A stretch of 64,000 bases of DNA, from assembly GCA_009779925.1 (NCBI GenBank), contig WRAZ01000003.1, positions 62,001 to 126,000 on the forward strand, read 5' to 3'. Numbering within the stretch: position 1 is the first letter of the stretch; each line of letters starts with the position of its first letter. A program made the translations under genes and the position numbers. Below the pieces are notes generated by a model that was given only the letters and a program-made list of their open reading frames with translations, was not told where the DNA came from and searched no databases. Source of the DNA: Chitinivibrionia bacterium. Its GTDB lineage: Bacteria; Fibrobacterota; Chitinivibrionia; Chitinivibrionales; Chitinivibrionaceae. Positions 1-64,000 of the stretch are shown here, one piece after another.

Positions 1-402
1 TTGATTTCGAGAATTCAAAACGGCGGAAGATTTTATGTTCCCGAAGACCCGACAACAGGCAGGTGGCCAACTTCTTCAACTTCGAGGTCGGATGTTCTTT
101 TCGGCGTGGATATGGGGCTGTTTTTCCAAGAAGGATATTTCCGTCTGCATAACCTGTTTTATACCGAAAACAACAGAATACCTATGTTTTTCTGTCGGGA
201 TAGCGGCGTGCAACTTACACGTCAGAACTATGAGAGTGTACTAAACAACGCAGGCAGAGACATAGGTCTTAAATTCAGAAGTCGAACGATACGCGACATT
301 ATGGTTTATCTCCCCGATTTTGATATAGAAGACGAGATACTCCCGATGTTTCCGCCGTCGCTTGCAAGGGTGCTTTTTGAGAAGTATCACAACATAAGAT
401 AA
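1..402 (+). CDS. C-terminal part of a protein of unknown function (cut by window edge)
   Basis: The reading frame is open from the first base (a TTG codon) and ends with TAA at 400-402, so this is most likely the 3' end of a longer gene rather than a complete 133-residue protein. The visible part is rich in aromatic and charged residues, shows no membrane segment or cysteine motif, and is not recognised. The next gene starts two bases after its stop, which suggests one operon with translational coupling. The following gene encodes a probable outer-membrane barrel, so an envelope role is possible, but that rests on neighbourhood only. Confidence 0.6.
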   Translation: MISRIQNGGRFYVPEDPTTGRWPTSSTSRSDVLFGVDMGLFFQEGYFRLHNLFYTENNRIPMFFCRDSGVQLTRQNYESVLNNAGRDIGLKFRSRTIRDIMVYLPDFDIEDEILPMFPPSLARVLFEKYHNIR

Positions 403-403
403 A

Positions 404-1618
404 ATGACACTTCCGAAAAAACTGATTTTTGGGTGGATTGGAGTTTTGCTTTTAGTAAAACTCTGTTTCGCCCAAAATTTTGAAATATCTACTCAAAGCG
501 GAATTCTATTTTATTGGCGAGACGACAAAATGTCCTTTTGGGATGGCGGCATAAATTACAACAATCACAAGAATTTTTCAAACGAATTAAATTTTCTTAA
601 AATCAGCTCGGATTTGCCTTGGTTTTCTACTGACATTATCCGTTTCGGCTACTCCGCAAAATTCGACTTCGGCAATATTTCGCCGCAAATTTCAGCGGGC
701 TTTTTAAGCCAATCCGAAATCGAAATTCCGTTTTCACATCGAGGAAGTCAAAGACTAATCACAAATTACGGAGCGCGCGGTTTTTATCTTGGCTCAAAAT
801 TGGGCTTGAATATCAGAGACATTAGATTTACTCCGTCTTTTTTGTTTGCGCGTGGAAGATTTGAGGACGGGGATTTTCACTATTTTTTTGGGAAGCCCGA
901 TGTTCCTTATCTTTTGCATTTCGGCTTGTCGGCGGAGTTTAGAGAGCGACATAAAATCGGCGTTTCACACCAAAATTTTGCCCTTAACATTGTAAATAAC
1001 AACGAAATGCCGCTTTTTAATTCAGAAAATTATGTTTTCGGCATAAATTATAGGCATTTGTTTTTGCCGCAACGATTGTTAAAATTAAACGGAATATTAG
1101 GTGCAAATTACGTAAATCTTTCGGCAAGCGGCTCGTTAAGTCCTGCAAATCAGCAGTATTTTTTGTTCCCGTATATGTTTTTTAATATAGACGGAACTGT
1201 AAACGCGTTTGTTGTTTGGACTGCTTTCTCGTTTGAATTACAGCGAAAAATCTTACAACATCACTTTGTAGTCGGAGCGGCAAATATTTTCAGCGGTGAT
1301 TTTAACGCGGACGCTCATTACTTGTACAAAAGATTTTTCGGCGGCAGAGAGGGGCGGGAAGTTCTAACGCAAAACTTGAATAACACTGGATTTCCGTTTG
1401 TTTTGTATTACTTGAAAAGTCCAAATCTAAACATAAGAGACAGAGTAAACATAAACTTCGGATTAAGAAATATTATAGGCGTTCCTTTCGGCATAGCAAA
1501 ATATATGGGAGACGGCAGTAGCGACGATCGGAACATCAGCGATAAAATCGGCAGAAGAGATTTAGTAAAAACGATATTGCTTTCTGGCTTGTCGGGGTTT
1601 TTGAGGGTAGAATTTTAA
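404..1618 (+). CDS. Probable outer-membrane beta-barrel protein
   Basis: 404 residues. The N-terminus has two lysines followed by a hydrophobic stretch (about residues 7-22) ending LCFA before QNFEIS, a good Sec signal peptide with signal peptidase I cleavage near residue 23. The rest is rich in alternating aromatic and polar residues with many Gly/Asn turns. It ends in phenylalanine (LRVEF), the terminal aromatic recognised by the BAM machinery in known barrels. No family is recognised. The start at 404 lies just after the previous stop and has no obvious Shine-Dalgarno sequence, so translation is probably coupled to the upstream gene. The convergent HydG-like gene begins 41 bases beyond the stop. 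Confidence 0.7.
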   Translation: MTLPKKLIFGWIGVLLLVKLCFAQNFEISTQSGILFYWRDDKMSFWDGGINYNNHKNFSNELNFLKISSDLPWFSTDIIRFGYSAKFDFGNISPQISAGFLSQSEIEIPFSHRGSQRLITNYGARGFYLGSKLGLNIRDIRFTPSFLFARGRFEDGDFHYFFGKPDVPYLLHFGLSAEFRERHKIGVSHQNFALNIVNNNEMPLFNSENYVFGINYRHLFLPQRLLKLNGILGANYVNLSASGSLSPANQQYFLFPYMFFNIDGTVNAFVVWTAFSFELQRKILQHHFVVGAANIFSGDFNADAHYLYKRFFGGREGREVLTQNLNNTGFPFVLYYLKSPNLNIRDRVNINFGLRNIIGVPFGIAKYMGDGSSDDRNISDKIGRRDLVKTILLSGLSGFLRVEF

Positions 1619-1659
1619 TTTTACCTTGCATTATGCAACAAGAAAAGTGGCAACTGCCT

Positions 1660-3159
1660 CTAAAAATACAAATCCCTCGCTCCGTCTTTGGTTTTTTCGT
1701 AATAATTTATCAGCGCGTCGTACATCTTCGGATTTTTAACCTTTACTTCTGCAATTTCTTTTTGAATTATCGGCTCTGCCAAAGCGACTGTTTCGGGGGA
1801 GGCGAAGTCGTCGAGCCATTCGCGGTAGGTTATAATTGCGTTTAATTTGCAGAATTGACCCTCGTGTCCGCTTTTTAGCGCGTCTAAAATTTTTTGCCCC
1901 GTTCTTCCGCAGCGATAACCAGCCGTGCAAAACGACGTGATAAAGTCTTGTTTTGCAAGAGAGCGGACAACTTCGTCCAAGGAGCGGGTGTCGCCTAAAA
2001 TAAATTGCTGGCGAACTGCTTCTTGTTTGCTTGCGTCTATGCTTTCGCTGTATGCGCCGAGACCGATTTTGCTGCTTGCGTCGGTCTGCGTAATGCCGAG
2101 CGGAATAACTGCGTCGCGGATTTTTTGGTTTTCGCGGGCGGTCAAAATCATTCCTGTGTAGGGAACGGAAAGGCGAATGCACAAAACTACCTTTTTGAAT
2201 TGCTCGTCCGTCAAATGAGTGCTTTTTGTTGCGTCAATTCCGGGAGCGTTGTTGGCGGCTTCGAGGCGTGGGAACGAAATTGTGTGCGGACCTACGCCGA
2301 ATTTTGCTTCGAGTTCGCGGGCGTGCAGAAGAGTTGCCATAACCTCGAATTTCCAGTCCGAAAGTCCGTACAACGAGCCTATTCCTACGTCGTCTATGCC
2401 TGCTTCAAAAGCGCGATGCATACTGTATAATCGCCAATGATAATTGCCTTTTATGGTGTTTGACGGGTGCAGTTTTTCGTATGTTTTTCTATGATACGTC
2501 TCCTGAAAAACCTGGTATGTGCCTATTCCGACATCTTTAAGGATTTTCAATTCCTCTATACTCATAGGCGCGGCGTTTATGTTTACGCGGCGAATTTGCC
2601 CTAATCCTTTTTTTGTTTTGTATTTTGCGCCGTAAATTGTTTTTACGCTTTCGGCAATGTAGTTTACATCGCTTTCGGGGTGTTCTCCGTAAACGACAAT
2701 TAAGCGTTTGTGTCCGATTTCGCCTGCGAGCGTTTTTATTTCCCGCTCAACTTCGGGCATTGTAAGAACACGACGCACGCTTTGACAGTTTTGCGCTCTG
2801 AAAGAGCAGTATTCGCATCCGTTTACGCATTTGCTCGACAGATAAAGCGGCGCAAAAGTGACTATTCGGTTGTCGTAAACTTTTAGTTTTATTTCTAATG
2901 CCGCTTTTTCCATTTCGGCAATCAAATCTTTGTCTTCTACGTTTAAGAGCGCGGCGGTCTCTTCGGGTAAAAGCGTCTCGAGCGACTTGGATTTTTCTAT
3001 GATTTCGCGAATGTAATTTTTATCGGGATTTGCTTGGTTTTTGAGCGCGTTTGCAATTAAATTTTCGTCAATAAAATCGCTTCCGTCTTTATTCAGGTAT
3101 TTGTTGATTTGCTCTTGCACAATTCGGTTTTGCACCCAAGTTTTCATATCGGTTTTCAT
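1660..3159 (-). CDS. hydG: HydG-type radical SAM tyrosine lyase (FeFe-hydrogenase maturase) with altered C-terminal cysteine motif
   Basis: 499 residues, the usual HydG length and longer than ThiH. HydG cleaves tyrosine with S-adenosylmethionine to give p-cresol and dehydroglycine, and at a second, C-terminal iron-sulfur cluster makes the CO and CN ligands of the H-cluster. The radical-SAM CX3CX2C motif is seen as CVNGCEYC near residue 115, preceded by typical N-terminal HydG/ThiH helices. The C-terminal auxiliary-cluster motif, normally CX2C followed by a distant Cys, reads here as CTAGYRCGRTG with a later Cys in GQFCKLN. The expected second cysteine is Gly, and a new Cys lies three residues on. 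GGAGC precedes the ATG. The Tex-like gene ends 9 bases upstream on the same strand, so the two are probably co-transcribed. A HydG-like paralogue or a ThiH-like role remains possible. Confidence 0.85.
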   Translation of the reverse strand: MKTDMKTWVQNRIVQEQINKYLNKDGSDFIDENLIANALKNQANPDKNYIREIIEKSKSLETLLPEETAALLNVEDKDLIAEMEKAALEIKLKVYDNRIVTFAPLYLSSKCVNGCEYCSFRAQNCQSVRRVLTMPEVEREIKTLAGEIGHKRLIVVYGEHPESDVNYIAESVKTIYGAKYKTKKGLGQIRRVNINAAPMSIEELKILKDVGIGTYQVFQETYHRKTYEKLHPSNTIKGNYHWRLYSMHRAFEAGIDDVGIGSLYGLSDWKFEVMATLLHARELEAKFGVGPHTISFPRLEAANNAPGIDATKSTHLTDEQFKKVVLCIRLSVPYTGMILTARENQKIRDAVIPLGITQTDASSKIGLGAYSESIDASKQEAVRQQFILGDTRSLDEVVRSLAKQDFITSFCTAGYRCGRTGQKILDALKSGHEGQFCKLNAIITYREWLDDFASPETVALAEPIIQKEIAEVKVKNPKMYDALINYYEKTKDGARDLYF

Positions 3160-3168
3160 AAAAAGCTC

Positions 3169-5301
3169 CTACGCATTTTCGCTGAAATATGATAACAAAT
3201 CGCCGACTTTTGCTGTTTGCAGTTTCATCGTAAGAGCAATTCTTCGCTTTTTGCTGTCCACGTCAAGGATTTTAACAGGAATTTTGTCGCCTACTTGCAA
3301 GTCTGGCAATAAATGTTGCGGCACTTCCGAAATATGAACTAATCCGTCGGTTGTTGCGTTTATATCGATAAAAATTCCGAAATCCGTTATGTTTCGTATG
3401 CGACCGTTTGCGGTTGAACCAATCGGAATATCTCTCCAAGACGTCCTTTGATGGTGATTTCCGCTCGGTATAGACACGTATTTTGCGCCTATTTTTAATT
3501 GTTTTGCAAGTTTTTCGCGGACAAAATAATCCTCGGTCGGATTTTCGCTTTCATATTCGGCAATTAGTTTTTCATTGAGAATTATATCTTCGAGCGAGGC
3601 GTTAAGAGAGGCGGCTACTGCTTGCGGCAAGTCAAACATCAGCGGGTGTACAAGCGTTTTTTCCAAAATTGCGCCTGACCTCGGAAAAATGACAAATCCG
3701 CTTATGTTCACAAAAAGAACATCGCTAATTCCGCAATTTTCCAAATCAAGTTTGCATTTTATCGCTCCCGAATTTTTCGCTTTTCGCAGGTTTTCGACAG
3801 CTTTTTCGTCGGCGCCGAGAGAAAGTAGTAAATAGTCGTTTTTTTCTCCGATTTCTATGCCGTTTTGGAGTTGTAAAACGGTTAAATTTCTATCGACGAT
3901 TTTCCGCATTTTTTCATCGTTAATGTAATTTACTACGGGGGATTGCGCCAGTGTCTCCAAAATTTGCGGCTCGTAAATAATTGCCGCGGGAGCAAGCAAT
4001 TTAATTGCCGCTGTATATGCGTTCTGGATATTTTTGTCAAAATCTTTAACCTGTTTTTTTACAAATTCGTTCTTAAGAAGCGGCGAGGGCTTTTTGTTTG
4101 CTTCGATTTTTCTGATTGTCGGTTTTTGTTGGAAAGAGTTTGCCGTAATCGAAATTACATCGTTCATAAATTGAGCGTGTTCGGGATTTTCCACAAGAAT
4201 AAATTCACTTGCCCGCCACTGTTCAAAAACGGTTTTTATTTTAGACGAATTAAACGGTTTTCCGTAATTGCGCACGTCTTCTTGTGAAACGCGAAAGCAT
4301 TCGCCTGCGTAATTCGCAACTATTATATTTATTGCTTCCGTGCTGTCTTGCGAAATTATTAAAACGTTTTTGCTTACTGTTTTGTTTTTTTGCTCTAACG
4401 CTTCTCTGATTTGAGTGGAAAGTGTGCGAGAAACTCTTTCACTTGCCGCATTAAGCAAATCGTCTTTTATTGCGTTTTGCGCCATTGGCGCCAAATATTT
4501 GTTCCACGCGTCCACAATCGCTCTGTTTACAATGTTTGCGGAAGACGCGTCGGGAAAGTGCAAAAAATGGTGCTTTAAGAGTTCCAAACCATATAAAACA
4601 GGCGCTACAACCGAAAGTTTTATGTCTTTATTCTCGTCGGAATTTTGCAAGAACAGCAAATCTTCGTCCGAAATCGCCGAAAAATTGTGATGTCCGCTGA
4701 ATTTATCGTATTTTGCACTTTTTTTCTTGCTTGTTATTTCAAAATTTCCGTCGTTTGCAGTTAAGGCTCTTACCAAATATCTTGCGTTGGCGTCGAAAGC
4801 GATGCGGTCGGTCAATATTGCAACAACGCCGTCAATTACGTCGTCTGCGCTTTCCAAGCCCTTGGATTTGTCTGCGTATTTTTTAGCCTCGGCGTTTATG
4901 TCGCCCGTAAAATCGCCTTCAAACAAGTCGGCAAGGGGCAAAAGTCCGTTTGCTATTGCTGCGCGTCCTTTGGATTGCGAGTTTATTTTGTAGGCGGAAA
5001 CTATGTCGTCGATTTCGATTTTGGAAATGCTTAAAGAAATATCTTCTTCTTTGTCTTCGTCGTAAATGTTTGCTGATTTCAGCGTTTTTCTTGCTTGTTC
5101 ACGCAAAGGTTCAAGTTCTTTTTGCAAATCCAAAAAGGCATAGATTTCGGCGATTACGTCAATTCTGCACTCCGCTAATATCGGCAAATATTCCGACAAA
5201 AAATATATTGAATCTCCTCTTTCGTATCGGGAACAGATAGATAGCGCCGCGTTAAGAGAAATTCCCCATTTGTCTTCGACTATTCTGGCAAAAAATTGCA
5301 C
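3169..5301 (-). CDS. Divergent Tex-family S1 RNA-binding protein
   Basis: 710 residues, close to Tex length. The C-terminus (about residues 625-700) is a clear S1 domain: GRIRNITDFGIFIDI, then DGLVHISE and GDKIPVKILDVD. The N-terminal part (ISLNAALSICSRYERGDSIYFLSEY) follows the Tex N-terminal helical domain pattern. The middle would correspond to the YqgF-like and helix-hairpin-helix regions but is strongly diverged (for example NVLIISQDSTEAINIIVANY). Known Tex proteins bind nucleic acid and affect transcription-complex or RNA turnover. The GTG start at 5301 is chosen because GGAGG lies directly upstream and the frame fits the Tex N-terminus. It is the upstream gene of a pair with the HydG-like gene. 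Confidence 0.75.
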   Translation of the reverse strand: MQFFARIVEDKWGISLNAALSICSRYERGDSIYFLSEYLPILAECRIDVIAEIYAFLDLQKELEPLREQARKTLKSANIYDEDKEEDISLSISKIEIDDIVSAYKINSQSKGRAAIANGLLPLADLFEGDFTGDINAEAKKYADKSKGLESADDVIDGVVAILTDRIAFDANARYLVRALTANDGNFEITSKKKSAKYDKFSGHHNFSAISDEDLLFLQNSDENKDIKLSVVAPVLYGLELLKHHFLHFPDASSANIVNRAIVDAWNKYLAPMAQNAIKDDLLNAASERVSRTLSTQIREALEQKNKTVSKNVLIISQDSTEAINIIVANYAGECFRVSQEDVRNYGKPFNSSKIKTVFEQWRASEFILVENPEHAQFMNDVISITANSFQQKPTIRKIEANKKPSPLLKNEFVKKQVKDFDKNIQNAYTAAIKLLAPAAIIYEPQILETLAQSPVVNYINDEKMRKIVDRNLTVLQLQNGIEIGEKNDYLLLSLGADEKAVENLRKAKNSGAIKCKLDLENCGISDVLFVNISGFVIFPRSGAILEKTLVHPLMFDLPQAVAASLNASLEDIILNEKLIAEYESENPTEDYFVREKLAKQLKIGAKYVSIPSGNHHQRTSWRDIPIGSTANGRIRNITDFGIFIDINATTDGLVHISEVPQHLLPDLQVGDKIPVKILDVDSKKRRIALTMKLQTAKVGDLLSYFSENA

Positions 5302-5358
5302 GAAACCTCCACTATTACTTTTATGTTTTCTATAATTATCTTAATATACCAAACAATA

Positions 5359-5433
5359 TGCATCCGACAGGGTTCGAACCTGCGACCTTCGGCTTCGGAG
5401 ACCAACGCTCTAATCCAACTGAGCTACGAATGC
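5359..5433 (-). tRNA. tRNA-Arg (anticodon CCG)
   Basis: Read on the minus strand, the sequence folds as a complete cloverleaf: acceptor GCATTCG/CGGATGC with one G-T pair, D-stem GCTC/GAGC, anticodon loop CTCCGAA giving anticodon CCG (Arg, codon CGG), and T-arm with loop TTCGAAC. The discriminator base is A and no CCA is encoded. The gene stands alone between the Tex-like gene and the BFN-domain gene. Confidence 0.95.
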
Positions 5434-5534
5434 AGAAAAAACGGCGCTAACATCGGGTAATATATTATTTTTATGCGTGGTGAAGGTATATTTTGCCGTC
5501 ATTTTCTTAATTTTTATTGAAAGGCGTAAGTTTT

Positions 5535-5999
5535 ATGATATTCAAAATGTATTTGGAAGCGGTAAAATGGGACGGCGAGGACGCTGAATCTATGCTTATT
5601 TTCAGCAATGTCGCAGACGGCGGAAAGTTAAGCGTGGTAATTCCCGAGCCCATAGGTTTTGACCTGAGAACCCTCTTAGAACAGCGCGCTCGAGGGATTG
5701 ACCCGTATTTCGGGATAAGCGAGCTCATATCGCAGATAGGCGGGAAAGTTCAAAAATTGGTTATCGCTAAGCATCAAAGACCCGGTTCGGGCGAAATGTA
5801 CTTGGAAACAGAAGGGAAAACGCGTTGTATAGAGCTGTTTTTTGCCGATATTGTGGCAATTTCAATAGTCGAGGATATGCCCATTTATTTTGATGAGTCG
5901 GTTTGCCAAAAAAACGAACTTCCGCTTGACAAACGCCTGCTTTTTACGCGCACTTCAAGTTTAACACGGTATTCTTTTGATACTGACGGGCATAAGTAA
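5535..5999 (+). CDS. BFN/DUF151 (bifunctional nuclease) family protein
   Basis: 154 residues from ATG 5535; an upstream in-frame TTG at 5517 lacks a ribosome-binding site, whereas GAAAGGCG lies upstream of 5535. The pattern GGKVQKLVIAKH, then GEMYLETEG, then IELFFADIVAISIVEDMPIY matches the conserved order of the bacterial bifunctional-nuclease (BFN, DUF151) fold, in which the last element is the alanine-rich helix followed by proline and a short strand. Some members have RNase/DNase activity, but catalytic residues cannot be assigned here. It is monocistronic, bounded by tRNA-Arg upstream and a strong terminator downstream. Confidence 0.7.
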   Translation: MIFKMYLEAVKWDGEDAESMLIFSNVADGGKLSVVIPEPIGFDLRTLLEQRARGIDPYFGISELISQIGGKVQKLVIAKHQRPGSGEMYLETEGKTRCIELFFADIVAISIVEDMPIYFDESVCQKNELPLDKRLLFTRTSSLTRYSFDTDGHK

Positions 6000-6017
6000 G
6001 GTAAAGGTTTCAAAGAA

Positions 6018-6047
6018 AAGGGCGGTTGTAAAATCGCCCTTTTTTTA
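6018..6047 (+). terminator. Rho-independent terminator after the BFN gene
   Basis: AGGGCG and CGCCCT form a stem around a loop of about ten bases, followed by seven T. The hairpin abuts the stop of the convergent mlaF gene and may serve both strands. Confidence 0.8.
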
Positions 6048-6944
6048 TTAAACAGCTTCCGTAAATTTTGTTTTCGGCGCTACATTCAGCGATTTTATAC
6101 TACCGAACTTTCTGTTTCTTATTGCTTTTTGCAATGCCTCGACATCGACGTGTCCGTTGTTTTTGTCGTCGCCTTCTTTGAACGCGTAGTCGGCTTTTCT
6201 GTTTCCGCGGATAAATTTTTGCACGTATGGGTCTTTGGACGAACGAATTTCACCGGGGGTGCCGTCGAAGACTATGTTTCCCTCGTAAATCATAACGATT
6301 TTGTCTGCGATTTTATACGCCGACGAAATATCGTGCGTTATGATTATTGATGTCATATTTAAGCGCGCCCGCATATCTAAAATCAGGTCGTTTACCACGT
6401 CGGTCATAATGGGGTCAAGTGCGGAAGTCGGCTCGTCGTAAAGCATAATTTCGGGCTCCATAACAATAGCTCTGGCAAGCGCCGCGCGGCTTCGCATACC
6501 GCCCGAAAGGTCGGCGGGCATAAGATGTAAAACGTTATTTAAGCCTACAACCGAAATGCTTTTTTCGACTTTTTTGCGGATTTCTTCGTCGGATAAAGTA
6601 GTTCTTTCGCGCAGGGCAAAGGAGATATTGTCCTCTATTGTCATAGAGTCGAAGAGCGCCGCGCCCTGAAACAAAAGCCCGAATTTTTGTCGAACTTCGT
6701 CGTATTTTGACGAGGGAGTGGTGGGTGAGGCAATTACGTCGCCGTTAAACAGAATTTGCCCGCCGTCGGGGTGCATAAGTCCCATTATGTTTTTCATAAG
6801 CACGCTTTTTCCGTGTCCCGATTGTCCGATAATACAGACGACTTCGCCTGCCTGCACTTCAAAGCTGACACCTTTAAGCACGCGCTTGGGTCCAAAATTC
6901 TTAACCAAATGCTGTACTCTTAAAACAGGTTCTTTTGTTTTCAT
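6048..6944 (-). CDS. mlaF: MlaF-like ABC transporter ATP-binding protein (lipid transport)
   Basis: 298 residues. Walker A is GQSGHGKS (about residues 39-46), the signature is LSGGMRSRAALARA, and Walker B is IMLYDEPTSALDP followed by the H-loop TSIIITHD. This is the ATPase of the MlaFEDB complex, which moves phospholipids between the inner membrane and the periplasmic MlaD/MlaC shuttle, maintaining outer-membrane asymmetry. The preceding gene is the permease MlaE, 18 bases upstream, which fixes the assignment. A C-terminal tail of about 45 residues follows the ABC core. No mlaD is seen next to it; the unit ends at the terminator near 6018-6047. Confidence 0.9.
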   Translation of the reverse strand: MKTKEPVLRVQHLVKNFGPKRVLKGVSFEVQAGEVVCIIGQSGHGKSVLMKNIMGLMHPDGGQILFNGDVIASPTTPSSKYDEVRQKFGLLFQGAALFDSMTIEDNISFALRERTTLSDEEIRKKVEKSISVVGLNNVLHLMPADLSGGMRSRAALARAIVMEPEIMLYDEPTSALDPIMTDVVNDLILDMRARLNMTSIIITHDISSAYKIADKIVMIYEGNIVFDGTPGEIRSSKDPYVQKFIRGNRKADYAFKEGDDKNNGHVDVEALQKAIRNRKFGSIKSLNVAPKTKFTEAV

Positions 6945-6962
6945 TTCGATTTGCCCTTTCTG

Positions 6963-7736
6963 TTAAAGAAAAATCATTGCCACAACAAAGTTAAACATCA
7001 AAATCAATACTGCCGAAAGCATAACCGCTTTGGTTGTCGCTCCGCCTATTCCTTCCGCTCCCTTAACGCATTCCAAACCGAAAAAAGAGCCCGAAAGCGC
7101 AATAATCGCTCCGAATATGGCAGTTTTGAAAGTGCCTATAAGCATATCTGGCGCATAGAAAAAGAGGCGAAGCCCTTCGAGGTAAGTAAACATTGTAACG
7201 TCTATAAAAAGGTAGGCAATAAATATCGAAGCAAAAAATCCGACCAACTTTGAAAATATTACCAAAACGGGCAACATTACGGCGGCGGCGACAACTTTTG
7301 GCAAAATTATGTAGCGAATATGGTCGAGCGAAAGGCAATACATAGCGTCTAATTGCTCGGTGGTGCGCATACTTCCGATTTCGGCGGCAATCGCGGTGGA
7401 AATTCTGGACGATACTACAAAACTCGTTATTACGGGGGCGAGTTCGGTGATTAACGCCTTACTTACCGCATAGCCCAAATATCGCATAGGGACAAGCCCC
7501 TGCATTTGATAATTTGCTTGTTTTATCGTCTCCATTCCGACGAATGCGCCCGTTACCAAAACGAGCGGGATAGAGCCAATTCCGATAATTCGCATTTGCT
7601 TTGTTGTCAGGTCGAAGTTTTGAAAAATCAGCGGGAAACGTGAAAATACTTCCCAAGTTAGCCTGCCGAAACTGGCTATTGCGCCGAAAAACGAAAAAAT
7701 TCCGTCCATAAAGCCGATTGTTGCGGTTTTTAGCAT
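6963..7736 (-). CDS. mlaE: MlaE-like ABC permease (lipid transport)
   Basis: 257 residues with the MlaE/YrbE permease profile: an N-terminal amphipathic segment, then hydrophobic helices including IPLVLVTGAFVGMETIKQ, VAAAVMLPVLVIFSKLVGFF and a C-terminal helix ending FNFVVAMIFL. The family signature around residues 90-125 reads ELAPVITSFVVSSRISTAIA, then EIGSMRTTEQLDAM. It acts as the inner-membrane part of the Mla phospholipid transporter with the neighbouring MlaF. Its ATG shares one base with the stop codon of dnaB (TAATG), so translation is coupled. Confidence 0.92.
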   Translation of the reverse strand: MLKTATIGFMDGIFSFFGAIASFGRLTWEVFSRFPLIFQNFDLTTKQMRIIGIGSIPLVLVTGAFVGMETIKQANYQMQGLVPMRYLGYAVSKALITELAPVITSFVVSSRISTAIAAEIGSMRTTEQLDAMYCLSLDHIRYIILPKVVAAAVMLPVLVIFSKLVGFFASIFIAYLFIDVTMFTYLEGLRLFFYAPDMLIGTFKTAIFGAIIALSGSFFGLECVKGAEGIGGATTKAVMLSAVLILMFNFVVAMIFL

Positions 7737-9238
7737 TAAAACCCTCCTTCGTAATCTTCGTGTTCGTCCGTGTGTCCTCCCGACAGAGGCTCGCAGAATT
7801 TTGCAAACTCGGGCAAATATCCGATTACTACCGTGCCTGTAGGTCCGTTTCTTTGCTTAGCTACAATGATTTCCGCCTTGTTTTTTATATTTTTGAATAT
7901 CCTTTTTTGGTCGTCGTCCATATCTTCTTCTTTTACTTTTTCAAAATAATAACTGTCGCGGTGAATAAAAAGCACTGCGTCGGCGTCTTGTTCGATTGCT
8001 CCCGATTCCCGCAAATCCGAGAGGCGCGGCTTGTTTGTTCCTTTTGTTCCGTCGCTTTTTGACGTGCGCGACTGTGCTTTTTCGACTTCGCGGCTGACCT
8101 GAGCGAGCGCAACAATGGGCGCTTTCAGTTCTTTGGACAGGTGTTTCAGCGCCTTGGAAACTTGCGATACTTCTTGCTCGCGGTTGTAGGATTTGTTTTC
8201 GGTGTGAGAGGTTATTAACTGCAGATAATCAATAATAATGCATCCCAAACCGCCGTGTTCTTTGGCAATGCGCCTGCTTTTTGCGGCTATATCGGTGACT
8301 GAAACACTGCCGTCGCAAATGTAAATCGGAAGTTCGTTTATTATTTTTCCTGCGCTTATTACCGATGTCAGTTCTTCGGCGCTTAATCCTCCGCGAATAT
8401 TGCGCAAATTAACGCTCGACTCCGCCGACAAAAATCTGTGAACAACTTGGTCTGCGGGCATTTCTATGGAGAATATCACAATCGGCTTAACATCTTTAAC
8501 TTTTGCCATTTCCAAAGCCATCGAAAGTCCCAGCGCCGTTTTACCCATACTCGGTCTTGCTCCGATAACAATGAGTTCGCCGGGGTGAAGTCCCGTCATA
8601 GTTTCGTCTAATTCCTGAAAACCCGTGTGAAGTCCTGTGACGCCGTCGCTTTTCATATTGCGCTCTATACCCTTAAAAATTTCGGGCATTATGGTTTTCA
8701 GCAAAACGGGGGCATTTTTTTCGCTTTCGCCTTTGGCTATGTCAAAAATTCTTTGCTCCGCCTTGGCAAGCATTTCTTCGGCGTCGGCGCCCGTCTCATA
8801 ACTTTCGTCTAATATTGTTCCCGAAGTTTTTATGAGCGTGCGCAAGAGCCATTTGTCTTTTATTTCTTTTATGTAATGCTTTACGTTGGTGCCTGTTCCC
8901 GTTGTTGTCAGGAGTTCGGACAGATACGCTTCGCCGCCCGCTTGTTCGTATTGTCCCATACTTTTCAGTTGTTCTATTAGCAGATTATGGTCGAGCGGCT
9001 TGTGTTCTTCTTCCATTTTGCGCAATGCTCTGAAGATTATTTCGTTGCGTTTGTCGAAGAAATACATATCTTTTATGTCGCTGATTACGTCTTCGTGAAC
9101 GTCTTCGTCGAGGAGCGCCGAGGCAAGAATACATTTTTCGAGTTCTATGCTTTGCGGTTTAACGCGCACGTCGTCGAGCAAACTTGCGCTTTTCGCCTTT
9201 TTTTCTTTGTATTCGTATTCTTTTTTGTTATCCGACAT
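7736..9238 (-). CDS. dnaB: Replicative DNA helicase DnaB
   Basis: 500 residues. The N-terminal helical domain (about residues 28-135, from PQSIELEKCILASALLDE) binds primase, a linker follows, and the RecA-like motor begins near residue 200. Walker A is GARPSMGKTALGLS and Walker B is GCIIIDYLQLI; RLSDLRESGAIEQDADAVLFIHR is the conserved C-terminal motif. It unwinds DNA at the replication fork. A lysine-rich N-terminal extension (KKEYEYKEKKAKS) precedes the domain. The gene overlaps the upstream uracil-DNA glycosylase gene by 11 bases and the downstream mlaE by one base, forming a tight udg-dnaB-mlaE-mlaF operon. Confidence 0.97.
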   Translation of the reverse strand: MSDNKKEYEYKEKKAKSASLLDDVRVKPQSIELEKCILASALLDEDVHEDVISDIKDMYFFDKRNEIIFRALRKMEEEHKPLDHNLLIEQLKSMGQYEQAGGEAYLSELLTTTGTGTNVKHYIKEIKDKWLLRTLIKTSGTILDESYETGADAEEMLAKAEQRIFDIAKGESEKNAPVLLKTIMPEIFKGIERNMKSDGVTGLHTGFQELDETMTGLHPGELIVIGARPSMGKTALGLSMALEMAKVKDVKPIVIFSIEMPADQVVHRFLSAESSVNLRNIRGGLSAEELTSVISAGKIINELPIYICDGSVSVTDIAAKSRRIAKEHGGLGCIIIDYLQLITSHTENKSYNREQEVSQVSKALKHLSKELKAPIVALAQVSREVEKAQSRTSKSDGTKGTNKPRLSDLRESGAIEQDADAVLFIHRDSYYFEKVKEEDMDDDQKRIFKNIKNKAEIIVAKQRNGPTGTVVIGYLPEFAKFCEPLSGGHTDEHEDYEGGF

Positions 9239-10097
9239 TTCTAATCTCCTTTAAAAGGCGCTCAAATTTCTGCAAATCGTCCCACGCGGGTTTTTTCCAA
9301 GAGGCGTCGCGAAGAAGCGCGGACGGGTGATACGATACGATTACGGGAATGCCTTCGTAGTAATGCACAATTCCGCGCATTGAGCCCACCGATTTTTCGC
9401 TGATTGTCTGCAAAATAGCATTTGCCGCCGTGCCTCCCAAAAGCAAAATCGCCTTGGGACTTATTATTTCGATTTGTTTGCGCAAAATTCCGAAACAAGT
9501 AGCGATTTCGGAGCTGTTCGGCTTGCGATTTCCCGGTGGTCGGCATTTAAGAATATTTGCAATAAAAATTTTGTCGCGTTCAAGATTGATTGCCGCAAGC
9601 ATTTTTGTAAGCAGTTGCCCAGCCGCACCCACAAATGGTTTTCCTTCGATGTCTTCCTGCTCTCCGGGGGCTTCTCCTATAACTAAAACGTCGGTGTAGG
9701 CTGTTCCTGCTCCGAAAACAAATTTTTTCCGCGTTTTACAAAGCGAGCAAGCGGCGCAATTTTTGTGCTTGTTGTAGAGTTCTACCAATAAGTCGCGGCG
9801 ATTATCGGATTGATAAAGCGCTATTTGCTCCGCCGCTTTTAGGGATGGCTCAAAACTTTCTTCTTGCGGTTTGTATGTGATTTTTTCTTCGGTATGCGCT
9901 GAAACGGGTTGCAGTATTTCTTTTTTCACTGCAGTTTTTTCCTCGATTTTCACTTTGGGGGCAACCGCAACGGTCGCTTTTTGACTGACCGCCTTTGTAT
10001 TAAGCCAATCGAAACTCTCATTCAAAACCAAATGGTTTGGAATACCAAGCTCTGTTTGTCCCTTAAAATATTTTTCCACAAGTGAATGTTTAGTCAT
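9228..10097 (-). CDS. Family 4 (Fe-S) uracil-DNA glycosylase
   Basis: 289 residues. The C-terminal about 190 residues carry the family-4 UDG pattern: cluster cysteines in CAACSLCKTRK and in NILKCRPPGNRKP, a water-activating motif GEAPGEQED, and the uracil-loop motif HPSALLR. It excises uracil from DNA during base-excision repair. The N-terminal about 95 residues are a low-complexity, Lys/Glu/Pro-rich linker, and the first residues (VEKYFKGQTELG) resemble the short extension found in other members of this family. It is the first gene of the operon with dnaB and is divergent from fabD. Confidence 0.92.
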   Translation of the reverse strand: MTKHSLVEKYFKGQTELGIPNHLVLNESFDWLNTKAVSQKATVAVAPKVKIEEKTAVKKEILQPVSAHTEEKITYKPQEESFEPSLKAAEQIALYQSDNRRDLLVELYNKHKNCAACSLCKTRKKFVFGAGTAYTDVLVIGEAPGEQEDIEGKPFVGAAGQLLTKMLAAINLERDKIFIANILKCRPPGNRKPNSSEIATCFGILRKQIEIISPKAILLLGGTAANAILQTISEKSVGSMRGIVHYYEGIPVIVSYHPSALLRDASWKKPAWDDLQKFERLLKEIRNVG

Positions 10098-10160
10098 AAA
10101 GAGCGCATTTCTCCTGTTTTTTCCATAATTTTATTGAAAATATTATTTGCGCAAACAAAA

Positions 10161-10194
10161 AAGGGAGGCGACCGTCGCGCAAATATTATTTTAC
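10161..10194. repeat. Dispersed short repeat, GGCGACC/TCGC family (copy 1)
   Basis: The segment has a GGCGACCGTCGC core followed by CAAATATTATTTTA. It is nearly the same as 24024-24056, and the core recurs at 13915-13934. It lies in the divergent intergenic region between udg and fabD. Confidence 0.6.
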
Positions 10195-10257
10195 TACAAA
10201 AACAAGGGAGATTATTATAATTTCAAAAGAAATACTCGCAAATTGGGGAGGATTTTA

Positions 10258-11214
10258 ATGGCGAAAGAATTATTGTTTCAACTTCCGGGGCAAGGGAGCC
10301 ATTTCTTGGGAATGGGAAAAGACCTTTGGGACAGCGGCAATAAATTTTTTAAGGAATTGCTCGAAGTCGGCTCGGATACCGTAAAGGCAGACCTGTCAAG
10401 CGTAATTTTCGGCGACGACGAGGCGCGCTTTAATCAAGCGAAAATCTTGCAACCTGCAATTTCGGCGATTTCGCTGTCTTACGCAAAACTCTTGGAAAAT
10501 GAAGGCATTGTTCCCACGGTTGTAATGGGACATTCGCTCGGCGAAATTACGGCATTGGGCGTTATCGGTTCGCTTTCCCCTCAAAAAACGGTTGAGTTTT
10601 CGGCTTTTCGCGGCATTCTTATGGACGAAAGTTCACAAATCTGCGGCGGCGGCACAATGACAGCCGTGCTTCTTGCGGACAGCGTTGTGTGTCAAAAAAT
10701 GATTGATGAGGCGGGAGTGGGGAATTGCGTTTTTGTTGCAAACGACAACGCTCCAACGCAGGCGGTAGTCAGCGGAAAAATAGACGGCTTGGAAAAATTT
10801 GAAAAATACGCTACCGAAGAAATGCACGTAAAAACCAAGCGAATTGCAGTTGTCGGTCCTTGGCATACGCCTTTTATTCAACACGCCAAAGATGTGTTTG
10901 CGGACTGGGTGAAAGGCGAAGAAATTAAGCCGCCGAAATGCAAATTTATTATGAACACAACAGCAAAAGAAGAAAGTACAAGCGACGAAATCTGCAAACA
11001 AATCACAAACAAATTTATAGAACCCGTGCGTTGGCGGGAGTCTTGCGAATATATAAAAAATATGGAGTTTTCAGCAATGCTCGAAGTTGGTCCTGCCAAG
11101 GTTTTGGGTGGTCTTATGCGCGCAAACAAAATAATAAAATTTGCTGATTTTCATTTGTCGGTATCTGGTATTGACGACATAAAAATCGCAAAAGAGAAAA
11201 TGAGCGGCTTATGA
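10258..11214 (+). CDS. fabD: Malonyl-CoA:ACP transacylase FabD
   Basis: 318 residues from ATG 10258, chosen because GGGGAGGATTTTA precedes it and MAKELLFQLPGQGSHFLGMG is the canonical FabD start. The catalytic serine lies in GHSLGE near residue 87, and the partner histidine is in GPWHTPF. It loads malonate onto acyl carrier protein for fatty-acid synthesis. No other fab genes are adjacent; instead it overlaps polA by four bases (ATGA), which makes an unusual fabD-polA pair. Confidence 0.95.
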   Translation: MAKELLFQLPGQGSHFLGMGKDLWDSGNKFFKELLEVGSDTVKADLSSVIFGDDEARFNQAKILQPAISAISLSYAKLLENEGIVPTVVMGHSLGEITALGVIGSLSPQKTVEFSAFRGILMDESSQICGGGTMTAVLLADSVVCQKMIDEAGVGNCVFVANDNAPTQAVVSGKIDGLEKFEKYATEEMHVKTKRIAVVGPWHTPFIQHAKDVFADWVKGEEIKPPKCKFIMNTTAKEESTSDEICKQITNKFIEPVRWRESCEYIKNMEFSAMLEVGPAKVLGGLMRANKIIKFADFHLSVSGIDDIKIAKEKMSGL

Positions 11215-13898
11215 AAAACATCATAATCATTGACGGGCACGCGTTAATTTATCGCTCCCATTACGCGCTGATTTCAAAGCCGCTTATAACAAAAAAAAAT
11301 CAGACAACTTCGGCGATTTTCGGCTTTCTTGCATACATTTTTAAGCTGGAGGCAATGTATCCCGACGCGTCGCTTGTGGTTGTTATGGATCCAAAAGGAA
11401 AATCGTTCAGAAATCAGATTTACTCGGAATACAAAGCGCACCGAAAACCGATGCCCGACGAACTGAGAAGCCAAATTCCAATAATTGCAGATATTGTAAA
11501 CGCGTTGGGCTTTCCGCTTTTTGCAATGGAGGGATTTGAGGCGGACGACTTAATAAACACCATCGCAAAATATGCCGACAAAAACACTTATTGCGCAAAA
11601 ATAGTTTCGGGCGACAAGGATTTGATGCAACTTGTGAACGATAATATCAGTATGCTTTCTCCCGACAAAAATTCAAAGTTTATCGAAATATCCACGGAGC
11701 AGGTTGTCGAAAAATTTGGCGTATCACCCGACAAAATCCACGATTTGCTTGCGCTTATGGGAGACGCCGCCGACAATATTCCCGGAGTTGCGGGAATAGG
11801 TACGAAAGGCGCGCTGAAAATAATAGAGGCGGCAGGCTCAGTAAAAAATCTGCTCGAAAATCCGATGTCGGCAGGAAGCGAAAAATATGCGGAATTGATA
11901 AATAAAGACCGTGAAGCGCTCGAATTATCGTTCAAACTCACCGAACTGGCAACTGTGCCGATTGAATTGAGCGAAAAATCATTCGAACGAAAACAAGTTA
12001 ATGCTGAAAAAGTAAAAGAAATCTTCAAAGAATTGGAATTTGAGCATTTTTTGCGGACAATAAAACTGCCTGATGTCGAAAAAGCCGAAGAGGCTGTTAT
12101 GAATAATGTAAAGGCGCAAGTAATCGATACCGACGAAAAATTAGACGAACTCTTGAATTTAATAGAAAAATCGGGCTTTGTTTCGCTCGACACCGAAACG
12201 ACATCTTTAGAAACCCGCTCGGCGGCAATCGTCGGAATTTCGTTTGCGGTTGCCGAAGACGAGGCGTTTTATATTCCGCTGGGACATTCTAATCTTATGG
12301 CGAAAAACTACTCCGTCGATAAAGCAGTGCAAAAAATTAAGCCTATACTCGAAAACGGAAACATAAAAAAAATCGGACAAAACTTAAAATACGACAGCCA
12401 AATTTTGCGAAATTACGGTATTTTTTTGGCGGGAATTTCATTTGACACTATGCTTGCCGCGTATATTTTGAACTCCACGCAAAAATTTAATTTGGAGGCG
12501 TTGGCGCTTAATTATTTGGGGCTTTCGTCGATTTCTATTTCGGAAATTATAGGAAAAGGGCGAAAAAAAGTCTCTTTTGCCGAAAGCGACATAGAGAGCG
12601 TTTTGGAATACGTCGCCGAGGATGTAATTTTGCCGCTGAAACTAAAAAAAGTGTTGGAAGACAGCTTCGACGCCGAGGCAAAAACGCTTTTTGAAACCAT
12701 AGAAATGCCCGTATCGCTGGTTTTGGCGGATATGGAATACGAGGGAATAATGCTCGACAAAAAACTCTTTGCCACCCTCGAAAATAAATACAGTAAAGAC
12801 TTGGCTGTAATTACCGAAGAGATATACTCGCTTGCCGATGAGAAGTTTAACTTAAATTCTCCGAGGCAACTCGCCGATATTTTGTTTGTGAAATTAGGTA
12901 TTCCGCCCGTAAAAAAAACGCAGACAGGATTTTCGACCGACGCGGAAGTATTGGATAAAATAAAAAACCATCACCCGATTGTGCCGAAACTTTTGGAGTA
13001 CCGCGAAAAGCAGAAACTTCTTTCGACTTATATTGTGGCTCTTCCCGCAAAATTAAATTATGTGTCGGGGCGTTTGCACACCTCGTTCAACCAAACGGGA
13101 ACATCGACGGGAAGACTTTCGTCGAGCGACCCTAATTTGCAGAATATTCCCATACGCACAGCCGACGGCAGAGTAATTCGTCAGGGATTTGTAGCGGGGG
13201 AGGGAAAAGTGTTGCTTTCTGCCGATTATTCGCAGATAGAACTTCGGCTTTTGGCGCATTTTTCGGAGGACGAAACACTTATTTCTGCGTTCAAAAACGG
13301 CATTGACATTCACAAACAAACGGCGGCAAAGTGCTTTGATGTATCGCCGGACGAGGTCGATGACAATATGCGTCGAATGGCGAAAACAATAAATTTCGGT
13401 TTAATGTACGGAATGGGCGCTCACTCGCTTGCGGAAAACTTGGGAATAAGTTTTTACGAGGCGAAAAAGTTTATAGAGACATATTTTGCGCAGTTTCCGA
13501 CGGTAAAAAATTGCATAGAAAAATTTAAGGCGACTGCGAGACAAAACGAATTTACAAAAACGCTTTTCGGACGAAAAATGCCGCTTTCCGAAATAAATTC
13601 CGAAAACAGAATGCAACAGGCAAACGCTGAGCGGGTAGCGACAAACGCGCCTGTTCAGGGGAGCGCCGCCGATATTGTAAAGGTCGCTATGGTGAATATT
13701 CATAAGCGCATAAAGAAAGAAAATTCGTCTATGAAAATGCTTTTGCAAGTTCACGACGAAATTGTCGCGGAAGTTCCCGAAAATGAGGTGGAACTCGCAA
13801 AAAAAATATTGCAGGAAGAAATGTCGTCAGCCGCAAAATTGCTTGTGCCTTTGGAAGTCGATATAGGTGTTGCGAAAAATTGGGCAGAGGCTCATTAA
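11211..13898 (+). CDS. polA: DNA polymerase I
   Basis: 895 residues with all three domains. The 5'-3' exonuclease (about 1-290) contains EGFEADDLI and GDAADNIPGVAGIGTKGA. The 3'-5' exonuclease (about 305-490) keeps the active-site DTET (VSLDTETTSLETRSA) and the later YVAEDV acid, so proofreading looks intact. The polymerase (about 500-895) has motif A ADYSQIELRLLAHFS, motif B RRMAKTINFGLMYGMG and motif C LQVHDEIV. It fills gaps and removes RNA primers in replication and repair. The start overlaps the fabD stop (ATGA). Confidence 0.97.
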   Translation: MKNIIIIDGHALIYRSHYALISKPLITKKNQTTSAIFGFLAYIFKLEAMYPDASLVVVMDPKGKSFRNQIYSEYKAHRKPMPDELRSQIPIIADIVNALGFPLFAMEGFEADDLINTIAKYADKNTYCAKIVSGDKDLMQLVNDNISMLSPDKNSKFIEISTEQVVEKFGVSPDKIHDLLALMGDAADNIPGVAGIGTKGALKIIEAAGSVKNLLENPMSAGSEKYAELINKDREALELSFKLTELATVPIELSEKSFERKQVNAEKVKEIFKELEFEHFLRTIKLPDVEKAEEAVMNNVKAQVIDTDEKLDELLNLIEKSGFVSLDTETTSLETRSAAIVGISFAVAEDEAFYIPLGHSNLMAKNYSVDKAVQKIKPILENGNIKKIGQNLKYDSQILRNYGIFLAGISFDTMLAAYILNSTQKFNLEALALNYLGLSSISISEIIGKGRKKVSFAESDIESVLEYVAEDVILPLKLKKVLEDSFDAEAKTLFETIEMPVSLVLADMEYEGIMLDKKLFATLENKYSKDLAVITEEIYSLADEKFNLNSPRQLADILFVKLGIPPVKKTQTGFSTDAEVLDKIKNHHPIVPKLLEYREKQKLLSTYIVALPAKLNYVSGRLHTSFNQTGTSTGRLSSSDPNLQNIPIRTADGRVIRQGFVAGEGKVLLSADYSQIELRLLAHFSEDETLISAFKNGIDIHKQTAAKCFDVSPDEVDDNMRRMAKTINFGLMYGMGAHSLAENLGISFYEAKKFIETYFAQFPTVKNCIEKFKATARQNEFTKTLFGRKMPLSEINSENRMQQANAERVATNAPVQGSAADIVKVAMVNIHKRIKKENSSMKMLLQVHDEIVAEVPENEVELAKKILQEEMSSAAKLLVPLEVDIGVAKNWAEAH

Positions 13899-13914
13899 GC
13901 GAAGTGCAGTAAAA

Positions 13915-13934
13915 CGGGAGGCGACCGTTGCCCG
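13915..13934. repeat. Dispersed short repeat, GGCGACC family (copy 2)
   Basis: The sequence has CGGG at one end and CCCG at the other around AGGCGACCGTTGC, so it can form a small hairpin. It shares the core with 10161-10194 and 24024-24056. It sits exactly between the convergent stops of polA and the next outer-membrane gene, so it may act as a weak terminator. Confidence 0.5.
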
Positions 13935-14969
13935 TTATAGAAACATCGAAACTCCGATACCCCAAGTATTTCTTGCAAAAAGCATATCCACGCCGAATAT
14001 ATGCCAATTTACGCCGAAGCCGCCGTTGAAGCGGTTATCCCAGCCGCTGAAATTCAGTTGTCCGTGTTCGTCGGTGGTGTATTGTTCGGGTATCCAAGCC
14101 CAGCCGAGACGACCTGCGAGCATTCCGCCTATTTGCAACTCCAAGCCGCTGTGGACTTCCGTGCGATACCTTAAATTTGTGCTTCTTCGCAAGGGTTTGT
14201 TCATAAATCCCCAAAAACGCACGTCGAGCGGAACAAGTAAAAGAACGTTGTGTGTAATGGGAGCGGACAAACAGGTGCCGAGCAAAAACGAATTGTACCT
14301 TTTACTGAGAACACCGCTCGATATGTCGCCGCCGAAATCGTTGTGCCAATATCCGAAAATGTTTTCCAAAACAATAGCCCACGAAAGCCCTTCGCCGCTT
14401 CCAGCCTGATAAAAACCGAGGTCGGCGGCGAAAATATTGTCTCTTACAAAGACTTCTCTGTATTCGTCGGTTTCTTGCAAAGCAGGGCGGAGTACCGTTT
14501 TCCGAGAATTGAAATACGAGACGTTTACGCCCCAAAAAAGCGCGTCGTCGTCGGTTTGGTCTATGAGCATTCCGTAAGCGAAAGTTGCGCGATTAACAAT
14601 GTCGCCGTTATCGTCGTTAATTCTTCTTAAATTGTATTCTACGCCGAAATATTGCCCCATCCCCAAGGCAAGCGACCCTCCGCCGCCCGCGTTAAAAAAA
14701 TCGTCGTTTCGCTCGCGGTGATAAATCCCGAAAGCCGACATCCTGTTGTGTGTGAAAAAATGCCAAGCGGCAGGAAGCGCAGGGTTCAGCGACATAGAAC
14801 TCGGAGTAGCCGGAAGCGCCGCACCTGCGTTAAAAAAAGTTGCATTTGCTATTGAGCCGCCCTCGTGAATGGAGGCTATCGGTAAAAATTCCCGAGCGAA
14901 TGCAGAAATTGCAGTTAAGAAAATTGTTGCCGTTGCGACTACCGCCGATATTTTTATTTTTGCTTTCAT
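13935..14969 (-). CDS. Probable outer-membrane protein
   Basis: 344 residues. A signal peptide is clear: KAKIK, a hydrophobic core, then AISAFA before REFLP (cleavage near residue 25). The mature protein begins with Ala/Pro/Asn-rich sequence (SMSLNPALPAAW) similar in style to the PorV/FadL-like proteins of Bacteroidetes and Fibrobacterota. It then shows repeated aromatic, glycine-rich strands, ending GIGVSMFL. A role as a beta-barrel is inferred; no specific function is recognised. CGGAG precedes the ATG. Confidence 0.7.
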   Translation of the reverse strand: MKAKIKISAVVATATIFLTAISAFAREFLPIASIHEGGSIANATFFNAGAALPATPSSMSLNPALPAAWHFFTHNRMSAFGIYHRERNDDFFNAGGGGSLALGMGQYFGVEYNLRRINDDNGDIVNRATFAYGMLIDQTDDDALFWGVNVSYFNSRKTVLRPALQETDEYREVFVRDNIFAADLGFYQAGSGEGLSWAIVLENIFGYWHNDFGGDISSGVLSKRYNSFLLGTCLSAPITHNVLLLVPLDVRFWGFMNKPLRRSTNLRYRTEVHSGLELQIGGMLAGRLGWAWIPEQYTTDEHGQLNFSGWDNRFNGGFGVNWHIFGVDMLFARNTWGIGVSMFL

Positions 14970-15112
14970 TTTATGCTCCGTTGTTGGTTTTGGTTCGAAA
15001 ATAATATTTTGTTAGGGGGCTATTGCAGAAAAACAAGCAAAATTGCGAAAAATGGAGTAAATTTAGGGGAGGAATTACGAAACAAAAAATAAAAAAGCAG
15101 GGAGGAATTTCT

Positions 15113-17404
15113 ATGCGATTAAACTTCAAATTTTTAATACTATTGGCTGTCTTGGTGCAGTTTGCTTTTGCACTGACTTTTCCGCTTATAACAAACGTTA
15201 ATGCGCGGGTTAATATTACGGGCGGCTCTGCTCCCATTACGGTAAACACAGTCGGCGGGGTGGCGCAGAATATTACTCTTGCGGGAGTAAGTTTGCAAAC
15301 CAATTTGCAGGTTTCGGCGGTGTCGCAAAATTCAAGATTTAATGATTTTAACGGAACAATGACTTTAAATCAGATAGTTATTCCATTCTCGCCTTGGGAA
15401 AATCGGGCATATAGCGGAGCTGTATTTCACAGGGTATCGCATAACGGTAGAAATTGGATAAGCACCGTTGCCGGCTGGGTGCCTCAGACAAGCGTTCCGG
15501 GACAGTCGCCAGCCAACACGTGGGAAGCAAGCTGGCGGGAAGCTCGTATTGACGAATTGGAATTTGGCGCTATGTCAATAAATCTTCCGTTCGGGACACT
15601 CCCTGCCGACAGTGTGTTTATTCCCGTTTTTTCGCTTGTAGATGTAGAACTTGAAATTTCTCATAACGGCGTTCCCACAGCAACAATTCAAATTCCTCGC
15701 AGAACATTGGATACTTTGGCTATTTCGCTTGGCGGCACTGTATCAATCGGACAAAATCAGACAAGAAGAAATGCGGCGCCCGCTCGTTTTGTTTCGCGGC
15801 ACGGACAGCATTCGTTAGCTCTTTCGTCAAATGATTTCAGAAACAGTGAAGTTCGTATTGTGTCGGTAAACGGGAGAGTGATTTCGAGCCAAAGATTGGG
15901 AGAGGTAAATCAAGCAAATATTAACGCTTCAAACATCGCCGCAGGCGTGTATTTTCTGAATGCAAGAGGTGCTAACGGCGCGAATTTCACACAAAGATTT
16001 ATTCATAACGGCGGCGATTTACGCGTGTCCGTACAGTTGTCGGGGGGGGGGGTATTCAATACAGGTGAAACGCCCGCTACGAGGTCGGATAGGGCGGAAA
16101 TATGCAGGCAGGCGCGGTCGCAGGCGGCGTTTACTTTTCGCTTCAGACATCGCGGCGAACATCGAAGCCAAATTACCGACACGGTAGTGCAAGTTTCGGC
16201 AAGAAGCGGCGAAGTGAGCGAACGCGTTTTTGTATCACTTTTGGGCGCGCAACTTGCGGATATATTCACCAAACAAGAATATGAGAATATGTTTCCTTTT
16301 CGTTTTGGTTTCGGACGTGGATTTTGCACTCATCACGTAGGTATGCAGGCAACCAGAGCTTGCATTGATAATCCAAGCACACCACCTCACCCTAAAGACG
16401 GCAACTATGATTTTTATTCTTACGATGCATTTCTTGCGGCGATTTCCTTAATGGGCGAAGTTTATGTTCGCAAGGAATATGCGCGCAGACACGATGGTAC
16501 GATACCTGAAGCTGGGTATCGACTTACGTGGACAAACAGAAGGACACAAGAAACAAGAACGATACAAACGATAGCATTCGATTTTTATCACGATGATAGA
16601 ACCAGTCCTAATTTCAATCAAACAGCTGATTTGGGAATACTTGATTATTCTGATTTTGTAAACGCAGGTTCTTTTAACGACAGAAGAACAGAACTTGCGG
16701 CATTTTTTGCTAACGTTGCGCAAGAAACAGGCGGTGCTGAAAGAGGTATTGGTAATTATCTCTGGGGCTTATTTGAGCTTGAGGAAATAGACTATCACGC
16801 AACTTCCGCTGGTTATCGGACTGAATTCCTGGGACCAAATATCCCTGGTCGTGGACCAACTTTTCCCGCATCAACGAGAGTTCCGACGGCATCATATCAC
16901 GGCAGAGGACCGCTTCAATTAACTCACCCTGTAAATTATGGACAGTTTAGTATGTTTTTCTTTGCAGACCAAAATATTTTATTAGATAATCCCGAACTGC
17001 TTCTGACTTATAGACGAGAAGGTATGGAAGCAGGCGCAATGGCTTTTGCAAGCGCGATTTGGTTTTGGATGACCCCGCAGGGACTTAGGCACGCTCCTCA
17101 TCAATTATACCGTTCGGATTTTCAGGCAACGCAAAGAGACATAGACCAAGGCAGAGCGCGTCCCGACGGAACTCCCGTAAGCAGATTTGGCTGGACTATC
17201 GCGACTATCAACGGCGGTTTAGAGTGTGCAGGAGCGTGGAGAGCGGGCAACACTGGCACTCTTCCGGGATGTCCTGCTAATAGTTCAATGTGCGACTATA
17301 GAGTGCGAAACAGAATTGACCATTTCAGAGAGTTTTCGCGAATATTGGGCTTGCCTGTTCCGCCTGTCAGCGAACTTCATTGCGACAATATGAATTACAG
17401 ATAA
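15113..17404 (+). CDS. Secreted GH19 glycoside hydrolase (chitinase/endolysin-like) with internal sorting-type domain and a poly-G tract
   Basis: 763 residues from ATG 15113, preceded by GGAGGAATTTCT. A signal peptide (residues 1-20, ending FAFA) is followed by an unrecognised domain, then (about 242-300) a domain ending AAGVYFLNARG...TQRFIHNGG. That is the usual form of a type IX-like C-terminal sorting domain but lies in the middle of the protein. Codons 310-313 are an 11-G run. The C-terminal about 360 residues are a GH19 catalytic domain: catalytic Glu538 in FFANVAQETGG, then YHGRGPLQLT, SAIWFWMT and TIATINGGLEC. GH19 enzymes cleave chitin or peptidoglycan. A change of one G would remove the catalytic domain, so expression may be phase-variable. 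A terminator follows. Confidence 0.85.
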   Translation: MRLNFKFLILLAVLVQFAFALTFPLITNVNARVNITGGSAPITVNTVGGVAQNITLAGVSLQTNLQVSAVSQNSRFNDFNGTMTLNQIVIPFSPWENRAYSGAVFHRVSHNGRNWISTVAGWVPQTSVPGQSPANTWEASWREARIDELEFGAMSINLPFGTLPADSVFIPVFSLVDVELEISHNGVPTATIQIPRRTLDTLAISLGGTVSIGQNQTRRNAAPARFVSRHGQHSLALSSNDFRNSEVRIVSVNGRVISSQRLGEVNQANINASNIAAGVYFLNARGANGANFTQRFIHNGGDLRVSVQLSGGGVFNTGETPATRSDRAEICRQARSQAAFTFRFRHRGEHRSQITDTVVQVSARSGEVSERVFVSLLGAQLADIFTKQEYENMFPFRFGFGRGFCTHHVGMQATRACIDNPSTPPHPKDGNYDFYSYDAFLAAISLMGEVYVRKEYARRHDGTIPEAGYRLTWTNRRTQETRTIQTIAFDFYHDDRTSPNFNQTADLGILDYSDFVNAGSFNDRRTELAAFFANVAQETGGAERGIGNYLWGLFELEEIDYHATSAGYRTEFLGPNIPGRGPTFPASTRVPTASYHGRGPLQLTHPVNYGQFSMFFFADQNILLDNPELLLTYRREGMEAGAMAFASAIWFWMTPQGLRHAPHQLYRSDFQATQRDIDQGRARPDGTPVSRFGWTIATINGGLECAGAWRAGNTGTLPGCPANSSMCDYRVRNRIDHFREFSRILGLPVPPVSELHCDNMNYR
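16042..16052 (+). repeat. Homopolymeric G tract (11 G) inside the GH19 gene
   Basis: Eleven consecutive G follow TTGTC. With 11 G the frame is open to 17404. With 12 G a TGA follows within about five codons; with 10 G a TAG follows after roughly 45 codons. The tract lies just after the sorting-type domain and before the catalytic domain. Confidence 0.9.
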
Positions 17405-17424
17405 GAGGGCGAACAGCAACTTTT

Positions 17425-17458
17425 AACGGATTGCGCATTTGCGCAGTCCGTTTTTTTA
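17425..17458 (+). terminator. Rho-independent terminator after the GH19 gene
   Basis: ACGGATTGCGC and GCGCAGTCCGT pair around an ATTT loop with a single mismatch and are followed by seven T. Confidence 0.9.
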
Positions 17459-17538
17459 TATTTAATGTTTCTTTTCGTTTATCGATTGTTGAAAGAAGCA
17501 AGAGCGAAAGCTCCTGCCTAATTTGAATGTTTGTTAAA

Positions 17539-17649
17539 TTAAGCGGTTTTCTCGCACCGTTTTTCGCGGTTATCGCCAATCCAAACGCAAATAGCTCCAA
17601 ACAAGCCAACTGCCGCCGCGCCGCCACCCATAATTAACATTGTTTCCAT
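17539..17649 (-). CDS. Tiny single-span membrane protein (36 aa)
   Basis: A strong Shine-Dalgarno sequence (GGAGG, seven bases upstream) precedes an ATG opening a 36-codon frame. The product has a glycine/alanine-rich hydrophobic segment (residues 4-25, GGGAAAVGLFGAICVWIG) and a short charged tail (DNREKRCEKTA). No family is recognised. It lies between the GH19 terminator and a divergent pair of further tiny membrane proteins. The good ribosome site and membrane profile support a real gene; its size leaves doubt. Confidence 0.5.
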   Translation of the reverse strand: METMLIMGGGAAAVGLFGAICVWIGDNREKRCEKTA

Positions 17650-17788
17650 TATTTACCTCCTTAGTTAAAATACCTTTTCTCCAAATCTCTACGCAAGACC
17701 GAACTTGTTTTTTTAGGGTAAGTTATTGTTTTTATGATAATCGATGTCGGCGGAACGTATTTTATTCTGTAATAGAAAGCGAGATATT

Positions 17789-18016
17789 ATGAAAGCATTT
17801 TTTTTATGGCTCATACAATTTACAGGTCGTTGCGTATTACGTGCTTGGCAATACTTAGAGGCAAGGCGTAGCGATTACAGCAGTTTGTTTTTTAACAGCG
17901 TGCTTGTGTTTCTTGCGGCGATGGTATTGTCGGACGAGTGGGATACAAAACTCGGCTTTATTTTTATGGCAGTGTTTTTGTTATTAGGAACAATTTTTTC
18001 AAAAGGTGGTAAATAA
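17789..18016 (+). CDS. Small membrane protein (75 aa)
   Basis: 75 residues from ATG 17789; an earlier in-frame ATG at 17744 has no ribosome site and would add a polar stretch before the hydrophobic start. Hydrophobic segments occupy about residues 3-12, 33-47 and 54-69, separated by a basic loop (EARRSDYSS). No family is recognised. The stop overlaps the start of the next tiny gene by one base (TAATG), so the two are translated together, which suggests a membrane complex or a holin-like pair, though nothing in the sequence proves that. Confidence 0.55.
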   Translation: MKAFFLWLIQFTGRCVLRAWQYLEARRSDYSSLFFNSVLVFLAAMVLSDEWDTKLGFIFMAVFLLLGTIFSKGGK

Positions 18017-18147
18017 TGGAGGCATTACAAACATTCGGAATACCTTTTATGGTGTTTGGTGCGGTTTTAGCGGCTTTTATCCTCATTGGCGAACAGTTGG
18101 AGCGTAGAGGGATATTTGAACGGTGGACAGGTTTAAAGCCCGTTTAA
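18016..18147 (+). CDS. Tiny single-span membrane protein (43 aa)
   Basis: 43 residues. The ATG shares a base with the stop of the 75-residue membrane protein. One hydrophobic helix (about residues 6-25, FGIPFMVFGAVLAAFILIG) is followed by a basic amphipathic tail (EQLERRGIFERW). The architecture is the same as the 36-residue protein on the other strand: an N-terminal helix and a charged C-terminus. Function unknown. A terminator hairpin follows ten bases after the stop, closing a two-gene unit. Confidence 0.55.
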   Translation: MEALQTFGIPFMVFGAVLAAFILIGEQLERRGIFERWTGLKPV

Positions 18148-18157
18148 CAATATAGTA

Positions 18158-18190
18158 GGCGGGGGAGAGTTCTTCACTCTCGCTTTTTTT
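18158..18190 (+). terminator. Rho-independent terminator after the small membrane gene pair
   Basis: GAGAGT and ACTCTC, extended by flanking GC bases, pair around a short TCTTC-containing loop and are followed by a run of seven T. Confidence 0.75.
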
Positions 18191-18221
18191 AACTAAAAAC
18201 AAAAGTAAGGAGTTTTTTAGG

Positions 18222-18446
18222 ATGACAGATGTAGAAAAAATTAAGGAAGCGATTGAGAGAGCGGCTTTGCATTTGCAGTCTCACGGCGGCGATGTGCAAT
18301 TTGTATCTTATCTTAACGGGATTGTAAGCGTTCAGCTTCAGGGACGTTGCGGTGGTTGCCAAGGCGCAAAAATGACGCTTAAAAACGTAGTAGAAGCGGC
18401 AATCAGAGAAGTTGTGCCCGAAATAACGGGAGTTGTAGCAGTTTAA
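18222..18446 (+). CDS. NifU C-terminal-domain (Nfu-type) Fe-S scaffold protein
   Basis: 74 residues, a stand-alone Nfu domain. GGDVQFVSYLNGIVSVQLQG is followed by CGGCQGAKMTLKN, in which the CXXC motif of two subunits would hold a 4Fe-4S cluster for delivery to apo-proteins. Length and motif spacing match free-standing Nfu proteins. AAGGAG precedes the ATG. It lies 21 bases upstream of the pta reading frame on the same strand and may be co-transcribed with it. Confidence 0.9.
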   Translation: MTDVEKIKEAIERAALHLQSHGGDVQFVSYLNGIVSVQLQGRCGGCQGAKMTLKNVVEAAIREVVPEITGVVAV

Positions 18447-18467
18447 TTAACACGAAGGGGTTGTTTT

Positions 18468-19481
18468 ATGGCAATAATTGAGCAGTTAGTAGAAAAAGCG
18501 CGCGCGGCAAACAAAAAATTGGTTTTACCCGAAGGACAAGACCAGCGTGTAGTAAAAGCCGCCGAAGAAATTTTGGCAAAAGGCGTTGCAAAAGAAGTGT
18601 ATGTCTTGGGAACGGACGAAGAAATTAAAAAATCTTGCGCTGAAGCAGGAATTTCGTCTTTAAAATTCAAAACAATCGACCCTGCAAAAAGCGAAATGTT
18701 GGCGGACTTCGTTAAAGAATATTGCGAAGCGCGCGCGGCAAAAGGCAAACCGATAAGCGAATATGACGCAAAAAAGGTGATGTCGGACAGATTGTATTTC
18801 GCAAATATGATGACAAAAAAAGGCGTCGTGGACGGACTTGTCGCAGGAAGTATCGCCTGAACCCCGGATATGCTTCGGGCTTCTTTTCAGGTTTTGGGAA
18901 CGGCAAAGGGGATAAAAATCGGAAGTTCGTGCTTTGTTATGGACTTAAAGACTCCGACCCCCGCGGGCGACAGCGTTTTGCTTTACGCCGACTGCGGAGT
19001 AAATCCAAATCCCAACGCCGAAGAATTGGTGGATATTGCAATGGCGACGGCGCAGACGTATCGCGCGCTTATCGGCAAAACCCCGAAAATTGCGTTTTTG
19101 GCGTTTTCGACTTTCGGCAGTGCAAAACACGAAATGCTCGACAAAATAATTAAGGCGACCGCTCTAACAAAAGAGAAAGTCGCCGCGGAAAATCTCGACA
19201 TTATCGTTGACGGCGAATTGCAGGCAGACTCGGCGCTTGTTCCGAGCGTTGCAAAAAGCAAATCGCCGAACAGCGCAATTGCAGGTGATGCGAATATTTT
19301 AATTTTCCCCGACCTGAACGCAGGAAATATCTGCTACAAAATCACCCAACGTCTTGCAGGCGCGGACGCTTACGGACCTATTTTGCAGGGACTTGCAAAA
19401 CCCGTAAACGACCTTTCACGCGGTTGCACGGCGGACGATATTTTCGGCGTTGCGGCAATAACTGTTTGTCAGGCGCTGTAA
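18468..19481 (+). pseudogene. pta: Phosphate acetyltransferase interrupted by an in-frame TGA
   Basis: The two halves, codons 1-130 and the frame after TGA at 18858-18860, lie in the same frame and together give about 337 residues, the normal length of the short Pta family. The N-terminal half has LVLPEGQDQRVVKAAEEI and DGLVAGSIA; the second half continues TPDMLRASFQVLGTAKG and ends with DLSRGCTADDIFGVAAIT, all conserved Pta segments. Pta converts acetyl-CoA and phosphate to acetyl phosphate for acetate and ATP formation. The TGA replaces a single residue, and TCA (Ser) would restore the frame with one base change. TGA is an ordinary stop in this genome (fabD, surE). The gene may be inactive, rescued by read-through, or affected by a sequencing error. 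No ackA is adjacent. Confidence 0.85.
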
Positions 19482-19495
19482 TTTTTCAGGGACTT

Positions 19496-20896
19496 ATGAA
19501 AAAAATAGAAGTTGTCAAAGAGCGGCTGATTTTCTTGTATTCGCGGTTGGTTTCTTTGGCGACTTCTTTTTATTTTTGGATAACGCCGAAGATAAAATCG
19601 CGATTGAAATCACTGCATAATTTGTTGCGGACAAGCAATTTTTACAGATATAAAAAACTGTTTCTTTTGCTTGTCGCGCTTTTCTTTTTTTTAGTTGTTT
19701 CAGCGGGATTTATTCCTTTCACTTTCAAGTCGTTTAACGGTATTGTCGAAAATATTCTTAAAGAAGCGGGAGCAGACAGCGTTTCCGTAGAAAAAGTGTC
19801 CGTCAGCGTTTTGGGCGGGACGGTGCGCGTCGAAAATGTTTACGTTTACAAACGCCGAAACGCGCGCGAGCATTATGTCGTCGAAGTATCTCGTGTAGAT
19901 ATTCGCGGCAACGTAATTCGTTTGGGACTTAAGATTTTAGGGCAAAAAAATAACGAAGAACAACCCTCCCGCGACATTTTTATGGAAATTTACGACAAAC
20001 CTGTCGAACTTATCGGTGAAGCGTTTGTCGCACTGGCAGAATTAGGTTTGATTAACGAAAAAAGACTACAAAACGCATCCGTTCGTTTTACGGAAAGAGG
20101 CAAAGCAGGCGTTTCGGCAGAGGGAGTGTCGGCAAATTTGCAGAGAAAACGCAGGTCGTTCAGCGGGAGCGCAGAAGTTGCCAAAGCAAGTATGCCGAAT
20201 ATTGCCGAAGTGCAAAATATAAACATTAAACTGAGAAGCGACGGCAATAAACTCGAATTTTTTGATGTTAGTGGCGAAGTTTTCGGCGGAAATTTTAGCG
20301 CACAAGCCTCCTTGTCTCTCGACGATTTCAGCGTTTTAGGCGGCAACGCAAGGGGAGAGCGAATTGATGTCGGGCAATTTTGGCAAAACTCGGTTTTTTC
20401 GGGTAATGTTTCGGGCAGAGCGGGCTTTGAAGTCGAAATCGCACATAGCAAAGCCGCTAAATTTGAGGCGGTAAATTTAAGCGGAAATTTTTGGGCAAAC
20501 CGAGTTGTTGCCTCTCGATTACCGTTGCAAAGAGTGCATTTGGTCAGAAGATTTTCGCTTGACATTTGTCCTATGCGCTTTGAGCGGGTTGCAGGCGAAT
20601 TTACCTTTTCGGACGGTCGGTTTAATTTCTCGGAAATGACGGGAACAGGCGGCGATATAATGAATTTCAGGTCTGTCGGTTGGTTTAGACTTGACGGAAG
20701 ATTATATAAAAATTTTAACGGAGAATTCAGTCGGGAGTTTATTCCGACGCTTACGCGTCTTGTGCGAAATTCTCTCGAAATGAGCGAAACAGGCGGACTG
20801 TTTTACTGCGCTATCAGCGGAAACATAGAAAATCCGCAAATCAGAATGGGCAGAAGTGTTGTCAGGCGCGGCGCGCGAAACGTATTTCGGCGGTGA
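19496..20896 (+). CDS. AsmA/TamB-like membrane-anchored periplasmic protein
   Basis: 466 residues from ATG 19496, 14 bases after the pta frame, with AGGGAC upstream. A basic N-terminus is followed by one strong membrane segment (about residues 56-75, LFLLLVALFFFLVVSAGFIP). The remainder is a long series of beta strands with the AsmA-like pattern: VSVEKVSVSVLGGTVRVENV near the membrane, then a domain with FDVSGEVFGGNFSAQASLS, and a C-terminal part with FTFSDGRFNFSEMTGTGGDI typical of the AsmA C-terminal domain. Such proteins act at the inner-membrane/periplasm interface in lipid transport or outer-membrane assembly. The exact subfamily is not certain. Confidence 0.65.
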   Translation: MKKIEVVKERLIFLYSRLVSLATSFYFWITPKIKSRLKSLHNLLRTSNFYRYKKLFLLLVALFFFLVVSAGFIPFTFKSFNGIVENILKEAGADSVSVEKVSVSVLGGTVRVENVYVYKRRNAREHYVVEVSRVDIRGNVIRLGLKILGQKNNEEQPSRDIFMEIYDKPVELIGEAFVALAELGLINEKRLQNASVRFTERGKAGVSAEGVSANLQRKRRSFSGSAEVAKASMPNIAEVQNINIKLRSDGNKLEFFDVSGEVFGGNFSAQASLSLDDFSVLGGNARGERIDVGQFWQNSVFSGNVSGRAGFEVEIAHSKAAKFEAVNLSGNFWANRVVASRLPLQRVHLVRRFSLDICPMRFERVAGEFTFSDGRFNFSEMTGTGGDIMNFRSVGWFRLDGRLYKNFNGEFSREFIPTLTRLVRNSLEMSETGGLFYCAISGNIENPQIRMGRSVVRRGARNVFRR

Positions 20897-20897
20897 T

Positions 20898-20976
20898 TTG
20901 TAGGGGCGTATTGCATACGCCCAAAAACTACAAATGACCACCCAAACAAATGGGCGTATGCAATACGCCCCTACAA
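20898..20976. repeat. Palindromic GTAGGGGCG repeat, two inverted copies
   Basis: A 26-base arm (20898-20923, core GTAGGGGCGTATTGCATACG) is perfectly inverted at 20951-20976. Each arm also contains its own small palindrome (GCGTATTGCATACGC). The same unit occurs singly at 41302-41325 and 58981-59004, and related units at 37011-37082, 37251-37273 and 40186-40302. It lies between the AsmA-like gene and the dnaK unit. Confidence 0.85.
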
Positions 20977-21015
20977 GAAAAACGGCGAACTTTTTGTCCG
21001 CCGTTTTTCTTTTTT
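20976..21015. terminator. Bidirectional Rho-independent terminator
   Basis: AGAAAAACGGCG and CGCCGTTTTTCT form a perfect 12-bp stem with an 11-base loop, with T runs on both strands. It separates the convergent AsmA-like gene and dnaK unit. Confidence 0.85.
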
Positions 21016-21022
21016 GGTTTTA

Positions 21023-21130
21023 TTACTGCACTTTACTGCCTTTTATGTATTGGGTTTTCCCCACAAAATACACAAATACAGAAATCGCCAACATACATCC
21101 AAAGATTACCAAAGGTTTAATAATATGCAC
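21023..21130 (-). CDS. Tiny single-span membrane protein (35 aa) downstream of dnaK
   Basis: A GTG codon preceded by GGAGGGG at good spacing opens a 35-residue frame with one hydrophobic helix (about residues 5-24, KPLVIFGCMLAISVFVYFVG) and a basic tail (KTQYIKGSKVQ). It starts 16 bases after the dnaK stop and ends before the terminator hairpin, so it could be the last gene of the grpE-dnaK unit. No family is recognised. The ribosome site argues for translation; the size and GTG start reduce certainty. Confidence 0.4.
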   Translation of the reverse strand: MHIIKPLVIFGCMLAISVFVYFVGKTQYIKGSKVQ

Positions 21131-21146
21131 AAACCCCTCCTTTTTT

Positions 21147-23126
21147 TTATTTTGCGTCGTCATCTACAACTTCAAAATCAGCTTCGGTCGCGTCTGCGTT
21201 GTCGCCTGCCGATTTTGTTTCACCTGTCGCCTCATCGTCAACAACTTCAAAGTCGGCGTTTTCTGCGCCTGAATTATCTGTTGTTCCCGCGCCTTCCGCG
21301 CCGCCCTCTGCTCCTGCCGCCGCACCTGCCGCTTGCGCCGCCTGATAAAACGCGCTCATTGCGGTAGAAAGTTTGTCGGTTGCTTCTTTAATTTTGTCGC
21401 TGTCGTCGCTTTCGAGCGCGGCTTTGAGGTTTCCGATAGCTTCTTCTATAGGCTGTTTTGCGTCTGCGGGAAGTTTTTCGCCAACTTCGTTAATCGCTTT
21501 TTCTGCGCCGAAAAGCACCTGTTCGCCTTGGTTTTTAATTTCGACTTTTTCTCTCAGTTTTTTGTCTGCCGCCGCGTTTACTTCTGCGTCTTTCACCATT
21601 TTTTCGATGTCCGTATCGCTCAGTCCGCTCGAGCTTTCGATTTTAATCTTCTGCTCTTTGCCCGTTCCTTTGTCTTTCGCTGAAACGTTCAGAATACCGT
21701 TTGAGTCGATGTCGAATGTCACTTCAATCTGCGGAACGCCGCGCGGTGCAGGCGGAATGTCGCTCAAATCGAACTTTCCGAGCAAGCGGTTGTGCTGTGC
21801 CATTTCGCGCTCGCCTTGGTAAACCATAATCGATACCGCAGGCTGATTATCCGCCGCCGTCGAGAACACTTGGCTCTTTTTGCTCGGGATAGTCGTGTTG
21901 CGCTCAATCAATTTTGTCATTACGCCGCCCAATGTCTCAATTCCGAGAGAAAGCGGAGTAACATCGAGCAAAAGAACGTCTTTTACACTGTCGTCGCCGC
22001 CGATAATCGCACCCTGAATTGCCGCGCCGAGCGCCACAACTTCGTCGGGGTTGATTGAACGGTTGAGCTCTTTTTTGAAGAATTCTTTCACTTTTTCCTG
22101 AACTCTCGGAATACGTGTAGAACCGCCCACCAAAATAACTTCGTCGATGTCATCAACTGAAACTCCTGCGTCTTTAATTGCTTTTTTGCAGGGCTCAATG
22201 CTTCTTTCGACAAGTTTTTCGGTTAATTGCTCAAATTTTGCGCGAGTTATTGTCAAATCCAAGTGCTTCGGACCGCTTGCGTCTGCCGTAATAAACGGAA
22301 GGTTTACAGGGGTCGTCGTCGCCGCAGAAAGGTCTTTTTTCGCCTTTTCCGCCGCTTCTTTAAGGCGTTGCAAAGCCATTTTGTCGTTTCTTAAATCGAT
22401 ACCGCTCGTTTTCTTGAATTCGTCTGCGATGTAGTCGATAAGCACTTGGTCGAAATCGTCGCCGCCCAAATGCGTGTCGCCGTTTGTCGATTTTACTTCA
22501 AAAACGCCGTCGCCGATTTCCAAAATCGAAATATCGAAAGTTCCGCCGCCGAGGTCGTAAACCGCGATTGTTTCGTTTTTCTTTTTGTCGAGTCCGTAAG
22601 CCAAGCTTGCCGCTGTCGGCTCGTTCACAATTCTTTTTACGTCAAGACCTGCGATTTTTCCCGCGTCTTTTGTTGCTTGACGTTGCGCGTCGTTAAAATA
22701 CGCAGGAACTGTGATAACCGCCTCGTTAACGGTTGTTCCCAAATACGCTTCCGCACTTGCTTTGAGGTTTTGCAAAATCATCGCCGAAACTTCGGGCGGT
22801 GTAAATTGCTGACCGTTTGCCTCTACCTTTACCAAGTCGCTCGCGCCGCCTACAATTTTGTATGGCACAAGTTTTTCTTCGGATTCTACCTCGTTGTGGC
22901 GACGTCCCATAAATCTTTTAATCGAATAAATCGTGTTTTCGGGGTTGGTAACCGCTTGTCTGCGAGCTATGTCTCCGATAAGTTTTTGTCCGTCTTTTGC
23001 GAACGCCACAACCGACGGCGTTGTTCTTACGCCTTCCGCGTTTGCGATAATAACGGGCTTTCCGCCTTCCATAACCGCAACACACGAGTTTGTCGTTCCC
23101 AAGTCAATTCCGATAATTTTTCCCAT
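21147..23126 (-). CDS. dnaK: Chaperone DnaK (Hsp70)
   Basis: 659 residues from ATG 23126, preceded by AAAAGGAG; the frame is open further upstream but [19 protein letters not shown] is the canonical start. The ATPase domain shows [29 protein letters not shown] and [11 protein letters not shown]; the substrate-binding domain has [16 protein letters not shown]. The C-terminal tail is acidic and contains the duplicated segment ADFEVVDD. DnaK folds proteins in an ATP cycle with DnaJ and GrpE. grpE lies 79 bases upstream; dnaJ is not adjacent. No CIRCE operator is visible. Confidence 0.98.
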
Positions 23127-23205
23127 AATCTGCTCCTTTTCCTTAAAAGTTTGTTTTGTAGTCGGCAAGTTTTATGGATTTTGCCACTACATTTATTTGT
23201 TAATT

Positions 23206-23736
23206 TTACTGTTTTCCGTCGCTAACCACCACTTTTGCGTGGCGAATTATATTGCTCTTTAGTTTGTAGCCCCGCTGAAAAATCACCGAAATTTTTCCTG
23301 CGTCAATCGTATCGCTGGGCTGTTTCATCATCGCATCGTGAAGCGAGGGGTCGAATTCGTCGCCTACTTCACCGAAACTTTCCAAGCCGTGTTTTGCCAG
23401 AATTTCGCTGTATTTTGCATACAAAAGACCAATTCCGTCCTTAAACGCCGCTCCGTCCTGCGGGATATTCGGGTCAAGCGCTTTTTGGAACACTTCGCTT
23501 ACGTCAATAAGGTCGTTCATAAGACCTTTGTTTGCCTGTTCTACCATTTTTAAATATTCCGCAGCCGTGCGCTTCTTAAAGTTGTCGAATTCCGCCATTA
23601 AGCGAACATACTTATCCTTTTGCACGACGAGTTCTTCAGCCATAAGAGCAAACTCTTCGTCTTTGCCTTTAACCTCAAATTCCGCCTCTTGCGCATTTTC
23701 AATATGCTCTTCTGCTTTTGCCTGCTTTTTGCTCAA
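23206..23736 (-). CDS. grpE: Nucleotide exchange factor GrpE
   Basis: 176 residues from a TTG at 23736, preferred because GGGAGG precedes it and because the upstream in-frame extension to ATG 23829 is a run of basic residues unlike GrpE and crosses a palindrome. After an acidic N-terminal coiled coil, the family core is clear: LMAEFDNFKKRTAAEY, ALDPNIPQDG, LAKHGLESFGEVGDEFDPSLHDAMM, ending IFQRGYKLKSNIIRHAKVVVSDG. GrpE releases ADP from DnaK. It is the first gene of the grpE-dnaK unit. Confidence 0.93.
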   Translation of the reverse strand: MSKKQAKAEEHIENAQEAEFEVKGKDEEFALMAEELVVQKDKYVRLMAEFDNFKKRTAAEYLKMVEQANKGLMNDLIDVSEVFQKALDPNIPQDGAAFKDGIGLLYAKYSEILAKHGLESFGEVGDEFDPSLHDAMMKQPSDTIDAGKISVIFQRGYKLKSNIIRHAKVVVSDGKQ

Positions 23737-23811
23737 TCTTTCCTCCCGTTTCTGAGTTCTGCGTTTTCGTTTTCGATTACCCTTTTGCAAAAGCCGTGCC
23801 AAGTCAAAATG

Positions 23812-23828
23812 TGTTTCATAATGAAACA
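23812..23828. promoter_or_regulatory. 17-bp perfect palindrome upstream of grpE, candidate operator
   Basis: TGTTTCAT and ATGAAACA flank a single base about 75 bases upstream of the grpE start. It is not the CIRCE element. The symmetry and position suggest a repressor-binding site for the heat-shock operon, but no regulator is identified. Confidence 0.4.
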
Positions 23829-24023
23829 AAATCGGCGTTTTTGCAAGAATGTGAAAATTTGCGGTGTTTCGTTTTGCGACAAAGAAAACGCTTTTGTCGC
23901 TTACAAAATTGTATTCTAAAAAAAATAAGCACTGATTTAATCGCTGATTTAATCACTGGTTAAAACAGTGTTCGGATAACATATTATCTTTAATTAACGC
24001 TTTTTTTGCAAAAATGAAAAAAA

Positions 24024-24056
24024 AAGGATGGCGACCTTCGCCCAAATATTATTTTA
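24024..24056. repeat. Dispersed short repeat, GGCGACC family (copy 3)
   Basis: AAGGATGGCGACCTTCGCC is followed by CAAATATTATTTTAT. It matches 10161-10194 over nearly the full length and lies upstream of the RHH/PIN gene pair. Confidence 0.6.
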
Positions 24057-24091
24057 TCAGTAATTACAAATGTAAATTTTAGGAGGGTTTT

Positions 24092-24334
24092 ATGCCTGCT
24101 TCCGTTGTAAACATATCTTTTAAGAATGATTTTTTATTTCAAATAGACCAAATCGCCAGCGATGAAGCGAGAACAAGGTCGGAGCTTATCAGAGAAGCGG
24201 TGAGACTGTATATCAGTCGTAAAAATGAGTTTGGCAGGTTATTCAAAATCGGAAAACAAATCGGCGCGACCTTGGAAATTTCCGAAGCCGATGTTATGGG
24301 CGAAATAAAAAAGTCCAAAAGATGTAGAGTGTAA
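24092..24334 (+). CDS. Ribbon-helix-helix (CopG-type) antitoxin
   Basis: 80 residues. The N-terminal part has the RHH pattern: a beta strand (VVNISFKNDFLFQID), then ARTRSELIREAVRLYIS as helix-turn-helix-like segments. The remaining residues form a toxin-binding tail. It would bind its own promoter as a dimer and neutralise the PIN toxin encoded immediately downstream. AGGAGGG precedes the ATG, and the next gene starts at the base after the stop codon. Confidence 0.85.
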   Translation: MPASVVNISFKNDFLFQIDQIASDEARTRSELIREAVRLYISRKNEFGRLFKIGKQIGATLEISEADVMGEIKKSKRCRV

Positions 24335-24751
24335 ATGAAATTAGTTTTAGACACAAATGTTTTCGTTTCGGCATTTTATTGGGGTGGAAATCCGCAAATA
24401 ATAATAAACAGAATTGTTGAAGGGATAGACACTTTATACATATCAAACGAAATAATTAACGAGTTATTTGATGTTATGTCCAGACCAAAATTCAAAACGG
24501 CACCCGATGTTATTGAAAGATATGCTTGTTCATTAGAAAACCTTGGGAGAAAAGTTTTTATTGCAGGAAAAATAAAGGGAATATGCAGAGACAAGGACGA
24601 TGATGACAAAATCGAATGCGGAATAACAAGCGGCGCAAATTATCTGATTACAGGCGACAATGATTTGTTGGTATTGAAAGAATATCGAGGTTTGAAAATA
24701 ATAACAGTAAAAGATTATATGGAAGAAGTAAATAAAAAGTTTATGTTTTAG
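24335..24751 (+). CDS. PIN-domain toxin (COG1569-type)
   Basis: 138 residues. The acidic PIN active site is present: Asp in LVLDTNVFVSAFYW, Glu in ISNEIINELFDVM, and the Asp cluster RDKDDDDKIECG with the final GDNDLLVL. PIN toxins cleave RNA, often tRNA. It is coupled to the ribbon-helix-helix antitoxin with no spacer, the standard order for this system. All motifs are intact, so the module is probably active. Confidence 0.87.
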   Translation: MKLVLDTNVFVSAFYWGGNPQIIINRIVEGIDTLYISNEIINELFDVMSRPKFKTAPDVIERYACSLENLGRKVFIAGKIKGICRDKDDDDKIECGITSGANYLITGDNDLLVLKEYRGLKIITVKDYMEEVNKKFMF

Positions 24752-24846
24752 TATTTTTTTACCACAAAAATCACGAAACTTACCACATTGCCACAAAACA
24801 AATATTATTTTTCTATTTTGGAGCATTGCAAAACAAGAGGTTTATT

Positions 24847-25182
24847 ATGGATGTAAAAGAAAAGGTTATGAGCGAAGTCATTTCGGGAGTAAAGGACGTT
24901 TTTGGGGAGAAACTGAAAAAAGTTATCCTCTATGGTTCTTATGCCAGAGGCGATTATGACGCGACATCAGACATCGACATTATTGTTTTGGCGGATATTG
25001 AACGCGAAAATATACCGAAGTATCGTCCGAGGGTGCACAATATTTCAAATAACGTCGGGCTTAAAAATGATATTTATGTTTCGCTTATGTTGGATAGTAA
25101 TAATTTCTTTTCTGCCAAGTTGGGAGACTCAAATTTTTACAGAAATGTAGCAAAAGACGGGAAAGTGCTGTATAATGGATGA
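24847..25182 (+). CDS. MNT-type minimal nucleotidyltransferase (antitoxin-like)
   Basis: 111 residues from ATG 24847, with AAGAGG upstream. The nucleotidyltransferase motif is complete: VILYGSYARGDYDATSDIDIIVL, with the GSxxRG helix and the DxD pair. In MNT/HEPN modules this protein adds AMP groups to its HEPN RNase partner and so neutralises it. The downstream frame overlaps by four bases (ATGA), as usual for the partner, but encodes only 26 residues, so the HEPN gene appears lost. Confidence 0.85.
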   Translation: MDVKEKVMSEVISGVKDVFGEKLKKVILYGSYARGDYDATSDIDIIVLADIERENIPKYRPRVHNISNNVGLKNDIYVSLMLDSNNFFSAKLGDSNFYRNVAKDGKVLYNG

Positions 25183-25259
25183 AGATAAAAATAGAAAATG
25201 CAAAATATTTTTTGGATAAAATAAATGAATATCTGAAAAATGTTGGAAAATTGCAGTAA
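25179..25259 (+). pseudogene. Possible remnant of a HEPN partner gene (26 aa)
   Basis: The ATG overlaps the TGA of the nucleotidyltransferase gene (ATGA), the arrangement expected for the HEPN half of an MNT/HEPN pair. The frame closes after 26 codons; its sequence (ENAKYFLDKINEYLKN) is an amphipathic helix that could be the first helix of a HEPN protein. The flagellin promoter region begins soon after. The call rests on position and helix character only. Confidence 0.3.
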
Positions 25260-25284
25260 AAACAAGAAAAAATAAAAACACCCC

Positions 25285-25311
25285 TAAAGTTTTCTGTAAA
25301 TATGCCGATAA
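25285..25311 (+). promoter_or_regulatory. Sigma-28 (FliA) promoter of the flagellin gene
   Basis: TAAAGTTT, eleven bases, then GCCGATAA reproduces the sigma-28 consensus, 42 bases upstream of the flagellin start. The match predicts that a FliA-type sigma factor and a flagellar regulon exist in the genome. Confidence 0.9.
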
Positions 25312-25353
25312 ACACGATAGGGGAAGATAGACCTTGTTTCAAGGAGGTGGTTT

Positions 25354-26190
25354 ATGATAGTAGGGAATAACTTAGCAATTAAGCAACTGATGGTTACGGG
25401 CTCTATGGAGCAAACTAACAGACAGTTGCGCAATACAATCGAAAGGTTGGCGACGGGACAGCGTATAAATCGCGCGAGCGATGACGCGGCGGGGCTTGCG
25501 ATTTCGGAAGGTTTGCTTTCGCAGGTGCGTGGCTTTAAGATGGCTTCGCGAAATACGCACGACGGTATATCCGCTTTGAATATCGCCGACGGCGCCGCAA
25601 ACGAAACTTCTAATATGTTGCAACGTCAGCGTGAGCTTGCTATTCAGGCGAGCAATGCAACGCTTAACGATAGTCAGCGTCAGTCATTAAACAGAGAGTT
25701 TCAGCAACTTAGCCAAGAAATAGACAGAGTTGCTCAGGCGACAAATTTCAACGGACAAAATCTTACCAACGGTGAAGGTTTGGGTGATGGAAATGCGCGT
25801 ATTCAAGTTGGTCCCAATGCTACTGCAAACGACGGTATAACTACTCCGCATATAGATATTTCTGCGACGAGTTTGGGAGTTGGGACTGCGGACATAAGCA
25901 CGGCGGCAGGCGCTACTGCGGCGCTTTCGTCTATTGACGGTTCGTTGCAATCGCTCGGTGAGCAACGTTCAAATATCGGCGCGACAACAAACCGCTTTGA
26001 ACACACCGTAAACAACCTGCAAACTGCAACAGTAAATACCGCGGCGGCGCAATCTTTAATTCGCGACCAAGATATGGCTCTGGGAATTGCCGAATTATTG
26101 CGCAAACAGGTTTTGAACCAAGCGGCGAGCAGCACTTTTTCGGTTTTCAATCGGATAAGTTCGGATAATATTTTGGGATTGATTAGGTAA
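25354..26190 (+). CDS. fliC: Flagellin
   Basis: 278 residues. Both conserved ends are present: N-terminal D0/D1 with LRNTIERLATGQRINRASDD, AAGLAISEGLLSQVRGF and NTHDGISALNIADGA, and C-terminal D1/D0 with NRFEHTVNNLQTATVN, IRDQDMALGIAELL and NQAASSTFSVFN. The central variable domain is short (about 60 residues), so this is a minimal flagellin. It forms the filament after export by the flagellar type III apparatus. AAGGAGGTGG precedes the ATG, and sigma-28 control is evident. No other flagellar gene is in the window. Confidence 0.96.
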   Translation: MIVGNNLAIKQLMVTGSMEQTNRQLRNTIERLATGQRINRASDDAAGLAISEGLLSQVRGFKMASRNTHDGISALNIADGAANETSNMLQRQRELAIQASNATLNDSQRQSLNREFQQLSQEIDRVAQATNFNGQNLTNGEGLGDGNARIQVGPNATANDGITTPHIDISATSLGVGTADISTAAGATAALSSIDGSLQSLGEQRSNIGATTNRFEHTVNNLQTATVNTAAAQSLIRDQDMALGIAELLRKQVLNQAASSTFSVFNRISSDNILGLIR

Positions 26191-26216
26191 TTGTTGCTTA
26201 ATAAAAGGCAAATGTT

Positions 26217-26249
26217 AAAGGCGGCGAATGTTTTTCGTCGCCTTTTTTA
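26217..26249 (+). terminator. Rho-independent terminator after flagellin
   Basis: AAGGCGGCGAA pairs with TTCGTCGCCTT with one mismatch, followed by a T run. Confidence 0.85.
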
Positions 26250-26380
26250 TTGAAAACAGCGGGCTTTTGCAATCGTTTTTCGGATATTGGCTAAAATGCC
26301 GTTAATTATTATATTATATGCGGCTACATTTATTATTTTGCAATTAACATTATTAAAATTTTTTTCGGAGTACTCAGTTT

Positions 26381-28984
26381 ATGGCTCAGAATGAAAACCA
26401 AGCGGCTGACTTGGAGCAACAAGAGATAAATCGCTTGGTTGCAAATGCAGAAAAATCATTGCAAAAATTTATGGAAATGACGCAAGAGCAGATTGACGCG
26501 ATTGTCCACAAAATGACATTGGCAGGGCTCGACCAACATTTTAATTTGGCAAAACTCGCGATAGAAGAGACAAAACGCGGGATTTTGGAAGACAAAGTTA
26601 TAAAAAATATTTTTGCCACCGAGTATATCTGGCACGACATAAAAAATAAAAAAACGGTTGGAATAATCGCCGAAAACGAAGCTGAAGGCTATATCGAAAT
26701 CGCCGAGCCCGTCGGAATTGTCGCGGGGATAACGCCTGTGACAAACCCAACTTCCACTACGCTTTTTAAGTCGCTTATATGCGTTAAAACCCGCAATCCC
26801 GTGATATTTGCATTTCATCCGAGCGCGCAAAAGTGTTCGGCTGAGTCGGCGCGGATAGTTTACGAGGCGGCAATCGCGGCAGGCGCTCCCGAACACTGTA
26901 TTCAGTGGGTGGAAACGCCGTCTTTGGAGGCGACAAACGCGCTTATGAACCATTCGGGAGTGTCGCTCATACTTGCAACGGGCGGCGGCGGAATGGTGAG
27001 AGCCGCATACTCGGCAGGAAAACCCGCGCTCGGCGTTGGTCCGGGGAACGTTCCCTGCTACATAAACAAAAAAGCAAACTTAAATCGCGCTTGCACCGAC
27101 CTTATGATTTCCAAAACTTTCGACAACGGAATGATTTGCGCGAGCGAGCAGTCGGTTATTGTCGATAACGAGATTTCGGGCGCGTTTGAAAAATATATGA
27201 AAGAGCATAATTGCTACTTTTTGAGCGATTCGGAAACCGAAAAACTTACGAATTTTGTATATATTAAGGAAAAACACTCGGTAAATTCCGTTTGCGTCGG
27301 ACAGCCTGCCGATTGGATAGCGGCGCAGGCAGGAATAAAAGTTCCGCCGAAAACCAAAATTTTGATAGCGAAACTTTCCGAGCCGTCGCCGAAATATCCG
27401 CTTTCTTTTGAAACGCTTATGCCTGTTTTGGCGTATTTTATAGTGAAAGACGAAAAAGAGGGTTTCGATTACGCAAAACGCGTTTTGGCATTGTCGGGTA
27501 TGGGACATTCCGCCGTAATTCACAGCGACGACGAGGATTTGTGCAAGCGTTTCGGTTTGGAAATGCAGGTCGGGCGCGTAATTCTGAATTCGCCGTCTTC
27601 GCATGGGGCAATCGGCGATATTTACAATACAAATACGCCGTCTCTTACCTTGGGTTGCGGGTCTTACGGTCGCAATTCCACGACTTCAAACGTTTCGGCG
27701 GTAAATCTTATTAACAAAAAGCGCGTAGCAAAAAGGAGAACAAATATGCAATGGTTTAAAATTCCTCCCCGTATTTATTTTGAGAGGGGCTCAATACAAT
27801 ATTTGGAAAAAATGCCGAACATTAAACGCGCGTTTATCGTGTGCGACCCCGGTATTCTTAAACTCGGCTTTGTCGATAAGGCGCTTTACTACCTGCAAAA
27901 ACGCAACGACGGTGTGCGCTACGAAATATTTTCTGACGTTGAACCCGACCCTTGCACCGACACAATTATGCGCGGTGTTGCGGCAATGAACGCTTTTCAG
28001 CCCGACGTTATTATTGCGCTGGGCGGCGGTTCTCCCATTGACGCGGCAAAAGGAATGTGGCTTTTTTACGAACACCCCGAAACCGATTTTGAGGGCTTGC
28101 GCTTAAAGTTTTTGGATATTCGTAAACGGGCGTGCCATTTCCCGAATTTGGGAACAAAGGCGCAATTTGTTGCAGTTCCCACGACTTCGGGAACAGGCTC
28201 GGAAATTACTGCGTTCTCCGTTATTACCGACAAAAAGAATAACATAAAATATCCTTTGGCAGACTACGAACTTACTCCCGACGTTGCGATTATCGACCCG
28301 CAGTTTGTGGATAGTGTACCGAAACACATAGTTGCCGACACGGGAATGGACGTTCTGACCCACGCGGTTGAGGCGTACGTCTCAATTTTGGCTTCGGACT
28401 ACACAAACGCACTTGCAGTTAAGGCGATAGATTTGGTATTTGAGTATTTGCCGAAAAGTTTTGCCGACCAGACCGACGAACTTGCGCGTGAAAAAATGCA
28501 CAACGCTTCCGCCATTGCGGGTATGGCGTTTACAAATGCGTTTTTGGGTATAAATCATTCTTTGGCGCACAAATTGGGCGGAGAGTTTCATATTCCGCAC
28601 GGGCGCGCAAACGCACTGCTTTTGCCTTACGTTATTGCCTACAATTCGCAAAAGCCCGAAAAAATGCCGATATTCCCCAAATACGGCGAATATAAGGCGG
28701 ATAAATGCTACGCCGAAATTGCAAGACATCTTAATTTGGGCGGAAAAAACTGCGAAGAACAAGTGAAAGCGCTTATTAAAGCGGTGCAAAATTTAATGAA
28801 GCAATTAAATATTCCGATGAGCATAAAAGATTGCGGCATAGACGAAAAAGAATTTTTTGCAAAAGTTCCCGAACTTGCCGAGCGCGCTTTCTCCGATCAA
28901 TGTACTACCGCAAACCCGCGTTATCCGTTAGTGGAAGACTTAAAGGAAATTTACAGAAAAGCATATTACGGCGAGGAAATATAA
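26381..28984 (+). CDS. adhE: Bifunctional aldehyde/alcohol dehydrogenase AdhE
   Basis: 867 residues, the full AdhE fusion. The N-terminal CoA-acylating aldehyde dehydrogenase (about 1-440) has the catalytic cysteine in DNGMICASEQSVI and the nucleotide loop LATGGGGMVRAAYSAGKPALGVGPGN. The C-terminal iron alcohol dehydrogenase (about 450-867) has IALGGGSPIDAAKGMW, VPTTSGTGSEITAF and metal-binding histidines in GMDVLTHAVEAYVS and GINHSLAHKLGGEFHIPHG. It reduces acetyl-CoA to ethanol and regenerates two NAD+, a main redox sink of fermentation. It is a single-gene unit with an AT-rich upstream region and its own terminator. Confidence 0.98.
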   Translation: MAQNENQAADLEQQEINRLVANAEKSLQKFMEMTQEQIDAIVHKMTLAGLDQHFNLAKLAIEETKRGILEDKVIKNIFATEYIWHDIKNKKTVGIIAENEAEGYIEIAEPVGIVAGITPVTNPTSTTLFKSLICVKTRNPVIFAFHPSAQKCSAESARIVYEAAIAAGAPEHCIQWVETPSLEATNALMNHSGVSLILATGGGGMVRAAYSAGKPALGVGPGNVPCYINKKANLNRACTDLMISKTFDNGMICASEQSVIVDNEISGAFEKYMKEHNCYFLSDSETEKLTNFVYIKEKHSVNSVCVGQPADWIAAQAGIKVPPKTKILIAKLSEPSPKYPLSFETLMPVLAYFIVKDEKEGFDYAKRVLALSGMGHSAVIHSDDEDLCKRFGLEMQVGRVILNSPSSHGAIGDIYNTNTPSLTLGCGSYGRNSTTSNVSAVNLINKKRVAKRRTNMQWFKIPPRIYFERGSIQYLEKMPNIKRAFIVCDPGILKLGFVDKALYYLQKRNDGVRYEIFSDVEPDPCTDTIMRGVAAMNAFQPDVIIALGGGSPIDAAKGMWLFYEHPETDFEGLRLKFLDIRKRACHFPNLGTKAQFVAVPTTSGTGSEITAFSVITDKKNNIKYPLADYELTPDVAIIDPQFVDSVPKHIVADTGMDVLTHAVEAYVSILASDYTNALAVKAIDLVFEYLPKSFADQTDELAREKMHNASAIAGMAFTNAFLGINHSLAHKLGGEFHIPHGRANALLLPYVIAYNSQKPEKMPIFPKYGEYKADKCYAEIARHLNLGGKNCEEQVKALIKAVQNLMKQLNIPMSIKDCGIDEKEFFAKVPELAERAFSDQCTTANPRYPLVEDLKEIYRKAYYGEEI

Positions 28985-28986
28985 AA

Positions 28987-29018
28987 AAAAGGGGCAAATT
29001 TCTTTGCCCCTTTTTTTT
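28987..29018. terminator. Bidirectional terminator between adhE and the superoxide reductase gene
   Basis: AAAAGGGGCAAA and TTTGCCCCTTTT form a perfect stem around a short loop with A and T tracts on both sides. It overlaps the stop of the convergent superoxide reductase gene. Confidence 0.88.
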
Positions 29019-29397
29019 ATATTTCTTTAACCCAAAGACCGTGAAGATTGCAATATTCGTAAACTGCAATCGGCTCGTCATTGACGAAAGAAAACGTTGC
29101 TGTCGGCTCATCCGACGGCGACAAATTTTTCTTCTGTCCGCCGTTTTTGGTTTGAACATAGATAAATTGAATAAAGTGTTTTTCTTCCATCGGGTGCGGG
29201 ACTTCGCCTACTTTTACGACTAATTTGTCTCCTTCTTTGATTGCGACAGGCACGTGTTTTTCTTGGCTTGCGTCTGTTGTGTTTGGGGTAATCACGCTCA
29301 TTTTTTCGCCGCAACATACAAGGGGTACACCCGAACTGATAACCAATACGGCAATATTACCGCAATGTTTGCAAATATAAAAATTCTGCTTTTCCAT
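29017..29397 (-). CDS. dfx: Desulfoferrodoxin (two-iron superoxide reductase)
   Basis: 126 residues. The N-terminal desulforedoxin domain holds Fe(SCys)4 through CKHCG and VCCGE. The C-terminal superoxide reductase domain supplies the iron ligands: histidines in EKHVP, VPHPM and EKHFI, and the Cys-His pair in EYCNLHGLW. It reduces superoxide to peroxide without releasing oxygen, typical of strict anaerobes. It is convergent with adhE and shares its terminator. Confidence 0.96.
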   Translation of the reverse strand: MEKQNFYICKHCGNIAVLVISSGVPLVCCGEKMSVITPNTTDASQEKHVPVAIKEGDKLVVKVGEVPHPMEEKHFIQFIYVQTKNGGQKKNLSPSDEPTATFSFVNDEPIAVYEYCNLHGLWVKEI

Positions 29398-29676
29398 TTT
29401 CCATAACTCCTTTCGTTATTTTTTAGGATACATATAAACAAAATAATATATGCCACATAAAAAAATGTATTTTTATTGTGTGTGTGTGAAAAAAAGTGCG
29501 AAGTTAAGCCGGTATTTGGATATTTGTTTGAATCACACATCTTTTCTCATCTGCCAAATATTATATTTGCTATTGCTATTATTTTAACATAACAGAGCAG
29601 TGGGAAAAAATGATACAAAAGTTGCAAAAAACGAGAAAAAATCTAAAAACACTTGACAACGGTGAGAGGTCGAAAT

Positions 29677-29710
<34 letters not shown>

Positions 29711-29740
29711 GTACTCACTCAAATTATTACTTACATAAAA

Positions 29741-29761
29741 CACATATATTACATATATGTG
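29741..29761. promoter_or_regulatory. Perfect palindrome upstream of the surface locus, candidate operator
   Basis: CACATATA and TATATGTG flank TTACA. It lies 33 bases after the CT tract and 67 bases before the start codon. It could be an operator or a hairpin in the leader RNA. Confidence 0.35.
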
Positions 29762-29828
29762 GCGTTTCTGTTTATACAATCGAAAAATCAAAAGCAATTT
29801 CATTAAATAAATTAAAGGAGAGTTCGAG

Positions 29829-32800
29829 ATGAAAAAAAATCTTGCGCCGAAAGTATTAACGTTAATTTTGTCGGCGGCATTAGCAATCTGCGCGCAGACT
29901 TTGCCGACAAGTTTTTGGAACGGTACGGTTGATGTCAGTTGGTATCACGCAAATCCAACCGCTCGTGAGTATAACATTACCACGGCGGCTCAGCTTGCAG
30001 GGCTTGCGGACTTGGTTAATACGGGGGTTAACAGTTTTAGCGGCAGAACAATAAATCTGATGGCGAATATTGTGCTTAATGACACAAACTTTGCAGGCGG
30101 TTGGAGAAACTGGGACGAAAACACCCAAGGACTTCGCCGATGGACTCCGATAGGTTCGGGAATAAATCTTTCCTCTCCTTTCTACCACGACGGCATCTTC
30201 GTCGGCTATGACGTTTTTTCTTTCCACGGCAATTTTAATGGAAACGGGGCTACTGTCAGCGGTCTGTTTTGTGTTCAGCAGATGCAAATAAGACAGCGTT
30301 GGCAGGGTGGTTTGTTTGGGCAGGTTCGCGGCAATTTTATTCAAGATTTGAATGTTTTGGGCGGATTTGTTATAGGGGACAGAAACCTTGCAATGCTTAC
30401 AGGCGGCGCGTATGGTATTCTTTTGCAAAATATTCAAGTTAGAGGAAGAGTGATTGGAACCGATGCGGGCTTACTTGTTGGTATGGGAGGCAGCAATTTA
30501 CAAGTAATAAACGTCGGTGCAAACGGATTTGTCGGAGGCAGATGCTATGTCTATGGAAATTCTCTCCCTATCAGCATAGGCGGTTTAATCGGTTGGGCAA
30601 GCAACTTGGTAGTCATAAGAAACAGTTATGTAAACGCAGAAGTAGTTGGGGGTAGAAATGTCGGCGGACTTATAGGAACTTATTACGTAGATAGCGAATT
30701 TAACAGACTGCTTACAATTCAAAACACTTATGCGGCAGGAAGCGTTGTAAGCGATGACTTTATGCAAAGAAGAGGCGGCTTTTTAGGTGCGGCGACAACT
30801 TGGACACGTTATGATGATGAGATGGAATCAAATCTTAACCCAATGCTTTTTTTAACACCCGAATCCGTCAACAACGCATACAACGCGGAGCGAAATCCTA
30901 CTTTGGGGGCGGCTTTTATGTCGCCTGCGGGGGCGGATCCGAGGGTTAGACCTTTGACTAACGCGCAAATGAGAAGCTTTCAGTTCGGTACTCATATTCC
31001 GCCCGACCCGTTTAATCCGCCGAACCCTTTGGACGTTTCGCTGAATTTGGCTTCTATCGCCATAAACGGTGCGTGGAGATGGAGGTTGGACGGACCTGAG
31101 GCGGTGCTAAACGATGGGTTTCCTGTTTTTGACAGAAGACCGATAAATATTGAAATTGAAATACCGACGTTTGCCGACTTAGTATTCGGATATACAAGTT
31201 TACCTAATGCGCTTCCGATAACTTTTAGAAATAACAGCGAAATTCCCGTTATTATCGACTGGAGCAATATGACATCGTCAAACTGCATAGTTAATTTTAA
31301 CGGTATAGTTGTTTACGAGTACGATAACAGAGGAAACAGAATAGAAAGCGTGTTTGAAATTATAGCCCCGCCTTTGGCTTCGGCGGTTATTGGAGCGAAT
31401 GCAAGCATTCCTTTTACTATCCGACCGATAAGAATGGGACTAAATGTAGGAACTTATACGGCAAGTGTGCAAGTCCGATACATAGGAAACAGAACAAGCG
31501 CCGAATCGCAGAGGGTAAATATTCCGATAAGGGTTGTTCGCGCCGCGGGAAATCTTCCTGCCGAGATTTTAGTCAGCGACAGATACGAAGGAGAGCCTGT
31601 TGAATATCAGCGCGCCCAGAATTCTTGGCGGGGCTTTGAGCTCAATGACCGATTAGGAAACCGAATTATAACAACTAAAGCAGAATTTCCCAATGGTTCG
31701 GGAGCTAATATTCAGCCGTTTACAAGCGGGCTCGAACATACAATTCTATTTGAAGGAATCGGCGCTACGCAATACGGACCGAGCCCTGTTATACCGCGAG
31801 AGGCGGGAACTTATATGGTAATAGCGCGTTTTCCTCCGTTGTCTTCAAGTAGTTATGATTTTCCCGCAACGGAAATTACAAATACCTTTACGATTTGGCG
31901 AAATGTGCATCCGCCTGTTATTGAAGACAAGGTATATACGGGAGAACTTATTACAGCCGTAGTAAGCAATGACGAATATACCGTTTCGGAAGACAGTACG
32001 GGAATAAATGTCGGACGTTATACCGCAGTGCTTAACCTTAACAATCCGCTTTTTGAACGTTGGAATCCCTTTGAAACTTGGACGGATACTGTGGATTATC
32101 TGCTTCATACAGGCGCATTGCGCTATAATGCGGCACAGAGATTGGTGTTGCGCAACGGACATATTACCACCTTAGACAGATTTGCTTCTCCCACCGCATT
32201 ATTAAGGTCGTCTTATGGATTAGATGAAATAGAAATTCCCGATTATGCGGCAAGCGGGGGACTGGTAAGCATTACTTGGAATATATTGCAGGCGACGGTT
32301 AATTTGCCTACTGTAAACGCTCCGCTTGTCTATAACGGCGAAGTGCAAATCGGCGTAAATGAAGGAGCAGGCTTTACGCTTTTTAACAACACGGGGACTA
32401 ACGCGGGAACTTATACGGCGGTTGCAATACTCGACGACCCGCAGAATTTCCGTTGGAACGATAACAATTTTGAAACCATAAGACGTATTAACTGGGAAAT
32501 ATTAAGAGCCCCCATTGCCTATCCTGAGGCGAACGCTCCGCTTGTTTTTGACGGCACGCAAAAAATCGGGGTGGACGACGGGGTTGGTTTTACGCTTACA
32601 AATCACACGGCAATCAACGTTGGTACTTACACGGCAACGGCTACTTTGTGCACCAATTATATTTGGATAGACGGAAAAACCGACCCGTTCGATATAGACT
32701 GGGAAATACTTCCCGCGCCCAAAGGTCAAGGCTTGGGAACGGTGCATTTGGACGACTGGATAGAGGGAATGACTGCGTCTGTACCCGTAGTGTCTTCGCC

Positions 32801-33968
32801 GACACACGGAATTGAGGGAGTTGCGTTCTTGTATGTCGGAATTTCGGGAACCGTTTACTCTGAGAGCAGTGTGCAACCTACTCTTATGGGCGTTTACAGA
32901 ATAACGGCAATATTTCCCGAAAACGAGGAGTATTACGAATTTAGAGCGACAAACGTTTTCCAAATATTATGCCCGAATACTATGCTCGAGGGAATAGGCG
33001 GCATTTTTGCGGAGGGCTGGACTTACGGCGAAGAACAAAAAATGCCCATTATAACAAGCCTTACCAATGACGCCTCGCGCGCCGTAATAACTTGGACATC
33101 GCACGCCACGGGGACGATTTACAGCAACGTTATGCCGACTTCACCTGTCTTAAATGCGGGCGTATATACTATAACGGCTGTAATTCCCGCGGCTCGAAAC
33201 CACAACGCCTTAACGCTTACGGCGCAAATCGAAGTACTCAGAGCCCCGATAGATATACCGCTCGCAAACACAGGGCTTGTTTATGACGGAGCAATAAAAA
33301 TCGGAGTGAACGGCGGATTGGGTTTTACGCTTCAAAACAATATGGAGATTAACGCAGGACGTTATATGGCGACTGCGACTTTGAACTCCAATTATATTTG
33401 GGCGAACGGACAAACCGCCGCGGCGAATATTGCGTGGGAAATAGCTCAAGCAAGACCCGAATTTGTCGTTCCTCGGTTTTACGCTTATGTCGGCGACAGT
33501 TTGTCGATGTTCGATTTACCTATCGGCTGGACTTGGGTCGCAGACGGCTCTACTCTTGTGGGAGACGAGGGGGTGCGGCTTCACCCGGGGCGCTTTGTGC
33601 CGAGCGATATCGTAAATTATTACAGCGTAGTCGCGGATATAGAAATTGTTGTTCGTCAGCACTTTATTTTTGAATTGTTCCTTGCAAGAAACCCTGTGAA
33701 ATACGAGCCGTTTATGGAATTTATAGTGCTTTGCACCGACGACGCCGACGTTAATATTAAAGTTTTTGATGTTGTCGGAAATAAACTTCTCGACACTAAT
33801 GTAGTGGTCAGACGAAACGAACACAGAAGCGTGTTCTGGGATATGAGAAACCCCAACGGAAGAATAATAGGCAGTGGCACTTATCTTGTAATAGGGGAGG
33901 CGGTTGCGGCTATTAACGGAAGAAGCGCAGGTCTGAGATTAACAGCAGGAAAAAGAAAAATAAGATAA
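29829..33968 (+). CDS. Large secreted surface protein with GLUG-like, MBG-like repeats and FlgD/T9SS-like C-terminal domain
   Basis: 1379 residues. A signal peptide (residues 1-21, ending AICA) is followed by a region of GLUG/beta-helix-like repeats (about 60-310: GRTINLMANIVLND, VGGLIGTYY and similar). Further Ig-like modules include at least three MBG-type repeats (about 820, 890 and 1135; APLVYNGEVQIGVN, APLVFDGTQKIGVD, TGLVYDGAIKIGVN, each followed by NxGxYxATA). The last about 90 residues (NIKVFDVVGNKLLD, then WDMRNPNGRIIGSGTYLVI) match FlgD-Ig/type IX-like C-terminal domains that mark proteins for export to the cell surface. A role in adhesion is likely but not proven. It heads a close series of surface genes: the next gene is 11 bases away. 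Confidence 0.8.
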   Translation: MKKNLAPKVLTLILSAALAICAQTLPTSFWNGTVDVSWYHANPTAREYNITTAAQLAGLADLVNTGVNSFSGRTINLMANIVLNDTNFAGGWRNWDENTQGLRRWTPIGSGINLSSPFYHDGIFVGYDVFSFHGNFNGNGATVSGLFCVQQMQIRQRWQGGLFGQVRGNFIQDLNVLGGFVIGDRNLAMLTGGAYGILLQNIQVRGRVIGTDAGLLVGMGGSNLQVINVGANGFVGGRCYVYGNSLPISIGGLIGWASNLVVIRNSYVNAEVVGGRNVGGLIGTYYVDSEFNRLLTIQNTYAAGSVVSDDFMQRRGGFLGAATTWTRYDDEMESNLNPMLFLTPESVNNAYNAERNPTLGAAFMSPAGADPRVRPLTNAQMRSFQFGTHIPPDPFNPPNPLDVSLNLASIAINGAWRWRLDGPEAVLNDGFPVFDRRPINIEIEIPTFADLVFGYTSLPNALPITFRNNSEIPVIIDWSNMTSSNCIVNFNGIVVYEYDNRGNRIESVFEIIAPPLASAVIGANASIPFTIRPIRMGLNVGTYTASVQVRYIGNRTSAESQRVNIPIRVVRAAGNLPAEILVSDRYEGEPVEYQRAQNSWRGFELNDRLGNRIITTKAEFPNGSGANIQPFTSGLEHTILFEGIGATQYGPSPVIPREAGTYMVIARFPPLSSSSYDFPATEITNTFTIWRNVHPPVIEDKVYTGELITAVVSNDEYTVSEDSTGINVGRYTAVLNLNNPLFERWNPFETWTDTVDYLLHTGALRYNAAQRLVLRNGHITTLDRFASPTALLRSSYGLDEIEIPDYAASGGLVSITWNILQATVNLPTVNAPLVYNGEVQIGVNEGAGFTLFNNTGTNAGTYTAVAILDDPQNFRWNDNNFETIRRINWEILRAPIAYPEANAPLVFDGTQKIGVDDGVGFTLTNHTAINVGTYTATATLCTNYIWIDGKTDPFDIDWEILPAPKGQGLGTVHLDDWIEGMTASVPVVSSPTHGIEGVAFLYVGISGTVYSESSVQPTLMGVYRITAIFPENEEYYEFRATNVFQILCPNTMLEGIGGIFAEGWTYGEEQKMPIITSLTNDASRAVITWTSHATGTIYSNVMPTSPVLNAGVYTITAVIPAARNHNALTLTAQIEVLRAPIDIPLANTGLVYDGAIKIGVNGGLGFTLQNNMEINAGRYMATATLNSNYIWANGQTAAANIAWEIAQARPEFVVPRFYAYVGDSLSMFDLPIGWTWVADGSTLVGDEGVRLHPGRFVPSDIVNYYSVVADIEIVVRQHFIFELFLARNPVKYEPFMEFIVLCTDDADVNIKVFDVVGNKLLDTNVVVRRNEHRSVFWDMRNPNGRIIGSGTYLVIGEAVAAINGRSAGLRLTAGKRKIR

Positions 33969-33979
33969 AGGAGGATATT

Positions 33980-34438
33980 ATGGCGAAAAAAAATCGCAAA
34001 GGCAGTTTGGTAAAAATATTGACGGCGGGAATTGCCGTTTTGGCGTGTTTGCTGTTTATGGCGTGTAGCGACGACGAAGAGGGCGACAAAACCGATTATT
34101 CCCATCTTTTGCTTACTCAGCATACTTGGGAAGTAATGATTTTCAGTTATATTGACCCCGATACGGGCGAAATATACAATTTGTATGTAATACTTAATTT
34201 TCACCCCGACGGAAGAGGCGTATTGCGCGCTTTTAAAAACGCCGAGCCTGACGAACACCCGCTTTCTCCGATGGAATTCAGATTTTGGGCGACATCGCAA
34301 CACGTTTCGTCGGTTGTGGGAGAAAGTCGTTATACTATCGATGAAGATGCAGAGCCTTACACTCTGACTATGGTTGACAGCGAATGGCTTTCAGCTGAGC
34401 TCGGATTTGCTATTCCGCGCCTTACGGCAAGAAGATAA
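33980..34438 (+). CDS. Small lipoprotein of unknown function
   Basis: 152 residues. The lipobox is clear: a basic N-terminus (KKNRKGS), a hydrophobic core, then LLFMAC with lipidated Cys near residue 29, and an acidic start of the mature protein (SDDEEGDK) that would favour surface or outer-membrane placement. The mature part looks like a small beta-sandwich (HTWEVMIFSYIDPDTGEIYN, LNFHPDGRGVLRAF). No family is recognised. It has AGGAGG before the ATG and lies between two large surface-protein genes in the same transcription unit. Confidence 0.7.
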   Translation: MAKKNRKGSLVKILTAGIAVLACLLFMACSDDEEGDKTDYSHLLLTQHTWEVMIFSYIDPDTGEIYNLYVILNFHPDGRGVLRAFKNAEPDEHPLSPMEFRFWATSQHVSSVVGESRYTIDEDAEPYTLTMVDSEWLSAELGFAIPRLTARR

Positions 34439-34455
34439 AGGAACGGGGGTAATTT

Positions 34456-37218
34456 ATGAAATCTTTTGTACTTCTCTGCTCGATTTTCTTAATTTTATTG
34501 TCGAAAAATGCTTCGGCGGTCATTCTGACAATAAATGAACCTCTCATAGGAAATTGGAGAAACCACGCGCATCTCTTGAACACGCAGGATTCTTTAAGGC
34601 TGACAGGACGTTGGGGACAATTTTTTCCTCACGGTTGTAATATGGGTCCTTGCCCACCCTGCCAAGATTGGGAATTTTTTGATACCTTGCAATTTCGTAA
34701 TGCCGTATATATCGATATGTCGGATTTTAACCACAGTTCTTTCGGGTTTCAACATAACGACATTACGCATATATTTAGTTTTCAGAACAAAGCGCCGAAT
34801 TTGCGGCATATTATTTTACCGAGCCATCTTCACCGTTTACCTGTAAGGGCTTTTGCGAGAACTGCTTTGGGTGCGGGTTTGGCTAATTTGGAAGTTGTGG
34901 AGTTCAAGGAAATAGTAAATCCCGACAGGTTAACAGAAGTACCGGATTCGGCGTTTCTTAACCTTCCGCGCTTACGAAGATACGACGGTCTTAAATACGC
35001 AGAGGTAATAGGAATAGACGCGTTTCGAGGTGTGCAAGGTTTTGGTAAAATTGAATTGCCCGCCGTCCGACACATTAAGGCGGGTGCATTTAGAAACATA
35101 CACGCGGACAGCATAATTATCGGCAAAGATATAGAAAAAATCGACGAGCGCGCGTTTGATATTGATGAGTTTGCAGTAGTTGGACTTAATACAATACGTC
35201 TGAACAGAAGTGTCAGAGTATTTATGCCCGAAATAACCGAGATGCCGCAGATTTTTCGTTGCCTTCTGTCTGTGTGTGATGTTCTAGGTTCGATTTGCCC
35301 AAGTTGGCAAAACAACATCAATTATTACGTTCCCGAACATCTTGTGCAGGAATTCAGACACGCGGGATTTGTAAATACCAACAGAAACTATTTTACCCGT
35401 TTTTATGACGCAAACGGCGAATTTATAATAAGAAGCGTTTTGAGAGAAACCGCTGAAAACAGAACTGACAAAGGTGCCGTTTTATCGGAATTTCCTGCAA
35501 ATGCTTATGAGTATTTCTGGCACGACATCAACGGCAAAAGGTGGGATCACGAGGAACCGCTTTCTCGCGATACTTCGCTTTTTGCAAAACCTGTTGCGAG
35601 GTGGTTTGATATTACATATTACTCCGGTTTGCGAAATTTGAATATAAATAACTCACACGACCTCCGCAGTTTTATTCCCGTTCCCGAAGGTAATCCCGAA
35701 ATTTTTACCGTTGAATGCGAGGGAATTTTGCTGTCTCCGCCTGCCGAAGCCAGAGAGGGGCACAAGTTTGTCGGCTGGGAGCGGGTTTTGCGTCGAGGTT
35801 TCGACAATGAGCAAAGAGACACGATAACAACGGAATTTACTAAAATAGATATTGCTCTTGTCGGTAATGCTGAATTGGTGGCTATTTGGGAACCTATAGA
35901 ATTTCCGTTGAATTTCCATCTTAATTTACCCGAGGAACAACTGCGCGACGAAAGAGGACTTCCTTTCTCACGGCTGAATATTTCTGTTGAGCTTAGAGCT
36001 GAAATGGGCAATAATTCGGCTCTGATTGTTATTGATTCTACGGATATAAATGTCTATACTGCGGAGGTTGTTGACAGAGAAACCCGCGAAACTTTGATTG
36101 AAAAAGCATTTAGCGTATTACCTGATTTATTGCCGAATTTAGAGCAAAGTTTGTTTGAGGGTATCAATGCTTTGCGTTGGCAGTATTCAATCTCGAATAT
36201 TTCTGTTCCCGCGCTTTCGGCGGACGGCTACGAATTCGGCGGGTGGTTTGACAATGCGGAATTTGAGGAAGAACCGTTGGAAAACATACAAAGAGTGTCG
36301 AGCGTTTGGGATATTCGGACTTACTACACTGCGGTGGATATATTGGGCGCTCATATCGGCAATATTACGGGCGAAAGAAATATTTACGCTCGATGGATTC
36401 CCATAGAATACACGCTCGTTTTTGAAACAAACGGCGGTAATGCTTTGGAAGATATGACGTTTACCATAGAATCGTCGGACATAAACCTGCCGATACCACA
36501 GCGACCGCACAGCGTATTTGCAGGTTGGTTCGGCAGTGATGGGTTGTGCGAAGACGGCAAAACCTTAAAAACAGGTAATTTCGGCGATAAAAAACTTTTC
36601 GCAAGATGGACGTCCGCTTATTATCCGATAATATTAAATGATACGCTGGGAATTTTTGAAAACGGCGTCTATCCCTTTGACGAAAAAAACGCGTTTATTC
36701 TTCCCGATGCCGCAAATCTGCTGCCTTTCGGTTTCTCTTTCGGCGGCTGGTTTGACAACGAACGAGCGTTGGGAGAACCTATAACCGAAATTCCTGCAGG
36801 CAATTACGGAGAAATGGAATTCTGGGCGAAATGGACGGTAAACTCAAGCTTTATTCGCGAAAGAAACAACATCGATACAAGATACGGAATATTGCTCGAA
36901 AACGCAATCGTCTCCGATTTCGCAAGATTTTCGATAATCACCCCCGAACCCGCGATAGCGAATGTGCGAATTTTCGATAATTTGGGGAATGTTGTATGGA
37001 CGGCGAACGATGTAGGGGCGGGGTTTGCCCGCCCTGAAAACAGAACGAACGGCGATTTGGGCGGGCAGACCCCGCCCCTACAAAATGCCGTAGTCTGGAA
37101 TTTAACCAACCCCAACGGCAGATTCGTCGCCAACGGGACATACATAATCATCGCCGAAACGACGGGTATCAGCGGTCGAACATACCGATATTCCGCAAGA
37201 TTGGGGGTAAGAAGATGA
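34456..37218 (+). CDS. Secreted surface protein with BspA-like leucine-rich and InlB-type repeats and a FlgD/T9SS-like C-terminus
   Basis: 920 residues. The signal peptide ends KNASA (residue 21). Residues about 95-260 show BspA/LRR_5-type repeats (LPAVRHIKAGAF, IIIGKDIEKIDERAFD). From about 380 to 790 there are InlB B-type repeats (GGWFDN, VFETNGGNALEDMTF, KLFARW). The last about 100 residues form a FlgD-like sorting domain (NVRIFDNLGNVVW, VVWNLTNPNGRFVANGTYIII). Within that domain a palindromic repeat (37011-37082) adds in frame about 24 residues, VGAGFARP to GGQTPPLQ, in a loop before the VVWNL strand. An adhesion role is inferred. The DGR target follows after 14 bases. Confidence 0.8.
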   Translation: MKSFVLLCSIFLILLSKNASAVILTINEPLIGNWRNHAHLLNTQDSLRLTGRWGQFFPHGCNMGPCPPCQDWEFFDTLQFRNAVYIDMSDFNHSSFGFQHNDITHIFSFQNKAPNLRHIILPSHLHRLPVRAFARTALGAGLANLEVVEFKEIVNPDRLTEVPDSAFLNLPRLRRYDGLKYAEVIGIDAFRGVQGFGKIELPAVRHIKAGAFRNIHADSIIIGKDIEKIDERAFDIDEFAVVGLNTIRLNRSVRVFMPEITEMPQIFRCLLSVCDVLGSICPSWQNNINYYVPEHLVQEFRHAGFVNTNRNYFTRFYDANGEFIIRSVLRETAENRTDKGAVLSEFPANAYEYFWHDINGKRWDHEEPLSRDTSLFAKPVARWFDITYYSGLRNLNINNSHDLRSFIPVPEGNPEIFTVECEGILLSPPAEAREGHKFVGWERVLRRGFDNEQRDTITTEFTKIDIALVGNAELVAIWEPIEFPLNFHLNLPEEQLRDERGLPFSRLNISVELRAEMGNNSALIVIDSTDINVYTAEVVDRETRETLIEKAFSVLPDLLPNLEQSLFEGINALRWQYSISNISVPALSADGYEFGGWFDNAEFEEEPLENIQRVSSVWDIRTYYTAVDILGAHIGNITGERNIYARWIPIEYTLVFETNGGNALEDMTFTIESSDINLPIPQRPHSVFAGWFGSDGLCEDGKTLKTGNFGDKKLFARWTSAYYPIILNDTLGIFENGVYPFDEKNAFILPDAANLLPFGFSFGGWFDNERALGEPITEIPAGNYGEMEFWAKWTVNSSFIRERNNIDTRYGILLENAIVSDFARFSIITPEPAIANVRIFDNLGNVVWTANDVGAGFARPENRTNGDLGGQTPPLQNAVVWNLTNPNGRFVANGTYIIIAETTGISGRTYRYSARLGVRR
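37011..37082. repeat. Palindromic GTAGGGGCGGGG repeat inserted in frame in a surface gene
   Basis: TGTAGGGGCGGGGTTTGCCC at one end is inverted at the other (GGGCGGGCAGACCCCGCCCCTACA) around about 25 bases. It is 72 bases long, a multiple of three, and contributes 24 codons. The same composite element sits at 40232-40301 in the HRDC gene. Confidence 0.85.
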
Positions 37219-37232
37219 AAAGGAGAGAAAAT

Positions 37233-39569
37233 ATGAAATTGATACAAAAATGTAGGGGCGAAAAATTTTTCGCCATCATACTGTTTTTTGCCGCCTGTTT
37301 GTTTTTTGCGGGCGGCTGTTCTTCCGATGAAGAAGATAAACAAGTTTGGCATACCGTAAGTTTTGACGTGCAAGGCGGGGATAATCTTGCTTCGATACGA
37401 ATAGAAGCAGACAGCAGTATTCTTTTGCCTACTCCGACGAAAGATGGCTTTGCTTTTGACGGCTGGTTTACTTTGGCGCAAGACGGCACGAGAGTAAATT
37501 CGCCGTTCTTGCCGACGGATAACACCACGCTTTTTGCTCGTTGGATACCAAATTACATCGTAATTTTTAATTTGGTCGGCGGCGTCGGTAATTTCAGCAC
37601 CCAAAATCAGACGGTTTTGGAAGGAGATTTTGCAGTTCGCCCTGAAATAAATCCAACGCAGACGGGCTTTGCTTTTGTCGATTGGTTCAGCTTGCAAACA
37701 GGCGGAGATGTTTTTGATTTCGCTACTCCGATAACGGCTGATACAACAATTTGGGCGAGATGGATACGGCAGGTCAGCGTAATATTTGACGCAGACGGCG
37801 GCATTGTGGAGCCGAGTTCGCGGACAGAGAATATCGAAACTTCCATAGATTTGCCGATTCCGACGAAAGACGGCTTTGCCTTTGACGGCTGGTTTAGTTC
37901 GGCGAGCGGCGGTATGAGGATAAACTCTCCGTTTGTTTTACCTGCCGACATAACTCTTTTTGCTCGCTGGATACCGAAATATACGGTAAGTTTTGAACTA
38001 AACGGTGGCGAAGGCAATGAGAGTATCGGCAATCAGTCGATTATTTCCGCTCAACAGGCGGCTCGTCCCGATACAAATCCAACGCGAGGCGGTTTTGTTT
38101 TTGATGGTTGGTACACCGCTCAAACGGACGGCATTGTGTTTGATTTCGGCAGTTCCATAACCGAGAATATTACGATTTGGGCGAGATGGACGCCAATGAA
38201 TACCGTGATATTCAATTTTAACGGCGGTGCAGGTAATCCGAGCATTGTAAATCAGATGGTTGCCCCTGCTCAGTCGATAGTTCGCCCCGAGACAAACCCG
38301 ACGAGAAACGGTTTTACTTTCGATGATTGGTACACTTCTCAAACAGGCGGCGATGTATTTGATTTTGTCGCCCCTATAACCGAAAACACAATGATTTGGG
38401 CGAGATGGATACCGATAGTAAACCCTATCGTGAGTTTTAACTTAAATGGCGGCGATGGTAATACGAGTATTGTAAATCGGATGGTCGCACCCGAACAGTC
38501 GATAGTTCGCCCCGAGACAAATCCGACGAGAAACGGCTTTACTTTCGATAATTGGTACACCTCTCAAACGGGCGGCGATGTGTTTGATTTCAGCAGTTCC
38601 ATAGCCGAAAATACAACAATTTGGGCGAGATGGATAGTAAACCCCATAGTAAATTTTAATCTTAACCGCGGAGTTGGTAATTCAAACACTAATAATCAGT
38701 CTGTTGCGAACGGCGCAACGGCGACAAGACCCGCAACAAACCCCACGCGAGGTAAATGGCTTTTCGATGATTGGTACACTTCTCAAACAGGCGGCGAAGT
38801 ATTTGATTTTGACACCCCCATAACCGAAAACACAATGATTTGGGCAAGATGGGAATTGTCCGACGGCGTGGACAGCGTTATAAACGGCATCGAAGTAATA
38901 TTTGTCGGAGCGGGCACTTTCACACAAGGCGGCACGGATTTTGGTAATTCGGTATCGCGTGAAGTGAGCTTAACACAAGGTTTTTGGATAGGCAAATATC
39001 CTATAACGCAAGCACAATATTTTGCAGTAATGGGGACAAATCCATCTTTTTTCAGAGGCGGTCTTGCTACAAATGTAGCCCCTGTATCTACTGCGAATAA
39101 TCCTGTAGAGCAAGTAAGTTGGAACGATATAAATGCCGCCGACGGTTTTTTAGAGCGTGTCGGCGGACGTTTACCGACCGAAGCGGAATGGGAATTTGCG
39201 GCAAGAGGCGGTAATTTGAGCCAAGGATTTATTTACAGCGGTAGCAACAATTTGAGCGAGGTTGGTTGGTTTGGAGTATGTTGTTGTAATGGTGGTCGTA
39301 CTCAAGCAGTCGGACAAAAATTACCCAACGAATTGGGAATTTACGATATGAGTGGCAATGTTTGGGAGTGGACAAACGATTGGTGGGGCAGTATGACTTC
39401 GGCTTCCGTGGTTGACCCTATGGGACCTGAAACGGGCTCGAGTCGCGGTATACGCGGCGGCAGTTGGAACGGCAATGCGTCTTTTTGCCGTGTTGCCTTC
39501 CGCAACGGCGACGATCCGTCGCGCGGGTGGAGCAGCATCGGGTTTCGCGTAGCCTTCAATTCAGATTGA
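37233..39569 (+). CDS. DGR target: lipoprotein with seven InlB-type repeats and a variable formylglycine-enzyme/C-type-lectin-like domain
   Basis: 778 residues from ATG 37233 (AAAGGAG upstream; another ATG at 37215 overlaps the previous stop and lies inside that ribosome site). A signal peptide with lipobox FAGGC gives a lipidated Cys followed by acidic SSDEED. Seven tandem InlB B-type repeats (about residues 40-545, e.g. TNPTRNGFTFDDWYTSQTGG and IWARW) form a stalk; repeats 4-7 are nearly alike. Residues about 552-778 form an FGE-sulfatase/C-type-lectin-like domain (GFWIGKYPITQAQY, GRLPTEAEWEFAARGG, GIYDMSGNVWEW). Its end, GSSRGIRGGSWNG to FRVAFNSD, is the variable region copied from the template at 41358-41487. 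It is inferred to display a diversified ligand-binding face on the cell surface. Confidence 0.93.
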   Translation: MKLIQKCRGEKFFAIILFFAACLFFAGGCSSDEEDKQVWHTVSFDVQGGDNLASIRIEADSSILLPTPTKDGFAFDGWFTLAQDGTRVNSPFLPTDNTTLFARWIPNYIVIFNLVGGVGNFSTQNQTVLEGDFAVRPEINPTQTGFAFVDWFSLQTGGDVFDFATPITADTTIWARWIRQVSVIFDADGGIVEPSSRTENIETSIDLPIPTKDGFAFDGWFSSASGGMRINSPFVLPADITLFARWIPKYTVSFELNGGEGNESIGNQSIISAQQAARPDTNPTRGGFVFDGWYTAQTDGIVFDFGSSITENITIWARWTPMNTVIFNFNGGAGNPSIVNQMVAPAQSIVRPETNPTRNGFTFDDWYTSQTGGDVFDFVAPITENTMIWARWIPIVNPIVSFNLNGGDGNTSIVNRMVAPEQSIVRPETNPTRNGFTFDNWYTSQTGGDVFDFSSSIAENTTIWARWIVNPIVNFNLNRGVGNSNTNNQSVANGATATRPATNPTRGKWLFDDWYTSQTGGEVFDFDTPITENTMIWARWELSDGVDSVINGIEVIFVGAGTFTQGGTDFGNSVSREVSLTQGFWIGKYPITQAQYFAVMGTNPSFFRGGLATNVAPVSTANNPVEQVSWNDINAADGFLERVGGRLPTEAEWEFAARGGNLSQGFIYSGSNNLSEVGWFGVCCCNGGRTQAVGQKLPNELGIYDMSGNVWEWTNDWWGSMTSASVVDPMGPETGSSRGIRGGSWNGNASFCRVAFRNGDDPSRGWSSIGFRVAFNSD
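37251..37273. repeat. Short GTAGGGGCG-type palindrome in the target's signal-peptide region
   Basis: GTAGGGGCGAAAAATTTTTCGCC contains the palindrome GGCGAAAAATTTTTCGCC. It encodes residues about 7-14, between the positively charged start and the hydrophobic core of the lipoprotein signal. Confidence 0.6.
39434..39563 (+). repeat. DGR variable region (VR)
   Basis: 130 bases aligned without gaps to the template at 41358-41487. There are 18 mismatches. Sixteen fall on template adenines (ten A to G, five A to T, one A to C); the other two are at the edges (template T41372 to G and C41484 to T). The last about 20 bases, GGGTTTCGCGTAGCCTTCAA, are identical and fit the initiation-of-mutagenic-homing position at the 3' end of VR. 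Changed codons are almost all Asn AAC/AAT in the template, giving Ser, Gly, Phe, Asp, Arg and Ile in the target. Confidence 0.96.
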
Positions 39570-39571
39570 TT

Positions 39572-39601
39572 TTGTCTGCACAAGCAAAGACACTTTGAGT
39601 T
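39572..39601 (+). repeat. Inverted copy of the sequence that follows the TR
   Basis: TTGTCTGC at 39572-39579 and GCAAAGACACTTTGAGTT at 39584-39601 are the exact reverse complements of 41505-41512 and 41482-41499, with a 4- versus 5-base spacer. Thus directly after VR and TR, which are direct repeats, the flanks are inverted repeats of each other. Confidence 0.9.
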
Positions 39602-39628
39602 AAAAAAAAGAAAGAGAGAAAGAAAAAT

Positions 39629-39707
39629 GTGTTTCGTGTATAGGGAATTTGACAAGCGTAAGCGGGCAAAGGAAAAGCACGAAACACTCTCCGCCCTTTA
39701 GGGCGGA
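39629..39707 (+). ncRNA. Structured spacer between DGR target and accessory gene
   Basis: GTGTTTCGTG (39629-39638) pairs perfectly with CACGAAACAC (39678-39687) around 39 bases. It is followed by a second hairpin, TCCGCCC and GGGCGGA (39690-39707) with a TTTA loop, then AAAAATTTTT. No reading frame of note is present. It may be an RNA element of the DGR, an attenuator or a processing site; the fold is seen, the role is inferred. Confidence 0.5.
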
Positions 39708-39727
39708 AAAATTTTTAAGGAGAAAAA

Positions 39728-40327
39728 ATGCAAGTTAAAGTATTTACAATTCCCGCGACAGACGACGGGACGTTGCAAGAAGATTTGAATAAGTTTTTAG
39801 GCAACCATAAAATATTGGAAGTAGAGCAGAAATTTTACGACAATGCCAAAGGCGGTTATTGGAGTTTTTGCGTTCGCTACATTATCGACGCCACAAAAAA
39901 ATATTTGCCCGCTCAGCAAAGTTTTTCGGGAAAACCCAAACCGAATTATAAGGAAATTTTGTCGGAGCAGGAATACCAAATGTTTTTACAGTTTAAGGAA
40001 GCCCGTATGGCAATCTCCAAAGAAGAGGGAATTTTGCCCTACAACGTATTTACCGACGCCGAACTCGCCGAAATAATTCGCCTGCCCGAAAGAAACGAGC
40101 AAAATATTTCCAAAATAAACGGAATAGGCGAAAAACGCGCAACAAAATACGGCAAAATTTTAGTTGAAAAATACGCGGCTGATAATGTAGGGGCAAAAAA
40201 TCTTTTGCCCGAGAATAACGAGATAAACAACGTAGGGGCGGGGTCTGCCCGCCCAAAAGCGCAAACAGACGACAATTTGGGCGGGCAGACCCCGCCCCTA
40301 CAAACTACCCAACAGGAGTTGTTTTAA
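39728..40327 (+). CDS. HRDC-domain DGR accessory protein
   Basis: 199 residues, with TAAGGAG before the ATG. Residues about 1-60 (KVFTIPATDDGTLQEDLNKF, GGYWSFCVRYI) form a small N-terminal domain. Residues about 75-155 are an HRDC domain (FKEARMAISKEEGILPYNVF, LAEIIRLPERNEQNISKING, IGEKRATKYGKILVEKY), the helical nucleic-acid-binding domain of RecQ and RNase D. HRDC genes are known to accompany DGR reverse transcriptases, apparently in place of Avd. The C-terminal about 45 residues come from two palindromic repeats inserted in frame (NVGAKNLLPE and NVGAGSARP to GGQTPPLQ). Its stop shares one base with the reverse transcriptase ATG. It is likely to bind the template RNA or cDNA complex. Confidence 0.88.
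   Translation: MQVKVFTIPATDDGTLQEDLNKFLGNHKILEVEQKFYDNAKGGYWSFCVRYIIDATKKYLPAQQSFSGKPKPNYKEILSEQEYQMFLQFKEARMAISKEEGILPYNVFTDAELAEIIRLPERNEQNISKINGIGEKRATKYGKILVEKYAADNVGAKNLLPENNEINNVGAGSARPKAQTDDNLGGQTPPLQTTQQELF
40186..40302. repeat. Two palindromic GTAGGGGC repeats in the HRDC gene
   Basis: A 25-base unit (40186-40210, TGTAGGGGCAAAAAATC then TTTTGCCC) is followed by a 70-base composite palindrome (40232-40301) of the same type as 37011-37082. Both are translated in the frame of the HRDC gene. Confidence 0.85.
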
Positions 40328-41526
40328 TGAAACGCGCAGGTTTTTTAATCGAACAAATCGCCGACATCGATAATTTGCACCTTGCATTTTACAAATCGCG
40401 CAAAGGCAAAGAGCATTCGCGCGACGTTATTGCTTTCAGGAAAAACTTTGACGAAAATATAAAAAAATTACAAAAAGAAATATTATTAGGAAATTTAGAT
40501 ATAGGACATTACAATTATTTTAAGGTTTACGACCCGAAAGAGCGAACAATCTGCGCGGCAAGTTTTCCCGAGCGGGTTTTGCATCACGCCATAATGAATA
40601 TTTGCCATCCGTATTTTGAAAAATTTCAGATAGAAGACAGTTTTGCCACACGTATCGGCAAAGGGCAATACGCGGCTTTGGAGCGGGCAAAAGATTATAC
40701 CCGAAAATACAAATATTTCTGCAAAATGGACTGCCGAAAATACTTTGACAACATTCCGCATAATATTTTATCGGATAAATTAAAACGTCTTTTTAAGGAC
40801 GGTGGTTTATTGGAAATTTTTAGAAAAATTATTGTCGGCTATTCTGCAAGCGAAAACCGCGGGCTTCCGATAGGCAATCTGGTATCGCAATATTTCGCAA
40901 ATTTTTATTTGGCATTTGCCGACAGATTTGCAAAACAAACACTGCGCATAAAAGGATATGTTCGTTATATGGACGATATGGTTTTGTGGGGCAACGACAA
41001 AACAGAACTTTTGAAAAATGCAAAAAAATTCAGAGATTTTTTGACCGACGAACTTAGTCTGCCGCAAAAACCTATAGTTTTGAACGCGAATAAATGCGGA
41101 TTATCGTTTTTGGGCTATGTTTTATTTCCGAATTTCGTTCGCCTTAATAAAACGAGTAAAAAAAGATTTGTGAGAAAATGTAAAACTTATATATCGAATT
41201 TAAAGAACGGTGAGTGGTCGCAAGAAGAATTCTCCGCGCACACAAGACCCCTGTTTGCGTTTGCCCAATTCGCCGATTCTTTAAGTTTCAGACGAAAAAT
41301 CGTAGGGGCGTATTGCATACGCCCTGCAATGGTAAACGAACAAGGATATATGCCGATGGGCTCGAATCGCGTAATACGCGGCGGCAGTTGGAACAACAAT
41401 GCGTCTAATTGCCGTGTTGCCATCCGCAACAACGACAATCCGTCGAACAGGTGGAACAACAACGGGTTTCGCGTAGCCTTCAACTCAAAGTGTCTTTGCA
41501 TAAAGCAGACAAGACAATATGAATAG
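40327..41526 (+). CDS. Diversity-generating retroelement reverse transcriptase, reading into the TR
   Basis: 399 residues, about 325 of which form the enzyme. Catalytic YMDD lies at residues 214-217 (VRYMDDMVLWG), the other catalytic Asp in CKMDCRKYFDNIPH, and the DGR-specific motif 4 IGNLVSQ at 182-188, where retroviral and group II enzymes have QGxxxSP. It makes error-prone cDNA from the template RNA, with errors at adenines. After residue about 325 a 24-base palindromic repeat (41302-41325) and then the template region are translated in the same frame, ending 13 codons beyond TR. The original stop was probably displaced by the repeat, so the C-terminal about 75 residues are likely non-functional. 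AGGAG precedes the ATG, which overlaps the HRDC stop. Confidence 0.95.
   Translation: MKRAGFLIEQIADIDNLHLAFYKSRKGKEHSRDVIAFRKNFDENIKKLQKEILLGNLDIGHYNYFKVYDPKERTICAASFPERVLHHAIMNICHPYFEKFQIEDSFATRIGKGQYAALERAKDYTRKYKYFCKMDCRKYFDNIPHNILSDKLKRLFKDGGLLEIFRKIIVGYSASENRGLPIGNLVSQYFANFYLAFADRFAKQTLRIKGYVRYMDDMVLWGNDKTELLKNAKKFRDFLTDELSLPQKPIVLNANKCGLSFLGYVLFPNFVRLNKTSKKRFVRKCKTYISNLKNGEWSQEEFSAHTRPLFAFAQFADSLSFRRKIVGAYCIRPAMVNEQGYMPMGSNRVIRGGSWNNNASNCRVAIRNNDNPSNRWNNNGFRVAFNSKCLCIKQTRQYE
41302..41325. repeat. Palindromic GTAGGGGCG repeat between RT core and TR
   Basis: GTAGGGGCGTATTGCATACG and CCC are identical to the arms at 20898-20976 and to 58981-59004. It encodes VGAYCIRP in the reverse transcriptase frame. 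Confidence 0.85.
41358..41487 (+). repeat. DGR template region (TR)
   Basis: 130 bases rich in AAC/AAT codons, the invariant source copied into VR at 39434-39563. In the reverse transcriptase frame it reads GSNRVIRGGSWNNN to FRVAFNS. Sixteen of 18 differences from VR are at adenines here. It lies at the 3' end of the RT frame, the usual position. Confidence 0.96.
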
Positions 41527-41597
41527 GCAAATATCCAAACCGCGGCTTCGGCTCCGCTCAGCCACGGTTGAACAGAAAGGCATTTTTGCCGACAGCA

Positions 41598-41639
41598 CAC
41601 TCGGTCAGTAGGTTTTCTCGAAAGCCGAGTGGGCTTTTA
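41598..41639 (+). terminator. Probable terminator of the DGR unit
   Basis: CACTCGG and CCGAGTG pair around a 20-base loop and are followed by GGCTTTTAT. The template transcript would end here, about 110 bases beyond TR. Confidence 0.5.
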
Positions 41640-41669
41640 TATATGTCGTAAAAAAAAGAAAGGGAAAAT

Positions 41670-42332
41670 ATGCACACGCGTATAATTTTATCATTGATTT
41701 TATTGTTTGCGCCTTTCGTTTCCGCAAATAAAGGCTTTTCACTGTCGTCCCAAATCTCGTATTTAACAGGAAAGATAATCCTTGACGGCAGAGAACACGG
41801 TTTCTACGATTTTGACGAAAATGTAAAAGGCGGACGCGTTCTTCTTGTTTTTCGCAAAAATATAAACGAGTATTTATCTCTCGGCGTTGGAAGCGGGACA
41901 AGCGTAAGCGAATTGCACGCTTTTTACTCCGCTTGGGGAGCGCATAATTTTTCCGCAGAAATGTTTTACATCCCGATTTTCGGCGAAATCCGCGGACAAT
42001 TTCCGATATACGGCGATTTTTTGCAAATATTCGGTGCCGTAAAACTCGGAAATTCTTTAGCCCCTATGAAAGAAAGAATATTTTCCACCGATTATTATTT
42101 TGAAGGCGGTTTTTTCTTTGAGCCGACACTTGGAATATCTTTTACCCGCAACAGATTTTTGCTTGATTTCGGCGTGGGATACAGCCGGCAGAAGTCGCAA
42201 TTTGTAGAATATTTCTTCTACGACGGTCGCTATGGCGACAAGCCGAGAAAAGAAATAGACCGCTACCCGTTCACCATAAGGCAATTTTCATTAAATCTCG
42301 GCTTCGGTGTTTTTTTGGGGAAGAGGCGATAA
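41670..42332 (+). CDS. Probable outer-membrane barrel protein (220 aa)
   Basis: 220 residues. The signal peptide ends APFVSA (residue 19). The mature part alternates aromatic and polar residues with Gly-rich turns (SLSSQISYLTGKIILDG, YLSLGVGSGTSVSEL, FLLDFGVGYSRQ), and the end FSLNLGFGVFLGKRR resembles a barrel closing strand followed by a short basic tail. An eight- to ten-stranded barrel is plausible. No family is recognised. GAAAGGG precedes the ATG. It follows the DGR terminator and stands alone. Confidence 0.65.
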   Translation: MHTRIILSLILLFAPFVSANKGFSLSSQISYLTGKIILDGREHGFYDFDENVKGGRVLLVFRKNINEYLSLGVGSGTSVSELHAFYSAWGAHNFSAEMFYIPIFGEIRGQFPIYGDFLQIFGAVKLGNSLAPMKERIFSTDYYFEGGFFFEPTLGISFTRNRFLLDFGVGYSRQKSQFVEYFFYDGRYGDKPRKEIDRYPFTIRQFSLNLGFGVFLGKRR

Positions 42333-42450
42333 GAAATTGTCTTTTTTTTCAAACAACGGGCATACGTTTTTGAAAGTATCGGCGCATTCTACCTGTGGCA
42401 AATAGTATTTTCCTTATAATATATAATAAGGATTAAAGCGGGAGGGGTTT

Positions 42451-44148
42451 ATGTCTTTCAAAAAATTACCGTATGGTATATCTAATTTCGCTGATTTGAT
42501 AGAAGACGGCTATGCCTACGTCGATAAAACCCGTTTCATTGAATATTTGGAAAACGAAAATGGTCGCTACCAATTCTTTGTCCGTCCGCGCAGGTTCGGA
42601 AAAAGTTTGTTTTTGTCCGTATTGGAAAATTATTACGATATAAACAAAAAAGATAAATTTGAAACCCTGTTCGGAAATCTTTACATTGGCAAGAATTCGA
42701 CGCCAGAACAGGGAAAATACGCGGTTATTCAATTTGACTTTTCGGGATTAGACGTAAGAACACACGAGATTTTCAGAAAATCATTTTTGGATAGAGTGCA
42801 GGAAGTTGCGGCGTTATTTTTTGACAGATATAAAGATATTTTGTCTGTTTCCCAAACTTCATTAGACGCTCTTGACGCAAAAACTCTCGGACTTGGAGCA
42901 ATAGACCTTATTTACAGAGCGACAACCGTTGCCAATGTCGGACTTTTTGTTATAATAGACGAATACGACAGTTTTGCCAATAATCTTATAGCGATGGGCG
43001 AGGCGTATAAAAAAGAGACGGAAAAAGAAAGCGGCGTTGTTCGCGCTTTTTATGAATTGTTAAAAGCAGGAACAAAATCTGTCGTTAAACGAATGTTTGC
43101 CACAGGTATAAGCCCAATGATGGCAACAGACTTAACAAGCGGATTTAATATTGCGGCAAATTTAAGTTTGTTTGCCAAATACAACGAAATGTTTGGTTTC
43201 ACGCGAGAAGAAGTCGAGTGGATAATAGACGAAACAAATATCGACAGGAATTTAATAGAAGTCGATATGGAGACCTATTATAACGGCTACTTGTTTGATG
43301 AAGACGGCGAGAATAAAGTGTATAATTCTCAAATGGTTTTGTTTTTCTTTAACCAAATTAAAATATCGGGAAGGTCGCCCAAAGAAATTGTCGATACAAA
43401 TTTGAAAACAGATTCAGGGCGCTTGGAACGCCTTGCGGGAAGTGAAAGAAATCGGGAAAAATTGCTTCAGATAATACGGGACGGCGGAATTTTTGGCAAT
43501 GTCATTTCAAGTTTCTCGCAAAACCAGCTTGAAAATGAAGAATATTTTGTCTCTCTGTTGTTTTATTTGGGAATGCTGACAATCGACAAAGTTGTAGAGG
43601 GGCAAACATACCTGAAAATTCCAAATTATTCGATAAAAACACTCTATTGGGAATACGTGATTTTTTATGCTCAGGCAATAGAAAAGGGAGCTGTAAACAA
43701 AACAGAACTTATTCAAACAATCAGAGATATGGCGTATAGATGTGATTTCAAATCGTTTTTGGACTTCTTCACAGAACACCGCTTAAAACTCCTTTCAAAC
43801 AGAGACCTTACGAGTTTTGATGAAAAATATATCAAATCTATGATGCTTGCAACTGTAGCTGACAGCGGTTTATATCATCCGATTTCCGAAAACGAAAATA
43901 TCGGCGGTTATTCCGACATTTATTTCCAAAAACACCACTCTGTCGCCGATATTAAATTTGAGTACGTTTTTGAATTGAAATACGTAAAAACAGGCGCCTC
44001 CAAAAGCGAAAAAGACAAGAAGTTTTCCGACGCCGCAAAGCAAATAGAAAAATATAAAAAAGACCCGCGCTTTGCAAACAGGAGCAATCTTAAATTTGTC
44101 GCTATTGTTTTTCAAGGAAAAGGCGATTACGAGGCAAAGGAGTTATAA
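42451..44148 (+). CDS. AAA-ATPase-like protein with PD-(D/E)XK nuclease-type C-terminus
   Basis: 565 residues. The start, KKLPYGISNFADLIEDGYAY then VDKTRFIEYLE and RPRRFGKSLFLSVLENYY, is the signature of the PF09820-type AAA-ATPase-like family with P-loop RRFGKS; Walker B is FVIIDEYDSF. The C-terminal part (about 420-565) has a PD-(D/E)XK pattern: HSVADIKFEYVFELKYVKTG. These proteins are common and often multicopy in gut Bacteroidetes, Fibrobacterota and spirochaetes. Their role is unknown, possibly mobile-element or defence-related. GGGAGGGG precedes the ATG. Confidence 0.88.
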   Translation: MSFKKLPYGISNFADLIEDGYAYVDKTRFIEYLENENGRYQFFVRPRRFGKSLFLSVLENYYDINKKDKFETLFGNLYIGKNSTPEQGKYAVIQFDFSGLDVRTHEIFRKSFLDRVQEVAALFFDRYKDILSVSQTSLDALDAKTLGLGAIDLIYRATTVANVGLFVIIDEYDSFANNLIAMGEAYKKETEKESGVVRAFYELLKAGTKSVVKRMFATGISPMMATDLTSGFNIAANLSLFAKYNEMFGFTREEVEWIIDETNIDRNLIEVDMETYYNGYLFDEDGENKVYNSQMVLFFFNQIKISGRSPKEIVDTNLKTDSGRLERLAGSERNREKLLQIIRDGGIFGNVISSFSQNQLENEEYFVSLLFYLGMLTIDKVVEGQTYLKIPNYSIKTLYWEYVIFYAQAIEKGAVNKTELIQTIRDMAYRCDFKSFLDFFTEHRLKLLSNRDLTSFDEKYIKSMMLATVADSGLYHPISENENIGGYSDIYFQKHHSVADIKFEYVFELKYVKTGASKSEKDKKFSDAAKQIEKYKKDPRFANRSNLKFVAIVFQGKGDYEAKEL

Positions 44149-44245
44149 TGCCGCAACAAAACGCTTTTCTTTCGCCACCGAGCTTGGGAATTTAGTATAT
44201 TTCACCTTGAATTTAATAAAAACACAAAAAGATACAGAGGACAGA

Positions 44246-45529
44246 ATGACAAGAATAGAACAAGCAAGGCAAGGAATAATTTCCGACGAATTAAAAATGT
44301 GCGCCGAAATGGAAGGCGTTGATGTTGAGACAATGCGAAAAAAAGTCGCGGACGGAACTATTGTTATCGTCAAAAATAAACTGCGAAACATAAAACCGCT
44401 TGTTTTGGGCGAGGGGACAAAAATCAAGGTTAATTCAAACATCGGGACGTCGTCGTCGCAGGTGGATATTGAAAGCGAACTCGAAAAAATGCGCGTTTCC
44501 GTTCAATACGGAGCGCACGCCATTATGGATTTATCGACCGCGGGCGATTTGGAAGCAATCCGCCTTAAACTTATGGACGAATGTCCTGTCGCCGTTGGAA
44601 CGGTGCCGCTTTACGAAATGGTGTTCCGTGCGACAACCGCCAAAAAGAGTGTTTTGGACTTAACCGCCGACGATATGTTTGAGTGTATCGAAGACCACTG
44701 CAAACAGGGCGTGGATTTCTTGACCATACACTGCGGCGTAAATAAACAAACAGTAAGCAGATTTCACGAAGTCAAACGTCTTGCAGGTGCAACCTCGCGC
44801 GGCGGTACAATAATTATGGAATGGATACACTACAACAAAAAAGAAAGCCCGCTTTACGAACAATACGACCGCCTGCTCGACATACTGAAAGAATACGACG
44901 TTGCAATTTCGCTCGGCGACGCATTTCGCCCTGGAGCAACAGCCGACGCAACCGACAGAGTGCAAATCGAAGAACTGTCGATTTTGGGCGAACTTGTGGA
45001 CAGAGCGCGCGAAAAAGGCGTAGGCGTTTTTGTCGAGGGACCGGGACACGTTCCGTTAAATCAAGTGATTACCAATATTCAAATCCAAAAACGACTTTGC
45101 AGAAACGCGCCTTTTTATGTTTTAGGACCTCTTGTCACCGACATTTCGCTCGGCTATGACCACATCGCAGGAGCGATTGGCGGCGCGCTTGCAGGGCTTG
45201 CGGGCGTGGATTTCTTGTGCTATCTCACACCTGCCGAACATTTGCGTTTGCCGTCGCTTGAAGACGTAAAAGAGGGAGTAATTGCTTCTGTAATCGCAGG
45301 GCACGCCGCCGATTTGGCAAAAGGTCGCCCCGAAGCCGTTGCAAGAGACAACGCTATTTCAAAAGCAAAAAAATCGCTTGATTGGGAAAAGGTTTATGAA
45401 TTAAGCGTTGACCCCGAAAAGGCGCGCCGTTATCGCGAGTCGATGAAACTCAGCGGAGAAAGTAGCGACGCCTGCTCAATGTGCGGCGAATTCTGCGCAA
45501 TGAAGAGGTCGAGTAAGATAGAAGATTAA
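44246..45529 (+). CDS. thiC: Phosphomethylpyrimidine synthase ThiC
   Basis: 427 residues from ATG 44246 (GAGGACAG upstream); the longer open frame begins inside the preceding gene. The catalytic core is seen in GAHAIMDLSTAGDLEAI, GTVPLYEMVFRA, EGPGHVPLNQV and GALAGLAGVDFLCYLTPAEHL, and the radical-SAM cluster motif CX2CX4C is at the C-terminus (CSMCGEFCAMK). It converts aminoimidazole ribotide to the thiamine pyrimidine HMP-P. It is the short bacterial form lacking the N-terminal plant-type domain. No TPP riboswitch is visible in the 97 bases upstream. Its stop overlaps the convergent pilin gene by four bases. Confidence 0.96.
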   Translation: MTRIEQARQGIISDELKMCAEMEGVDVETMRKKVADGTIVIVKNKLRNIKPLVLGEGTKIKVNSNIGTSSSQVDIESELEKMRVSVQYGAHAIMDLSTAGDLEAIRLKLMDECPVAVGTVPLYEMVFRATTAKKSVLDLTADDMFECIEDHCKQGVDFLTIHCGVNKQTVSRFHEVKRLAGATSRGGTIIMEWIHYNKKESPLYEQYDRLLDILKEYDVAISLGDAFRPGATADATDRVQIEELSILGELVDRAREKGVGVFVEGPGHVPLNQVITNIQIQKRLCRNAPFYVLGPLVTDISLGYDHIAGAIGGALAGLAGVDFLCYLTPAEHLRLPSLEDVKEGVIASVIAGHAADLAKGRPEAVARDNAISKAKKSLDWEKVYELSVDPEKARRYRESMKLSGESSDACSMCGEFCAMKRSSKIED

Positions 45530-46509
45530 AGCGCTCTCGGCGGTCTTTCAGTATTAGCTAATGACGGTCTTGCGTTGCTCGGGACTTCTACAGTTTGTCG
45601 ATACAAACGATGAATATGATTTCTGAATTCGCCTGCCGCGTCAGTCGTATTATTAACCAATATGGGAGTATCTCCCGCCATATATTGACCTACTCCGTGC
45701 GGCGCGTTGCTTGATGTTTCTGCTCTTACAAGAATTGACACTTCAACGTGGCGGACTTGGTCTCGTCGAGTTGTAGGTGGAATAGGAGGATTAGAGGATA
45801 TCCAATTATCCTGTGCGGCATTCCAAGCAGGACTTGTTTGGTCAAAAATGCCTCTTCTGCCTAAGCGAAATTTAAGAGCTACCGCGTTTGATACGATAAC
45901 TGTTTCGTCTGTGCGAATCCAATTGCCAGGGAGTATGCCAACTAAAGGTGTTGTTGGCGTCCAAGTAAATAACGCACGAACAATTTCGTTGCTCGTTTCG
46001 TCAAGAAAATAAATAACTCGTTCTCTTGTTTGTAGTTCTCCTGTATTATCTACTCTTATTCTGAAAAATTCAAGCATATCACCCACATTGTTGGGACTTG
46101 CAGCCATAGGAGGAATTAGCGGAAGAGTGTCAGGGATTGGCAGTGTTAATCTTTGGTTTGGGTGAAAGAAAAACGCTGCTTGGCTTTGGCTATCCGCTGC
46201 TGTTAACGGTACAATTCTGGCAGCACCTACTATTTCATTTACATCTGTATAACCGAAATCACTTATTGTTGCAACTGGTGGAGCGTTGTTGACAGTTATA
46301 AAATGCGTCTTAAAACCCATTGTGGCGATGTCTCTTGCTATTACCGCAACGCCTGTACGGGCATCGCCTTGCACTCTCGAAACTTGTCTTCCGTGCTGAT
46401 AGCCTCTTGTTCCGCGGGCGATTGATTGAAATGCCGCGGTTATTACAATAAGCCCGACAACCATATATACCATAAGTTCCACAAGCGTGGCACCGCTGTT
46501 ATTTTTCAT
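45526..46509 (-). CDS. Type IV pilin-like protein (PilW/GspJ-type)
   Basis: 327 residues from ATG 46509 (AAAGGACG upstream). The prepilin motif is NNSGATLVELMVYMVVGLIV: a short positive leader, Gly/Ala cleavage, Glu at position 5 of the mature protein, and a hydrophobic helix. The rest (RTGVAVIARDIATMGF, then a beta-rich domain) matches PilW/GspJ minor pilins, which prime assembly of type IV pili or type II pseudopili. The previous pilin gene ends 20 bases upstream, so the two form an operon. The stop overlaps thiC, and no terminator separates the convergent genes. Confidence 0.82.
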   Translation of the reverse strand: MKNNSGATLVELMVYMVVGLIVITAAFQSIARGTRGYQHGRQVSRVQGDARTGVAVIARDIATMGFKTHFITVNNAPPVATISDFGYTDVNEIVGAARIVPLTAADSQSQAAFFFHPNQRLTLPIPDTLPLIPPMAASPNNVGDMLEFFRIRVDNTGELQTRERVIYFLDETSNEIVRALFTWTPTTPLVGILPGNWIRTDETVIVSNAVALKFRLGRRGIFDQTSPAWNAAQDNWISSNPPIPPTTRRDQVRHVEVSILVRAETSSNAPHGVGQYMAGDTPILVNNTTDAAGEFRNHIHRLYRQTVEVPSNARPSLANTERPPRAL

Positions 46510-46529
46510 AATACGTCCTTTCGTTGGTT

Positions 46530-47138
46530 TTACAATTGTGTCCAAGCGCCACCGCCTCTTTGTCGCCATAATTGAATTTCGTTTATCCGCGCGGGACGAA
46601 CTATTACATAATTTATGTCATTTATATTAGGGTTTCTCAGAAAGACCGCCCCTTGACCTATTGTTCCGATTTCGTCATTTTGAAAAACTATACCTTCCGC
46701 CCAAGCAGTGACAGCAACAATGTTTCCGTTCGGGGTGGTAAGTGTTGCAGTGGTAAGTGCACTTGCTCTTAATGCGCCTGACACAACTGCTTGGTCTGAG
46801 AATAAATTCGGCACAGCTACTCCATCTACCGCCTCTGGTATTGGCGGTACTGTCGGCGACGGTCTGTGTCTGGTAATAGTGAAAGGCATCGGAGTGCCTG
46901 CTGCGGCGGCATTATTAGTAAATCTGAGAACATACATTGCATCGTCTCTTTGAGCGAATGTTCTCATTGTTTTCAGTTGGTTGTAAAACGCGACGACTTG
47001 GACTTCGCCTCTTCTTTCGAGGACGAAGTTGCTTATGCTGAGGGTTACTGTCGTCGATAAAATCATAATTATTGTTATTACTATCATCAATTCGACGAGT
47101 GTGAAACCGCCGTTGTTTTTTTTGACATTGGAATGCAT
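46530..47138 (-). CDS. Type IV pilin-like protein (GspH/FimT-type)
   Basis: 202 residues. The prepilin peptidase motif KKNNGGFTLVELMIVITIIM is canonical, with a 10-residue leader and Glu5. The segment RRGEVQVVAFYNQLKTMRTFAQRDDAMYVLRF is the GspH/FimT-like helix and first strands. It is a minor pilin or pseudopilin of the inner-membrane-based assembly machine, here the first of a two-gene unit. AGGAGGAAAG precedes the ATG. Confidence 0.82.
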   Translation of the reverse strand: MHSNVKKNNGGFTLVELMIVITIIMILSTTVTLSISNFVLERRGEVQVVAFYNQLKTMRTFAQRDDAMYVLRFTNNAAAAGTPMPFTITRHRPSPTVPPIPEAVDGVAVPNLFSDQAVVSGALRASALTTATLTTPNGNIVAVTAWAEGIVFQNDEIGTIGQGAVFLRNPNINDINYVIVRPARINEIQLWRQRGGGAWTQL

Positions 47139-47242
47139 AACTTTCCTCCTCTATATTACATATCTACTGCAAATATAAATGATTTGTCAATGCGAAAATG
47201 TAAAAATCGCCCTAAATTCATAAATTTTGTGAAATTTTCCGA

Positions 47243-47623
47243 TTAAATAACTGTTCTCAGCGCCAAATATCCGCTTAATGCAAAAACTATTATGCCAGAA
47301 ATAGTTATCATAATTCCGTACCACATCTGCACTTTTCGCTTTTTTTCTTTTGCCTCAAATTCGGTATCGTCTTGAATTTCGCCCTTGAATTTGCTTCTCA
47401 GATGGCGGTAGTAGTGCCAGCGCGAGGTTGCGGCAAGCGAGATTATCATTCCTATTACAAAAAACGAAGCGCCCGACATAACAAGATAATCGCTGAAACC
47501 CGTTTTAGTAAGGTAGTCGATAAAACTCCCCATATCTTTAATACGCGCCAAAAGCCAAAATGCAAACGGCGTTAATATGGCAAGTGTTGATGAAATCAGA
47601 AAAACTAAAAGATATTTTCTCAT
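47243..47623 (-). CDS. Small inner-membrane protein (DUF3899-like)
   Basis: 126 residues from ATG 47623; an in-frame ATG at 47677 would overlap the end of the upstream gene. It has three hydrophobic segments (about residues 4-25, 45-66 and 100-122) with a basic/acidic cytoplasmic loop between the second and third (RWHYYRHLRSKFKGEIQDD, EAKEKKRK). The arrangement is reminiscent of the DUF3899 family, in which the loop is also charged; the similarity is weak. It lies between envelope genes on the same strand. Confidence 0.55.
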   Translation of the reverse strand: MRKYLLVFLISSTLAILTPFAFWLLARIKDMGSFIDYLTKTGFSDYLVMSGASFFVIGMIISLAATSRWHYYRHLRSKFKGEIQDDTEFEAKEKKRKVQMWYGIMITISGIIVFALSGYLALRTVI

Positions 47624-47649
47624 ATTTAACCTACGCTTTTTAAGGTTTA

Positions 47650-48900
47650 TTAAAATTGAGTTCCGCTTGGTCTCCAAGCACGTCCGCCGCTCATTCCGAA
47701 GTTCAAGCGAACGAAGTTTTCTTTAATGTCGCTCTCCGTTCTGCTTCTGCGTGTTCCCGTTTCGACGGATACATCAAGCATACCCATACCACCGAGCGGC
47801 AGTCCTAAGCCCACGGACACCGAACCTTCCCAGTCGCCGTCAATCGGAAGTTGGCGGAAAGCAAGTCCTCCGCTGTAATGCACCTTCTGAAAATAGCGCG
47901 CCGAAAGCAAATTTGGTTGCGGAATAAATTCTACCCCCGCACTTACACCAAATGCGTTTTGAAGTTCGCCGTCATCAAATATGAGGTTTGGCGCGTCTGT
48001 CCAATAATAGGCATCCCACAAAGCCAACGAAAAATCTAATGCCGTTTTCAATCTCTGGTTAAACGTCCAAGATGTTCCGATAATTCCCGACGGCGGAAGT
48101 TGAAGTCGGTATGTTGTGTCTAATTTTATGGGATTAGCAAGCACATTGAATTCGCCGTGTTGGTTTTGCTCTAATCTTCTCACGCTTTCTTGCGAGCGAA
48201 GGTCGCCTATAAAAGGATATACAGCGCTTACGCCGAAGCCTAATTGTCTTATACGAAGCAAAAATCCACCGCTGACAGACGAGCTTGCCTGATTGTAATA
48301 TATTGAGTCAAGTCCCGATTGTACGCCTGTTCTGAGCATAACATCGCTTCGCACAAAATGGTTTTTGTACTGCCCGAATTGATATGAGAGCCCCACGGAA
48401 ACCCGTCTGAAGAATTCCCTTCCCCAGCCCAATTCCCAGTTGGAAAGCGCAATATGGTTGTCGAATTTCTGAAACATCAGAATCGTATCGTTTGAATTTG
48501 TCTCGTTTCTCCACGTCAACGTATCGCCCTGAAAAGAAAAGCGATTTGCGCCGCTTTGTTTGAAGCTTGCCGCAAAAGTTCCCGCATTTCCCATAGGAAA
48601 CGCAAAACCTATAAACGACGGCGAAAACGAACTTAGTAATACAGACTCGTCGCCCTCAAAAATACGTCTTCGGTCGGAATTTATTGATAAACTATATACC
48701 GATTGTCTTATTGTGCCGAGGTTTGCAGGGTTGAGCGAAGAAATCATATACGGCTCGCTGAGACCCGCCCCTGTTCCGCCCATTCGCGCGGCGGTTGTTG
48801 TCAGCGGGAATTGTGTTCCCGTAGGATAACGAAGGCTCAAAAGCGATTGCGCAAACGAAACCGATACCAAAAACAATAATATTGCAATAATCTTTTTCAT
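47650..48900 (-). CDS. Outer-membrane protein, PorV/FadL-like style
   Basis: 416 residues. The signal peptide ends SVSFA (residue 17). The mature start, AARMGGTGAGLSEPYMISSLNPANLG, has the pattern seen in PorV/UPF0164-type and FadL-like barrels, followed by many antiparallel strand signatures (YSLSINSDRRRIF, SFSPSFIGFAFPMGNAGTFA). Its ATG shares a base with the stop of the upstream lipoprotein gene, so the two are produced together and may form an outer-membrane complex. The precise transport or secretion role is not known. Confidence 0.72.
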   Translation of the reverse strand: MKKIIAILLFLVSVSFAQSLLSLRYPTGTQFPLTTTAARMGGTGAGLSEPYMISSLNPANLGTIRQSVYSLSINSDRRRIFEGDESVLLSSFSPSFIGFAFPMGNAGTFAASFKQSGANRFSFQGDTLTWRNETNSNDTILMFQKFDNHIALSNWELGWGREFFRRVSVGLSYQFGQYKNHFVRSDVMLRTGVQSGLDSIYYNQASSSVSGGFLLRIRQLGFGVSAVYPFIGDLRSQESVRRLEQNQHGEFNVLANPIKLDTTYRLQLPPSGIIGTSWTFNQRLKTALDFSLALWDAYYWTDAPNLIFDDGELQNAFGVSAGVEFIPQPNLLSARYFQKVHYSGGLAFRQLPIDGDWEGSVSVGLGLPLGGMGMLDVSVETGTRRSRTESDIKENFVRLNFGMSGGRAWRPSGTQF

Positions 48901-50891
48901 TATTCACCATCCCTTCTTGTTTGCAAAATATAAGTGAAATTTACGGGTCTGCTTTTATCAAATAATACTCTTCCCATTCTGTGCCCGTCAAGCCACAAAT
49001 ACAGGAATGCGTTTTGCGGCGCAGGTTTATTGTAAATCTCGTGGTATCGCACAAAATCACTGATTGTCTCAATAATTGGGATATTAAGCATATTAGAATC
49101 ACGATGAACGCGCCCAACGCTTACTCTTCTCAGTCGTTTATCGTTCGACGAGAGTGCAAAAATCTTCTCGGGTGTGAGTTCCTCTTCGGTAATTATCGCG
49201 TTTATCGGAATGGAATCGCCGTATTGAACAGGGAAATCTGTTCCTGCTCTGTCTATGGGTAAATGCAAATCCGCAAGTCCGATGTGTAAAAACCGTTGGT
49301 CGGTTATTGTGTCGAAAAATTTACTGAAATCCAAGTCAATTTTCGCAAATCTCTGCATTGCGGCTGAGATAATAGGAATACTGTCGCGCTTGGGGGTGCT
49401 GATTTGCAGAGTATCTGCGCTTCTCGGTATTACGCTTATTTCGGTGAAAGGAATGTTTACAAATGTTCGTGCGCTGTCTCTTGCTCCTTCTGTTATATAA
49501 GAAACCCTTAGGAACGGATTTGAAATATGTAAAACACTCTCGCGACTGCGTTCGTTTATTCGCACGTACATATCAAGCGTGTCTCTGAGCAATCTGTTTC
49601 TTACCATATACCACAAATCCATACCGCCGAAATTGGTACTGTCGGTGCTTCGAGAAACTCTTGTTTCGTGAACTCCGATTATGTATTTTTTACCTGTTTG
49701 TACAAGCGTGTCCGCTATCGGTTTTCTGTTGCCTATCGGTTGTTCGTTGTCTATCGCAGTCATAAAACGCGTAGTAAACCTGATTAGTTCGGTCTCCATA
49801 GTAGCCTCGGTTAATTCTGTCGGACGTACTCCCGAAGCACTGCGAAAAACAACCGTATCCGCCCACTCAAAAATTAATCTGTCGGTAATTCTTTGAAACA
49901 CCAGCGTATCGCCGCTTTGCGCCCAAGTTCTGACATTGTTAAAAACGGCGCCTGCTTCGGTAGTAGTATCGGATTCTCTTCTTATTATTACTCGTAAGCT
50001 ATCGCCGTGAGAAAGACGAATAACGTTTGCCTCGCTTGTATCAACACTGTTAAAAAGCGTTGCGGGGACAAAATGTCGCCAACCGACAAGGGTGTCGCTT
50101 GTGAAGTATATACGTCTGTCGCGGTCGGCGCGTTTTGTTGTATCTGTATTGTTTTCGGGGTCGTTTCGTTGATATTCCCAGATTCCGTTAATTCTTCTGT
50201 AAACAGAATCAATTCTGATGGTATCGACAAAATCGGTGAAAGTTGCATTAAAACGAGTGATATAAGCCGAATCTCTGGCAATTTTTCCTGTCGCCGGCAC
50301 TGAGTCGCGTTCGTAAAGCAGGTATGAATCAATGTCTAACGAAATAATCCCGTTTGTGTTTTTCGGTCTTGAGAGAACATTGTTAACAGGGAAAAACAGC
50401 GATGTGGTATCGCCGGTAATTCCGGGGAAAATCACGCCTATTTCGACATTCGCGTCATCGAAAGAATTAAGTCCTGTAAGATTTGTCCAAACAAGTTCTG
50501 CCTGAATAGAACGCTCTACAATATTGGTGTCCCTTGCGAGCCTTTGCAAATAATGGCTTATTCTCAGAGAATCTACGTTGCTGAAATGTCTGAGCCTGAG
50601 TATCGTCGTATCTTTTTGCCAATTTCCGATTGCCCACATTGACGGCGAAAATCCTCTGTTGCGTAAATGGTCGTCGTAAGTATGCGTTCCCGAAAACGCG
50701 TCCACCACACTTCCGAAACGACCCCTTTTGAGCATATCCGTTCTGAATTCTCCTGCTCGTAGACTGTCTTGAGACCTGTTTTCTATGATGGAACGTCCCA
50801 AACTGCTCGTGTCGTCGGTTGAGCAGGAAAAAAGCAGTAATAGCGCCGAAATTAGCGAAATATAGAAAAAGCAATTTGCCGATTTTGTCAT
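48900..50891 (-). CDS. Large lipoprotein of unknown function (663 aa)
   Basis: 663 residues. The lipobox LLLFSC (lipidated Cys near residue 23) is followed by STDDTSS. The mature protein is beta-rich with many Asp/Arg/Thr residues and no recognised domain; segments such as LRLRHFSNVDSLRISHYLQ and AELVWTNLTGLNSFDDANVEIG resemble large surface lipoproteins of the Bacteroidetes DUF4270 kind only in general style. It overlaps the next gene by one base, which ties it to a barrel protein, so it may be an outer-membrane partner. Confidence 0.65.
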   Translation of the reverse strand: MTKSANCFFYISLISALLLLFSCSTDDTSSLGRSIIENRSQDSLRAGEFRTDMLKRGRFGSVVDAFSGTHTYDDHLRNRGFSPSMWAIGNWQKDTTILRLRHFSNVDSLRISHYLQRLARDTNIVERSIQAELVWTNLTGLNSFDDANVEIGVIFPGITGDTTSLFFPVNNVLSRPKNTNGIISLDIDSYLLYERDSVPATGKIARDSAYITRFNATFTDFVDTIRIDSVYRRINGIWEYQRNDPENNTDTTKRADRDRRIYFTSDTLVGWRHFVPATLFNSVDTSEANVIRLSHGDSLRVIIRRESDTTTEAGAVFNNVRTWAQSGDTLVFQRITDRLIFEWADTVVFRSASGVRPTELTEATMETELIRFTTRFMTAIDNEQPIGNRKPIADTLVQTGKKYIIGVHETRVSRSTDSTNFGGMDLWYMVRNRLLRDTLDMYVRINERSRESVLHISNPFLRVSYITEGARDSARTFVNIPFTEISVIPRSADTLQISTPKRDSIPIISAAMQRFAKIDLDFSKFFDTITDQRFLHIGLADLHLPIDRAGTDFPVQYGDSIPINAIITEEELTPEKIFALSSNDKRLRRVSVGRVHRDSNMLNIPIIETISDFVRYHEIYNKPAPQNAFLYLWLDGHRMGRVLFDKSRPVNFTYILQTRRDGE

Positions 50892-50967
50892 TTTTTCTCC
50901 GAATTTACATAAATAATCGCCACGAAAATATTATTTGCCAAAATAAACTTGCGAAAAAATCTTGAAT

Positions 50968-51495
50968 TTACGCAAACTCATTTAAAATCGCTATGGCGCT
51001 GAGGCTTGTCGGCATATTTCCGTTATCTATTTCGTTGAATACGTCTGTCATAGAATTGCTCCGAAAAATAAGCCACGAACCGCTCCTGATTTCGTTTCTG
51101 AGTTGCTCTGCGCCCCAACCGCAATATCCAAGAAAAATACGGTTTTCGTATTCGTCGCTGGACAGCATTTCTTCTACGCTTTCCCAACGTCCGCCCATTC
51201 TGAGCCCGGGGACTATTTCTTTGCCGCCTTCGTGTCCGAGCGCGATAAGATGAAGTGTGTTGTCATCGACCGGACCGCCGACAAACATTCGTCGTCGCAA
51301 GTTGTTGTAATATTCGTCCAAACCGTCAAAAAGTTCGCTTGCAGGCATTGTTGTCGGACGATTTAAGATAAAACCTGCGGCAGCTTGCTCGTCTATTCCT
51401 GCAATTAAAATTATAGTGTTCTTAAAATATGTGTCATCCATTTCCGGGGAAGCGACTAATAAATCGCCCTGTTTCACTTGTGTATTTATGCGCAT
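50968..51495 (-). CDS. YqgE/AlgH family protein (UPF0301)
   Basis: 175 residues, family length. The signature is complete: GDLLVASPEMDDTYFKNTII, GFILNRPTT, MFVGGPVDDNTLHLI, RIFLGYCGWGAEQLRNEIRSGSW. The fold is known, but the biochemical role is not settled; in some proteobacteria it is linked to alginate regulation. AAAGGAGG precedes the ATG. proB ends 14 bases upstream on the same strand, so it is second in a proB-algH unit. Confidence 0.92.
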   Translation of the reverse strand: MRINTQVKQGDLLVASPEMDDTYFKNTIILIAGIDEQAAAGFILNRPTTMPASELFDGLDEYYNNLRRRMFVGGPVDDNTLHLIALGHEGGKEIVPGLRMGGRWESVEEMLSSDEYENRIFLGYCGWGAEQLRNEIRSGSWLIFRSNSMTDVFNEIDNGNMPTSLSAIAILNEFA

Positions 51496-51509
51496 ATTTA
51501 CCTCCTTTT

Positions 51510-52628
51510 TTACTGTAAAATTACCATATTGTTGCTGTGAATAACAAAATCACAGTGATAAAATTCCCAAAGTGTTTCTATTTCAGCCGACTTTTTTCCT
51601 TTGATTTTCTCAATTTCGTCGCTTGAGTAGCTTGCAATTCCCTTTGCAAATACGCGACCGTCATTCTCGATTTCGACCGCGTCGCCTTCGTCAAATTCTC
51701 CGCTTACAGCCAAAATTCCTGCGGCAAGCAAACTTTTTCCTGCGATAAGTGCGCGCTTTGCTCCGTCGTCAACCGAGATTTTTCCTTCGGTTTCATCGGC
51801 AAAGGCAATAAATCGGTCGCGCGAGTTCATTTTTTCGCCCTGCGGATAAAAAAGCGTCCCGAATTTTTGCTCGTTTATTACACTTATAGGGTCATTGTTA
51901 TAGCCGTCGCCGACAATTGCAAAAATTCCCGCTTTGCACACCATTTCTGCGGCGCGCAGTTTTGTCGCCATTCCGCCTGTTCCCACGTCTGTTCCCTCGG
52001 AACTCGCGCCTTTACGCAGAACGTCGTCGAATTTTTCTATTACGGGAATATGTTTTGCTTCGGGATTTTTCTTGGGATTGTCGGTGTAAAGTCCGTTTAT
52101 GTCGCTTAAAGCAACAAACAAATCGGCGTCTGCAAGAAGTGCAATTTGCGCCGCCAAAGTGTCATTGTCGCCGATTTTTATTTCGTCCACGCTTACCGAA
52201 TCGTTTTCGTTAATTATTGGAACAATGCCGTTTTCAAGCATCGCAAAAAGCGTGTTTCGCAGGTTAAGGTAGCGTTTTTTGTCTCGAAAATCGCTCCAAG
52301 AAAGCAAAATTTGTCCGATTGGCATAGAATATTTATCAAATTGTGCGCGATATAAATTCATAAGTTCGATTTGCCCCACTCCCGCGCACGCCTGCTTCAG
52401 TGAAATGCTTTTGGGCTTTTCTTTTAGTCTCAACACTGCACGTCCGTTTGCCACCGCTCCCGAACTCACTAAAATAACGTCAATTCCGTCCGAAATCAAA
52501 TCGGACACGGCTTTAACGATTGCAGAAATGCGTGCAATATGCCCGCTTCCGTCTTGTGGCGCAAGAATTTTGCTTCCGATTTTTATGACCGCCAATTTTG
52601 GCTTTTTAATTTCTTTACGGTTTATCAT
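51510..52628 (-). CDS. proB: Glutamate 5-kinase
   Basis: 372 residues with the amino-acid kinase domain (about 1-265: AVIKIGSKIL, VSSGAVANGRAVL, INENDSVSVDEIKIGDNDTLA, GTGGMATKLRAAEMVCKAGI) and a C-terminal PUA domain (about 285-365, AKRALIAGKSLLAAGILAV). It phosphorylates glutamate in the first step of proline synthesis; the PUA domain is typical of long bacterial forms. No proA is adjacent. GGAG lies upstream of the ATG. Confidence 0.96.
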   Translation of the reverse strand: MINRKEIKKPKLAVIKIGSKILAPQDGSGHIARISAIVKAVSDLISDGIDVILVSSGAVANGRAVLRLKEKPKSISLKQACAGVGQIELMNLYRAQFDKYSMPIGQILLSWSDFRDKKRYLNLRNTLFAMLENGIVPIINENDSVSVDEIKIGDNDTLAAQIALLADADLFVALSDINGLYTDNPKKNPEAKHIPVIEKFDDVLRKGASSEGTDVGTGGMATKLRAAEMVCKAGIFAIVGDGYNNDPISVINEQKFGTLFYPQGEKMNSRDRFIAFADETEGKISVDDGAKRALIAGKSLLAAGILAVSGEFDEGDAVEIENDGRVFAKGIASYSSDEIEKIKGKKSAEIETLWEFYHCDFVIHSNNMVILQ

Positions 52629-52678
52629 TTGTGTATTTTCTCCGTTGTTTTGAGAAGAAAATACGTTATGGGCAACAA

Positions 52679-53989
52679 CTATGCCACCCTTTCCTCAAAA
52701 AACATTGTCATATATAGCGGGTAGGAAATTTTCTTGTCTGCAATTCCTATGTTTCCCGAAATCAGTTTTATGGCATACGGGGGCTGAAATTTTTCTATAA
52801 ATTCGTTAAGTGAAACAGTTGCATTATTCCCCGATTTTACTTCCACGGGAATTATGTCGCTCTCTTTTACCAGTAAAAACTCTATTTCTTGACTGTTATT
52901 TTCGGGTTTGTAATAATGAAGTCCCAATTTCTTTTTTGAGAGCATATCTGCGACAAGATTTTCGTAAATACCGCCTTTAACGGGTCCTGCAAGAGTGTTT
53001 TCTATAACTGCTTTTTTCATTTCAAAGCCGTACATTGCAGTTAAAATTCCTATGTCCGTGCAGTAAATTTTATACCAATCGTCTCTGACGTAGGCGTTTA
53101 TAGGGAATTTCGGAAGCGATACGTTTGTGCAGAATTTAATAAGCCCCGCGTCTCGAAGCCATTCGAGTGTGTTTTCGTATTTTCTCGAAGTTCCCTTTTT
53201 TTCTACAACCGAAAACTGGAATTTCTTATTTTCTTTTGCCAACTGTTTTGGAATTGATAAATAACAATTTCGTGCTTTCGGACGCTCACTTGCAGAGGCG
53301 TATTTTGCTATGTCGTCCAAATAGCTGTCCAATATTTTTTGTTGAACGGCGTGGACTTGAGCAAAGTTTCCCGTTTCAATAAAGCATTTTACAACTTCGG
53401 GCATTCCGCCGACAACGCAATATTCCCGCAAATATTTTATCATTGTGTCGTTCATATCCGCAGGAATTTGTTTTTTATCGGTATAGTATTTTTTTATACC
53501 TGCTATAACCTCATTTGATATTCCTTTTGCCCATAGAAATTCCTCAAAATCAAACGAAAACATTTCCATTTGCCGCTCGTATCCGACAGGAACCGACGAA
53601 ATTTCCTTATATGAAATTCCGAGCATCGAGCCCGAAGCAATGCAATCAAAACGCTCGTCCTGCGCCAAAAATTTAAGCGCTGTTCTTGCTTGCGGGCATT
53701 CTTGAATTTCATCGAGAAACAAAAGCGTTTCGTTCTCGATGAATTTGAAGTTCGGGAAATTAAGTGAAATTTTACTTAGAATTTCATTGCTCGACAATTC
53801 GCCCTCAAAGACTTGCTTTAATTCGGGGGTCTCAAAAAAGTTTATCGTTATGAAACTTTTGTAATATTCTCTGCCGAAAGTTTCAATAGAATGTGTTTTT
53901 CCTATCTGTCTCGCTCCGCGAACAAGCAGGCATTCGTTTTTTTTGTGAATTTTCCATCTTAAGTAATCGTCGATTATTTTTCTTTTCAT
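52679..53989 (-). CDS. AAA_14/DUF4143-type ATPase
   Basis: 436 residues from ATG 53989, chosen for GGAGG just upstream over an in-frame ATG at 54022. The N-terminal P-loop domain has LLVRGARQIGKTHSI (Walker A), FLDEIQECPQARTALKFLA (Walker B) and the sensor GSMLG. The C-terminal DUF4143 domain ends with a PD-(D/E)XK-like core, NNSQEIEFLLVKESDIIPVEVKSG. Such ATPases are very abundant in gut bacteria; their function is unproven and may involve DNA or toxin-antitoxin-like behaviour. The upstream region holds three tandem 32-base repeats. Confidence 0.92.
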   Translation of the reverse strand: MKRKIIDDYLRWKIHKKNECLLVRGARQIGKTHSIETFGREYYKSFITINFFETPELKQVFEGELSSNEILSKISLNFPNFKFIENETLLFLDEIQECPQARTALKFLAQDERFDCIASGSMLGISYKEISSVPVGYERQMEMFSFDFEEFLWAKGISNEVIAGIKKYYTDKKQIPADMNDTMIKYLREYCVVGGMPEVVKCFIETGNFAQVHAVQQKILDSYLDDIAKYASASERPKARNCYLSIPKQLAKENKKFQFSVVEKKGTSRKYENTLEWLRDAGLIKFCTNVSLPKFPINAYVRDDWYKIYCTDIGILTAMYGFEMKKAVIENTLAGPVKGGIYENLVADMLSKKKLGLHYYKPENNSQEIEFLLVKESDIIPVEVKSGNNATVSLNEFIEKFQPPYAIKLISGNIGIADKKISYPLYMTMFFEERVA

Positions 53990-54048
53990 ACAAACCTCCG
54001 TAAAATCCGCTTTGTCAGCCATAATATACTATATGCTAAAACGGAAAT

Positions 54049-54131
54049 GCATATTTTCAGACCTTGGATTTTGTAAAAACGCATATTTTCAGACCTTGAA
54101 TTTTATAAAAATGCATATTTTTAGACCTTCA
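54049..54131. repeat. Three tandem 32-bp direct repeats upstream of the AAA_14 ATPase gene
   Basis: The unit GCATATTTTCAGACCTTG plus about 14 AT-rich bases starts at 54049, 54081 and 54113; the third is truncated and has two changes. There is no spacer between the units. They lie 60 bases upstream of the divergently read ATPase start and could be binding sites for an autoregulator. Confidence 0.8.
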
Positions 54132-54216
54132 GTTCAAAATATATACAGTAAAAACAATAAAAATAGTAAGATTTTTGTTTTGAGATTTTCTAAAGAAACA
54201 AGAATAAAAGTTTTAA

Positions 54217-54293
54217 TGGTCGGAGTGAGAGGATTTGAACCACCGACCCCTTGCACCCCATGCAAGTGCGCTACCAGGCTGCGCCACACTCCG
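54217..54293 (-). tRNA. tRNA-Pro (anticodon GGG)
   Basis: On the minus strand: acceptor CGGAGTG/CACTCCG, D-stem GCGC/GCGC, anticodon stem CTTGC/GCAAG with loop ATGGGGT (anticodon GGG), T-loop TTCAAAT, discriminator A, and an encoded CCA. This tRNA reads Pro codons CCC and CCU. Confidence 0.95.
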
Positions 54294-54471
54294 ACAAAAT
54301 TAAACTTTGCGGCAGTAAAATAATATTTATCACGGTGCAAAAAGGGTAATTTCAGAAAAAAAATGAATTTTGGTGATTTTCTTTAAAATCTATACTGAGA
54401 AATATAGTATATTACCGACAGTAAAAATGAAAATTATTGTGTCGGTGCGATAATTTACCAAAGAGGGACAA

Positions 54472-56655
54472 GTGTTTATTTTTAATAGAATTTCAAATTT
54501 TTTAGACTCGTATTCACGAGAACGTCCGTTGCTTATGCAGGCGACTTTTACGGTGTTGGCTTTTTTGGCTATGTTTATTTCAAGTTATATTTTTATTGGC
54601 AACACCATCCGAAGCAATCTGGTTCGGAATATGGAAAGTATGTTTTATCTATGGCAAGAGCACATATCAATAGCGACGGAAAAAATAGGGATTTCCGAAG
54701 AAGAATTATGGGAATATATGTCAGGTTCAGCGAATGTGCAGGGATGTATCGGAATGGTTTTATCGGAAGATTTAGATGTGCTTGTTCACCCTAATCCTTA
54801 CTTTATAGGCTTAAATATCAGAAATCCTAAAATCCCCGTCTCGGTTTTTGCAGATGATTTACTTGCCGGAGTAGATATTTCGGGGCGTGTAATGTATCAT
54901 TATATTACGGGCGGACAGTACATAGTGTTCCTTAGGCAACTTCCAAACGGCAAATATTTGGGTTTTGCCGCTCCAAAAAATATGTATTACGAACGTATGA
55001 CGGAAAATATGTTGTTTCTCGGAATTATAAGTGTTATTTTTGCGCTGGTTTTAATTGTCGGTTTGCTTAAAATAGATATGGCAAGAAGAAATTCCGACGA
55101 GGAAAAAAAGCGTCAAAGCGCATTTTTGGCGAATATGAGCCACGAAATCCGTACGCCTATGAATGCTATTATAGGTATGTCTTCTATCGGGAAAAATGCC
55201 AATGCTATTGAGCGAAAAGACTATTGTTTCTCAAAAATAGAGGACGCTTCCAAGCACTTGTTAGGCTTAATTAACGATGTTTTGGATATGGCGAAAATTG
55301 CGGCAAACAAAATGGAACTTCACGAGGAGAATTTTGATTTTGAGAAAATGTTGCAACGTGTGGTTAATATGATAACTTTTTCCACGGGACAAAAACAGCA
55401 GGATTTGTCGGTAAAAATCGACTGTAATATTCCTACAAATCTTATTGGAGACGACCACCGACTTGCGCAAGTTATTACAAATTTACTCTCTAACGCGACA
55501 AAGTTTACTCCCGAAGGCGGAAAAATTCATCTTGAAGTTTCTCTTTTAGGCGAAGAAAATGACAATTGTACAATACTATTTAAGGTTAAGGACAGCGGAA
55601 TTGGTATGAGCAAGGAGCAGTTGTCAAAATTATTTACCTCCTTTCAGCAAGCGGAAGTAAGCACTTCTCGCAGATTTGGCGGAACGGGGCTTGGCTTGGT
55701 GCTTGTAAAGAGCTTTGTGGAAATGATGGGCGGAAAAGTCAACGTGGAATCCGAACTCGGCAGTGGTGCGACTTTCAGCTTTACTCTTGTTATGAAGCGG
55801 GGAGAGGGTGCGCGCAAAACTTTTTACGGCGGCGTTAAAAGCAACATAAAAATATTGGCAGTGGACGACGACCCCGACGCCGTGGAGTATGTTAAAGAAA
55901 TATTGTCGGGTTTCGGTATTTCGTGCGATACAGCCTTGTGCGGCGCAGAAGCTCTTGACATTGTCAATAAAAACGGAGCTTACGATATTTATATTATTGA
56001 TTGGAAAATGCCCGACATAGATGGAATAGCGCTAAGCGATAAGTTAAAAGATGGAGGCTTTGCGGAGTCAGACAAATCGGTTGTAATTTTGATTTCATCA
56101 ACCCAATTAAGCGAAATAGAGTGGGGCACTCCAATGACCTTAGACAGATTTTTGCAAAAACCGTTGTTCCCGTCTGCATTGATTGGTGTTTTGGACGAAT
56201 TTTTGGGAACGGAGCAGTCTCAACCGATAACGGAGGTAGAATTCGCCAAATCAGTCGGTTATTTCAGCGGCTATCGTGTTTTGCTGGTAGAGGATGTGTT
56301 GCTTAATTGCGAAATATTTATGGCTCTTTTCGAGGAAGACCAAATTGAAGTGGAATGCGCAGAAAACGGTATAAAAGCGATAGAAAAATTTACCGCCGCT
56401 CCCGAAAAGTACGATTTAATTCTTATGGATGTGCAAATGCCCGAAATGGACGGATACGAGGCAACCAAGCGCATAAGAGCAATGAGCGACATTCCGCAGG
56501 CAAAAACAGTGCCTATAATCGCTATGACTGCCAATGTGTTCAGAGAAGATATAGAAAGATGTTTGAAGTCGGGTATGAACGACCACGTTGCCAAGCCGCT
56601 TGATTACGACATAGTTTTTGAAAAATTGCGCAAATATTTGCCTAACAAAACATAA
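54472..56655 (+). CDS. Hybrid sensor histidine kinase with two receiver domains
   Basis: 727 residues from GTG 54472 (AGAGGGA upstream). Two membrane spans (about 22-44 and 183-203) enclose a periplasmic sensor of about 135 residues (single-Cache-like size). The phospho-acceptor His224 is in FLANMSHEIRTPMNA. The ATPase domain has DDHRLAQVITNLLSNATKF, KDSGIGMS and GTGLGL. REC1 (about 460-580) has VDDDPDA and the Asp in IIDWKMPDIDG; REC2 (about 600-725) has VEDVLLN and the Asp in ILMDVQMPEMDG. It probably passes a phosphate through its receivers to an unseen Hpt protein or acts by protein contact; no output domain is present. It precedes gyrB after 183 bases. Confidence 0.95.
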   Translation: MFIFNRISNFLDSYSRERPLLMQATFTVLAFLAMFISSYIFIGNTIRSNLVRNMESMFYLWQEHISIATEKIGISEEELWEYMSGSANVQGCIGMVLSEDLDVLVHPNPYFIGLNIRNPKIPVSVFADDLLAGVDISGRVMYHYITGGQYIVFLRQLPNGKYLGFAAPKNMYYERMTENMLFLGIISVIFALVLIVGLLKIDMARRNSDEEKKRQSAFLANMSHEIRTPMNAIIGMSSIGKNANAIERKDYCFSKIEDASKHLLGLINDVLDMAKIAANKMELHEENFDFEKMLQRVVNMITFSTGQKQQDLSVKIDCNIPTNLIGDDHRLAQVITNLLSNATKFTPEGGKIHLEVSLLGEENDNCTILFKVKDSGIGMSKEQLSKLFTSFQQAEVSTSRRFGGTGLGLVLVKSFVEMMGGKVNVESELGSGATFSFTLVMKRGEGARKTFYGGVKSNIKILAVDDDPDAVEYVKEILSGFGISCDTALCGAEALDIVNKNGAYDIYIIDWKMPDIDGIALSDKLKDGGFAESDKSVVILISSTQLSEIEWGTPMTLDRFLQKPLFPSALIGVLDEFLGTEQSQPITEVEFAKSVGYFSGYRVLLVEDVLLNCEIFMALFEEDQIEVECAENGIKAIEKFTAAPEKYDLILMDVQMPEMDGYEATKRIRAMSDIPQAKTVPIIAMTANVFREDIERCLKSGMNDHVAKPLDYDIVFEKLRKYLPNKT

Positions 56656-56838
56656 AAACAAGAAGAGAAAATTTCAGATACAAAAAAAATGAGAGACAAA
56701 AGATTTGTCAAAAAAAATCTTCCCATAAATATACTAAATATTGCGCCGAAATCGCATTTGATTATCGGCATATAGTATTTTATTTATAGAAATCAATATA
56801 ATATATGTGCTTTTTGGAGAGCGTGAAAGGGAAAAGAA

Positions 56839-58959
56839 ATGTCTGATGACGCAAAGAAAATTAATTCGGATTATGACGCGGATGATATTAAATCACTAAA
56901 AGGGCTTGAGGCGGTCAGAAAACGCCCCGCAATGTATATCGGCTCAACAGGGTCGGCAGGACTTCATCACTTGGTTTACGAAATTGTAGATAACGCCATT
57001 GACGAAGCGTTGGCGGGATATTGCGACAGGGTAGAGGTTGTAATTCACGCGAATAACGGAATAACCGTAAAGGATAACGGGCGCGGAATTCCCGTTGGCT
57101 GGAACAAAGAAGAAAATATGACCGCTTTGGAATTGGTGCTTTGCACGCTTCACGCAGGCGGAAAATTCGATAATTCCAACTATAAGGTTTCGGGCGGACT
57201 TCACGGGGTGGGGTCGAGTTGCGTTAACGCGCTTTCGTATTATATGCGCGCCGAAATAAAACGCGACGGCAGAATTTATGAAATGGAATTTGAGCGTGGC
57301 GACAAAAAAGACGACCTTAAAGTGATAGGGGAGACCACCGAGCGCGGAACGACCATAAGCTTTTATCCCGACCCGCAAATTTTTGAAGAAACAAAATACA
57401 GTTTCAAGATTTTGACGACTTCTCTTCGCGAAAAAGCGTTCCTTAATAAAGGAATAAAAATTCTGATTACCGACGAGCGTGAAAATACTCCCGAAGGCGT
57501 GCGTGAAAAATTGGAAGACGGCAAAGAAAACCCGCTTTGGACGGGAAGGATTGCAGGAGAGCCGACAAGGCACGAGTTTTGCTTTCCCAACGGAATTATC
57601 GACTACGTAAAATACCTCAACGGCGCGCACGTAAATGCCGAAACAGGCGAGATTGCTTTTGACGAGGACACGAAAAAACAGCTTTTGCTTCCCGATCCCG
57701 TGCATTTTAATCACGTGGAACCCGGTATGGAGCTCGATGTCGCTTTCCAGTATAACGACGGCTACGACGAAAGAGTGTTTTCTTTTGCCAACAACATAAA
57801 CACCCGCGACGGCGGAACGCACCTTTTGGGCTTCAGAAACGGCGTTTGGGCGACGATAGAGAAATATATCGACGAAAACCGCGAAAATATTAAAGCGCTC
57901 AAAGGAAAGCAGAAAGACGGCAAGGCGAAAAAAGGCAAAGAAAAAGACGAAAAGGCGAAAAAAGAAGATAAAATCAAAATTGAGCGCGCGGACTTGTGGG
58001 AAGGTCTTACGGCGGTTGTCAGCGTGAAGCTCAGCGAGCCTCAGTTCGAGGGGCAGACAAAGCAAAAATTGGGAAATTCGGGCGTTTCTGCAATCGTGAA
58101 TAAAAACGTGCAGGAAAGTTTGGGCGCGTATCTTCAGGAAAATCCGAAAATCGCGGAAGAAATTTGCAATAAAATAGTAAATGCGGCGATTGCCAGAGAA
58201 GCGGCTCGAAACGCGCAGGAAAACGTTAGAAAAGTGGTAAGGGAAGGTCGCGGAAAATCGGAAAAGCTTACGGATTGCACCAGCAAAATTTTTGCAGAGC
58301 GCGAAGTGTTCTTGGTTGAGGGTAATTCGGCGGGCGGAACTGCAAAGCGCGGACGAAACCCCAAAACTCAGGCGATTTTCTGCTTGCGCGGTAAAATTAT
58401 CAACGTGGAAAAGGCGCGAATTGACAAAGTTTTGATGAACAAAGAAATCGAGGATATGATTTTCCGCGTTTTTAAGTGCGGAATTGGCGATACTTTCGAT
58501 ATGAACACGCTTCGCTACAACAAAATCATAATTATGACCGACGCCGACGTTGACGGGGCGCACATTCGCACGTTGCTTTTGACTTTCTTTTACAGAAAAC
58601 TGCCTAAACTTATCGAAGAAGGGCACGTTTATATTGCTTGTCCGCCGCTTTTCAGAATTAAAGCAGGGAAAATCGATAAGTATGTTCATTCGGAAGAAGA
58701 AAAAGAAAAAGTTATTGAAGAGAATAATCTCAAAGAGAGTAAAAGCGTAAAAGTTTCGCGTTTCAAAGGTCTCGGAGAAATGAACCCCGAAGAGCTTTCG
58801 GCAACTACAATGCATCAAAAAACGCGTTATCTGAAAAAAGTGTTTATTGAAGACGCTATTGAAGCGGACAGAATATTTATGACGCTTATGGGCGAAGAAG
58901 TAGAGCCGAGAAAAAGATTTATCGAAGAAAACGCCGACAAAGCGGACATTGACGCGTAA
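56839..58959 (+). CDS. gyrB: DNA gyrase subunit B (type IIA topoisomerase ATPase subunit)
   Basis: 706 residues. The GHKL ATPase part has LEAVRKRPAMYIGST, EIVDNAIDEAL, VKDNGRGIPVG and GGLHGVGSSCVNAL; the TOPRIM part has LVEGNSAGG (Glu494) and MTDADVDGAHI; the end is FKGLGEMNPEELSATTM. A Lys-rich insertion of about 30 residues (KGKQKDGKAKKGKEKDEKA) lies in the transducer domain near 355-385. The canonical EGDSAGG is EGNSAGG here, the position of the E. coli D426N quinolone-resistance change. Together with gyrA at 62896 it would introduce negative supercoils; a topoisomerase IV assignment cannot be excluded from these data. Confidence 0.93.
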   Translation: MSDDAKKINSDYDADDIKSLKGLEAVRKRPAMYIGSTGSAGLHHLVYEIVDNAIDEALAGYCDRVEVVIHANNGITVKDNGRGIPVGWNKEENMTALELVLCTLHAGGKFDNSNYKVSGGLHGVGSSCVNALSYYMRAEIKRDGRIYEMEFERGDKKDDLKVIGETTERGTTISFYPDPQIFEETKYSFKILTTSLREKAFLNKGIKILITDERENTPEGVREKLEDGKENPLWTGRIAGEPTRHEFCFPNGIIDYVKYLNGAHVNAETGEIAFDEDTKKQLLLPDPVHFNHVEPGMELDVAFQYNDGYDERVFSFANNINTRDGGTHLLGFRNGVWATIEKYIDENRENIKALKGKQKDGKAKKGKEKDEKAKKEDKIKIERADLWEGLTAVVSVKLSEPQFEGQTKQKLGNSGVSAIVNKNVQESLGAYLQENPKIAEEICNKIVNAAIAREAARNAQENVRKVVREGRGKSEKLTDCTSKIFAEREVFLVEGNSAGGTAKRGRNPKTQAIFCLRGKIINVEKARIDKVLMNKEIEDMIFRVFKCGIGDTFDMNTLRYNKIIIMTDADVDGAHIRTLLLTFFYRKLPKLIEEGHVYIACPPLFRIKAGKIDKYVHSEEEKEKVIEENNLKESKSVKVSRFKGLGEMNPEELSATTMHQKTRYLKKVFIEDAIEADRIFMTLMGEEVEPRKRFIEENADKADIDA

Positions 58960-58980
58960 AGTAAGTTTAATTTGGAAAAT

Positions 58981-59004
58981 TGTAGGGGCGTATTGCATAC
59001 GCCC
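58981..59004. repeat. Palindromic GTAGGGGCG repeat between gyrB and surE
   Basis: TGTAGGGGCGTATTGCATAC and GCCC match the arms at 20898-20976 and 41302-41325. It ends 17 bases before the surE start, just upstream of GGAGGA. Confidence 0.85.
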
Positions 59005-59021
59005 AAAAACGGAGGACGAAT

Positions 59022-59813
59022 TTGAAAAAACCGACAATGCTTATTTCTAACGACGATGGATATTTTGCATCGGGAATTGAGGCGTTAATCTGTGCTTTTA
59101 AGGAGAAATACGATGTGCTTGTCGTTGCTCCCGAAACCGAACAGAGCGGAAAAAGCCACTCGTTTACTTTCGGCTCTCCTCTTAATTACAGAAAAATTGA
59201 GCGCGCCGACGACGTGCCGTGCTTTTCTGTAGATGGTTCGCCGTCGGATTGCGTTAAAGTGGCATTTGCGCACCTTATGCCGCAAAAGCCCGATTTTGTA
59301 ATTTCGGGGATAAATGCGGGTGAAAATATCGGAATAGCCAATTTTTATTCGGGGACTTGCGCGGTGGCGCGTGAAGCGGGCTTTTGGCGTGTCCCCGCGG
59401 TTGCATTTTCGCTTCATTCGGGTCAAAAAGAAAATATGGCGCAATACGGAAATCTTTCTCTCGAAGTTTTTGAAAAACTGCGTGAAGCGGGCTTTTTGGA
59501 CAAAGCCGGTAAAACAATTTACAACGTAAATTTTCCCGATACTCCCGTAAATGAGGTTAAGGGAATGAAAATCGTTCGTCAAAGTCTGGCGTACTACAAG
59601 GACACATACATTCTCGAAGACGGCGAAGTGGGTGGAAAAATCCGCCTCCGCGCCAACGAGGACGGAATGGCGGAAAGAGAGAATTGCCACGAAACCTACG
59701 ACATAGCGGCAAATTTCGCAGGATATTCGACAATCACTCCGCTTTTGTTAGATGCGACAGATGATTTGGAATTGGAAAAACTTAAATTAACTTACAAGGG
59801 AACAGAAAAATGA
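59022..59813 (+). CDS. surE: 5'/3'-nucleotidase SurE
   Basis: 263 residues from a TTG start, supported by GGAGGA seven bases upstream and by the canonical beginning MLISNDDGYFASGIEAL a few codons in. Metal-binding Asp residues are in ISNDDG, and further motifs are GSPSDCVKVAF, SGINAGENIGIANFYSGTCAVAREA and YNVNFPD. It is a metal-dependent phosphatase acting on nucleoside monophosphates. Its stop overlaps the ORF6N gene by four bases (ATGA). Confidence 0.94.
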   Translation: MKKPTMLISNDDGYFASGIEALICAFKEKYDVLVVAPETEQSGKSHSFTFGSPLNYRKIERADDVPCFSVDGSPSDCVKVAFAHLMPQKPDFVISGINAGENIGIANFYSGTCAVAREAGFWRVPAVAFSLHSGQKENMAQYGNLSLEVFEKLREAGFLDKAGKTIYNVNFPDTPVNEVKGMKIVRQSLAYYKDTYILEDGEVGGKIRLRANEDGMAERENCHETYDIAANFAGYSTITPLLLDATDDLELEKLKLTYKGTEK

Positions 59814-60352
59814 GCGCATTAATTGACGTGGATGCAAAAATTGTAGAAATCCAAGGAACAAAAGTTTTGGTGGATAGCGATGTCGCTATTTTGTATGGTG
59901 TCGAAACTAAGCGGATTAACGAAGCCGTAAAAAACAATCCCGATAAGTTCCCTAACGGATACATGATCATTGCAAATGATGCCGAAAAAAGCGAACTGGT
60001 CGAAAATTTCGACCGGTTCGAAGCGCTGAAGCATTCGTCAGCCCCAGTTAAAGCATTTACCGAAAAAGGGTTGTATATGCTTGCAACAATTCTAAAAAGT
60101 GAAAAAGCGACACAAACAACCTTGGCGATAATTGAAACGTTCGCAAAAATTCGCGAATTGACACGGACTGTCGGTGAATTAACGAAGACAACAACAAAAG
60201 AGGAAAAAGAGCCACTTGCTAAAAGAAGCGGTGAAATCATTTCCGATATTTTAGGTGATTCGCTGAGCGTGGCGGAAGATGAAATAACATTTGAAATAAA
60301 CTTGGCGGTTATGAGTTTCAAGCATAGAATTACGAGAAAAAGAAACTCTTAG
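59810..60352 (+). CDS. ORF6N-domain (phage antirepressor-like) protein
   Basis: 180 residues. Residues about 9-95 match the ORF6N DNA-binding domain: IVEIQGTKVLVDSDVAILYG, TKRINEAVKNNPDKFPNGYM, then AFTEKGLYMLATILKS. The C-terminal half is a helical region rich in Thr/Glu/Lys (TRTVGELTKTTTKEEKEPLA). Such proteins occur in phages and as solitary genes in gut bacteria. It overlaps surE by four bases and begins an accessory block lying between the gyrase genes. Confidence 0.87.
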   Translation: MSALIDVDAKIVEIQGTKVLVDSDVAILYGVETKRINEAVKNNPDKFPNGYMIIANDAEKSELVENFDRFEALKHSSAPVKAFTEKGLYMLATILKSEKATQTTLAIIETFAKIRELTRTVGELTKTTTKEEKEPLAKRSGEIISDILGDSLSVAEDEITFEINLAVMSFKHRITRKRNS

Positions 60353-60394
60353 GCAGTTGACGGTTGTTTAGCGAATTGAAAAAAAGGAAAAGTA

Positions 60395-60601
60395 ATGAGA
60401 AAGGATAATATCATTTTTCAGATTACCGAAGAAGATGTGCAAGCAGAGTCGATGGAAAGATTGGGCAGAAAATTGACCGATGATGAAATGCGCATTGCAA
60501 GAAAAGGTATTGAGTGGGGGCTTGGTGATGCAGCACTTGTTCCGACTTATGGCGCAATTTTTGGTGAAATGATAAAAGGAGGAAAGGGGGTAATGATATG
60601 A
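60395..60601 (+). CDS. Small acidic/helical protein of unknown function (68 aa)
   Basis: 68 residues, not recognised. The sequence reads as a strand (NIIFQITEEDVQAES), then a helix-turn-helix-like pair (MERLGRKLTDDEMRIARKGI, EWGLGDAALVPTYGAIF). AAAAGGAAAAG precedes the ATG. It overlaps the OLD-like ATPase gene by four bases (ATGA), so it is translated with it and is probably a functional partner. Similar short genes often precede larger accessory or defence proteins, but no function can be assigned from sequence. Confidence 0.65.
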   Translation: MRKDNIIFQITEEDVQAESMERLGRKLTDDEMRIARKGIEWGLGDAALVPTYGAIFGEMIKGGKGVMI

Positions 60602-62115
60602 GCGATATAAATCCCAATTCAGATAAGTATTTTATTGATAGTCTCGATTTGTCAATTGCTAGTAATTTTCCTAAATTTGTAAAGTCAATAGAATTTATGT
60701 CATTTAGACATATAACAGATTTGAAAATTGAATTTCACCACCCTATTTCTGTTGTATCAGGAACTAATCGTTCGGGAAAATCGACTATTTTAATGGCTTT
60801 GGCTTGTAGTCATATAGAATTTAAGAAGCAAGATGTGAAAAACGGAAAATATAGAAGGCATACTTGGAGTGATTTAATGTTATTTACAAGGCACGATAAA
60901 CAACAAGAGGACTGGACTTATTATATTACTTACAAATTAGGTGATAAGCAACCTGATAGAAAAAGAGGGCAAAGAAAGCACACAACTAAGAAATGGAATG
61001 GGATAGGTAAAAAAGAAACCCAATTTAAGGATAGGCAGGTTGTTTTTGTTGATATGGATAGGATTTTGCCAGCAAGGAATTTTGGTAATGCGGTGTATTG
61101 GCGAGCCAAAAATGCTCAATTGTCTAATATATCTGATAATAATGCAGTTAGAATGCAGAAATATATGTCTTATGTTTTAGAAGAAAAATTTACGCTTAAT
61201 AGAGTAGTGAGTTATGTTGATAAAGATGTGTATAAATACACTAATTCAAATGAATATTCGAGTTATAATGCGGCAAGCGGGGAAGAAGTTTTGTCTAATA
61301 TAATAATAGATTTGGTCGAAGCCGATAGAAATTCTTTGATTTTAATCGACGAAATAGAGATTGGACTTCATCCAAAAGTGCAAAGAAGGCTGATGCAAGT
61401 AATATATCACATAGCGAAAGAGGATAATAAACAGTTTGTTATTACAACTCATTCCCCGTCTATCCTTTCATCTGTTCCAGATAAGGCGAGAGTGTTTATA
61501 GATAAATCGTATAATGGCGAATTTAAAACAATTTCAAACATTAGTATAAACTCTGCTTTGTCTAGGATGGACTCTGAATCATACCCATTAGTAGATTTGT
61601 TTTGTGAAGACGATACCGCTAAATTTATTATAGAAAAAGCGGTGTCAAAAATTCAAGATGTGGGAAACCCGAATTTTTCAGAACTTGTCAATGTGATAAT
61701 TGTTGGAAGTGCCGATAAAACTTATAATTGTTTTCAATCTCACAAAAATACATACAAATTTAAAAAGGTGAAAACTGGATATGCCTGTGTTTTAGATGGG
61801 GATATGAGAAGTGATTCACGGTTTTCAGAAGACGAATGTTTACACTTTCTTTATTCTGATTTTCCGCCTGAGAGATTCTTAACAGATGAATACGAAAAAT
61901 TAAATCCTAATACAAGTTTGAGGTATCATATAAACGATAGCAATTGTCATTGTTTATTTGAGAAAATGAATGAATTATCTGTTGGAACAAACAAAAGAGA
62001 AGCGCTTGAAATTTGCTGGGGTAGTTTTGTTAATACACCTGATGGACAAGCATATTTTACAGAATTGCAAAGTTTTATAATTAGTGTAACTAAAAAATTT
62101 TCACCAGATTTATGA
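60598..62115 (+). CDS. OLD-family-like ATPase with TOPRIM nuclease-type C-terminus
   Basis: 505 residues. The N-terminal ABC/SMC-type ATPase has Walker A SGTNRSGKSTILM, a short signature region (SGEEVLSNII), Walker B ILIDEIEIGLHP and the H-loop VITTHSPSILSS. The C-terminal domain (about 335-505) has TOPRIM-like acids in FCEDDTAKFIIEKA and CVLDGDMRSDSRF. This is the layout of OLD nucleases, several of which act in anti-phage defence (alone, with retrons, or with UvrD-like helicases). Base composition is clearly more AT-rich and codon use different from gyrB/gyrA around it, which suggests transfer. It overlaps the 68-residue gene by four bases. Confidence 0.87.
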   Translation: MSDINPNSDKYFIDSLDLSIASNFPKFVKSIEFMSFRHITDLKIEFHHPISVVSGTNRSGKSTILMALACSHIEFKKQDVKNGKYRRHTWSDLMLFTRHDKQQEDWTYYITYKLGDKQPDRKRGQRKHTTKKWNGIGKKETQFKDRQVVFVDMDRILPARNFGNAVYWRAKNAQLSNISDNNAVRMQKYMSYVLEEKFTLNRVVSYVDKDVYKYTNSNEYSSYNAASGEEVLSNIIIDLVEADRNSLILIDEIEIGLHPKVQRRLMQVIYHIAKEDNKQFVITTHSPSILSSVPDKARVFIDKSYNGEFKTISNISINSALSRMDSESYPLVDLFCEDDTAKFIIEKAVSKIQDVGNPNFSELVNVIIVGSADKTYNCFQSHKNTYKFKKVKTGYACVLDGDMRSDSRFSEDECLHFLYSDFPPERFLTDEYEKLNPNTSLRYHINDSNCHCLFEKMNELSVGTNKREALEICWGSFVNTPDGQAYFTELQSFIISVTKKFSPDL

Positions 62116-62134
62116 AAGAAGGAGACAAAATAAA

Positions 62135-62863
62135 ATGACCGCCATCCTCTCCAAAATCCTCGCCGAAAAGCAGGCGAAAATGCCGGGCGGCTTGTACCAC
62201 AAAACGCAGGTTAATTTGTGCTACAATTCAAACAGAATTGAGGGAAGCAAGATTTCGGAAGAGGAAACGCGATATATTTTTGAGACGAAAACCGTTGGAT
62301 TTCAGGGCGATGGCGCGCTTCCGATTGATGATATTATTGAAACGGCTAACCATTTTGTGGCGTTTGATTATATGTTGGAAAGTATTGACGAAGACTTATC
62401 GAATGAGATTATTAAGGAGTTTCACAGGATTTTGAAAAATGCAACTGCGCAGGCGAATTCGGAATGGTTTGCGTTGGGAGATTGGAAAAAAATACCGAAC
62501 GAAGTCGGCGGAATTGAAACAACTTTGCCGCAAAATGTTGAAGAAGAAATGTGCAAATTGAACGAATGGTATTTGAATTTGAAAGAAAAAACTATAGAAA
62601 ATATTGTGGAATACCACTGGCGATTTGAAAAAATTCACCCGTTTCAGGACGGGAACGGGCGAGTTGGGCGATTGGTGATGTTTCGCGAGTGTTTGAAGCA
62701 TAATATTGTGCCGTTTATTATTGAAGACCAATACAAAAGGTATTATTATCGCGGGCTTGCGGAGTTTGACAGAGCGCGGGAATATTTGATTGATACGTGC
62801 CTTTCGGCGCAAGATGTTTATCGCGAGTGGGTTAGGTATTTTTATTCCGAATTGGTGAATTAA
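62135..62863 (+). CDS. Fic-family AMP-transferase-like protein
   Basis: 242 residues. The Fic catalytic motif is complete: HPFQDGNGRVGR (catalytic His about residue 169). An inhibitory helix motif of the (S/T)xxxE(G/N) type is present near the N-terminus in NSNRIEGSKI, so the enzyme is probably self-inhibited (class II position). Fic proteins transfer AMP or related groups to protein targets; some target GyrB and ParE, which is notable next to gyrA/gyrB, although that link is speculative here. AGAAGGAGA precedes the ATG, 19 bases after the OLD-like gene. Confidence 0.9.
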   Translation: MTAILSKILAEKQAKMPGGLYHKTQVNLCYNSNRIEGSKISEEETRYIFETKTVGFQGDGALPIDDIIETANHFVAFDYMLESIDEDLSNEIIKEFHRILKNATAQANSEWFALGDWKKIPNEVGGIETTLPQNVEEEMCKLNEWYLNLKEKTIENIVEYHWRFEKIHPFQDGNGRVGRLVMFRECLKHNIVPFIIEDQYKRYYYRGLAEFDRAREYLIDTCLSAQDVYREWVRYFYSELVN

Positions 62864-62895
62864 AAAAGAAATAAAAAAGTAAGGAGTTTATATAA

Positions 62896-64000
62896 ATGAG
62901 CGAAAACGAAGAAGACAAAATTGAAGAGGTAGAAACAGAAGTTGTTTCGCAGGTTGACGCGGACGGAATTGTTTCGCCTGTTCTCTTGGAAGAAGAAATG
63001 AAGCATTCGATGCTTGACTACGCTATGAGCGTGATTACGGCGAGAGCGTTGCCCGATGTGCGCGACGGACTTAAGCCCGTACACAGACGAATTTTGTATA
63101 GTATGCACGAAAACGGCTGGACGTCGTCGGCGTCTGCCAAAGTTAAGTGCGCAAAAGTTGTTGGTGCGGTAATGGGTGATTATCACCCGCACGGCGATAT
63201 GTCAATTTATCACGCGCTTGTGCGTTTGTCGCAACCGTGGTCTTTGCGATATTGCGCGATTGACTTTCAGGGTGGTAATGGCTCGATTGACGGCGACGAT
63301 CCTGCGTCATATCGTTATACGGAGTGTAAATTAGACAAATTTGCGGACGAAATGCTTGTCGATATTAACAAAAATGTTGTAGATATGGCAAAAAACTTTT
63401 CCGAAGATAAGGACGAACCATCGGTTTTGCCGTCGAGAATTCCGTTTTTGTTGGTGAACGGTTCTTCGGGAATTGCGGTCGGAATGGCGACCAATATGCC
63501 TCCGCACAATTTAAGAGAAATCGTTAACGGAATTAAAGCGACATTGGAAAATCCCGAAATAGAAACCGACGAATTGATAAAATACATTCCCGCCCCCGAT
63601 TTTCCGACGGGAGGACTTATTTACGGAAGACACGGCGCGGTGGATGCCTACAAAACAGGTCGCGGGAAAATTCTTATGCGCGCAAAAGCCGAAATTGTCG
63701 ATACCGACAGTAGCGGTCAGGGCGGAAAAATTATTATTACCGAAATTCCGTATATGCTCAGCAAAGACAATCTTGTAAAGAAAATGGAAGAGTTGGCGGC
63801 AGATAAAGAAAACGGGATTTCGGGAATTGCCGACATCGAAGACGAATCGTCGGATATTGACGAAGAGGGCAGCGGCAAGAAAAAGAACAGCGCCGGCAAA
63901 ATCGGAGTAAAAATTATCGTTCACGTAAAGAGAGACGATTATGCCGAGGTTGTCCTTAATCAGCTGTATAAAATGTCGCCGCTTCAATCCAGTTTCGGAA
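62896..64000 (+). CDS. gyrA: DNA gyrase subunit A (cut by window end)
   Basis: The first 368 residues are visible; the frame is open at the window edge. AAGGAG precedes the ATG. Conserved parts are MLDYAMSVITARALPDVRDG, LKPVHRRIL, MGDYHPHGD, GSIDGDDPASYRYTE with catalytic Tyr141, and VNGSSGIAVGMATNMPPHNL. It cleaves and rejoins DNA as the partner of GyrB. Positions equal to E. coli Ser83 and Asp87 are Met102 and His106. A Ser/Glu/Lys-rich insertion follows near residue 315-335 (DEESSDIDEEGSGKKKNS region). The C-terminal domain with the GyrA box is outside the window, so ParC cannot be fully excluded. Confidence 0.92.
   Translation, partial: MSENEEDKIEEVETEVVSQVDADGIVSPVLLEEEMKHSMLDYAMSVITARALPDVRDGLKPVHRRILYSMHENGWTSSASAKVKCAKVVGAVMGDYHPHGDMSIYHALVRLSQPWSLRYCAIDFQGGNGSIDGDDPASYRYTECKLDKFADEMLVDINKNVVDMAKNFSEDKDEPSVLPSRIPFLLVNGSSGIAVGMATNMPPHNLREIVNGIKATLENPEIETDELIKYIPAPDFPTGGLIYGRHGAVDAYKTGRGKILMRAKAEIVDTDSSGQGGKIIITEIPYMLSKDNLVKKMEELAADKENGISGIADIEDESSDIDEEGSGKKKNSAGKIGVKIIVHVKRDDYAEVVLNQLYKMSPLQSSFG

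Follow-up and report, generated by a model that had tools for sequence, protein, structure and literature searches.

Does a run of 11 G residues inside the coding sequence of a secreted GH19 protein allow the bacterium to switch the catalytic part of this protein on and off? The run lies in the window, the 64-kb stretch of DNA analysed here (G000:C3:62001-126000), which was taken from a draft assembly (G000) of 88 contigs and 2.5 Mb. The gene and the features to which the argument refers are as follows.

15113..17404, + strand: CDS of 763 aa, a secreted multidomain protein with a C-terminal GH19 domain (chitinase class I-like), assigned from the sequence, Pfam and homologues
15113..15172, + strand: probable signal peptide (MRLNFKFLILLAVLVQFAFA), judged by eye from the sequence
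15824..15997, + strand: internal type IX-like sorting module (PF18962, aa 238-295; TIGR04183, aa 239-297), assigned from profile matches
16042..16052, + strand: G11 homopolymer, in frame in an inter-domain linker, aa 310-314
16066..16068, + strand: TGA, which terminates translation at 9, 12 or 15 G
16185..16187, + strand: TAG, which terminates translation at 10 or 13 G after the addition of a short Arg-rich tail
16250..17404, + strand: GH19 catalytic unit (approximately aa 380 to the end), common to Bacteroidota GH19 proteins
17425..17452, + strand: intrinsic-terminator-like hairpin and T run immediately 3' of the gene

The CDS begins with an ATG at 15113 and is preceded by a ribosome-binding site (GGGAGGA) at 15100-15106. 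Since the gene has this site and its own terminator, a premature stop within it should spare other genes. The sorting module matched the Por_Secre_tail profile PF18962 (29.8 bits) and TIGR04183 (28.3 bits), both just above their cut-offs, and its end is separated from the tract by about 15 residues. The earlier note had placed a GH19 domain downstream of the tract, and the PF00182 core at 16646-17230 (aa 512-706), which scored 73.1 bits against a gathering cut-off of 25.5, confirmed this. The GH19 motifs Q-E-T and YHGRGP were conserved, with E538 and YHGRGP in invariant columns of alignment A1. A structure model of low confidence (mean pLDDT 52.7) predicted a helix at residues 4-15 in the signal-peptide region; aa 311-379 were poorly ordered in it.

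The tract provides the last base of Ser310, the codons of Gly311-313 and the first base of Val314. It was replaced in silico by 8 to 15 G. The frame stayed open with G8, G11 and G14 (762-764 aa). With G9, G12 and G15, a stop was reached 5 codons past the tract, giving a product of 317-319 aa, and with G10 and G13 the stop came 44 codons past the tract, giving 357-358 aa. Either truncation would leave a protein with signal peptide, N-terminal beta region and sorting-like module and with no part of the GH19 unit. The tract is therefore inside the coding sequence and critical for the frame, as the earlier note had stated, and the computed distances of 5 and 44 codons agree with its estimates of about 5 for 12 G and about 45 for 10 G. 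Its claim that 11 G alone keeps the frame was right for 11 G and wrong in its exclusivity, because any length equal to 2 modulo 3 does so. The cut-off used for phase-variable candidates in Neisseria is at least 9 G/C (PMC5953494). This tract of 11 G within an open reading frame exceeds it, and a change of one base would remove the function, G10 and G12 both leading to a stop before the GH19 domain.

The run is an outlier in length. The window contains 23 G-runs of length 5, none of lengths 6-10 and one of length 11, and a third-order estimate predicts about 0.1 runs of at least 11 G in the whole genome on both strands. In the long ORFs of the window, 12% of Gly codons are GGG; from codon use, three in succession have a probability of about 0.002. 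The 11-G run is also the longest G-run in G000 that is not at a contig end. An assembly or base-calling error, by which the true length would differ or the run would be partly artefactual, was considered in this connection. The species is represented by one draft assembly, and every G000 tract of at least 13 G has a contig end no more than 125 bases away and is followed by error-like sequence. In the same-genus genome G001, moreover, a G16 run (L231; G001:C32, ~19344) seems by eye to fuse a serC-like start to unrelated sequence, resembling a chimeric assembly. Against an error at the present site, the frame is intact through the tract over 763 codons, the nearest contig end is 52 kb away, and both sides of the tract belong together in homologues, which rules out a chimeric assembly at the tract in the GH19 gene. 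We therefore regard a length error as improbable. The siting of the tracts of at least 13 G at contig ends fits instability and equally fits poor sequencing through G-runs. G001, by its accession series a termite-gut MAG (PMC7024585), was sequenced on HiSeq 2000/2500, which is not a two-colour instrument; the dark-cycle G artefact of two-colour sequencers is thus unlikely for G001. The one assembly of the species showed no length variant of the tract, and a scan of viral contigs for its exact flanks gave 0 matches.

The form of the gene before the tract arose was approached through its relatives. Six related genomes contain seven homologous genes between them, each of which encodes an N-terminal region, a sorting-like module, a linker and GH19 in one open frame, of 740 aa in G001, 716 in G022, 593 and 696 in G002, 584 in G003, 567 in G008 and 551 in G004. 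Neither a G-run nor a stop was present at the junction between the module and GH19 in any of the seven genes, including that of G001. The earlier note had named a stop and a different linker as what homologues might show at this site; a stop was found in none of the seven, and the linker does vary. Of the whole protein, the linker shows the lowest conservation, and its length and sequence differ among the homologues. Between G000 and its closest relative G001 it is nearly equal (40 and 41 residues, respectively, counted by hand), and G11 is therefore the length that fits the family. Because the homologues continue from the module into GH19 with no G-run or stop, the fused enzyme is ancestral and not a junction chimera, and its variable linker has acquired the tract recently, in this species. 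Conservation of the tract in homologues, which supports the assignment of a phase-variable locus and is not strictly required for it, was not observed in these seven genes; the tract has therefore not been kept by selection over the time of the genus. The G001 homologue is present twice (L062 on C28 and L076 on C57), with the same score and the same protein, and has a G8 run elsewhere in the gene, within the codons for GGIECGGG.

These comparisons also bear on the sorting module. The earlier note had taken the sorting domain for a natural protein end and the short forms for complete secreted proteins. The first view is refuted by the seven homologous genes, which run on into GH19; the short forms would instead be truncated proteins that lack the enzyme, the module being internal in the homologues. 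A natural short protein ending at the module is likewise ruled out by three other secreted proteins of the order (L068, L072 and L082), in which the module is internal and followed by further sequence. Such an internal placement of the type IX-like module is frequent in this order and unusual for a C-terminal sorting signal. With respect to type A cargo of the type IX system, the protein has the Por_Secre_tail/TIGR04183 domain, but not at the extreme C-terminus, 450 residues following in frame after the tract. SprA is encoded in G000 by a 2200-aa frame with a TIGR04189 match over the cut-off, and a type IX system is therefore likely to be in place.

On the basis of the gene structure, we propose that G11 is a homopolymer prone to slippage, located in a linker that is not conserved, within an ancestral secreted GH19 enzyme. 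Slippage at replication would move the gene between an ON state (tract length 2 modulo 3, full enzyme) and either of two OFF states, of 317-319 or 357-358 aa, in which the GH19 domain is lost, so that it would act as an ON/OFF switch for the catalytic part. RNA polymerase slippage can also be provoked by homopolymers of such length, and would yield full-length and short proteins in constant proportion from unchanged DNA. However, neither a conserved frameshift signal nor the tract itself is present in the homologues, and we consider this explanation very unlikely.

The distribution of poly-G was then compared among 61 genomes by counting positions that match G10, counts which reflect tract length as well as tract number. 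There were 85 such positions in G000 and 232 in G001, 0 to 4 in the nearest family members (G002, G003, G004 and G008), and mostly fewer than 20 in Fibrobacter-like genomes. Genera g6 and g11, which belong to another family of the order, mostly had about 70-380. There are 24 tracts of at least 8 G in G000 and 40 of at least 9 G in G001. Loss of mismatch repair as the cause of this richness is ruled out, mutS and mutL being present and intact; slippage may therefore be slow.

These data also suit a non-adaptive explanation, in which poly-G grows easily in this lineage, a tolerant linker has gained one tract, and any slippage there is not an adaptation. The poor conservation of the linker in length and sequence agrees with it, as do the lack of a run at this site in the sister species and the intact mismatch-repair genes. 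Furthermore, many tracts of G000 and G001 are intergenic and within dispersed repeats, and most are in intergenic repeats or at contig ends, outside genes. On the other hand, neutral expansion alone would not predict that coding tracts in secreted-protein genes are over-represented in the first 40 codons. Of the 10 accepted coding tracts of at least 9 G in G000 and G001, 5 fell within the first 40 codons, compared with 0.8 expected (P ~5e-4), a value that is indicative, since the authors selected the set among open frames, and the lengths of some of the proteins are approximate; with two doubtful tracts added, the tally was 6 of 12. Neutral expansion thus remains a real contender, to which we give an appreciable minority share of the probability.

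The GH19 gene does not stand alone: in this termite-gut genus, several genes for secreted proteins have poly-G within the coding sequence. The tracts in the first 40 codons include those of three polysaccharide-deacetylase-like genes. One is a secreted polysaccharide deacetylase of G000, split over the ends of contigs C26 and C72 (MKNSVIY-Gn-TLHNLNRFLLAFICVM...; PF01522, 65 bits). Its 13 G on C26 (31603-31615) and 16 G on C72 (114-129), in loci L051 and L056, are apparently two sides of one tract, which is located just past the start codon and would be ON at 11, 14 or 17 G. The other two are G001 paralogues, L250 (G9, 971-979) and L334 (G9, 1505-1513), which are 38% identical and match PF01522 weakly, below the cut-off. 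Within the first 80 codons, the G000 members of the L250/L334 family carry at most G5. Conservation of a tract at homologous deacetylase genes is therefore ruled out, and the absence of the run from these homologues indicates fast tract turnover. L250, L334 and L249 are three large secreted-protein genes of G001 with G9-G11 runs within their signal peptides; L249 encodes a secreted protein of unknown family (G11, 1499-1509, - strand). The tracts in the first 40 codons also comprise that of L249 and one in the gene of an outer-membrane-like protein of G000 (L205).

Three families of intergenic or dispersed repeats carry poly-G as well. A dispersed repeat of G000 has the junction ACGACTTATGC-G(n)-TAAACACAGGTGATTTCGCG, with G9-G24, at C4:68049, C11:55036, C20:98, C74:6, the end of C77 and C80:3486 (L045, L048, L049, L057-L059). 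Several alignments between its copies stop at the G-run, and the copies at 1320 and 2224 of L049 have no run. In an intergenic repeat of G001 (L230, L237, L240, L241, L245, L248 and L254), G9-G11 precedes a TATAAT-like box (TACCTTATTATTCATAAGAATAAAATATAATGCGG) by about 40 bases, with unrelated genes downstream; these repeats are possibly promoters tuned by poly-G. The third family, also in G001 (L234, L236, L332 and L333), has the form GTTTGGCACGG..TTGA.TAGC-G(n)-(T)AAATTC.

Taken together, the frame effect, the outlying run length, the Neisseria cut-off, the richness of the lineage in poly-G, the N-terminal excess and the contig-end tracts of at least 13 G speak for switching. The position of G11 in mid-gene, outside the N-terminal region in which the other candidates are concentrated, counts against it, as do the intact mismatch-repair genes, the absence of the tract from the homologues and the negative search for length variants. 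In addition, nearly all coding tracts of G000 and G001 are in frame as assembled, which argues against free switching, since this would leave many out of frame. With the evidence so balanced, we consider the GH19 gene to have an even chance of being a translational contingency (phase-variable) locus. For this candidate locus we infer that the tract would actually switch in length and that selection would act on the lost or gained chitin/peptidoglycan-degrading activity. Somewhat doubtful, and put forward tentatively, is the wider idea that termite-gut Chitinivibrionia (genus g1, perhaps g6 and g11) might possess a genome-scale poly-G phasome that randomly switches secreted enzymes and outer-membrane proteins. 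In such a phasome, polysaccharide-active and chitin/peptidoglycan-active enzymes might be switched through slippery G-runs located in intergenic repeats, in linkers and in signal peptides, and SSR phase variation would serve the enzyme repertoire of an uncultured gut symbiont instead of immune evasion by a pathogen.

If switching is true, a gut symbiont that degrades fibre or chitin varies its secreted enzymes by the mechanism for which mucosal pathogens are the best-known example. Functional annotation of such MAGs would then depend partly on an unstable tract. Because tracts coincide with assembly breaks, genes of this kind may hide at MAG contig ends. The titles and abstracts of the papers searched contained nothing relevant on phase variation in termite-gut bacteria, Fibrobacter or chitinases, a survey that leaves absence unproven.

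By the criteria applied to Neisseria (PMC5953494), the mechanism would be that of an ordinary SSR contingency locus, and the novelty would be in the setting, namely the secreted polysaccharide-active enzymes of an uncultured gut symbiont. As in the poly-G/C contingency loci of Neisseria (PMC5953494), an intragenic run of at least 9 G leads to a premature stop when one base is gained or lost, and as in the Neisseria phasome (PMC5953494), the products are surface or secreted proteins and there are several loci per genome. Unlike the Neisseria loci, the present tract is in mid-gene within an enzyme linker and unconserved in relatives, tracts here are mostly assembled ON, and the host is an uncultured member of Fibrobacterota in which the tract is known from one assembled length. 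The GH19 chitinases with a type IX sorting domain in Bacteroidota (for example Flammeovirga and Aquimarina) have the same catalytic unit (~30-36% identity over approximately aa 380-760). Several Bacteroidota proteins consist, by eye, of a signal peptide, GH19 and a C-terminal sorting-like tail, whereas here the module precedes GH19. Plant-type class I/II GH19 chitinases with solved structures (8x2v, 1dxj and 2baa) match the GH19 core in sequence (E ~1e-19 to 1e-11); compared with them, the present enzyme has longer loops, and its N-terminal adaptor domains and sorting-like module are outside the matched part.
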